DNA of 30,363 bases from a virus, in IMG/VR virus record IMGVR_UViG_3300006904_000018, positions 1 through 30,363 of that record, one strand, 5' to 3'. Below the pieces are notes generated by a model that saw only the letters and a program-made list of their open reading frames with translations, made no database searches and had not been told where the DNA came from. Each line of letters begins with the position of its first letter. Positions within the stretch are counted from its first letter, which is position 1. The translations under genes and the position numbers were made by a program. Positions 1-30,363 of this stretch are shown piece after piece.

Positions 1-33
1 CGCCCCTACGGCTTCGCGAGAGATATTCGGCTG

Positions 34-1551
34 ATGGCCCTCGCCTACGCGCCGCTGCCCAATCCGCTGACGCTGGTCACGCCGCGCAAGCGAGTCCTCA
101 AGCCGTTCACGCTGCCGCACTTTCGTGGTTGGGCCGCTGATCTGATCCTCGACACGGGTGAGAGCTGGCACCCGGAGCACTTCCAGGAGTGGATGCTCGA
201 CGATCTGTTCTCCGGGATCGCTGAATGCTGGTTCGAGGTTCCCGAAGGCAACACCAAGACCACGACGTTCGCCGGAGTGGCGCTCTACCACTCCGAATTC
301 CGCCCTTTTGCGGTCGTCCCGGTCGCCGCGGCGAGTCGTGAGCAGGCCGAGATCCTGTATCGGCAGGCCGAGGGCTTCGTCCTCCGCTCCGAGATGCTCC
401 ACAGGCCCGCGCACTCGGCCATCGCGGCGGCGAAGGGCAAGCGGAAGACCGACGTACCCCGGTTCCTGTGCCTCGAGGGCTACCGGAGGATCAACCACCA
501 CGCCGGCGGGCGCATCCAGGTGTTCGCAGCCGACGACCGGACCGGCGACGGCATCATCCCGACCCTCGGACTGATCGACGAGCCGCATCGGCTGCCCAAC
601 CTCTCGCTCTACCGGACTTGGACCGGCAAGCTTCAGAAGCGCGACGGGCAGATCGCCGCCATCTCGACTTCCGGCGAGCCCGGCTCGGACTTCGAACAGA
701 CGCTCCAGCGCATCCGCGAGCAGGCCACAGAGGTCACGCGCAAGGGCTCGTTCACGCGTTACGCCGCGAAACGCCTCGTCCTGCACGAATGGGCGCTCGC
801 CCCAGGGGCCGATCCCGAGGACATGAAGGCGGTCAAGGCCGCGAACCCGTTCAGCGGGATCACCGTCAAGATGCTGGCCGAGAAGTACAAGTCGCCGACG
901 ATGACGCGCCATCACTGGCTCAGGTTTGTCTGCAACCGACCAACCCGTGACCTCGACTCGTGGCTCGGGGCGAACGGCGAGGCGTTGTGGCTCGCGCTGA
1001 AGGATCCATGGGACTTCGAGGATCACGCTCCGACGTGGGTCGGGGTCGATGTGGGCTTGAAGCGTGACTCCACCGCGGTGGTAGCGGTGCAGAAACGCGA
1101 GGACGGGCGGCTCCACGCCACCTGCAAGCTCTGGCTGCCCAAGCCCGACGAGCCGGTCGACGTGACGGATGTCATGGGCTACCTCCGCGACCTCTCCGAC
1201 CGCTATGCAGTCCAGGCAATCAGCTTCGACCCTCGGTTCTTCGATGTGCCCGCGAAGATGCTCGAGGACGAAGGGCTGCCGGTCATCGAGATCCCGCAGT
1301 CGCTCGAACGAATGACCCCCGCCATCGGGAACCTGTACGAGCTCATCAAGAAAGGCGGGCTCACCCACGACGGCGACGAGCCCTTCGCCCAGCAGATCCT
1401 CAACGGCGTGGCTCGAGTCAACGAGCGCGGCTTCACGCTGGCGAAAGGCAAGAGCCGAGGCCGGATCGACGCCGCAGTAGCCCTCGCATTGGCAATCGAC
1501 CGAGTGCATAACGAGGAGGCGGCGTCCGCGCCGATGTTCGCATGGGCCTGA
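34..1551 (+). CDS. terL: Phage terminase large subunit (TerL)
   Basis: This is the DNA-packaging motor: an ATPase that pumps DNA into the prohead and a nuclease that cuts the concatemer. The 505 residues show a Walker A-like loop VPEGNTKTT (69-77), a variant of the usual VPxGNGKTT, and a Walker B LIDEPH with D182-E183. An RNase H-like nuclease domain follows, with acidic residues at D339 (GVDVGLKRD), D399 (SFDPRF) and D479 (GRIDAAVAL). The length is normal for the family. The frame is open upstream to base 1, so the start could lie outside the window; ATG 34 is the first one visible. The stop overlaps the portal start. No small terminase is seen upstream. The family call is certain; the exact start is not. 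Confidence 0.95.
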   Translation: MALAYAPLPNPLTLVTPRKRVLKPFTLPHFRGWAADLILDTGESWHPEHFQEWMLDDLFSGIAECWFEVPEGNTKTTTFAGVALYHSEFRPFAVVPVAAASREQAEILYRQAEGFVLRSEMLHRPAHSAIAAAKGKRKTDVPRFLCLEGYRRINHHAGGRIQVFAADDRTGDGIIPTLGLIDEPHRLPNLSLYRTWTGKLQKRDGQIAAISTSGEPGSDFEQTLQRIREQATEVTRKGSFTRYAAKRLVLHEWALAPGADPEDMKAVKAANPFSGITVKMLAEKYKSPTMTRHHWLRFVCNRPTRDLDSWLGANGEALWLALKDPWDFEDHAPTWVGVDVGLKRDSTAVVAVQKREDGRLHATCKLWLPKPDEPVDVTDVMGYLRDLSDRYAVQAISFDPRFFDVPAKMLEDEGLPVIEIPQSLERMTPAIGNLYELIKKGGLTHDGDEPFAQQILNGVARVNERGFTLAKGKSRGRIDAAVALALAIDRVHNEEAASAPMFAWA

Positions 1552-3113
1552 GGGAGCGGATCGGCGCGTTGTTTATGGGCGAGCGCGGCATCTACGACGC
1601 GATGTGGCCCTCGACCGACTGGCCGTACAACCAGTTCACGTTCAACGGCGTGCAGTACCCGATCACGGGGATCAATCAGACCCTCACGGGCAAGCGCGAG
1701 GAGATCGACAGCCACTTCGAGGGGCTCGTCGCCGGTGCCTACCAGCGCAACGGCATCGTCTTCGCGTGCATGTTGGCCCGAGCCCTCGTCTTCTCGGAGG
1801 CGCGATTCCAGTTCCAGCGGTTCACCGGAGGTAGACCGGGTGACCTGTTCGGGACGCCGGAGCTCGACATCCTCGAGCGCCCGTGGGCCGGCGGGGTCAC
1901 GGCAGACCTCCTCTCGGCGATGCTCACCGACGCCGATCTCGCAGGCACGGCGTTCATCACCCGAAGAGCGAGCCAGCTCGTGCGGATGCGCCCGACCTGG
2001 GTGTCAATCGTCCTTGGCTCCCAGCAGGATCCAGATGTGCAGGCGGGTGATCTCGACGCCGAGGTCCTCGGCTACATCTACTACCCCGGCGGGAAGTATT
2101 CGGGGCGCGATCCCGTGCCCCTTCTCCGGGACCAGGTGGCGCAGTTCCAGTTCGTCCGCGACCCCGTGGCGCAGTACCGGGGCATGTCCTGGCTGACGCC
2201 GATCATCCGCGAGATCCAAGGGGACACAGCAGCCACCACCCACAAGCTCCTGTTCTTCGAGAACGGCGCGACCCCGAACATGGTCGTCAAGATGGGCCAG
2301 CTCCCCGGCACCCCACAGGTCCAGCAGCAGGCGTTCTCCGATTGGGTCGCCGAGTTCCGCAAGGTCGAGCCCAAGGGCTGGCAGGCGTACAAGACCCTGT
2401 TCCTGTCCAACGGCGCGGATGCCACCGTGGTTGGCGCAAACCTTCGCCAGCTCGACTTCAAGACCACCCAGGGAGCCGGAGAGACGCGCATCGCCGCTGC
2501 GGCGAGAGTCCCGCCGATCATCGTCGGGCTCTCCGAAGGACTCGAGGCGGCGACGTACTCCAACTACGGGCAGGCCCGCAGGGCGTTCGCCGACCTGACG
2601 ATGCGCCCGCTGTGGCGGAACGCGGCGAACTCGCTGGAGACCATCATCCGCACGCCTCCCGGCGCGAGGCTCTGGTACGACGACCGCGACATCGCCTTCC
2701 TCCGCGAAGATCAGAAGGACGCGGCGGACATCCAGCAGACCAAGATGGTCACCGTCCAGGCCGGTATCACCTCCGGCTTCAAGGCCGACGATGTGGTGAA
2801 GGCCGTCGAGGCGGGCGACATCGGTCTCTTGATCGGGAAGCACACCGGCCTCTTCTCGGTGCAGCTCCAGGCACCGGGCTCGACCAAGATGCCGGGTGGC
2901 GAGGTCCAGGGCGAGCAGCCGGTAGGAGCGGGCGCGGGTCCCGAGTCTGTAACCGTCACCAAGCCCAACGTCCCGCAACTGGCCGCGGGTCGATCGGCCG
3001 AGGTGCGCTGCACCAACTGTGACCGACTCCTCGCCGAGCGCGCCACTCCGCCGTATCGGATCTCCTGTTCTCGCTGCAAGAGCGTGACCGAAGTCCTCGA
3101 ACTGATCGCCTGA
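1542..3113 (+). CDS. Portal protein with C-terminal Com-like zinc ribbon
   Basis: The portal is the dodecameric ring at the capsid vertex through which DNA enters and leaves. The body (about residues 30-400) has the HK97/SPP1-type portal pattern, including FENGATPNMVVKMG and a late GLSEGLEAATYSNYGQARRAF segment, as is usual before the stem and crown. It follows terL directly, overlapping it by 10 bases. The odd part is the last 40 residues: two CxxC pairs (C490/C493 and C509/C512) around RCTNC and SCSRC, which look like a zinc ribbon of the Mu Com type. A low-complexity linker (about 440-485) separates it from the portal body. The portal call is secure. The Com likeness is from memory of the motif, and its role is unknown. 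Confidence 0.93.
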   Translation: MGLRERIGALFMGERGIYDAMWPSTDWPYNQFTFNGVQYPITGINQTLTGKREEIDSHFEGLVAGAYQRNGIVFACMLARALVFSEARFQFQRFTGGRPGDLFGTPELDILERPWAGGVTADLLSAMLTDADLAGTAFITRRASQLVRMRPTWVSIVLGSQQDPDVQAGDLDAEVLGYIYYPGGKYSGRDPVPLLRDQVAQFQFVRDPVAQYRGMSWLTPIIREIQGDTAATTHKLLFFENGATPNMVVKMGQLPGTPQVQQQAFSDWVAEFRKVEPKGWQAYKTLFLSNGADATVVGANLRQLDFKTTQGAGETRIAAAARVPPIIVGLSEGLEAATYSNYGQARRAFADLTMRPLWRNAANSLETIIRTPPGARLWYDDRDIAFLREDQKDAADIQQTKMVTVQAGITSGFKADDVVKAVEAGDIGLLIGKHTGLFSVQLQAPGSTKMPGGEVQGEQPVGAGAGPESVTVTKPNVPQLAAGRSAEVRCTNCDRLLAERATPPYRISCSRCKSVTEVLELIA

Positions 3114-3114
3114 C

Positions 3115-4485
3115 ATGCCCGAGGTTCGGTATGTCGGACCTTGGCAGTCCAACCACCTCTACCTCAAAGGCGATGTCGTCTATCGCAACGGGGTCAAGTA
3201 CCGGGCCGCGGTCAACATCGAGACGGGTGAGGTTCCCGGAGTAGGAACCTCCTGGGTGGCACCGGAGCCACTCGAACTCGTCATCACGAGCCTCAACACT
3301 GATGGGACCATCCCCTCATCCACCGTGCAGGGTGGCGGCGGGGCACCGCAGGATCTTCCGACCCTCGATGCTCTCGGCGTTGCGACCGACGCCGAACTGG
3401 CAGCCCACGTCGCGGCTGGCAATCCCCACCCTGTCTACGCCACCGATACAGACCTCGCCAACCACGAGGCCGACACGACGAGCATCCACGGTCTCGCCAA
3501 TACCGCCAACGTCGTCCTGACCAACGACTCCCGGCTCGCCGATTCGCGGACGCCGTTGTCTCACCTCCACGTCATCGGCGACAGCACCAACCTCCAGTCG
3601 AGCCTCGATAGCAAGTCAGCGACGACGCACAACCACGACGCGAGCTATGCCACCGTAGGTCACACCCACGCCGGAACCGCGATCCCGGCCGGCCTCATCG
3701 CCATGTGGGGCGGGCTCGCCGCCAATATCCCGGCGGGCTGGCTCCTGTGCGACGGGCAGAACGGGACGCCGGACCTCCGCTCGCGTTTCATCAAGGGCGC
3801 GGTCACTGATCCCGGCGCGACCGGCGGCGCGACGACCCACAGTCACACCGTCACCCAGCCGGCCGCCCATCCGCTCCTGTCCCACTCCGCGCACTCGGGA
3901 GCGACGGTCGGCAACCACGCCTTCACCCAGCCCGGAGCCCACTCGAACCACGCCGTGACGCAGGCGACGAGCCACGTGTTCACCCAGCCGGGGACCCATT
4001 CGGCGCACGTGTTCACCCAACCCGGCTCGCACTCCGCCCACGCCTTTACGCAGCCGACGATCGCGTGGCCGGCCGGCGTCCCGACGCAAGCCACCCATAC
4101 GCACGACGCGCACACCCTCACGGCCTCGGGCTCGTCTGGGGCCACGCGCGTCTCGGCTCCGACGACCCACTCCGCCATCGCCGCGGCGATCTCTTGGCCA
4201 GCAGGAGTCCCAACGAACTCCGCTGGTGCTGTCGACGCGCATTCCGCGCATTCGGGAGGAGCGGTCGACGCGCATTCGGCCCACTCCGGCGGGGCCGTTG
4301 ATGCACATTCAGGTACGGCGGTCGACGCCCACTCCGCGCATTCAGGTGGTGCGGTGGATGCACATTCGGTCGGGCAAGCCTCGGCCCACTCAGACCATGC
4401 CAGCCAGACCCACTCCGGGGCAGCCGTCGATACGGTCAACTCCGAACCCGCCTACTACGCCCTTTGCTTTATCCAGAAGACCTGA
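3115..4485 (+). CDS. Tail-collar-domain fibre protein with His-rich repeats
   Basis: This is a probable receptor-binding or head/tail fibre protein. Residues 1-45 resemble a small carbohydrate-binding fold (GPWQSNHLYLKGDVV then YRNGVKYRA). Around residues 190-235 there is a tail-collar-type segment (IPAGLIAMWGG, then GWLLCDGQNGTPDLRSRF). From about 240 to 445 the chain becomes His/Ser/Ala/Gly repeats: one array of QPG-S/T-H-SAH-V/AFT units and a second array of AVDAHSAHSGG units encoded by 33-base repeats. The C-terminal SEPAYYALCFIQKT is typical of collar fibres. HxxH spacing suggests metal-bound fibre shafts, as in T4 gp37 (inference). It lies one base after the portal and before the capsid gene, an unusual place for a fibre. 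Confidence 0.8.
   Translation: MPEVRYVGPWQSNHLYLKGDVVYRNGVKYRAAVNIETGEVPGVGTSWVAPEPLELVITSLNTDGTIPSSTVQGGGGAPQDLPTLDALGVATDAELAAHVAAGNPHPVYATDTDLANHEADTTSIHGLANTANVVLTNDSRLADSRTPLSHLHVIGDSTNLQSSLDSKSATTHNHDASYATVGHTHAGTAIPAGLIAMWGGLAANIPAGWLLCDGQNGTPDLRSRFIKGAVTDPGATGGATTHSHTVTQPAAHPLLSHSAHSGATVGNHAFTQPGAHSNHAVTQATSHVFTQPGTHSAHVFTQPGSHSAHAFTQPTIAWPAGVPTQATHTHDAHTLTASGSSGATRVSAPTTHSAIAAAISWPAGVPTNSAGAVDAHSAHSGGAVDAHSAHSGGAVDAHSGTAVDAHSAHSGGAVDAHSVGQASAHSDHASQTHSGAAVDTVNSEPAYYALCFIQKT
4228..4350 (+). repeat. 33-base tandem repeats coding AVDAHSAHSGG
   Basis: Near-identical in-frame units at 4228-4260, 4261-4293 and 4318-4350, with a shorter 24-base unit at 4294-4317 and a decayed copy after 4350. 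Each full unit encodes the 11 residues A-V-D-A-H-S-A-H-S-G-G. Synonymous drift between units (gtcgac versus gttgat) indicates duplication followed by selection on the protein. An upstream array (about 3850-4065) encodes related His-containing units. Confidence 0.85.
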
Positions 4486-4595
4486 TATTTTCCACTCGGA
4501 ACTGAATACATCGGACCTCTGAGTGGCCCCTGTGCCCGTTCGATCAGTGGCCTCCGCGCATGTGCCCACAAGCGCAGCGTTGGAGGTCTTTTCTT
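4486..4595 (+). promoter_or_regulatory. Leader region ahead of the capsid gene
   Basis: A 110-base non-coding stretch, the longest gap in the head module, where neighbouring genes otherwise touch. It contains an inverted repeat CCACTC (4492-4497) / GAGTGG (4521-4526) and the AT-richer segment GAATACAT (4504-4511). The capsid ribosome-binding site GGAGG lies at 4582-4586. This could be a promoter or leader boosting capsid expression. No convincing -35/-10 pair was found, so the role is inferred. Confidence 0.35.
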
Positions 4596-6605
4596 ATGTC
4601 CGAACAACTCATCCGCCGAGATCTCGAAGCCGAGCTCGTCGTCCGTGCCGCTGCTGACGGCACCGAAGAGCGGGTGATCGAGGGGATCGTCGTCCCCTAC
4701 AACCAGATCGCCACCGTCCGCAGCATGGGCGAGCGCCCCATCAAGGCGGGCGTCGTGTACCGCGAGACGATGCTCCCAGGAGCCGCTCGCAGCATCGACC
4801 CTCAGCGTGTGACGGTCGAATCGACCGAGCACAAGGGCAAGCTCGTCGGTCGTGGTCTCTCCGCCGAAGACCGGCCCGAGGGCCTGCACATGGCGCTCAA
4901 GGTCGCCAAAACGCCTGCCGGCGACGAACTCCTGGAGCTCGCCCGCGAGGGCGTGCTCACCGGCATGTCCGTCGTCTTCGCGCCCGGCGAGGAGCGCATC
5001 CGCCCCGATGGCGTGGTCGAGCGCAGCGCGATCGACATCCGCCGGGTGGCTGTGCTCGAGCGCGGTGCTTACCCCGACGCCCAGGTCTCGGCGGTTCGTG
5101 CCGAGCCCGAAGTCCACCCAACCACCGAAAGGAAGACACCCGTGGCCTCAGAGACCTACACGTCCCCCGAGGAGAAGGCGACACGGCTCGCCGAGCTCAA
5201 GAAGGACCTCACGCGCCAGGGCCAGGAGACGCTCGGCGTCCGCTCGGTCGAGGCGCAGGCCCGCTGGGATGCGGATCTTGCCGAGCACGACAAGCTCACC
5301 GCCGACCTCGCGGTCATCGAGGCCACCCGCGCCCGCATCGCCTCATTGGGCGAGGACAAGATCAACAGCATCTCCGGCTCGGCACCCGCGGTCATCGTGA
5401 GCCGCGGCGTCGAGGACATCTACAACCCGGACCAGTTCTCCGGCATCGGCTACCGCAACACCGACGAGCGCGACCTGGCGATGCGCGACAACGCCATGCG
5501 CTCGCTCGAGACCAACCGCGTCCAGAACGACAAGCTCGCCGAGCTCGTCGACCACGACGTGCACAACAAGCGCGGCCTGCCCTCAGTGGCCGAGCGCCTC
5601 CTCAAGACCGGCTCGCCGGCCTACAAGCGGGCCTTCGGCAAGTACCTCGTCTCGGGCAACGAGTTCGGCTTCACCGAGGCCGAGCGCGCCGCGGTGGCGG
5701 TGGTCGGCACGACCACGACAGGCGGCTACGCCGTGCCGTACATCTTCGACCCGTCAGTCGTGCGGGTCGGCGTGTGGACGGCGCAGAACCCGTTCCGCGC
5801 GGCGTGCAAGACCGTGACCATCACCAACGGCAACAACTGGAAGGGCGTCTCGGTCGGCGCGGTCACCGCGGCCTACGCGGCAGAAGCCGCCACCGCCTCG
5901 GAGAACGGCCCGACGTGGGGCACCCTCGACTACACGGTCCGGCGCGCGCAGGCGTTCGTCACGCTCTCGATCGAGGCGCTCGAGGACCGCAGCGACTTCA
6001 CCCAGGAGCTCACGCAACTCTTCGGTGAGGCGAAGGACACCCTCGAGGAGAACAAGTTCGCGGTGGGCGACGGCAACGCGCCGAACCCGCTGGGCATGTT
6101 CACCGACACCGCCTTCACCAACCAGGACACCGCCACGGACAACGTGACGGCGATCGCTGACATCCAGGTCCTCGAAGGCGCCCTGCCCCTGCGCTTCCGC
6201 AAGAACGCCGCGTTCTTCATGAACCGCTCGACCCTGCGCCAGCTCCTCGCCCTGGACACGACGTACCGGTACTTCTCGGGTGCTGGCCTCCAGTTCCCCG
6301 GCACGAACCAGCCGCAGTGGACCGCGGGTGGGAACACCGGCTTCAGCCTCCTCGGCTACCCGGTGTGGGAGGTGCCTTCGGCAGTCTCCACCCTCACCAC
6401 GGACGGGGCGATCATCGTCGTGTTCTGTGACCCGTCGTTCTATCAGATCGTCGACCGGATCGGCATGAACGTCGAGGTCATCCAGAACATGCAGTCCGGC
6501 GCAACGCCGGGCTTCCCGACCGGCCAGCGCGGCGTGTACGCCTACTGGCGGAACACGGCCAAGCCGATCGCGGCTGACGCCGGCCGCTCTCTGTCGGTCC
6601 AGTAA
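4596..6605 (+). CDS. Prohead protease / HK97-fold major capsid fusion
   Basis: One reading frame joins a HK97-type prohead protease to the major capsid protein. ATG 4596 is preferred over the upstream in-frame ATG 4560 because GGAGG at 4582-4586 fits it, giving 669 residues. The protease spans about 15-170, with likely catalytic H79 (STEHKGKLVGRG) and S125 (TGMSVVFAP). A charged, probably helical segment (about 183-245) would be the scaffolding delta domain. The capsid domain runs from about 270 to the end (for example TTTGGYAVPY and GYPVWEVPS). Protease cleavage would normally remove the delta domain. An internal GTG at 5142 with a good ribosome-binding site could make a 487-residue capsid precursor alone. 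The domain calls are strong; dual expression is inferred. Confidence 0.93.
   Translation: MSEQLIRRDLEAELVVRAAADGTEERVIEGIVVPYNQIATVRSMGERPIKAGVVYRETMLPGAARSIDPQRVTVESTEHKGKLVGRGLSAEDRPEGLHMALKVAKTPAGDELLELAREGVLTGMSVVFAPGEERIRPDGVVERSAIDIRRVAVLERGAYPDAQVSAVRAEPEVHPTTERKTPVASETYTSPEEKATRLAELKKDLTRQGQETLGVRSVEAQARWDADLAEHDKLTADLAVIEATRARIASLGEDKINSISGSAPAVIVSRGVEDIYNPDQFSGIGYRNTDERDLAMRDNAMRSLETNRVQNDKLAELVDHDVHNKRGLPSVAERLLKTGSPAYKRAFGKYLVSGNEFGFTEAERAAVAVVGTTTTGGYAVPYIFDPSVVRVGVWTAQNPFRAACKTVTITNGNNWKGVSVGAVTAAYAAEAATASENGPTWGTLDYTVRRAQAFVTLSIEALEDRSDFTQELTQLFGEAKDTLEENKFAVGDGNAPNPLGMFTDTAFTNQDTATDNVTAIADIQVLEGALPLRFRKNAAFFMNRSTLRQLLALDTTYRYFSGAGLQFPGTNQPQWTAGGNTGFSLLGYPVWEVPSAVSTLTTDGAIIVVFCDPSFYQIVDRIGMNVEVIQNMQSGATPGFPTGQRGVYAYWRNTAKPIAADAGRSLSVQ
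5128..5144 (+). promoter_or_regulatory. Candidate internal translation start for the capsid domain
   Basis: AAAGGAAG at 5128-5135 lies six bases before GTG 5142, in frame with the fused protease-capsid gene. The residues that follow (ASETYTSPEEKATRLAELKK) look like a natural start of a capsid precursor: a short tail, then a charged helix. It falls at the junction between the protease and the delta domain. Initiation here is inferred, not shown. Confidence 0.5.
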
Positions 6606-6612
6606 ATCCCAC

Positions 6613-6647
6613 GACCGGGGCGGGCTCCCTCCAGACCCGCCCCGGTC
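6613..6647 (+). terminator. Strong hairpin after the capsid gene
   Basis: GACCGGGGCGGG (6613-6624) pairs perfectly with CCCGCCCCGGTC (6636-6647): a 12-base-pair GC-rich stem with an 11-base loop, eight bases after the capsid stop. No T-run follows, so it may act as a partial terminator or as an RNA 3'-end stabiliser for capsid mRNA. The stem is directly visible; the function is inferred. Confidence 0.65.
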
Positions 6648-6665
6648 CTCTCTGGAGGAACGCTC

Positions 6666-6869
6666 ATGGCAGACGACAAGGACGCGCTGATGGCCCTCGA
6701 AGCCTTCGTCGGCAACGACGGCAAGGAGGAGCGCATCTTCCGGCAGGGCGATCCGGTACGACCTTCAGATCCCGCGGTCAAGAAGTGGCCGCACCTCTTC
6801 GGCCCGGCGAAGTTCTACAACGGCCCGCGGGCCGAGCACGCCAACCCCGGCGATAAGCGAGAGCTCTGA
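6666..6869 (+). CDS. Small virion-module protein, function unknown
   Basis: A 67-residue protein between capsid and connector genes with a clear TCTGGAGG site before its ATG. The pattern (ALEAFVGNDGKEERIFRQGDPV, then WPHLFGPAKFYN) resembles the short all-beta proteins that follow capsid genes in many actinobacteriophages: a short barrel-like strand pattern ending in W-P-x-L-F. It might decorate the capsid or help the head-tail joint. No catalytic or metal motif is seen. It overlaps the next gene by one base (TGATG). Confidence 0.75.
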   Translation: MADDKDALMALEAFVGNDGKEERIFRQGDPVRPSDPAVKKWPHLFGPAKFYNGPRAEHANPGDKREL

Positions 6870-7458
6870 TGCCCTACACCAACACCGCCGCTTCGACCGC
6901 GGCAGTTACAAACCGCTTCGTCGCCTCGACCAACATGAAGGTCGGGGCGTACACGGTCGCCAACGCCAGCCCGGTCTGGTCGGGCGGCTGCACGTCACCG
7001 TGACCTCGACCCAGGTCGGCGGTGTCGATGACACTCTCGGGACCGTCGTCTTCGTCGGCACTGATCTTCTCGGTCAGGCGGTCACCGAGACGCTGACCCC
7101 GGTCAACGGCTCTACCGTAACGGGGACCGCGATCTTCCGCACCGTGACGTCTGTCACCGGCGTCGGCTGGGTCATCAACACCGGCAACGACACGCTCGTC
7201 TGCGGCTGCGCCGCGGGCTCCTATGCCGCGGTCGGCTCGGGCTACCTCCACTCGGTCGTGGTGAATATGACCGCGAACGCGGCGGTGACGATCTCCGACA
7301 AGCGCGGCACGATCGCCACGCTCAAGGCGTCGATCGGCGAGGGCTCGTTCATCTACGACGTGGACTACATCGGCTATCTCAAGATCGCCACGACCTCCAC
7401 GAACGACGTGACGCTCATCCATTCCGGTCAGGGCATCGTCAACTACGCGACGGCGTGA
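6869..7458 (+). pseudogene. Frameshifted virion structural gene (decoration-like)
   Basis: Two adjoining frames read as one protein. ATG 6869 opens a frame coding MPYTNTAAS and then VASTNMKVGAYTVANASP before stopping at TGA 6999-7001. The continuation, in the -1 frame, reads LHVTVTSTQVGGVDDTLG and then VVFVGTDLLGQAVTETLTP down to TGA 7456-7458. One extra base near 6985-6995 would give an intact 196-residue beta-rich protein of a type common after capsid genes. Explanations are a sequencing or assembly error, a real mutation, or ribosomal frameshifting; the site (ggc ggc tgc) is not a canonical slippery heptamer. A separate start at GTG 7000 is possible but weak. The start overlaps the previous stop, and the end overlaps the next start. 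Confidence 0.7.
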
Positions 7459-7739
7459 TCGTCTGTGGCTGGTGCGGACATCTCACCAGCTCGGAGGCGT
7501 GCGGGTCGTGCGGGAGGAACCCATCCCTCCCCTGGTCGCAGCGCGGCCTGCCACCTCCGGGCGAAGCCGACGCACGGCGGGATGACGCCCGCCGACGGCT
7601 GGCCGAAGCGCGGCGCTCGCTCGGCCCCGACGCCACCGCCGAGAAGATCGCCGAGCTCGTCGGCGTCTCGCCGCGGACTGTCCGCAGATGGCAGGAGATG
7701 TCCGCCCCGCGGCCTAGTAACGCCGAACCGCCGATCTGA
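7455..7739 (+). CDS. Zinc-ribbon plus helix-turn-helix protein
   Basis: A 94-residue protein starting at GTG 7455, overlapping the previous stop (GTGA), which supports this start. The N-terminus has a four-cysteine ribbon: C4, C7, C16, C19 (CGWC, CGSC). A charged linker leads to a helix-turn-helix at about 62-81 (AEKIAELVGVSPRTVRRWQ). Both parts predict nucleic-acid binding. Its place between capsid and connector genes is odd for a regulator: it may control late genes, recognise packaged DNA, or be a minor structural protein. The fold calls are visible in sequence; the role is open. Confidence 0.8.
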   Translation: MIVCGWCGHLTSSEACGSCGRNPSLPWSQRGLPPPGEADARRDDARRRLAEARRSLGPDATAEKIAELVGVSPRTVRRWQEMSAPRPSNAEPPI

Positions 7740-7749
7740 GGATTGACCC

Positions 7750-8382
7750 GTGACCACGGCCATCGGTGCCTACGCAACGACCGCGCTCGTCAAGGCCCGG
7801 CTCTTCACGACGGCGCAAGCCGCAGCCGACACCGCTGACGACACGCTGATCGGGACGATCTGCGACCAGACGAACCAGTTCCTTGAGGGGCCGGCGGGGA
7901 TGCAGCGGGTCCTCGCCCCGATCAGCTCGGCGGCGTACCTCTTCGATGGCGACGGCTCGAACTGCCTCACCTACCTCCCCGGCATCCGGGCGGTGACCTT
8001 GCTCGAGATCGCCGACTACACGGGCGGCACCTTCGCCACCGTCGCCTCGACCGAATACTTCCTCCGCCCGCTCGCCCAGGACAGAGGCTCCCCGCAGTTC
8101 CCCGCCACACAGATCTGGCTCGGTGATCGAGGCACCTACCGCTACTTCCGATACGGCTTCGCCAATGTCCGGGTGACGATGACGACGGGCTGGGCGGCGA
8201 TCCCCGACGACATCATCGACGTGGCCGTCACCACGGCAGTCCGGGCGTGGCACGCGAGGCAGAACGGGCAGGCCGACATCATCGGCTCTGACGAGACTGG
8301 TGCCCCGCTCGTCTCCCGCTACGTCGCGCCGCACCACCGCTCGATCATCATGGGTTACCGGCCCCTTGTGCCCGCACAGTGA
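7750..8382 (+). CDS. Head-tail connector (gp6/gp15-type adaptor)
   Basis: A 210-residue protein starting at GTG 7750. It has the helix-rich start (TTALVKARL, then an ADDTLIGTICDQTNQFLEG helix) followed by a beta core (TYLPGIRAVTLLEIADY) and a late helix (PDDIIDVAVTTAVRAWHAR), the usual layout of adaptor proteins that dock under the portal. Position after the capsid gene and before the terminator and gp10-like genes supports this. It overlaps the next gene by four bases (GTGA). Confidence 0.82.
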   Translation: MTTAIGAYATTALVKARLFTTAQAAADTADDTLIGTICDQTNQFLEGPAGMQRVLAPISSAAYLFDGDGSNCLTYLPGIRAVTLLEIADYTGGTFATVASTEYFLRPLAQDRGSPQFPATQIWLGDRGTYRYFRYGFANVRVTMTTGWAAIPDDIIDVAVTTAVRAWHARQNGQADIIGSDETGAPLVSRYVAPHHRSIIMGYRPLVPAQ

Positions 8383-8843
8383 GCGGCTTCGACGCCCTGG
8401 TGATCGGCGAGGCGCTGGCAGCGAAGTATGCCTCGGGCACCCTGACCCCGCCCACCGGCTACCCCGCCGTGCGCGTGTCCACGGCGAAGCTGCCGAACAA
8501 CATCCCGGTCACGCCGTGGGTCCTGGTCGTCCTCCCCGATGGCGAGGTGCAGATCGACTCGTCCCAGCAGGTGACGCTCAACTACCACGTCATCTTCCAC
8601 TACGGGAAGTCCTCGGGCGACACGGCCAGGGATATGTCCGGGATGATGAGCTGGATCGGCCTGCTCCTGGCGGCGACGTTCTCAGGAACCACGCTCGGGG
8701 TCTCGGCGACGCAGTTCGTCAAGTCCGCTCTGCCCTCGACCTTCCGGCTCACGGTCGAGACCTACGGCGGCGACGAATACTACGGCTGGGACATCACGGT
8801 CACCGTGATCCTGCGCGATCTCGGCTGGACGATGACGCCGTGA
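8379..8843 (+). CDS. Tail-terminator or head-closure-like protein
   Basis: A 154-residue protein from GTG 8379. It has a helical start, a central strand set (YPAVRVSTAKLPNN, TPWVLVVLP, VTLNYHVIFHYG), a helix (ARDMSGMMSWIGLLL) and a C-terminal strand ending ITVTVILRDLGW. The size, fold order and position between the adaptor and the gp10-like gene suit a joining protein of the head-tail interface. The exact subtype (terminator versus closure) cannot be decided by eye. Four-base overlaps at both ends suggest translational coupling. Confidence 0.65.
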   Translation: MSGFDALVIGEALAAKYASGTLTPPTGYPAVRVSTAKLPNNIPVTPWVLVVLPDGEVQIDSSQQVTLNYHVIFHYGKSSGDTARDMSGMMSWIGLLLAATFSGTTLGVSATQFVKSALPSTFRLTVETYGGDEYYGWDITVTVILRDLGWTMTP

Positions 8844-9289
8844 GCGCGGTCATCGAAGTGAAGGGCGTCCCGGGCGTGCATCAGATGCTCGCCGACTACA
8901 TGACCCCGAAGCTGCCCAAGCGGATGCAGGACGCCACCAAGGCCGGCGCTGAGGTATTCAAGGCCCCGGTCAAGGCGGAGGCGGCCAGAGTCTCCAAGCG
9001 CCTCGCCCGGTCGGTATCTGTCAGAAAGGCACGACGGGATCTGCCGGCAACGATCCTGACCTTCCGCCCGAAGGTCGCGTGGTTCCGCCACTTCATCATC
9101 GGCGGGACGCGGGACCACGGACCGCGCAAGGCATCCGCCCTGGTCTGGGAGAAGTCGGGCACGGTCATCGTCGCCCGCCGCGTCCGGGGTGTCCGGGCCA
9201 ACCCAATCATCGCCCGCGTAGAGGCTCGTTACGAGAACACGGCGCTCGCGGCCATCGACCGTTCGCTCGACCAAACGGAGACGACATGA
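8840..9289 (+). CDS. HK97 gp10-like neck/tail-joining protein
   Basis: A 149-residue protein; GTG 8840 is chosen because it overlaps the previous stop. The longer upstream open frame is antiparallel filler. It shows the gp10-family layout: a central helix with many Lys/Arg (MQDATKAGAEVFKAPVKAEA), then SKRLARSVSVRK, a beta segment (TILTFRPKVAWFRHFIIGG), and a final helix (IIARVEARYENTALAAIDRS). It would act at tail completion and joining to the head. It overlaps the next start by four bases (ATGA). Confidence 0.75.
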   Translation: MSAVIEVKGVPGVHQMLADYMTPKLPKRMQDATKAGAEVFKAPVKAEAARVSKRLARSVSVRKARRDLPATILTFRPKVAWFRHFIIGGTRDHGPRKASALVWEKSGTVIVARRVRGVRANPIIARVEARYENTALAAIDRSLDQTETT

Positions 9290-9456
9290 AGTACGTGGGC
9301 AAGGGCCAGTTCATCGTCGGCATCCCCGCCGATGACTTGACCGACGAACAGATCGAGGCGCTCGCAGCCAAGCGCGGAGTCAAACCGGCTGAGCTTCGGA
9401 AGGAACTCATCGAGTCCGGCCTCTATGCCGGGAAAGGCAAGGAGGCTGAACGATGA
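9286..9456 (+). CDS. Small protein between neck and tail-tube genes
   Basis: A 56-residue protein (MKYVGKGQFIVGIPADDLT, then a helix and LIESGLYAG). It has ATGA overlaps at both ends, which supports the start. Proteins of this look commonly precede the tail-tube gene in related phages. The first 15 residues look beta and the rest helical, with a hint of a SAP-like or Rho-N-like mini-domain (TDEQIEALAAKRGVKPAELRKELI). The function is unknown. Confidence 0.75.
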   Translation: MKYVGKGQFIVGIPADDLTDEQIEALAAKRGVKPAELRKELIESGLYAGKGKEAER

Positions 9457-10478
9457 CCGAGCAGGTCTACAACAAGGTCCAACTGGGCCAGCAGTCGGTC
9501 GTCGGAACGGCGGTCGCAGCGACGACGGTCTTCCCGGTCGACCAAGGCTTCCTCGGGTTCGAGCTCGACCGGGCGTCCGAAAGCCCTGACGAGGACTTCG
9601 GCTCCAACAGCCGGGAGATGGCTGGACGCTCTTCGACAGGCGTCCGCTGGGCGACGGCGAGCCTACCGTTCACCGCCCGCTTCCAGGACTTCATGCACGT
9701 CCAGCAGATGCACATCGACACCGCCACCACGGCGGGCGCTGGGCCGTACACCCACACCACGACCTTCGATGAGTCGGGCTCGGTCCTCTCGACCGCGCTC
9801 AAGCCCTACACGTTGCAGTACGGCGTGGCGGGCTCGACGCAGGACGAGCACCGGGCCACGGGCGTCCTCGCCACGGGTCTGACCCTGGGCTTCGATGCCC
9901 TGTCCGCTCCGGGGAATTCGATGTGGCACGGCACCCTCGATCTCGTGGCGCTGAACCGGGCGCAGTCGGCGTTGACCGGCTCCCTCTCCGCTCCCGCAAC
10001 GCTGGAGACGATGGAGGGCCACCTCACCACGATCACCGCCGGCTCAACGGCCACGGCGTTCGGTTCGCTCACCGCTCTGACCGCTTCGCTCAAGCAGTTC
10101 GAGTTCACGTCCGCGATCAACGCGGTGGGCAGGGCCTACGGCGGCTCGACCGACATCGCCACGGCGACCGGCATGTCGGGTAAGGGTAACGTCGACTTCA
10201 ACTGCCTAATCGCCATCAGCTCGGCCAACCTGACCGAGTTCGAGGCGACCTACGAAGTCTCGGGCTCCGTCCCGACGGAGCGTCGGATGCGCGTCTCGAT
10301 CGCGGGCTCAGGTACCAACACGGCGACGTGCGACTTCCGGGCCCGCTACACGGCGGTCGACGTGGGCGAGCACGACGGCGAACGCCTGTACGCGGTCAAG
10401 GGCGTGTGGATCTATGACTCCACCCTCGCCGGCCGCGGGACGTGGATCACCACGAACTCAGTGGCGACGATCCCATGA
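9453..10478 (+). CDS. Major tail tube protein
   Basis: A 341-residue protein that would polymerise into the tail tube. It begins NKVQLGQQSVVGTAVAATT, a common start of siphophage tube proteins (short helix, then GxxxTPGTAVAAT-like). It is rich in beta strands with Thr/Ser/Gly and has the segment FELDRASESPDEDFG near 33-47. It lies directly before the frameshifting chaperone genes and the tape measure, which is the canonical position. The length suggests an extra domain compared with short tube proteins. ATGA overlaps occur at both ends. Confidence 0.87.
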   Translation: MTEQVYNKVQLGQQSVVGTAVAATTVFPVDQGFLGFELDRASESPDEDFGSNSREMAGRSSTGVRWATASLPFTARFQDFMHVQQMHIDTATTAGAGPYTHTTTFDESGSVLSTALKPYTLQYGVAGSTQDEHRATGVLATGLTLGFDALSAPGNSMWHGTLDLVALNRAQSALTGSLSAPATLETMEGHLTTITAGSTATAFGSLTALTASLKQFEFTSAINAVGRAYGGSTDIATATGMSGKGNVDFNCLIAISSANLTEFEATYEVSGSVPTERRMRVSIAGSGTNTATCDFRARYTAVDVGEHDGERLYAVKGVWIYDSTLAGRGTWITTNSVATIP

Positions 10479-10936
10479 GCAGATTTGCCGATCCCAACGC
10501 TACCAAGCGGCTCGAGCTCGGGCCGTGCGAATGTCCCAACACTCCTCATGCGGAGGGAGACTGGATCGACCTCCGCTCGGAGCTGTCGGGGATCGACCTG
10601 GCGTCGATGGAGTCCGCTTCACCCCCTGAACGGATGAAGCGGCTCATCGTCCGCTGGAACCTCATCGGCGATGGCGGAGTAACTGCTCCGATCGACGACG
10701 ACTATCTCGGCCGCCTGTACCTCGATCTCTTCGACCGGATCAATACCTGGCTCAACGAGAACGCTAAGGTGGCGTCACTCCCAAACGGATCCGCCGGTCC
10801 CTCGCGGGCGTCGTCGCGGGGGAACGGTTCCCGGACCCCGAAAGCGAAGACGGACGGCTCGTCTACGACGCCATCCTGGCCGCTCGACGGGGCCTCAGCT
10901 ACGACGACTTCCGGCACGTTACCCCGGACTTCCTGA
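10475..10936 (+). CDS. Tail assembly chaperone, short (gpG-like) product
   Basis: A 153-residue zero-frame product starting at ATG 10475, overlapping the tube-gene stop. Residues 1-104 form a compact acidic/helical domain (MKRLIVRWNLIGD, DDYLGRLYLDLFDRINTWLNE). After the slippery site at 10780-10786 the zero frame becomes low-complexity Ser/Thr/Arg/Pro, as expected where the alternative frame carries the selected sequence. Chaperones of this kind coat the tape measure during tail assembly. The gene sits just before the tape measure. Confidence 0.85.
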   Translation: MSRFADPNATKRLELGPCECPNTPHAEGDWIDLRSELSGIDLASMESASPPERMKRLIVRWNLIGDGGVTAPIDDDYLGRLYLDLFDRINTWLNENAKVASLPNGSAGPSRASSRGNGSRTPKAKTDGSSTTPSWPLDGASATTTSGTLPRTS

Positions 10937-11136
10937 GCCTTGTGCGCTTTGCCGTGTTCGCCCAGGAGGCCGTAAAGGTCCTGCACGACGCGCGCGCCAT
11001 CGAAGCCCTGCCGTCGAACGGACCAGGGCTGTCGGCCCGTGACCTCTCCGATCGGTTGTCAGCGAAGAGCGCGGCCAAGCAGGACATCGCTACCTTCTCC
11101 GAGATGCTCTTCCCGCCCGACGAGCCGGTGAACTGA
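10475..11136 (+). CDS. Tail assembly chaperone, frameshifted (gpGT-like) product
   Basis: This is the long product made by a -1 slip at 10780-10786: codons 1-104 from 10475-10786, then the -1 frame from 10786 to the TGA at 11134-11136, about 220 residues. The extension reads RIRRSLAGVVAGERFPDPE, then DAILAARRGLSYDDFRHVTPDF, and ends MLFPPDEPVN. It is mostly helical, as in gpT-type domains that recruit tail tube subunits. Its stop overlaps the tape-measure start (TGATG). There is no good independent start for the downstream frame, which also supports frameshifting. This entry is a joined reading, not one continuous frame. Confidence 0.85.
10780..10822 (+). promoter_or_regulatory. Programmed -1 frameshift site CCCAAAC with downstream stem
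   Basis: The heptamer C-CCA-AAC at 10780-10786 is in the correct zero-frame phase (codons CCA AAC) for a canonical X-XXY-YYZ slip to CCC AAA. Twelve bases on, CCCTCGCG (10799-10806) can pair with CGCGGGGG (10815-10822) with one G-U pair and an 8-base loop, a plausible stimulatory hairpin. The -1 frame is open from here to 11136 and has good coding character. Confidence 0.88.
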
Positions 11137-12860
11137 TGGCCCAGCGCGAGCTCGACATCCTCGTCCGGGCCAAGGGCGCGCTCCAGGCCGCCAAGGACAT
11201 CGGCAAGGTTGACTCCGCAACGAGCAACCTCGGCAGGAACGTTGGTCGGATTGGTCGGGCCGCTGCTGTAGGGATCGGCGCTGCGGTCGGTGGCGCGGCG
11301 ATCGTCATCGGGAAGGGTGTTTCTGCGGGCCTTGACTCGCTGGCGCAACTGGAAAGCGCCGAGTCGCAAGTCACTGGTGCGCTCAACCAGATGGGCCTTG
11401 CCGGACAGATCACGGCGACCCAAGTAGCAGGCTGGGCGAGCCAGATCGAGAAGGACGTCGGCTCAGCCTTCGACGACAAGGACATCACTTCAGCGACCGC
11501 GACGCTCCTTCGCTTCGGCAAGGTCACGCCATCTAATCTCCAGCCGGCGATGGTCGTCATGACGGACCTCGCGGCGAAGACCGGCTCGGTGGACTCCGCT
11601 GCCTCGCTGCTGGCAAAGGCCCTGGCAGACCCGACGAAGGCGGCGGGCAAACTCGCGCGAGCCGGTGTGGTCCTGACGAAAGCCCAGCAGGACCAGATCA
11701 AGGCGATGGTCAAGGCCGGGGACACGGCGGGGGCGCAGAAGGTGCTCCTCGATGCGCTGGCGAAGACGACTACTGGGGCCGCCGCCGCTACCCAGGGTCC
11801 CTACGCTCGTTCACTCTCAGTCCTCAAGGACGTGACCGAGGACGCCGAACGCGCGCTCGCCGAAGGCTTCCTCCCGGTCATAGAGGAAGTCCGGGATCTG
11901 CTTTCCAAGGAGCTCGCCAAGCCGTCGACGCTCAACAACATCCGCGAGTTCGGCAAGGGCCTTGCGGGCGGGCTCAAGGGCCTCATCGACATCGCCAAGG
12001 GCCTGCCCTGGAGCTCGATCGGCGACGCGTTGAAGATCGGCGGGGCGGGTGCCAAGGCCGTCCTCGATGCCTTTACCTCGATGCCGCCGTGGGTGCAGAC
12101 CGCCATCGCCACCGGCTGGGGCCTGAACAAGCTCACCGGCGGGGCGGTATCGGGGATCGTCGGGACCCTCGCATCCGGACTCATCAAGGGCGTGCTCGGG
12201 ATGAACGCGGGCGTGGTGAACATCAACGCCGGGGTCGTGAATGGCGGCGCTGGTGTTCCAGGCGCGGGAGGTGCGCCAGGCGCTGCTGCCCCGGCTGCCG
12301 GAGGGCTCGGCCTAGTCGCGGGCGGACTTGCGCTGATCGGCGTAGCTGGGGTTGAACTGCTCATCGCGGATCAGATCGGCAAGGGCCTGCGGATGGCAGT
12401 GACCGGCACCGAAGGCCCTCTGCAGCGCGATCACGTCGTCGCCACCCTTGGGCCGGTCGAGGTGGGACTGTTCCAGTCACAGGATCAGAAGCTCCACGAC
12501 ATCGCTCTCTCGTCTATGACCTTGCGCGGCGTGTTCACCCAGGCCACCAAAGATGCGAGTGCGAACGCCATTGCGGAGGCCAAGACGCAAGGCGGCATGG
12601 ATCGAGACGCGATTGAGACGAGCCGTATCGCCATCGCCTCGAAGACCGGTGCAGTTGCTCAGAAGACCGATGCGCTCCGGACGACGTTCGTCGACAAGGG
12701 TGACGCGATCGTGCGAGCGGTCCGCAGCAGCCGGCCGATCGTCAATCTCTCGGTGCGTGTCTCGGGTGACACGGTGCGCGTGACGAAGAATTACACCTCC
12801 GGCTCGAACATCGGCAAGCCCGGCCACGCTCACACCGGCGGCCAGCAGGAGTTCGGCTGA
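11136..12860 (+). CDS. Tail tape measure protein
   Basis: A 574-residue protein that sets tail length. By the usual scale of about 1.5 angstrom per residue it implies a tail near 85 nm, a fairly short siphovirus tail. The N-terminal region is helical (LDILVRAKGALQAAKDIGK), followed by a hydrophobic Gly/Ala-rich stretch at about 41-59, then a typical tape-measure core (DKDITSATATLLRFG, SVDSAASLLAKALADPTKAAGKL). A second hydrophobic segment lies near 388-410 (GLGLVAGGLALIGVAGVELL). The C-terminus is Gly/His rich. It follows the frameshift chaperones directly, and its stop overlaps the next start (TGATG). Confidence 0.93.
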   Translation: MAQRELDILVRAKGALQAAKDIGKVDSATSNLGRNVGRIGRAAAVGIGAAVGGAAIVIGKGVSAGLDSLAQLESAESQVTGALNQMGLAGQITATQVAGWASQIEKDVGSAFDDKDITSATATLLRFGKVTPSNLQPAMVVMTDLAAKTGSVDSAASLLAKALADPTKAAGKLARAGVVLTKAQQDQIKAMVKAGDTAGAQKVLLDALAKTTTGAAAATQGPYARSLSVLKDVTEDAERALAEGFLPVIEEVRDLLSKELAKPSTLNNIREFGKGLAGGLKGLIDIAKGLPWSSIGDALKIGGAGAKAVLDAFTSMPPWVQTAIATGWGLNKLTGGAVSGIVGTLASGLIKGVLGMNAGVVNINAGVVNGGAGVPGAGGAPGAAAPAAGGLGLVAGGLALIGVAGVELLIADQIGKGLRMAVTGTEGPLQRDHVVATLGPVEVGLFQSQDQKLHDIALSSMTLRGVFTQATKDASANAIAEAKTQGGMDRDAIETSRIAIASKTGAVAQKTDALRTTFVDKGDAIVRAVRSSRPIVNLSVRVSGDTVRVTKNYTSGSNIGKPGHAHTGGQQEFG

Positions 12861-14686
12861 TGGCGCAGTCGTTCACCTACGACGGCAGTTCGCTCGCCAA
12901 CGTCATCCGCAGCACGGTGCAGTTGACCGAGCAGGCGAACCATGGCGAGGTCGGGTCAGGCTCATGGACCACCGACGATGACGCGGGCACGGTCGAGATC
13001 GTTGGGCACAAGGCCGTCACCGCCGTCCAGTCGTCCTGTTCCTTTACCCGAACCTTCTCGGGCTACGTCGGCGGCCGGCAGTACAGCCGCGGTGAACGCC
13101 ACACCACGGGCGCGGGCCGGCAGATCGAGTTCAGCCTGCTCGACATCAATGCCCGGCTCGGGTTCTACGTCATCCGTGGACGGTCATGGAATAGACCACG
13201 GGAGACGATCAGCGCCCGACTGACCGCGCTCCTCGCGTCGTCGTTCCTGTCCACCCTCGTTGTCGATGACGGCTTCGTCGACTACCCCACCGACGAGCTC
13301 GACAAGAACGACTACCGCGGCCAGTTCCCGCTCGACGTGATCCGCGACTGCGCCCTCGTCGTTGGGTACAACTACTTCGTCTATTGGTCGACCAACGTGA
13401 ACGACGCGGCTCTCTGGTTCCGCGACTCCAACGCCTCGACGGCGTTCTCCTCGAGCCTCCAGATCTCGAACGTCATGGCCGACATCGACTCCTCGACGAC
13501 GTTCGCAGCGAGTCAGGACACCAGCCTCGAGCGCGATCCGTCGCAGGTCTATTCGGGCGTGTTCCTGCCGTTCGCCAAGGGCAGCGTCTTCCGCAGCCGC
13601 GCAGCGACCGCGGCGAACTTCGAGCCTCGTCATGGCGTCGCCCCGAACTCGCAGGTGAAACGTCGGGCGAAGGCAGTGGCGCTCGCCGATCACTATCTCT
13701 TCGAGCGGCGCAACGAAGAGGACCGGATCACCACCACGCTCCGGCTCCCGGCGGCGAAGGTCAACCTCGTCCGGGCCGGCCAGCGCATCCAGGGCAAGTT
13801 CAGCCACTACGCCACCGAGGGCTACGGCTCGTATAGCTGGTTCCGCGTGCTCGAGCGGACAGTCAGTCACCCGATGAACGACGACAACGCCTACGACTGC
13901 CGCCTCGTCCTCAGCCCGCAGGAGGGCGGCTGCTCGGTCCAGCCGACGCATGTGCAGGACCACTACGCGGAAGGCGTCGAAGGCCCGACCGATTACCGAA
14001 CGTGGTCGTTCGATGCGCCCAGCACCTCCGGCAACCTCATCATCCTTGCCACCCAAAGCACGACCGGCGCGGGCGACTGCATCGATCCTCCCGCGGGTTG
14101 GACGTGGGCGGTCCAGAACGAGCTGCTCAATACAGGGGATACGGGTGGTTGGCGGGCCAACGTGTTCTACAAGACATCGGCAGGCGAGCAGAACGTCCTG
14201 GTTGGCTTCGAGTCGACCGGCGGGTCGCAGCCACGGGGCGTCGTGATGGAGTACGCGGGCCTCACCAACCCGACCCTGGACTCGATGTCGAGCCTCCTCC
14301 GCGAGCATGACCTCGGCTACTGCAACGTGCCCACGACCTCCTACCCCGACGGCCCGTGTCTGGTCCTGGGGCTTGGCTTCTTCCCGCTGGGCCCCGGTTC
14401 CGGCAAGCATCTGACCGAGAACGGCTCAGGCGAGCTCGTCTATGGTCTTGTGCCCGATCCTCCGGGTCTTGGGTCCATCGACTGCCACGCGGCAGATGCC
14501 GGACAGGCCGGCGCGCCGATTGGTGCGAACTGCTACGGCGCAGGGGTCGGGAAGATCGGTGCCATCCACGAGCTCCGCGGCACCGCCGATACCTCGGGCT
14601 CGACCGCGAGCTGGATCATGGGCTTCACCGACAACGGCTGGATCCTGTCGATGGGTCTCGTCTTCACCGGCGACAACTGCGACTGA
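12860..14686 (+). CDS. Distal tail / baseplate-hub minor tail protein
   Basis: A 608-residue protein straight after the tape measure, so probably part of the tail tip. The N-terminal half (about 1-350) is beta-rich with a hub-like segment (DINARLGFYVIRG, then RETISARLTALLAS and DELDKNDYRGQFPLDVIRDCA) similar to baseplate hub proteins. The C-terminal part (about 370-608) looks like a separate beta-sandwich, Gly/Thr rich (SGNLIILATQSTTGAGD, RGVVMEYAGLTNPTLDS), as in surface or carbohydrate-binding domains. It may fuse hub and receptor-contact functions. TGATG overlaps at both ends suggest coupled translation. Confidence 0.78.
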   Translation: MAQSFTYDGSSLANVIRSTVQLTEQANHGEVGSGSWTTDDDAGTVEIVGHKAVTAVQSSCSFTRTFSGYVGGRQYSRGERHTTGAGRQIEFSLLDINARLGFYVIRGRSWNRPRETISARLTALLASSFLSTLVVDDGFVDYPTDELDKNDYRGQFPLDVIRDCALVVGYNYFVYWSTNVNDAALWFRDSNASTAFSSSLQISNVMADIDSSTTFAASQDTSLERDPSQVYSGVFLPFAKGSVFRSRAATAANFEPRHGVAPNSQVKRRAKAVALADHYLFERRNEEDRITTTLRLPAAKVNLVRAGQRIQGKFSHYATEGYGSYSWFRVLERTVSHPMNDDNAYDCRLVLSPQEGGCSVQPTHVQDHYAEGVEGPTDYRTWSFDAPSTSGNLIILATQSTTGAGDCIDPPAGWTWAVQNELLNTGDTGGWRANVFYKTSAGEQNVLVGFESTGGSQPRGVVMEYAGLTNPTLDSMSSLLREHDLGYCNVPTTSYPDGPCLVLGLGFFPLGPGSGKHLTENGSGELVYGLVPDPPGLGSIDCHAADAGQAGAPIGANCYGAGVGKIGAIHELRGTADTSGSTASWIMGFTDNGWILSMGLVFTGDNCD

Positions 14687-15255
14687 TGAAGCAGACCAAC
14701 CTCACCCGCACCCATTCCGACGCGGTGACTCGGGGCCTCGTCGCCGCCACTGCCGCGCGGTCCTTCTCGTGGGTCGAGGAGTTGTCGAACGACTCTGGAA
14801 CCGACATCACCGAAGGTGCCGTCGTGGTCGTCCTCGCGGATGGCACGATCCAGCTCGCCGACACGGTGAATGAACCCCGCCCGACCGGAGTCTGCCTAGA
14901 CGACATCGACGACGGTGATTCGGGGCAGGTGTGCTTCGGTGGGCCGGTGGATCTCGTCCAGGTCACTGCATCTGTGACAGCGGGAACCTACGGGCAGACA
15001 TCCACGACGCCGGGCGAGGCACAGGTGGCCTCAGGACCCTCCACCGCGTTCTGCGAGTTCACCGACTCGGGCACCACGCCCTCCGCTTTCCTGTGGGGCG
15101 GGCGCGGTGGCGGTGGGCTATTCGCGCCGGGAACGACCGGCACGTCTGCGACCGATGCCAACCTCTGGCGCCCGATCATGGCATTCGACGGAACCAACTG
15201 GTATGTGCTCGTCGGCGGCGACGGCACGGCCATCATGGGCTTCGGGCCCGCTTAG
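14686..15255 (+). CDS. Tail-module beta-rich structural protein, unknown
   Basis: A 189-residue protein; ATG 14686 is chosen because it overlaps the previous stop. The middle (ELSNDSGTDITEGAVVVVL, then ADTVNEPRPTGVCLDDI and GQVCFGGPVDLVQVTASV) has the short-strand pattern of small beta-barrel decoration proteins. The end (GTNWYVLVGGDGTAIMG) is fibre-like. It lies between the tail tip and the tail fibre. No enzyme motif is seen. It may be a fibre-attachment or tail-decoration protein (inference). Confidence 0.72.
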   Translation: MKQTNLTRTHSDAVTRGLVAATAARSFSWVEELSNDSGTDITEGAVVVVLADGTIQLADTVNEPRPTGVCLDDIDDGDSGQVCFGGPVDLVQVTASVTAGTYGQTSTTPGEAQVASGPSTAFCEFTDSGTTPSAFLWGGRGGGGLFAPGTTGTSATDANLWRPIMAFDGTNWYVLVGGDGTAIMGFGPA

Positions 15256-15264
15256 GAGGACCCA

Positions 15265-16101
15265 ATGGCCGCGACCGTCTCAGGCGTTCTGCTCACCGGC
15301 AACCATGCCTCGCGTCCCACCTCTGGCCTGCAGGCCGGCACGCTCTACGCCTGCTCGACCCACTCGCTGATCTATCAGACCAGTGACACCGGCTCGACCT
15401 GGGCGACGTGGGCGACGCTCGGGACTACGGAGACGCGCGCCTCGCTGGGCCTCGCCACGAGCGATAGCCCGCAATTCACCGCGATCGAGCTCGGCAACGC
15501 CTCAGATACGACCATCGCTCGCGTCTCAGCCGGCGTGGTGTCGATCGAAGGAACCAACATCGTCAAGGCCGGCGCAGTCACGACCGATGGCATCACGATG
15601 AGCACGGCCAAGCTCCTCGGTCGCACCACGGCCTCCACGGGGGCAGTCGAGGAGATCAGCGCCGGCAACGGCCTGCTCATGTCATCTGGTTCTCTGACCG
15701 CCGCGGCCTACACCATCGTCACCCAGGGGATCAGCGCCGACTTCACCACCGCGAGTGACTCGGCGTGGCACGACGTGACCGGCCTCACCGGCATCAGCCT
15801 CGTGGCCGGGACGTGGACGGCAACGGTGGATATTGAGCACGTCTGCACCACGAACTACGGTCCGGTGTTCAGGTTGACCGACGGCACGACGACCTACGCC
15901 CAGATGGCCTACATCGGCAACTACCTCGCCACGGTCTCAACCCATCAGACGATGAACGCCCTGCCCTTCGCCCTGGGCTCGACGACCTCAGTCAAGGTCC
16001 AGGTGTTTTCGGACACCGTGTTCACGATCAAGAAGTACCCGACGCGCGGCGCGGACTCGGGAATCCAGGCAACGCATGTGATGTGCCAGCGGGTCGCCTG
16101 A
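15265..16101 (+). CDS. Tail fibre / receptor-binding protein
   Basis: A 278-residue protein with a strong AGGAGGA site (15254-15260) before ATG 15265. The start (SGVLLTGNHASRPTSGLQAGTLYACS, then TSDTGSTWATWATLG) is a motif often seen at the N-terminus of phage fibre proteins. A shaft-like repeat region follows (about 60-145), then a beta-rich tip (WHDVTGLTGISLVAGTWTATV, ending THVMCQRVA). As last gene of the plus-strand structural block it probably contacts the host. Its last 74 bases overlap the 3' end of the opposite-strand acyltransferase. Confidence 0.78.
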   Translation: MAATVSGVLLTGNHASRPTSGLQAGTLYACSTHSLIYQTSDTGSTWATWATLGTTETRASLGLATSDSPQFTAIELGNASDTTIARVSAGVVSIEGTNIVKAGAVTTDGITMSTAKLLGRTTASTGAVEEISAGNGLLMSSGSLTAAAYTIVTQGISADFTTASDSAWHDVTGLTGISLVAGTWTATVDIEHVCTTNYGPVFRLTDGTTTYAQMAYIGNYLATVSTHQTMNALPFALGSTTSVKVQVFSDTVFTIKKYPTRGADSGIQATHVMCQRVA

Positions 16102-17023
16102 GTCGCAGGATCGGGGCCTCGAGGAACCGATAGGACAGGAACGCCGCGAGGAAGCTCGACAGGATCACCACGACCCCGCCCATGGCGTTGATCTCCGGCG
16201 TGTTCAAGATCGGGACGTGCCACAGGTACAGGCCGTAGGAGATCGTCCCTACCCAGACGAGCGGGCGGAACGAGAGCCACGCCGGCGGGCGCTGGATGAT
16301 CGAGGCTGTCGCAAGGCTGGTCGGCAGGATCGCGGCGAGCCACGGCAGGCCGAACGCCAGAGGGACCAGGATTAGCCCGATCCCCCATCGCGGGAATGGC
16401 ACGCGGACCCCGAGAGCAAGAGCGCAGCCGATGAGGATCGGCGCGGCGTGGGTATCGGGTCCAGCGAACGACCGCGGCCAGTCGCCGTTCCATGAGACCA
16501 GCTGCCACGCTGCTGACAGAAGCCCAAGGATGAGGACTGCTCGGCCAATCGCCGGCAGCGACCAGCGGCGCCTCGCCCAGACCAGCGCGAGCGGCCACAC
16601 GAGGTAGAACTGCCACTCCGCGGCGAGGCTCCAGGTGTGGCCGAGCACGGCGGACATCGGCTGCCACCCGAACGCCGCCGACAGGTTCTCGACGTACCCC
16701 GCCGCGACGAGGACCTGGCTCACGGGCTGCGTCCAGCCGACGACGAGCAGCATGAGGAGCAACGCCGGCAAGAGCCGCTGTGCCCGGCGTAGGTAGAACC
16801 GGCCCAACCCGTCCGACCTGACCAGGATGCCGGTAATGAGGAAGCCCGACAGGACGAAGAACACGTCTACGCCGAGGAAGCCCAGCGGCGCTTCCGGCAT
16901 GCGGAAGTGGAACGCCATCACGGCGAGAACCGCGATCCCCCGCAGGCCGTCGAGCTCGGGCCGGTATGTCATCCCACTCGCAGACACAGGTTGCCGTGAC
17001 AACCAAGATGGCGCAGCACTCAT
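16028..17023 (-). CDS. Membrane O-acyltransferase (acyltransferase 3 / OafA-like)
   Basis: An integral membrane enzyme that transfers acyl (usually acetyl) groups to cell-surface sugars. It has the family signature RPELDGLRGIAVLAVMAFHF with the diagnostic R-x10-H (R28, H39 in 331-residue numbering) and GVDVFFVLSGFLITG just after. About ten hydrophobic helices follow, the last being VVVILSSFLAAFLSYRF. ATG 16972 (residue 18) is an equally likely start, since the family often begins just before YRPELDGLRG. It lies downstream of the repressor in the same direction (95-base gap), so it may be expressed in the lysogen and alter host surface receptors. The 3' end runs antisense into the tail fibre gene. 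Confidence 0.92.
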   Translation of the reverse strand: MSAAPSWLSRQPVSASGMTYRPELDGLRGIAVLAVMAFHFRMPEAPLGFLGVDVFFVLSGFLITGILVRSDGLGRFYLRRAQRLLPALLLMLLVVGWTQPVSQVLVAAGYVENLSAAFGWQPMSAVLGHTWSLAAEWQFYLVWPLALVWARRRWSLPAIGRAVLILGLLSAAWQLVSWNGDWPRSFAGPDTHAAPILIGCALALGVRVPFPRWGIGLILVPLAFGLPWLAAILPTSLATASIIQRPPAWLSFRPLVWVGTISYGLYLWHVPILNTPEINAMGGVVVILSSFLAAFLSYRFLEAPILRLRRPAGTSHALPGFPSPRRASGTS

Positions 17024-17118
17024 CTACGGTTCACCGCTCGGGAGCCGGGAACCTCGGGCGCGAACTTCATGCTGTGGGGGACGTTGGCCGATGGACCCGG
17101 TAGTAGCACGTGTCTTGC

Positions 17119-17595
17119 TCACCCTGCGCGAGCGCGTGGCGCAGGCGACTCAGGAAGCTCAGCAGGATTTGGAGACGCTGACGCTGCTCGGCGTCGCCCT
17201 TCCTCAACACCTGACTCCACCGCCTCGTCCACGAGGTAGTCGGCCAGCGGGTAGGTCGGCACGTCTGGCGGGTCGATCAGTAGAACGGGTCTGACCCCGA
17301 GCGCCCGCGCGAGCGGGCCGACATCCAGGGCTGAGGGGACCGTCTCTCCCCTCGCCCACCGCGCGACCGTCTCCTTGCTCCGCTTCGGCTCCATTGAGTC
17401 CGCGATCGTCTGAGCCGACCGCGTACCCATCGCGGCCCGGATGGCGAAGGCGAGGCGGTCGCGTCTTTGCTTGTCCGGCACCACTGGCGGGACGCTACCC
17501 CTGCGCTTTCCCCACGTAACGGGCAGGGTTGGCAGCACGACCGGCTTTCGCCAGTCGAACTCCGATTCAGTCCATAAATCGGGTATTGACTCCAC
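17119..17595 (-). CDS. Phage repressor (XRE-type HTH), CI-like
   Basis: A probable lysogeny repressor of about 158 residues. The helix-turn-helix domain spans about residues 45-108 (RDRLAFAIRAAMG, TIADSM, SKETVARWARGETVPSALDVG, ARALGV). The C-terminus is acidic then Pro/Ala/Arg rich, without a recognisable peptidase fold. I chose GTG 17595 because a -10-like TACAGT lies nine bases upstream, which would give a nearly leaderless mRNA. An ATG at 17634 also exists in frame, but it would overlap the divergent gene and its promoter. It is transcribed leftward, opposite to the early genes, as expected for a repressor. Confidence 0.78.
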   Translation of the reverse strand: MESIPDLWTESEFDWRKPVVLPTLPVTWGKRRGSVPPVVPDKQRRDRLAFAIRAAMGTRSAQTIADSMEPKRSKETVARWARGETVPSALDVGPLARALGVRPVLLIDPPDVPTYPLADYLVDEAVESGVEEGRRRAASASPNPAELPESPAPRARAG

Positions 17596-17614
17596 GACCC
17601 CACCACTGTAGTGT
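17586..17614 (+). promoter_or_regulatory. Rightward early promoter, leaderless type
   Basis: TTGACT (17586-17591), 17-base spacer, TAGTGT (17609-17614). The expected transcription start, about seven bases after the -10, falls on ATG 17622, so the first early mRNA would be leaderless. No Shine-Dalgarno sequence is seen before that ATG. The short near-palindrome CACTGTAGTG (17604-17613) covers the -10 and is a candidate operator. Confidence 0.72.
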
Positions 17615-17632
17615 GTACCCCATGGCTGACAC
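17605..17632 (-). promoter_or_regulatory. Leftward repressor promoter overlapping the rightward one
   Basis: On the minus strand TTGTGT (17627-17632) and TACAGT (17605-17610) are separated by about 16-18 bases. This -10 overlaps the rightward -10, so polymerase binding in the two directions should exclude each other. The proposed repressor start GTG 17595 follows nine bases after. Both boxes deviate from consensus, so this is moderate evidence. Confidence 0.5.
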
Positions 17633-17837
17633 AACCCACCCGACGTGGACGTTGGTGCGACTGCGCACCGGGCGCGACCCGGTAGAGCTCATCCGCGAGC
17701 TCTACATCGACCGTCGCCTCTCGGACCAGGACATCGCCAATGCGATCGGTGTGAACCGGGTCACGGTCAACCGCTTGCGGAGCCAGTACGGCATCCGCCG
17801 CGACGACCGGCCCTCAGCCGGGGAGTTGATCGCATGA
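17622..17837 (+). CDS. Small HTH protein, Cro-like position
   Basis: A 71-residue protein, first gene of the rightward early transcript and divergent from the repressor. It has a helix-turn-helix near 20-60 (VELIRELYIDRRLSDQDIANAIGV, then RVTVNRLRSQYGIRR), of the type also found in resolvase and sigma-like HTHs. The position suggests a Cro-like or early regulator. It probably has a leaderless start at ATG 17622. The stop overlaps the next ATG (ATGA). Confidence 0.8.
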   Translation: MADTTHPTWTLVRLRTGRDPVELIRELYIDRRLSDQDIANAIGVNRVTVNRLRSQYGIRRDDRPSAGELIA

Positions 17838-17995
17838 CCCGCTGCCAGTACCGCGACTGCCTGCGCGCGCCGGCCTACCCGAACATGGCGTATTGCGCAC
17901 GCCATCAGCTGCGCTGGATCCCGCGTCAGCCCGTCGACCGCATCCCCGAGTGGCGGAAGCGACTGACGGCCAAGGAACTGCGAGACGCCGCATGA
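17834..17995 (+). CDS. Tiny zinc-finger protein (C-x4-C-x11-C-x2-H)
   Basis: A 53-residue protein beginning MTRCQYRDC with putative ligands C4, C9, C21 and H24. A basic tail follows (RIPEWRKRLTAKELRDAA). The same spacing recurs in the genes at 22541 and 30036. It starts with an ATGA overlap and ends with one. It probably binds nucleic acid or protein; the function is unknown. Confidence 0.72.
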   Translation: MTRCQYRDCLRAPAYPNMAYCARHQLRWIPRQPVDRIPEWRKRLTAKELRDAA

Positions 17996-18147
17996 GCGCG
18001 CTCCTGTTCTACCCGCTGCTCCTCTGCGGCGTCTTGCTCTTCTGGGTCGGCTCCGTCGTTGCCATGCGCTACGCCGAGCGACGGTTCCCGGCGTTCAGTC
18101 GGTGGCTGGATCGGCACGTCGGCGAAGAGCCGGAATGGCTCCGATGA
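17992..18147 (+). CDS. Single-pass membrane peptide
   Basis: A 51-residue protein with one strong N-terminal membrane helix (about 3-25: ALLFYPLLLCGVLLFWVGSVV) and a basic/acidic cytoplasmic tail (RYAERRFPAFSRWLDRH). It lies in the immediate-early block after the HTH and zinc-finger genes. Small membrane proteins here can act in superinfection exclusion, but that is a guess. ATGA overlaps occur on both sides. Confidence 0.72.
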   Translation: MSALLFYPLLLCGVLLFWVGSVVAMRYAERRFPAFSRWLDRHVGEEPEWLR

Positions 18148-18389
18148 CCTGCACCCAATGCGGCGGCGACGTGGTCCGCCTCTTCGTTGGCGAGACCGTC
18201 AAGTACGTCCACGCGGTCAAGGGCATTGACCACGGCCCACTACCGATGGTTCCGGCCTCCAGGTCCTCGGACCAGCCTGCCAGCCCCCGGCAGACATCAG
18301 CTCACCCCTTGAGCGCTGGTCCGAGGCCCCGGTCGCCGGAGTCTCCGGCTCGCTCCCGGTGTGGGATCGGGGTTCCGGCGGCCAAATAG
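18144..18389 (+). CDS. Small CxxC protein with Pro/Ser-rich tail
   Basis: An 81-residue product from ATG 18144 (overlapping the previous stop). It begins MTCTQCGGDVVRLF with one CxxC pair (C3, C6). From residue 40 on it is low-complexity Ser/Pro/Ala/Arg, so the annotated length may include unselected sequence. The function is unknown. Confidence 0.55.
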   Translation: MTCTQCGGDVVRLFVGETVKYVHAVKGIDHGPLPMVPASRSSDQPASPRQTSAHPLSAGPRPRSPESPARSRCGIGVPAAK

Positions 18390-18401
18390 AAGGAGGGGGC
18401 C

Positions 18402-18761
18402 ATGTCCGCAGAACTGATGGACCGTGTTCAGCGCGAGGACCGCGAATGGCACGAGGCGCGCCTGCACCACGCGGCCCACAACTCCTGGTCGAAGGATGAC
18501 TGCGCTGTGTGCCTCGCGCTCTATCCCGAGAGCCCGTACCTCCGCCTGACGCCGATGGGCCGTGACCGGCTGGGCGTCGAGGACTTCCGAGCCATCGCTG
18601 CCCGAGCGGAGAGCCTGGGTGCCGTCGTCGGGGCCATCTGGTCCTCGCGCCATGGCTGGGTCACTACTGCCGATACGGGTGCGAAGCGCGTCCAGCTCCG
18701 GGCATCGGGGCCGCTGGCAGCGGTGCTCGCCGGGATTTTGGACGACGTGGAGGCAATGTGA
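18402..18761 (+). CDS. Early-region hypothetical protein
   Basis: A 119-residue protein with a strong site (AAGGAGGGGG) before ATG 18402. The first part is helical and His-rich (REDREWHEARLHHAAHNSW), with a Cys pair (DDCAVC, near 33-36). The second half is an alpha/beta pattern (DFRAIAARAESLGAVVGAIW). It lies directly before the recombination gene and overlaps it by four bases. Not recognised. Confidence 0.72.
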   Translation: MSAELMDRVQREDREWHEARLHHAAHNSWSKDDCAVCLALYPESPYLRLTPMGRDRLGVEDFRAIAARAESLGAVVGAIWSSRHGWVTTADTGAKRVQLRASGPLAAVLAGILDDVEAM

Positions 18762-19576
18762 GCGAGTCCAAGTTCGACCTGGGCGACTACGTCGAGGTCA
18801 AGGACCGGATCAAACTCTTCTACGAGCTGTACGGGATGGGCCGGCTCGTCACTGAGCGGTACGAGCTAACCCGCGAGCCGGACGACAAGCCGAAGGTCAT
18901 CGTCGAGGCGGCGGCCTACCGGACCCCGGAGGATCAGCACCCCGGCAGGGGTCTGTCGTGGATGTACCTCCCCGGCTCGACTTCCTACACCAAGGGCTCC
19001 GAGCTGGAGAACACTGAGACGTCCGCCTGGGGCCGCGCCATTGGGGCGCTGGGCATTCTCATCGACCGCTCGATCGCGTCGGGCAACGAGGTACGCAACA
19101 AGGCGGGCGAGCCAGACCCTCGAGGGGAAGCCCCGTCGACGAACGGCGGACTCATCGGCACCGCCGCGGTCGGGAAGGCGCCCGCGGACTTCGAGCTCCG
19201 CGCCACGCCGAAGGGACAGGTGCTCGCGTTCCGCCTGACCGATGGCCGCAAGAGCATGAAGGTCGTCGCCTATGACGCCCTCGCCGAGGCCCTCGCAGCA
19301 GTCAAGTCGACGGTCGTCGACCAGCGGGTCCAGTGCTGGGGCGTCGTCTCCGACGAGACCTTCACGCCGAAGGGCTCGAGCAAGCAGATCACCTACCAGG
19401 TCCTAACCCTCAACCGGATCGAGACCCCGGACTTCACCCTTCCTGCACCTGACGTGGCGGGCATACCCGACAGCGGCGGGGTCACGTCAGAGGCGGAGTC
19501 CTCCGCGGATACCAAGGACTCCGACCTCGACGCAGAGATCGCGGCGCTGCCGATGTTCGCGGAGCCAGCGGCATGA
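18758..19576 (+). CDS. ERF-like single-strand annealing protein with OB-like C-terminal domain
   Basis: A probable phage recombination protein of 272 residues. The first 125 residues match a pattern common in actinobacteriophage ERF/Rad52-like proteins: VEVKDRIKLFYELYG near the start, then VIVEAAAYRTPED, then SYTKGSELENTETSAWGRAIGALG. Such proteins anneal complementary single strands. After a linker, residues about 140-225 show short strands (DFELRATPKGQVLAFRLTDG, RVQCWGVVSDETFTPKG) that look like an OB-fold single-strand-binding domain. The tail is acidic (SADTKDSDLDAEIAALP), as in SSB tips. It starts at GTG 18758 overlapping the previous stop. The family is recognised from memory; the OB call is inferred. 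Confidence 0.75.
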   Translation: MSESKFDLGDYVEVKDRIKLFYELYGMGRLVTERYELTREPDDKPKVIVEAAAYRTPEDQHPGRGLSWMYLPGSTSYTKGSELENTETSAWGRAIGALGILIDRSIASGNEVRNKAGEPDPRGEAPSTNGGLIGTAAVGKAPADFELRATPKGQVLAFRLTDGRKSMKVVAYDALAEALAAVKSTVVDQRVQCWGVVSDETFTPKGSSKQITYQVLTLNRIETPDFTLPAPDVAGIPDSGGVTSEAESSADTKDSDLDAEIAALPMFAEPAA

Positions 19577-20034
19577 GCCCGCCTCTGACCACAGCGTGCA
19601 AGCGCGGGCATCCGTGGTCACCTGACAACACCATGACGCTACGGAGCCGCGGCCGCTGCTATCGCACGTGCCGGCATTGTGCGAACGATCGGCAGCGTGT
19701 CTACAAAGCAGCTAGGTACGTTCCAATTGGAGACCGCGAACGCCCTATTTGTGTCTGCGCCTGCGGAACACCGATGGCCGGCAAAAGCAGGGCGCCTCGA
19801 TGTCCTCGGTGCAGCAACACCTTAGCTCAACGTACCCGTTACGCAACCGATCCGATCTACCGCAACCAGGTGCTCGCGCGCTCGCGCCGACGCAGCCGTC
19901 AATACCCCGTTGTGCGTATCGGCGCCGGGGAGCGCGTCTACCAAACCAGTGTGCCCCCTGAGTGGCGCCAATTAGCGCTGCTCATACGGTCAACTAGGGA
20001 GCAAATAAGGAGGAGGACGCCTAATGGTTACTAA
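19573..20034 (+). CDS. Double zinc-ribbon protein, HNH-associated type
   Basis: A 153-residue protein starting CKRGHPWSPDNT, a motif often seen at the start of phage HNH nucleases. Ligands: C9, H13, C33, C36 (first ribbon) and C60/C62/C64 with C77/C80 (second). No D-H/N/H nuclease core is visible, so it may be a nuclease relic or a DNA-binding zinc protein. The DNA is clearly less GC-rich than its neighbours and uses codons rare here (ATA, AGG, TTA), which suggests recent acquisition. It overlaps the next gene by about 11 bases. Confidence 0.7.
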   Translation: MSPPLTTACKRGHPWSPDNTMTLRSRGRCYRTCRHCANDRQRVYKAARYVPIGDRERPICVCACGTPMAGKSRAPRCPRCSNTLAQRTRYATDPIYRNQVLARSRRRSRQYPVVRIGAGERVYQTSVPPEWRQLALLIRSTREQIRRRTPNGY

Positions 20035-20263
20035 CACCGCGCCGCTTGAGAGCAAGACCCTCGCTGAGTTTCAGTCGCTGCTGTCGCAGCAAATCGATCG
20101 CATTGTGGCGGGCGAGACGACGCCGGCGGTTGCCAATGCCGTTGTCAACCTCACCGCCGCGTATCTGCGGACGGTGAAGATGCAGATGGACTACTACAAG
20201 CAGATCGGCAAGACGCCGCATATCCCACTGCTGCTGACGGCTGAGGTCCAGCCCGGGGCATGA
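20024..20263 (+). CDS. Small early helical protein
   Basis: A 79-residue protein with a strong AAGGAGGAGG site (20007-20016) before ATG 20024. It is mostly helical (SLLSQQIDRIVAG, PAVANAVVNLTAAYLRTVKMQMDYYKQIG) and ends KTPHIPLLLTAE. This pattern is widespread in phage early regions but has no assigned role that I can support. The stop overlaps the next ATG. Confidence 0.75.
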   Translation: MVTNTAPLESKTLAEFQSLLSQQIDRIVAGETTPAVANAVVNLTAAYLRTVKMQMDYYKQIGKTPHIPLLLTAEVQPGA

Positions 20264-20586
20264 GCGATGCACACCGCGTGCTCCAGGTGCTCTCCGAGCG
20301 CCGCTACGCCATGAAGATCGACGTGGTGGCGCAATGGGCCGGCCTGACCCGGCGTGATACGGAAGCGGCGATCGAGGAGCTGCGCCTCGAAGGCCACCCG
20401 ATCGTCGGGGGGAACGATGGAGTCCGTGTGACCCGAGATCCCCGAGAGGTCCGCGAGTACGTCAAGTCGCGCCGTCGCCGGCTGTTCCACGTGGCGCTCG
20501 GCACACGAGCCCTCCTCCGAACGGCGCGGCGGCTCGAGGACGAGCAGCAGCAGATCGAGCGCCCCGGCTTCTGGCCTGCGGCATGA
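20260..20586 (+). CDS. Winged-helix-like early protein
   Basis: A 108-residue protein. Residues 1-65 look like a winged helix (HRVLQVLSERRYAMKIDVVAQWAGL, RDTEAAIEELRLEGHPI, GVRVTRDPREV). A basic C-terminal helix follows (KSRRRRLFHVALGTRALLRTARRLEDEQQ). It is probably DNA-binding, and is placed two genes before the replication protein. ATGA overlaps occur at both ends. It might be a helicase-loader partner or regulator; not decided. Confidence 0.7.
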   Translation: MSDAHRVLQVLSERRYAMKIDVVAQWAGLTRRDTEAAIEELRLEGHPIVGGNDGVRVTRDPREVREYVKSRRRRLFHVALGTRALLRTARRLEDEQQQIERPGFWPAA

Positions 20587-20810
20587 ACGGCTATCCGTGG
20601 TGCCCGAGTCCAGATCCCGTCACGCTCCGGTGTCTGAACTGCGGTCGACCCTGTGAGCAGCGCCGGAACGGTTGGCAGCACGAGCGTGAGCGTTGTGGCG
20701 CCTGGATGCGAAACGCCCGGGAGCAGTGCTATCGGCTCCAGGGGCATCGCGACAGCCACAGGACCCGCTACGCGATGGAGTGCGACAACGCCAGCCGGCG
20801 CGCGGCGTGA
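20583..20810 (+). CDS. Cys-rich small protein
   Basis: A 75-residue protein with ligands at C7, C17, C20, C24, H33, C38 and C49 (RCLNCGRPC, RERCGAWM, REQCYRLQGHRDSH). It probably folds around one or two zinc ions. The ATG overlaps the previous stop and the end overlaps the replication gene. Unknown function. Confidence 0.65.
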   Translation: MNGYPWCPSPDPVTLRCLNCGRPCEQRRNGWQHERERCGAWMRNAREQCYRLQGHRDSHRTRYAMECDNASRRAA

Positions 20811-21292
20811 ACCGCCCCTACGTCCGGGTCTACCACGACGATCTGATGACCGACTACCCGGAGGTCTACGGCAACGACGGTGCCCTGGCGACGTGGCTCC
20901 GACTCTTGGTCATCGCCGACAAGATGTGGCCCGCCCCGGCCGAGCTGCCCCGGTGGGCGAGGGCGAAGGCGCTGGCGATCCTCACCGAGTCGGGGCTCGT
21001 CCAGCTCATGCCGCCGCATTGCTTTCGCATCAAGGGGTACGACACCGAGCGCACTGCCCGACAGGATGCGGCCCGCAATGCAGCCGCAGTGCGCTGGCAA
21101 AGCGGACGCAATGCAGAACCTATGCCTAGTCCGAGACCGAGTCCGTCTCCTAGTCCGAAGGACCCCCCAAACCCCCCAAGGGGGGCTCGGTCAAGGACCA
21201 ACGGGAGAACGACCGTGGACCGCAAGGCGAAGCCAGAGAGCATCGGGGCCATCCTCAGACGAGCAGCGGAGATGGGTCATGGCGCTGCGTAG
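20807..21292 (+). CDS. DnaD/O-like replication protein
   Basis: A 161-residue protein; GTG 20807 is chosen because it overlaps the previous stop. The N-terminal 85 residues match a winged-helix replication-initiator pattern (VRVYHDDLMTDYPEVYGND, ATWLRLLVIADKMWPAPAELP, LAILTESGLVQLM, HCFRIKGYD). The helix ARQDAARNAAAVRWQS closes the domain. A Pro/Ser-rich linker (110-128) and basic tail follow. It would bind the origin or load host helicase; no polymerase or helicase is encoded here, so the phage must use host ones. Repeated DNA in the linker-coding part could be the origin. Confidence 0.65.
   Translation: MNRPYVRVYHDDLMTDYPEVYGNDGALATWLRLLVIADKMWPAPAELPRWARAKALAILTESGLVQLMPPHCFRIKGYDTERTARQDAARNAAAVRWQSGRNAEPMPSPRPSPSPSPKDPPNPPRGARSRTNGRTTVDRKAKPESIGAILRRAAEMGHGAA
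21125..21185 (+). repeat. Short direct repeats and C/G runs, candidate origin
   Basis: CCTAGTCCGA occurs exactly at 21125-21134 and 21149-21158, with the related GAGTCCG between them. Then come two C6 runs and CCCCCC-AA-GGGGGG at 21172-21185. They lie inside the replication gene, as iterons do in lambda O. They also encode the Pro/Ser linker, so they may be simple coding repeats. Confidence 0.4.
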
Positions 21293-21653
21293 GTACGCCC
21301 CGCTCTCGCCCTCCGCCGGCACCACCATCCCGCTCAGCCTTCGCCACGCTGTCATCGAACGGGACCGGGGGTGCGTGTGCATCCCGGCAGGCTTCCCTGC
21401 CGAGGTTCAGGCACGGTGCCCGGGTTGGCCGGTGGAGCTCGACCACGTTCGTGCATCCCACGGCATCGGGATGAAGTCCGAGACGACGCTCGGCAATCTC
21501 GTGGCCCTCTCGGCGTGGTGCCATCGCTGGAAGACCCTGAACGGGAAGACCGCCCGCCCATTGCTCCTGGCCTACCTTGAACGCGTCTCAACCGATCACA
21601 CCCACGTAGATCCTGTCCCCGGATGCCTCGAATGTTTCGAAGTATTCGGTTAG
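21279..21653 (+). CDS. HNH endonuclease
   Basis: A 124-residue protein starting at ATG 21279, overlapping the replication gene's end. The HNH core is visible: ELDH (D55, H56), N73 in TLGNLVALS, and H82 in WCHRWK. Extra Cys residues (C32, C34, C47, C81) may hold zinc. HNH nucleases near replication genes can act in recombination or packaging. The C-terminus (HTHVDPVPGCLECFEVFG) is unusual. The fold is clear; the substrate is not. Confidence 0.85.
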   Translation: MALRRYAPLSPSAGTTIPLSLRHAVIERDRGCVCIPAGFPAEVQARCPGWPVELDHVRASHGIGMKSETTLGNLVALSAWCHRWKTLNGKTARPLLLAYLERVSTDHTHVDPVPGCLECFEVFG

Positions 21654-21666
21654 GGGGAGGCACCGA

Positions 21667-22008
21667 ATGACAGTGGAGCCGCTCACCAAGGCATGGCGTG
21701 AGTTCTTTGCAGATCTCGCTCCCGCCGAAGACACCGTGGCTGTCCGAGAAGCGTTCGCCGCTGGCTGGGATTCTGGGAGGGCTGCTCTCCGAGAAGTAGC
21801 GGAGCGGTTCCGGCGCGTTCAGGTGTGGGATGGCGAGGGCGACTTGATCCTCGACGTGTTGCTCGTAACGCCGGTCGAGGCCGACTGGCTCCACGACTAC
21901 CTCGAAGGGACCGACGCGGGTGTCGTTTACATCGACTCGGTGCTCTCGTTGCGACTGCCCGCCGACCTCCGGGCCATCCTCACCGAAGCCACCGGAGCGT
22001 CAGAGTGA
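21667..22008 (+). CDS. Hypothetical early protein
   Basis: A 113-residue protein with GGGGAGG before ATG 21667. The first half is helical (WREFFADLA, VREAFAAGWDSGRAALREVAERFR). The second half alternates strands (DGEGDLILDVLLVTPVEADW, GVVYIDSVLSLRLP). No known motif. It overlaps the next GTG by four bases. Confidence 0.72.
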   Translation: MTVEPLTKAWREFFADLAPAEDTVAVREAFAAGWDSGRAALREVAERFRRVQVWDGEGDLILDVLLVTPVEADWLHDYLEGTDAGVVYIDSVLSLRLPADLRAILTEATGASE

Positions 22009-22544
22009 GCCACAAGGCCGAGCCGTTGCGGACGCTGGCCGAGAAGGCGAGCCGTGGCCCGTGGGAGTTCGAGGGCCTGACCGGCGATGGCTGGGCGCTG
22101 ATCTTCGCCGATACCCCGGAGGACCGGCCCGACTGGAACGGCACCGGCTACACGGACGGCATCGTCTACCTCCGCGAGGACGCCGCCTACATCGCCGCCG
22201 CCTCACCCGACGTGATCTTGCGGCTCCTCGACGAGCGTGACGCTGCCATCCGACGTGCTGAGGAAGCGGAGGCGCTGGTGCAACGGCTCGCGGTGGCAGT
22301 GGAGCGTCGGCGGATCGAACTGACCGACCCAGCACCAACGACGGACTGGCCCGCGTTCGCGGATGAGTCGCTCGCGCTCGCTGCGGCTCGCACGTTGGAC
22401 CGGGCCTCCCAAGAGAGCCAGAAGCCGCCAGAGACGATCACCGAGAGCGGCCTGTACCACCTCAAGGACGGGGAAGTCGTGAAGCTCACCGACGACCCGA
22501 ACGCGGACTCCTACGTCGAGCCGCCAGAGACGGAGAACCGATGA
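22005..22544 (+). CDS. Ea22-like early protein
   Basis: A 179-residue protein from GTG 22005 (overlapping the previous stop). The segment DAAYIAAASPDVILRLLDERDAAIRRAEEAEALVQ (about 60-94) is the hallmark of Ea22/Ead-type proteins found in lambdoid and other phage early regions: a short AAxPxxVLxLLDxL motif followed by coiled coil. The N-terminus (LRTLAEKASRGPWEFEG) also fits this group. The C-terminal acidic segment is variable. The role is unknown; related genes lie in accessory early regions. Confidence 0.75.
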   Translation: MSHKAEPLRTLAEKASRGPWEFEGLTGDGWALIFADTPEDRPDWNGTGYTDGIVYLREDAAYIAAASPDVILRLLDERDAAIRRAEEAEALVQRLAVAVERRRIELTDPAPTTDWPAFADESLALAAARTLDRASQESQKPPETITESGLYHLKDGEVVKLTDDPNADSYVEPPETENR

Positions 22545-22768
22545 GCAACCTGTTGCACACGACCGTGGAGAACCTCGTGGCGGTGAACACGCCGGACGGC
22601 AAGCGGGTCATCGCCGTGGAGTTGCTCGACCACGACCCGCTGGCCTGCGACGGCAAGCACTTGGAGATCGACACCGACGACTTCCTCGCCTGCCCGAGCC
22701 CCGGTTGCCGGTGGCAGTACGACCCGGAGGCGCGTTGCCCCGTTCACGGCGAAAGAGGCGACGCATGA
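22541..22768 (+). CDS. Small zinc-finger protein (C-x4-C-x9-C-x2-H)
   Basis: A 75-residue protein. A beta-like first half (TVENLVAVNTPDGKRVIAVELL) is followed by a zinc motif with C51, C56, C66 and H69 (ACPSPGCRWQYDPEARCPVHG). The same ligand spacing occurs in the 17834 and 30036 genes. Extra C36/H40 could bind a second ion. ATGA overlaps occur at both ends. Unknown function. Confidence 0.72.
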   Translation: MSNLLHTTVENLVAVNTPDGKRVIAVELLDHDPLACDGKHLEIDTDDFLACPSPGCRWQYDPEARCPVHGERGDA

Positions 22769-23205
22769 CCTCCCGTGACACGGAGATCGAGCGGATCGCG
22801 GCGGTGCTCGATGACTTGACTCGTGTCGAGATTGAGGACGACCGAGGCGACGTGCGCGTTCAGCGCGACTACAGCGAGATCACGGCCGCTCGGCTCTACG
22901 ACGCCGGACTCCACTCCCAGCCCGCAAGCGAACCAACGCTGGACGTGGAGCGGCGCGTCGAGTTGGCGCGCGAGATCGGGCGATTGCAAGCCGAGAACGA
23001 CGCGGTTCAGGCGCTCGGCAGGATTGTGCTTGCTGCCGGTGGCGAGGTCCGGCTGCCGGACAACCTGCTCGTCAAGGACGTGTCGGTCAGTACCGACTTC
23101 ATCAAGGGCATGACGATCTACCGCGCCCGCCTCTCCCAGCCCGCCGACAGAGCCGCAGCTCGAAACGTTGCGTTTCACGATGGAGCCGGGACGGACCAGG
23201 GATGA
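22765..23205 (+). CDS. Hypothetical early protein with coiled-coil
   Basis: A 146-residue protein from ATG 22765 (overlapping the previous stop). It starts with helices (DTEIERIAAVLDDL), has a central predicted coiled coil (RRVELAREIGRLQAENDAVQALGRIVLAAG) and a short beta region after it (EVRLPDNLLVKDVSVSTDF). Similar short proteins occur beside phage methyltransferases. Not recognised. The end overlaps the methyltransferase start. Confidence 0.7.
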   Translation: MTSRDTEIERIAAVLDDLTRVEIEDDRGDVRVQRDYSEITAARLYDAGLHSQPASEPTLDVERRVELAREIGRLQAENDAVQALGRIVLAAGGEVRLPDNLLVKDVSVSTDFIKGMTIYRARLSQPADRAAARNVAFHDGAGTDQG

Positions 23206-23822
23206 GCCGGGTGCTGGTGGCGTGCGAGTTTTCGGGCATCGTCCGGGATGCGTTCATCGAGGCGGGGCACGACGCGGTGAGCTGCGACCTCCTGCCTTCG
23301 GAGAGGCCGGGGCCGCATATCGTCCGGGACGTGGCGGAAGTGGCCTATTGGGAGGGCCTCGGGCCGTGGGACCTGATGATTGCCCATCCGCCCTGCACCT
23401 ACCTCGCCGTGTCGGGTGCGCGCTGGTTCTCGGGCCGGCGACGACAACAGGAGTCGGCGCTCAGGTTCGTTCAGAAGCTCCTGGACGCGCCCATTCCCCG
23501 TATTGCGCTGGAGAACCCGGTCAGCGTCATCTCGTCCCGCATCCGCAAGCCGGATCAGATCGTTCAGCCTTGGATGTTCGGGCACGGCGAAACGAAGGCG
23601 ACGTGCCTCTGGCTCAAGAACCTTCCGAAGCTCAAACCGACGAATATCGTCCCGGAACGCGAGCCTCGCGTCCACTACGCCAGCCCCGGCCCTGACCGCT
23701 GGAAGGAACGAAGCCGAACCCTTCCCGGACTCGCGCAGGCGATGGCGGCTCAATGGGGTCCGTTACTCCAAGAAGTCGAACGCCTCCCGGTGACTCCCTC
23801 CACCGCCACAGAGGGGGCCTGA
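23202..23822 (+). CDS. Small DNA cytosine-C5 methyltransferase-like protein
   Basis: A 206-residue protein with the C5-methyltransferase core: an N-terminal FSG motif (CEFSGIVRDAF), a PPC catalytic loop (AHPPCTYL, catalytic C65) and ENP (E104-N105-P106). Position after early genes suggests self-protection from host restriction. It is much shorter than classic Dcm/HhaI enzymes and has no obvious target-recognition domain, so it may methylate with relaxed specificity or need a partner. The core motifs are direct observations; activity is inferred. No matching restriction gene is present. Confidence 0.8.
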   Translation: MSRVLVACEFSGIVRDAFIEAGHDAVSCDLLPSERPGPHIVRDVAEVAYWEGLGPWDLMIAHPPCTYLAVSGARWFSGRRRQQESALRFVQKLLDAPIPRIALENPVSVISSRIRKPDQIVQPWMFGHGETKATCLWLKNLPKLKPTNIVPEREPRVHYASPGPDRWKERSRTLPGLAQAMAAQWGPLLQEVERLPVTPSTATEGA

Positions 23823-24212
23823 GTGAGCCCCGTTCTTTCAGCCGATCAGGTTGCGGAACGCTGGGCCGTGTCCAAGAGGACGGTCCTGGCGATGGTGAAG
23901 GATGGCCGGTTGCGGAAATTGCCCATCGACAGGCCAGTACGTATCCCGCTGGAGGCGGTCATCGAGGTCGAGCGGGGAGGCCACAATGGAGACGATGCGG
24001 GGCCGGAACGAGGGAACGATCTTTCGCCGGAAGGCCACCGGCCAGTGGGTCGCCCAGGTCACGCTGCGGAACGGCAAGCGGGTCAGCCGCTATGCGAAGG
24101 ACCGGGACGGGGCGAAGGCCGAGCTCGCCGAGCTGCTCAGGCTCCGCGATGCCGGCGCACCCATCACCGACCGCATCCGGCTTGGAGCGTTCCTCGAGCG
24201 GTGGGTGAGTGA
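23823..24212 (+). CDS. Excisionase-like HTH protein (long reading)
   Basis: The first 50 residues form a MerR/excisionase-type HTH (LSADQVAERWAVSKRTVLAMVKDGRLRKL, then PVRIPLEAVIEVE). The gene lies just before the integrase, and Xis proteins commonly sit there. The rest of the 129-residue frame overlaps the integrase start region by over 200 bases and reads as Arg/Pro-rich filler, so the functional part is probably residues 1-60. GTG 23823 abuts the methyltransferase stop. Confidence 0.7.
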   Translation: MSPVLSADQVAERWAVSKRTVLAMVKDGRLRKLPIDRPVRIPLEAVIEVERGGHNGDDAGPERGNDLSPEGHRPVGRPGHAAERQAGQPLCEGPGRGEGRARRAAQAPRCRRTHHRPHPAWSVPRAVGE

Positions 24213-25194
24213 TGGTCATTCCCTGGCTCCTTCGACTCACCGGAAGCACGAGGCGGCGATCCGCGTCCACATCACACCGAGGCTGGGGCATATTCGACTG
24301 TCCGATTTGTCACCGATCGATGTCAACCGAGCTCTGGACGACGCCAGAGGGTCCGGGCTACATCCTCAAACTGTCCGACACTTGCGGGCCACGCTGCGTC
24401 GCGCGCTTGCGGACGCTGTTCGAGATGGGCTGGTCACCCGAAACGTCGGAGCCCTCAGCCGCGCTCCGGTACTTCACCGACCCGAGCGACCCATCCTCGA
24501 CGCCAACCAGGCCCGCATCCTCATCGGAGTCGAAAGCCGCTACGCGCCGCTCTGGACGATCCTCGTGACCACCGGATTGCGGATCTCCGAGGCGTTGGGG
24601 CTGTTGTGGTCGAGCGTTGAACTGGGAGGGAACGATGTTCAGGACGTGGAGTTGCGGTCATCTGACGCAGGGATCGGAGGAGCACGACGTCGAGGAATGC
24701 GAGCGGCGCCGGGTGTCGCGAATCGTGGACGCGCTCAGCCGTCCCTCACTGTCCGTCACCAGCTCGCAAGGGAAAACGGCGAGTGGGTCCGCCGTCCTCC
24801 GAAAACCGCGAAAGGGCGAAGGACGATCCCGCTGACGCCGCTAGGGGTAGAGGCCCTCAGACGACAGCGGGCCCAGCAGGACGCGGATCTCGGGACCCGA
24901 CCCCGCCCCATCGACGGCCTCGTCTTCACCTCGCCCACGGGCAACCCGCTCCACGAGACGAACGTCGTCAAGTACCTCGCGCGGGACCTAGCGGCGGCGG
25001 GTCTGCCGCACGTTACCTGTCACGACCTACGCCATAGCGCGGCGACCGTCCTCTACTCGTCAGGCGTCGACCTGGAGACGATCGCGGACATGCTGGGTCA
25101 CTCGTCCTCGCGTGTGACCGCCGATCTTTATAGACACCGGGCAGCCAATCTCCAGGCGGACGCTGCCGCACGAATGCAGGAGGCGCTTGGATGA
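23986..25194 (+). CDS. int: Tyrosine integrase
   Basis: The phage integrase that recombines attP with a host tRNA gene. ATG 23986 is chosen over earlier in-frame starts because GGGGAGG (23974-23980) precedes it; the product is 402 residues. The N-terminal arm-binding region (GTIFRRKATGQWVAQVTLRNGK) and core-binding domain (SLAPSTHRKHEAAIRVHI) are present. The catalytic set is complete: R199 (TTGLRISEALGLLW), K in PPKTAKGRR, H346-x-x-R349 (HDLRHSAATVL), LGHSS and Y382. Between ELGG and SLTVRHQL lies a roughly 38-residue insertion (about 24625-24745) that is not integrase-like. It ends by overlapping the GIY-YIG gene, and attP lies 570 bases downstream. Confidence 0.95.
   Translation: METMRGRNEGTIFRRKATGQWVAQVTLRNGKRVSRYAKDRDGAKAELAELLRLRDAGAPITDRIRLGAFLERWVSDGHSLAPSTHRKHEAAIRVHITPRLGHIRLSDLSPIDVNRALDDARGSGLHPQTVRHLRATLRRALADAVRDGLVTRNVGALSRAPVLHRPERPILDANQARILIGVESRYAPLWTILVTTGLRISEALGLLWSSVELGGNDVQDVELRSSDAGIGGARRRGMRAAPGVANRGRAQPSLTVRHQLARENGEWVRRPPKTAKGRRTIPLTPLGVEALRRQRAQQDADLGTRPRPIDGLVFTSPTGNPLHETNVVKYLARDLAAAGLPHVTCHDLRHSAATVLYSSGVDLETIADMLGHSSSRVTADLYRHRAANLQADAAARMQEALG
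24635..24835 (+). CDS. Nested small ORF inside the integrase insertion
   Basis: A second frame with ATG 24635 preceded by GGGAGGG a few bases upstream. It codes MFRTWSCGHLTQGSEEH, then DVEECERRRVSRIVDALS. By my reading its first 37 codons end mostly in G or C, whereas the integrase frame over the same bases has about half, so the alternate frame has more of the genome's coding signature. After about residue 38 the frame becomes filler as the integrase frame resumes. It may be a captured small zinc-like gene or an overprinted gene; it could still be chance. Confidence 0.4.
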   Translation: MFRTWSCGHLTQGSEEHDVEECERRRVSRIVDALSRPSLSVTSSQGKTASGSAVLRKPRKGEGRSR

Positions 25195-25760
25195 GCGATC
25201 ACCCGACCTCGCTCTACAGGTTCTTCGATGCTAAGGGCCGGCTGCTCTACGTCGGAATCACGTCCATCGGTCCGGGACGATGGGTATCCCACGAGAAGAT
25301 CCAGCCGTGGTGGCCGCTGGTTGTCCGCAGTGAGGTCACGCACTACCCAGATCGAGGCACGGCAGCCGCAGCGGAGCGTGTCGCGATCGTCATGGAGAAG
25401 CCGCTCCACAACACGATCTTCGCCGAGCCTCGTGGCCCCAAGCAGCGGGATAGAACCCGAGGACGGAACCACACCGGGAACCTGACGCCGCGGGAGGATG
25501 GGTGGTGGCAGCTCTCCGCGTCCACACCGAAGCGGCGCTTCACCACTCAATACCACGACGAGGCCGAGGCACGGCTGATCCTCGCTGCGCTCGTGGGGCG
25601 TCGAGTACGGCCAGCTGTTCGCGACCGCGCCATCGCAATCCTCATGGCTGGCGAGGCGTGGGACCCGGATTCCCGACCAGGTGCTGAGCGTTCCGCTGCG
25701 TCGGAGGTTCCGAAGTTCGGCAGCCAGACCCTCGAAGGGTCGATTCCGAGTTCAGAATGA
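25191..25760 (+). CDS. GIY-YIG-like nuclease
   Basis: A 189-residue protein with the GIY-YIG layout at the N-terminus: SLYRFFDAKGRLLYVGIT (about 7-24), then RWVSHEK near 30-36, an AAAERVAIVMEKPLHN segment (E/N ligands), and a basic tail. The first tyrosine of the signature pair is present as LYRFF and the second as YVG. It lies between the integrase and attP, an unusual site, and its stop ends directly at the attP core. It might be a mobile or immunity nuclease. The start overlaps the integrase stop. Confidence 0.75.
   Translation: MSDHPTSLYRFFDAKGRLLYVGITSIGPGRWVSHEKIQPWWPLVVRSEVTHYPDRGTAAAAERVAIVMEKPLHNTIFAEPRGPKQRDRTRGRNHTGNLTPREDGWWQLSASTPKRRFTTQYHDEAEARLILAALVGRRVRPAVRDRAIAILMAGEAWDPDSRPGAERSAASEVPKFGSQTLEGSIPSSE
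25727..25741 (+). repeat. Small hairpin near the GIY-YIG stop
   Basis: GACCCT (25727-25732) and AGGGTC (25736-25741) form a perfect six-base stem with a three-base loop, inside the last codons of the GIY-YIG gene. No T-run follows. It may be a weak terminator or an attP arm element. Confidence 0.3.
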
Positions 25761-25815
25761 TGGAGGCGACGAGCGGATTCGAACCGCTGAATAGAGGTTT
25801 TGCAGACCTCCCTCG
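25761..25815 (-). other. attP core: 3' half of tRNA-Cys(GCA)
   Basis: Reading the minus strand, the sequence gives an anticodon stem GAGGT/ACCTC around loop CTGCAAA (anticodon GCA), a five-base variable loop, a T-arm AGCGG-TTCGAAT-CCGCT, acceptor strand CGTCGCC, discriminator T and encoded CCA at 25763-25761. The matching 5' acceptor strand (GGCGACG) and a D-arm are absent upstream, so this is not a functional tRNA gene. It lies 567 bases after the integrase. It is the expected attP: integration would rebuild a full host tRNA-Cys at the integrase side. Confidence 0.9.
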
Positions 25816-25866
25816 GACGGACGTTCGCAGCATCTCACGGTCAACGGCGACTGTAGATGACGCTCC

Positions 25867-25883
25867 ACGACACCACACGACAC
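25867..25883 (+). repeat. Helically phased 7-base direct repeats beside attP
   Basis: ACGACAC occurs at 25867-25873 and 25877-25883, spaced exactly ten bases, one turn of DNA. They are in the non-coding stretch (25816-25899) next to the attP core, where arm-type sites for integrase or excisionase would be expected. Two copies could be chance. Confidence 0.4.
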
Positions 25884-25899
25884 GAGAAGGTGCAGCGCG

Positions 25900-26196
25900 A
25901 TGCGCTGCGTGGCGCTGCGGCTGATGCAGGAGCGGAGGCGCGGTCCGTCCCATCACTGGACGGGCCCTCGCCTCCCCGACGGACCCCGTGACCACCTGGG
26001 CGACGAGGAGATCGCCGACCCCGAAGAAGGTCGCAACGTCGCCCGCTGCCTGGCTTGCGGTTCACCGCGCGAGCTGACCATCTTCGAGCTGCTCCTTCGT
26101 GGCAAACACGCCGGTTGGATCCGGCTTTGCTCGCGCGACTACTACCACGCCAACCCGATCGATCCGCAGTTCGGTGACCCGCTGGGGGCCACTTGA
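25900..26196 (+). CDS. Small zinc-binding hypothetical protein
   Basis: A 98-residue protein, first gene after attP. The C-terminal half has a CxxC (C50, C53: RCLACGSPRELTIFELL) and C77 (IRLCSRDYYHANP), a likely zinc-binding module. The N-terminal 40 residues are basic and low in order, so a later start (ATG 25924) is possible. Unknown function. Confidence 0.6.
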   Translation: MRCVALRLMQERRRGPSHHWTGPRLPDGPRDHLGDEEIADPEEGRNVARCLACGSPRELTIFELLLRGKHAGWIRLCSRDYYHANPIDPQFGDPLGAT

Positions 26197-26232
26197 CAGT
26201 TAGCGGTTACGTTCGCTTGTGCAGCGTAATTT
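26193..26232 (+). promoter_or_regulatory. Candidate promoter for the lysis module
   Basis: A perfect -35 box TTGACA is at 26193-26198, overlapping the stop of the preceding gene. At the standard spacing the -10 region is poor (CTTGTG); a better AT-rich TAATTT at 26227-26232 is too far away. The stretch 26197-26284 is the only non-coding gap before the lysis genes and is AT-richer than its surroundings. Weak evidence. Confidence 0.35.
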
Positions 26233-26284
26233 GGCGTGCGTGCGGCGGGGCGACCTCCACGTCCCGTCCGCAGCCTGACCCCGT

Positions 26285-26443
26285 GTGCAGATCCCCGTCG
26301 AGCTCATCCTCGGACCAGTCGGCGCGCTGGCCCTGGCAATGCTCTGGATCTCCGACCTCCGCAAGGAGCGCGACCTCCTCAAGGACCGGCTCTACAAGCT
26401 CCTCGACAAGATCGACGTTGCGGCCAAGGTCGACCCACGGTGA
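26285..26443 (+). CDS. 52-residue membrane-anchored coiled-coil protein
   Basis: GTG 26285 opens a frame coding VQIPVELILGPVGALALAML and then WISDLRKERDLLKDRLYKLL and IDVAAKVDPR. One membrane helix (about 5-22) is followed by a charged amphipathic helix, the layout of holin partners and spanin-like or XhlA-like peptides. The next gene's GTG overlaps its stop (GTGA), which supports its reality. An upstream GTG at 26283 is in another frame. Confidence 0.68.
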   Translation: MQIPVELILGPVGALALAMLWISDLRKERDLLKDRLYKLLDKIDVAAKVDPR

Positions 26444-26610
26444 AGTGGTTGCGTAGGTTGCTGCGCCTTCGCCCGTCCGAGACCGACGAGGTGCTCAACC
26501 GCGCCGACCGCTACGTCGACAACGTTGACTCGGTTCGGATCGTCGTCGTCCCGAAGAACGCCCACGCCCTCGCTGAGCTCCGGCGCCTCGAGAGTCATGC
26601 GCGTCGATGA
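26440..26610 (+). CDS. Small basic protein in lysis module
   Basis: A 56-residue protein from GTG 26440 (overlapping the previous stop). It has a basic amphipathic N-terminus (VKWLRRLLRLRPSETDEVLNRADRY), then VRIVVVPKNAHALAELRRLES. No membrane span. It ends with an ATGA overlap into the next gene. Unknown. Confidence 0.6.
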   Translation: MKWLRRLLRLRPSETDEVLNRADRYVDNVDSVRIVVVPKNAHALAELRRLESHARR

Positions 26611-26912
26611 GCCCACTGGTCTTCGTCACCGCGGTGGTGATCCTCGTCTTCACCCCGCTATCGGTCCTCGGCTCGATCTTCCTGTACCGGCTGTCTCGGG
26701 AGGACGTGACGAACGACTTCGCACGGCTGCTCGTCTTTATGTCGGTCACTCGGACGATCGCGGCCCTGCTCCTCGTGGTCCCAACGGTGCTCTTTCTCCT
26801 CGGCATCCCGGTTCCGTGGTCGGGCCAGCTCATCCTCGTCAGCTTGGATCTGCTCTTGGTGACGAACGTGGGGGTGGCGGGCTACTTGTGGTGGCCGAGG
26901 CGCTCGCCGTGA
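26607..26912 (+). CDS. Three-helix membrane protein, holin-like
   Basis: A 101-residue protein with three predicted membrane helices: about 4-27 (LVFVTAVVILVFTPLSVLGSI), 47-68 (TIAALLLVVPTVLFLLGI) and 73-95 (GQLILVSLDLLLVTNVGVAGY). A class I holin could look like this, but so could an anti-holin or a surface-exclusion protein. It lies five genes from the M23 peptidase. ATG 26607 overlaps the previous stop. Confidence 0.68.
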   Translation: MSPLVFVTAVVILVFTPLSVLGSIFLYRLSREDVTNDFARLLVFMSVTRTIAALLLVVPTVLFLLGIPVPWSGQLILVSLDLLLVTNVGVAGYLWWPRRSP

Positions 26913-26974
26913 TCGCCCTGTCCTTATTCGTGATGGCCCCTTTCCTAGCGCGAACGGCGTGGGTGGTTCAGTGA
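26891..26974 (+). CDS. Tiny membrane peptide
   Basis: GTG 26891 opens a 27-residue frame VAEALAVIALSLFVMAPFLA then RTAWVVQ, one membrane helix. It overlaps the holin-like gene's end, and its stop overlaps the next GTG (26971) in the GTGA pattern used throughout this genome, which is the main support. It may only be a coupling leader. Confidence 0.4.
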   Translation: MAEALAVIALSLFVMAPFLARTAWVVQ

Positions 26975-27774
26975 CGCTCACCAACACCGCCCGGATCACG
27001 GCGCTGGAGAAGCTCCATCCGAAGGGCACGCCGCCGGGTCACCACACGCACCCGACTCCAGCACCGACGCCGCCTCCGTCAGGCATCCCGGCGATTCCCG
27101 CCGGCCTGGGCACGAAGCTGCGCAAGGTCTTCACCGACGGCACGCTGGATCCGTTCCACGGCCTGACGACGCCGAACGCCCACCCGGGCACCTTCGAGGT
27201 CAAGTACGGGGACTTCGTCACCGACGCGGCGCACATCAGCGTCCACGACGGCTACCTGGCCCTCCGAGCCACTCGCCGAGCGGATGGTAGGTACGACGTG
27301 GTACGGGTCGGGACGCAGCTCGACGACCTCGCCAACCCACCGCACCGGACCTTCGAGGCCGACGCGATCAGCGACGTCAGGTTCATGGCGCGCATGACCG
27401 ACATCGGGACTCGGACGCTCTGGATCGGCTGCTGGCAATGGGACCCCTACGCGCCGACCAATACCGAGTTCGAGCTCGACTGGCCGGAGACGAACTACGG
27501 CAACGCACGGGCCAACATGCACAACCCGAACCACAACGGCATCGCGTCGGTGCCCATGCCCTCCGGCTGGCACGAGTGGCGCACCGTCCGCACCTCGACC
27601 TACGTCGCGTTCCTGCTTGATGGCGTGGAGAAGGGCCGACAGGCGGTGGCATCGCCCGCCAAGACGATCCTGCTGGCCTCGGTGAACGTCGGCATCCCGT
27701 GGGACAACGTGCCGCCTGACGCCACGACACCGGACACCGTTGCTCTCGACATCGCCTGGGTGACGGTCGACTGA
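26971..27774 (+). CDS. GH16-like glycoside hydrolase (concanavalin-A fold)
   Basis: A 267-residue protein; GTG 26971 overlaps the preceding mini-gene's stop. A GTG at 26959 is also in frame. A His/Pro-rich linker (about 15-45) leads to a beta-sandwich. The motif ELDWPE at 168-173 matches the GH16 catalytic E-x-D-x-x-E, with E168 and E173 the likely nucleophile and acid. WHEWRTVRTSTYVAFLLDGVEKG (about 190-215) is also typical of the fold. It could cut a cell-envelope or capsule polysaccharide during lysis or attachment. No signal peptide is seen. The gene sits directly before the M23 peptidase. Confidence 0.72.
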   Translation: MTLTNTARITALEKLHPKGTPPGHHTHPTPAPTPPPSGIPAIPAGLGTKLRKVFTDGTLDPFHGLTTPNAHPGTFEVKYGDFVTDAAHISVHDGYLALRATRRADGRYDVVRVGTQLDDLANPPHRTFEADAISDVRFMARMTDIGTRTLWIGCWQWDPYAPTNTEFELDWPETNYGNARANMHNPNHNGIASVPMPSGWHEWRTVRTSTYVAFLLDGVEKGRQAVASPAKTILLASVNVGIPWDNVPPDATTPDTVALDIAWVTVD

Positions 27775-28283
27775 TGAACCCCGTCAAGGGCGCGATCAGC
27801 CAGGACTTTGGCCCAACCTCGAACACCAACGAGCCGACGATGTACGGCCAGAAGGACGCGCAGGGTTGGTATCGCTGTCGAGCGACGAACTTTACCGGGG
27901 CTCGCGGGCCCTTTGCGGATTTCCACCCTGCCATCGATGTCGCCTGTCCGGTCGGAACGCCAGTCAGAGCCCCCTTCGACGGAACCCTCGTCAGACGCAA
28001 TTCCTACCGCATCTACAACCCGTACAAGAAGCAGTACGTCATCGGCCTCGCCATCTATTTCGTCTTCGACGCCCCCCACGGCGGAGCGCGGCTGATGTAC
28101 GTCGACCACCTGTCGGGCTACGTCGCCAAGGAAGGCCAGAAGGTACTGAAGGGCGGCCTGCTTGCGAGGACCGGGAACTCCGGTCTATCGAGCGGCCCAC
28201 ACGCCCACATCGAGACGCGCGCCAACGCAGATCCGCACTACGACGCGACTGGGTTTCGGATGAACCCGGAGCGAGTGTTCTAA
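27774..28283 (+). CDS. M23 (LytM-type) metallopeptidase endolysin
   Basis: A 169-residue zinc endopeptidase that should cut peptidoglycan cross-bridges. The metal ligands are visible: H51 and D55 (FHPAIDVACP, HxxxD) and H143-A-H145 (GPHAHIET), with YVDHLS near 110. It is almost only the catalytic domain, without signal peptide or cell-wall-binding domain, so a holin is needed. TGATG overlaps the GH16-like gene, suggesting joint expression. It is the clearest lysis gene here. Confidence 0.92.
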   Translation: MNPVKGAISQDFGPTSNTNEPTMYGQKDAQGWYRCRATNFTGARGPFADFHPAIDVACPVGTPVRAPFDGTLVRRNSYRIYNPYKKQYVIGLAIYFVFDAPHGGARLMYVDHLSGYVAKEGQKVLKGGLLARTGNSGLSSGPHAHIETRANADPHYDATGFRMNPERVF

Positions 28284-28301
28284 GGGAAGGGAGACGAGGA
28301 C

Positions 28302-28424
28302 ATGACATCGCTGCCAGAGGAAGAGCCCACCCCCGCAGAGGAGCCCGCAACCCCCGAAGTCGAAGAGGACGCACCGGAGACAGAAGCGCCGGCTGAGACG
28401 CCGAGCGAAGAGGACGCGGCATGA
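28302..28424 (+). CDS. 40-residue acidic Pro/Glu peptide
   Basis: ATG 28302 with GAGGA just upstream opens a frame of 40 residues made almost only of Glu, Pro, Ala, Thr and Asp (MTSLPEEEPTPAEEPATPEV, then EEDAPETEAPAETP). It has no fold signal and is likely disordered. Its stop overlaps the next ATG. It could be a linker-like regulator, a DNA mimic or a coupling leader. It is too short for usual gene callers. Confidence 0.55.
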   Translation: MTSLPEEEPTPAEEPATPEVEEDAPETEAPAETPSEEDAA

Positions 28425-28567
28425 ACCTCGTCGACGTGATCCTCATCGTCCTGGCGCTGATCTGCTTCATCGCCGCCGCCATCAACGCCAAGATCGGCAG
28501 CGTCAACCTCGTCGCAGCTGGTCTCGCCTTCTGGGTGGCGACGGTGCTGCTCGGGCTGATCCACTGA
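28421..28567 (+). CDS. Two-helix membrane mini-protein (copy 1)
   Basis: A 48-residue protein MNLVDVILIVLALICFIAAA, then INAKIGSVNLVAAGLAFWVA and TVLLGLIH. Two membrane helices are separated by a short polar turn. It is clearly similar to the 41-residue protein at 29911. It lies between the acidic peptide and the holin-like gene, and ATGA overlaps occur on both sides. A small holin or antiholin is plausible but unproven. Confidence 0.75.
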   Translation: MNLVDVILIVLALICFIAAAINAKIGSVNLVAAGLAFWVATVLLGLIH

Positions 28568-28857
28568 TGGGCATCTACGACCCGCGGGCCATCTTCCAGA
28601 AGGAGCCCGCCGTCATCGCGGGTGCCATCCGCACCGTGCTCTACAGCGCGGTCATCATGGGCTACCTGCACCTGACGGTCGAGCAGCTCGCGGGCGTCGC
28701 CGTAGCTCTCGAAGTCGTGCTCGGCATCTTCGTCCGACAGTCCAGCACCCCGAACGTGACCGTCGCCAAGATCGTCCAGACGCCACCCACCGGCACCGGC
28801 CCGATCGGCGCAGCGGAGGCCGCTGGCGTCGATACCACCAAGCCTGCAGGAGGCTGA
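28567..28857 (+). CDS. Holin-like membrane protein
   Basis: A 96-residue protein. It has two hydrophobic segments (about 15-36 AVIAGAIRTVLYSAVIMGYL and 40-57 LAGVAVALEVVLGIFV) joined by VEQLAG, then VRQSSTPN and a Pro/Thr/Gly-rich tail. This HLTVEQLAG...LGIFVRQ pattern is common in phage holin-like proteins of high-GC hosts. It is placed after the endolysin block, and ATG 28567 overlaps the previous stop. Confidence 0.72.
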   Translation: MGIYDPRAIFQKEPAVIAGAIRTVLYSAVIMGYLHLTVEQLAGVAVALEVVLGIFVRQSSTPNVTVAKIVQTPPTGTGPIGAAEAAGVDTTKPAGG

Positions 28858-28864
28858 CTCCGTT

Positions 28865-29479
28865 GTGGCGGCGGAGAATGTCTACCGGCTCGGGAAGCAG
28901 GACGTTCACCATGCCTTCCGGTTCGGTGGCGTCGTCTTCGAGCACGACTCGTGCCGCCTCGACGGCAAGGGCAACGCATGGCTCCCGGCTCCGCCTCCAG
29001 GGCCTCGTTGCCCGACGTGTTTCGGTGCGCCACGGAACGGTGACCCTCATCGGGCTCGACGGCTCCGTAACGCGGCGATCACTGGCACCGCAGCAGCCGC
29101 GCTCCTCGTGGCGGTCGCACTTGCGGCCTCTCTGGACTCGCCCGTGAACATCCTCGGTCCATTCCCATCGGGCAGCGCCGGGCCGGCATTCCCGACGTTC
29201 GCCTCCATAGCGCCGGGACCTTCTGGCGTGCCCCCGCGTTCCTCGGAGGTCCCGGCGCTCACTCCTGCGCCAACGCTGTTGCCGATCGAAACCTTGCAAG
29301 CGGCACCAACGTTCCCGCCGATCCCGACCTACCCACCCGTACCGACCTTCGGTCCGCTGCCGACATGGCCGCCGCTTCCCCAACTGACGCTGCCGCCCGT
29401 TCCTCTGCCGACGCTCAAGGCCTGCGTCCATCCGGGCACGCACCTTGGGGTCGATCCTTGTCGGTGGCCGCACCAATGA
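28865..29479 (+). CDS. Membrane protein with proline-rich repeats
   Basis: A 204-residue protein starting at GTG 28865. The N-terminal 60 residues are soluble with C30 and C49/C52 (PRCPTCFG), perhaps zinc-binding. A membrane helix follows (about 69-90, AITGTAAAALLVAVALAASL). The outer part is Pro-rich with repeated P-x-P-T-[FYW] units (TFPPIPTYPPVPTFGPLPTW) and ends with two Cys (CVHPGTHLGVDPC). It resembles a cell-wall-spanning stalk. It may help lysis or exclude other phages. Not recognised. Confidence 0.7.
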   Translation: MAAENVYRLGKQDVHHAFRFGGVVFEHDSCRLDGKGNAWLPAPPPGPRCPTCFGAPRNGDPHRARRLRNAAITGTAAAALLVAVALAASLDSPVNILGPFPSGSAGPAFPTFASIAPGPSGVPPRSSEVPALTPAPTLLPIETLQAAPTFPPIPTYPPVPTFGPLPTWPPLPQLTLPPVPLPTLKACVHPGTHLGVDPCRWPHQ

Positions 29480-29637
29480 ACGGTAGAAGTCGGTCGTGGG
29501 CTCGGCCAACCCCACCGACACTGTTTGATCTGCAACAGCGCGGGCCACTTCTCTATCCGGCCGTCCCGAGGGATCACCGGCTCAAGTGCCAGCCGAGGCT
29601 CAGGGCGCTACCCCGAGATACCCGGAGTATCGCATGA
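29476..29637 (+). CDS. Doubtful small ORF
   Basis: A 53-residue frame (MNGRSRSWARPTPPTLFDLQ) with ATGA overlaps at both ends. Its composition is basic/Pro-rich filler. An alternative frame over the same bases contains a zinc-knuckle-like HCLICNSAGHF. The real gene here may be frameshifted or in that frame. Confidence 0.4.
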   Translation: MNGRSRSWARPTPPTLFDLQQRGPLLYPAVPRDHRLKCQPRLRALPRDTRSIA

Positions 29638-29822
29638 GCATCGTCACCCAAGACAGCCCACAACGCAGAGCGGTAGCCCGCTACATCCTCCGGGCCGACC
29701 TCCTGTTCCGTAGAGCCGCCCGAACCTCTGACAAGGAAGACCGCGCCGTCCTCATCGGCATGGCGCACCTCGCGCAAAGGGCCGCACGAGCCGAGCTGCG
29801 CGTGGGGTGGATCAGCGAATGA
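29634..29822 (+). CDS. Small helical protein
   Basis: A 62-residue protein from ATG 29634, overlapping the previous stop (an in-frame upstream start at 29586 exists but is less likely). It is nearly all helix, with many Arg and Ala (RRAVARYILRADLLFRRAA, then LIGMAHLAQRAARAEL). Unknown function. It overlaps the next ATG. Confidence 0.62.
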   Translation: MSIVTQDSPQRRAVARYILRADLLFRRAARTSDKEDRAVLIGMAHLAQRAARAELRVGWISE

Positions 29823-29914
29823 TCGTCGAGCTCGCCCTGCTCACCGTCCTTGCCTTTGTCGCCGGCCTGTTCATCGGGGTCGGCCTGGCGCTCTATCGGA
29901 GGAACGACGAATGA
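29819..29914 (+). CDS. 31-residue membrane peptide
   Basis: ATG 29819 codes MIVELALLTVLAFVAGLFIG, then VGLALYRRNDE: one membrane helix with a positive C-terminal end. ATGA overlaps occur at both ends. The GGAGG inside its last codons would serve the next gene. A small lysis-regulator type peptide is possible. Confidence 0.6.
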   Translation: MIVELALLTVLAFVAGLFIGVGLALYRRNDE

Positions 29915-30036
29915 TCGACACCGTGCTGCTCATCGCAGGGCTCATCTGCTTGGCCCTCGCCACGATCAACATCAAGAGCCCGGTGAACCTGCTGGCTCTC
30001 GGGTTGCTGCTGATCTTTCTGCGTGGGTTGCTGTAG
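29911..30036 (+). CDS. Two-helix membrane mini-protein (copy 2)
   Basis: A 41-residue protein MIDTVLLIAGLICLALATIN, then IKSPVNLLALGLLLIFLRGL. It aligns with the 28421 product through ICxxxAxIN, VNLxAxGL and a second hydrophobic segment. A good GGAGG site (about 29899-29903) precedes it. The TAG stop overlaps the next gene's GTG. Confidence 0.72.
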   Translation: MIDTVLLIAGLICLALATINIKSPVNLLALGLLLIFLRGLL

Positions 30037-30363
30037 TGCGGAAGGCGTGTCTGGAACCAGGGTGTCCGGCCACGTTCACTGGCCCCGGGTCACGCTGTCC
30101 TGCGCACTACCGTCAAGGACAGCGGATCCGTAACCGCATGCCAGCACGTCAGAAGTACCGAGGCTTGTGGCCCGCTGAGTCAAGGGCGGCACGTCAAGCC
30201 CAGAGGTACTGCACCAACTGCGGTGCTACCAGTGATCTGACGCTCGATCACACCACCGGCATGGTCTTCTGCCGCGTCTGCCATAGGCCAGAGGCGCAGG
30301 GTGGAGCGAGGCAGGGTGGCGGGGGGCGGGATGGTCGCGCGGATCGGCCTGCGCTGCGTATAC
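30036..30363 (+). CDS. HNH-type endonuclease, cut by the window end
   Basis: GTG 30036 opens a frame running off the window (109 codons visible). The N-terminus has a zinc motif C5, C10, C21, H24. An HNH-like core follows: YCTNCG (C59, C62), LDH (D71, H72), FCRVCH (C79, C82, H83). In many phages such a gene precedes the terminases and aids cos-type packaging. Here it precedes terL if the ends join. After residue 90 the frame becomes Gly/Arg-rich, so the true end may be close. Confidence 0.75.
   Translation, partial: MRKACLEPGCPATFTGPGSRCPAHYRQGQRIRNRMPARQKYRGLWPAESRAARQAQRYCTNCGATSDLTLDHTTGMVFCRVCHRPEAQGGARQGGGGRDGRADRPALRI

Follow-up and report, generated by a model that had tools for sequence, protein, structure and literature searches.

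For phage lysis genes, out-of-frame nesting of a small gene within another gene is a well-documented arrangement, and automatic annotation normally retains one frame only. The best-studied parallel to the locus described here is the lambda Rz/Rz1 pair, in which Rz1 is embedded in the +1 frame of Rz and the mature part of Rz1 lies over a mutationally silent stretch of Rz (PMC5295617). Besides, a review of overlapping genes reported that young overlapping genes evolve fast (PMC8227390). We found no report, in the literature searched, of a nested out-of-frame gene inside a tyrosine integrase.

We analyzed a virus record of 30,363 bases (hereafter the window), which carries terminase, portal and tape-measure genes. 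An earlier inspection of its letters (the original prediction) had pointed to an insertion in the integrase that looked like a small gene in another frame, and named three possible explanations, namely capture of a mini-gene, overprinting and a chimeric assembly. With modest confidence, we favor a small gene that is read out of frame within an ancestral insertion of a tolerant integrase loop, in a nested arrangement similar to that of lambda Rz1 in Rz. Like Rz1, such a gene would be small and modular, would start independently in the +1 frame of its host gene, and would have its nested part placed where the outer protein tolerates change. Unlike in the lambda pair, the outer gene codes for an integrase, we noticed neither a lipobox nor a signal sequence, the nested ORF extends beyond the tolerant segment, and both expression and function of the product are putative. 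Similarly to viral overprinted genes (PMC8227390), the candidate protein is small, de novo-like, fast evolving, devoid of remote homologues and located over a disordered stretch; unlike in those genes, the room for it seemingly came from an insertion, not from mutated codons, and homologues are without the segment. Features of the locus are listed in Table 1.

Table 1. Features of the integrase locus in the window and the evidence for each.
Feature	Position	Strand	Evidence
HTH_17 (excisionase-like) gene overlapping integrase start	23823..24212	+	PF12728, E 8e-7
Tyrosine integrase, 402 aa	23986..25194	+	Pfam, conserved columns, AF2, Foldseek
Internal Shine-Dalgarno GGAGGG, 4 nt before ATG 24635	24625..24630	+	Conserved in L198; anti-SD duplex
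Insert in integrase, ~residues 216-251, 36 codons/108 nt	about 24631..24738	+	Absent from homologues; same-site insert in L198
Candidate nested +1-frame ORF, 66 aa, MFRTWSCGHLTQGSEEHDVEECERRRVSRIVDALSRPSLSVTSSQGKTASGSAVLRKPRKGEGRSR	24635..24835	+	Codon-position signature, start signal
Nested ORF tail over conserved integrase sequence (SLTV..TIPL)	24739..24832	+	No extra synonymous constraint
Nuclease gene directly downstream of integrase	25191..25760	+	phrog_16880 (E 3e-19), phrog_3312, phage endonuclease families
tRNA-Cys (gca), complete, downstream of integrase cassette	25761..25837	-	ARAGORN

Integrase and its insert

The outer gene is a tyrosine recombinase (phage integrase), for which catalytic residues, Phage_integrase domain and fold match were all present. 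It matched PF00589 (E 4e-22) and PF14659 in Pfam, and all catalytic residues (R199, K273, H346/R349, H372 and Y382) were kept in conserved alignment columns. AlphaFold2 gave a well-formed fold (pLDDT 86.9), and Foldseek comparison of this model with Tn1549 Int (PDB 6emz) and lambda Int (PDB 1z1b) yielded target-normalized TM values of about 0.75-0.76 and about 0.59, respectively. Both enzymes are alike in overall fold and have about 20% sequence identity to the window integrase; neither is known to have a nested gene at this place.

Alignment of the integrase with about 88 homologues (89 sequences in total) showed that the segment in question is real, although somewhat shorter than the approximately 38 residues (24625-24750) originally assigned to it, as the alignment gives 36. 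The insert is flanked by the EALGLxWxxV segment on one side and by the strand SLTVRHQL on the other, and essentially every homologue has a gap here, with the flanking residues joined directly. In distant homologues (up to ~35% identity), the strand xLxVxxQL directly followed WxDVDLxxG with no extra residues. For example, HMM matches to one homologue (G045) covered query residues 3-215 and 249-389, which were 3 nt apart in the target, and those to another (G046) covered residues 40-216 and 253-402, which overlapped in the target. As predicted, the insert reads as Gly/Ala/Arg-rich filler in the integrase frame, its length is a multiple of three (108 nt), and the frame is open throughout 23986-25194. 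In the AlphaFold2 model, residues 218-240 and 242-246 had pLDDT <50 beside a catalytic core at 90 or more, and because of this difference residues 218-246 are predicted to be a disordered loop in the integrase frame.

We also considered whether the insert could be a known kind of element. A structured RNA, mobile intron or bypassing element was rejected, as RNA folding gave z-scores near zero (+0.6 and +0.2), Rfam yielded no match at E<1 and conserved terminal repeats were lacking. An inverted repeat, GAGGGA(A)CG/CGTCCCTC, was noticed at the two insert ends (24627-24634 and 24740-24747); it is without counterpart in the second phage described below, so it is probably due to chance and was not taken to mark the ends of an element. 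No convincing match to the insert was found elsewhere in the window. A Cys-rich insertion (HGCG..CG..CP) is common to many actinophage integrases (L016, L018, L031, L049, L073 and others in our set), where it may form a small zinc-binding element. This insertion, seen for example in Mycobacterium phage Boilgate, is also found in the region of the catalytic-domain sheet, but it follows the first strand (the LTVRHQL position) and is read in the integrase frame with conserved Cys, whereas the window insert precedes that strand. Homology between the two was rejected based on the different site and frame.

A second phage with an insert at the same site

By searching with a degenerate pattern for TGLRISEALGL, we identified one further insert-bearing phage, IMGVR_UViG_3300031965_000034 (L198; 57,819 bases), from a different metagenome. 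It was picked without regard to frame composition and therefore provided an independent test of the frame claim. Its integrase is 53% identical to the window integrase over its length, and carries at exactly the same site an insert of 45 codons (135 nt) that differs in sequence. Like the window insert, it reads as Gly/Ala/Arg filler in the integrase frame and is open in that frame, with a length that is a multiple of three. Compared as DNA, the two inserts had weak but significant similarity (p 0.003-0.005), because of which they probably descend from one ancestor. Conservation of the segment in the integrase frame had been named as evidence against the original prediction; the segment is present in L198, but the integrase-frame peptides of the two inserts showed no similarity (p about 0.4-0.5), an outcome in favor of that prediction.

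The two integrases have diverged considerably at synonymous sites, with 52% of codons the same versus 41% expected at saturation, i.e., about 80% randomized; Gly codons were the same in 6 of 21 cases. Searches for closer relatives by automatically chosen peptide patterns returned only L198/L204, already known distant integrases and one Ruminococcus integrase (28% identity). Within this scope, the feature was found in two phages only, the window and L198.

Start signal and ORF in the +1 frame

The original reading of ATG 24635, the upstream GGGAGGG (24624-24630), a CGH motif and a EECERRRVSRIVDALS helix was confirmed, and all of them are in the +1 frame. In both phages this frame is opened by the start signal GGAGGGAnCGATG, a Shine-Dalgarno sequence plus ATG, in which the two differ at a single one of 13 positions; the third positions of GGA, GGG and GAT are among the 12 that match. 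The +1 reading of the L198 insert, MPLMPRRWPPELEREIQDRIYEAMRSEAVKAGLSQTMVDEVFPP..., is opened by TTTGGAGGGACCGATG, the window counterpart of which is CTGGGAGGGAACGATG. Thus, as in Rz1, a ribosome binding site and start codon of its own (GGAGGG + ATG) lie inside another gene and are conserved in L198. For the internal ATG of the window, the calculated energy of the anti-SD duplex (pairing with the 16S tail) was -10.7 kcal/mol, which places it sixth among the 290 plus-strand ATGs; values for the internal start of L198 and for the window integrase's own start were -9.8 and -10.8 kcal/mol, respectively. Such signals are rare: of the 981 out-of-frame ATGs that we counted in 193 kb of phage coding DNA, only 12 had GGAGG 4-7 nt upstream. 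In three of these 12 cases the ORF stays open for 60 or more codons, and the window and L198 ORFs account for two of them.

The +1 frame is open from 24569 to a stop at 24833-24835. Codons 1-35 of the nested ORF lie within the insert, which has no stop, and the remaining ~31 codons extend into ordinary integrase sequence and overlap the core, showing that the ORF is not a self-contained mini-gene. The ORFs are 66 (window) and 74 (L198) codons long, and both continue into the integrase and stop at the same conserved place (..RSR, TGA). A helix at residues 16-35 was predicted for the nested peptide from a two-sequence alignment (pLDDT up to about 86). The two +1 peptides showed a weak likeness that was not significant (p about 0.08; best local match ECERRRVSRIVDAL/ELEREIQDRIYEAM). 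In the overlapping tail, we detected no reduction of synonymous variation between window and L198, the same-codon fraction being 0.45 in the tail, 0.44 downstream and 0.58 upstream of the insert, which gives no visible sign of constraint on at least the last 31 residues. Because the peptides are dissimilar and the tail lacks synonymous constraint, it would be the N-terminal half that could matter if a protein is made, and this half would be evolving fast.

No homologue of the nested peptides was detected in phages, plasmids, PHROGs, Pfam or related viral records; the plasmid search used the window peptide only. A match to DUF1990 (E 0.047) was below the cut-off and was set aside. A zinc-knuckle reading of the +1 peptide (C-x-H-x7-H-x4-C) had no counterpart in L198 and was not relied on. 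The same collections yielded neither a donor gene nor a free-standing homologue for the captured mini-gene initially suggested. Capture is possible as the origin of the insert, but a donor or homologue was not detected in these collections.

Codon-position composition

We further examined codon statistics in each frame. GC content by codon position in the window insert was 0.81/0.61/0.50 in the integrase frame and 0.63/0.49/0.83 in the +1 frame; for reference, the window integrase before the insert had 0.70/0.52/0.77. The corresponding values for the L198 insert were 0.80/0.69/0.44 and 0.68/0.43/0.82. Gene mean GC3 is 0.83-0.84, as compared with 0.50 (window) and 0.44 (L198) for the inserts read in the integrase frame. 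The claim that third positions are richer in G/C in the +1 frame was thus correct (0.83 versus 0.50), but the signal is modest when the window is considered alone: 2.6-4.1% of 108-nt windows in this phage's genes were as extreme as its insert, whereas the fraction of gene windows as extreme as the L198 insert was 0.2-0.5%, these statistics being based on overlapping windows and two genomes. For GC1-GC3, the fractions were 2.8% (window) and 0.5% (L198), and equal GC at all codon positions was rejected for both inserts (p 0.024 and p 0.0015, respectively). Frame statistics on short stretches call for caution, as the codon score for one part of the integrase core (24274-24418), where nothing suggests an insert, also favored +1. 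Codon evidence from the window by itself is marginal and would not suffice to carry the original codon argument. Since the same pattern is stronger in L198, the +1 signature is more than chance.

Gene neighborhood

The HTH_17 gene upstream of the integrase has the same arrangement in L198. The nuclease gene at the other end of the window integrase is GIY-YIG-like, judging from its N terminus, and an Endonuclease VII gene (PF02945; 1138-1677, minus strand) is found in its place in L198. A tRNA-Cys is also present at a similar place in L204/L198 (L204 6903-6973, minus strand), and in both phages it has phage-like genes on both sides. It is probably either an attachment site or a phage-borne tRNA, the former being plausible. 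In addition, we observed that the L198 nuclease ends in DAAERMQEALA, a near-copy of the integrase C terminus EAADKMQEALG, as if nucleases had been swapped at the integrase end by recombination.

Discussion

Our observations are consistent with the following scenario. An insertion in the common ancestor of the window phage and the L198 phage would have added codons to an integrase surface loop that immediately precedes the first strand of the catalytic-domain sheet, and the extra DNA would be read in two frames. Read in the integrase frame, it forms a Gly/Ala/Arg linker, which alignment and model show to be an insert with predicted disorder, and should leave the enzyme intact and presumably active. 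Read in the +1 frame, it carries a Shine-Dalgarno sequence with an ATG and has a coding-like composition; a small nested gene would begin here, have a helical N-terminal part and end inside the integrase coding sequence, and the small protein may be translated from the integrase mRNA. We infer its translation, function and mode of origin from these sequence features; as to its role, our guess is a fast-evolving accessory protein made together with the integrase. An out-of-frame gene is favored because the start signal is conserved and rare and because the +1 frame has coding-like composition in both phages, and the L198 data argue against neutral filler. The out-of-frame gene of the original prediction is thereby partly supported, in its start and composition, but not in its peptide, which differs between the phages, nor in its tail, which appears unconstrained.

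We consider this reading somewhat probable, and it is favored over both a captured start with no function and a plain integrase loop. The former is rather unlikely. In this case, the ancestor's integrase would have received the 5' end of another gene (ribosome binding site, ATG and N-terminal codons) in the wrong frame; the integrase frame alone would matter today, and the +1 signature would be a fading relic. Such a capture accounts for the +1 composition, the start signal at the left edge, the lack of a stop in the insert, the unconstrained tail and the absence of peptide similarity beyond chance. However, a relic would hardly be expected to show a strong +1 signature in both inserts with synonymous sites about 80% randomized, or to keep its start signal at 12 of 13 positions; besides, the donor gene was not found in the collections searched.

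A further possibility, which we regard as rather improbable, is that, in this integrase lineage, the loop before the first catalytic-domain strand serves as a cargo slot with a conserved internal ribosome binding site and start codon, the +1 N-terminal domain being exchanged or evolving very fast. If so, the small protein encoded within the integrase gene would differ from phage to phage.

It is doubtful that the insert serves the integrase frame only, as a flexible loop perhaps involved in protein contacts or protein level, with the +1 frame being a by-product of GC-rich DNA. Both inserts (108 and 135 nt, each a multiple of three) are indeed open in the integrase frame, this GC-rich genome has many long +1 ORFs that are spurious, and the frame reversal in the integrase core shows that such composition may occur elsewhere. 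However, the integrase-frame peptides of the inserts are dissimilar, their GC3 in that frame is far from the gene mean, and a strong start signal is conserved. Even less probable is a role of GGAGGG and the out-of-frame ATG in translational control, by ribosome pausing or internal initiation lowering full-length integrase, with no protein product: it would fit a conserved strong SD-like site inside a coding sequence that opens a non-conserved peptide, but leaves the +1 composition over 35-45 codons in both phages unexplained. Finally, the originally suggested assembly chimera, or a sequencing artefact, might have been invoked for a single contig with a segment whose frame signature is unlike the rest, but it is ruled out by L198: this independent contig comes from another metagenome, and its 53%-identical integrase is interrupted at the same site by an insert that begins with the same 13-nt motif (the +1 Shine-Dalgarno and ATG), the frame being kept in both.

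If the nested out-of-frame gene is real, it would indicate that overlapping genes can arise by insertion into a tolerant loop instead of by overprinting of existing codons. In that case, annotation would also have missed a small protein that is produced alongside the enzyme of lysogenic integration.
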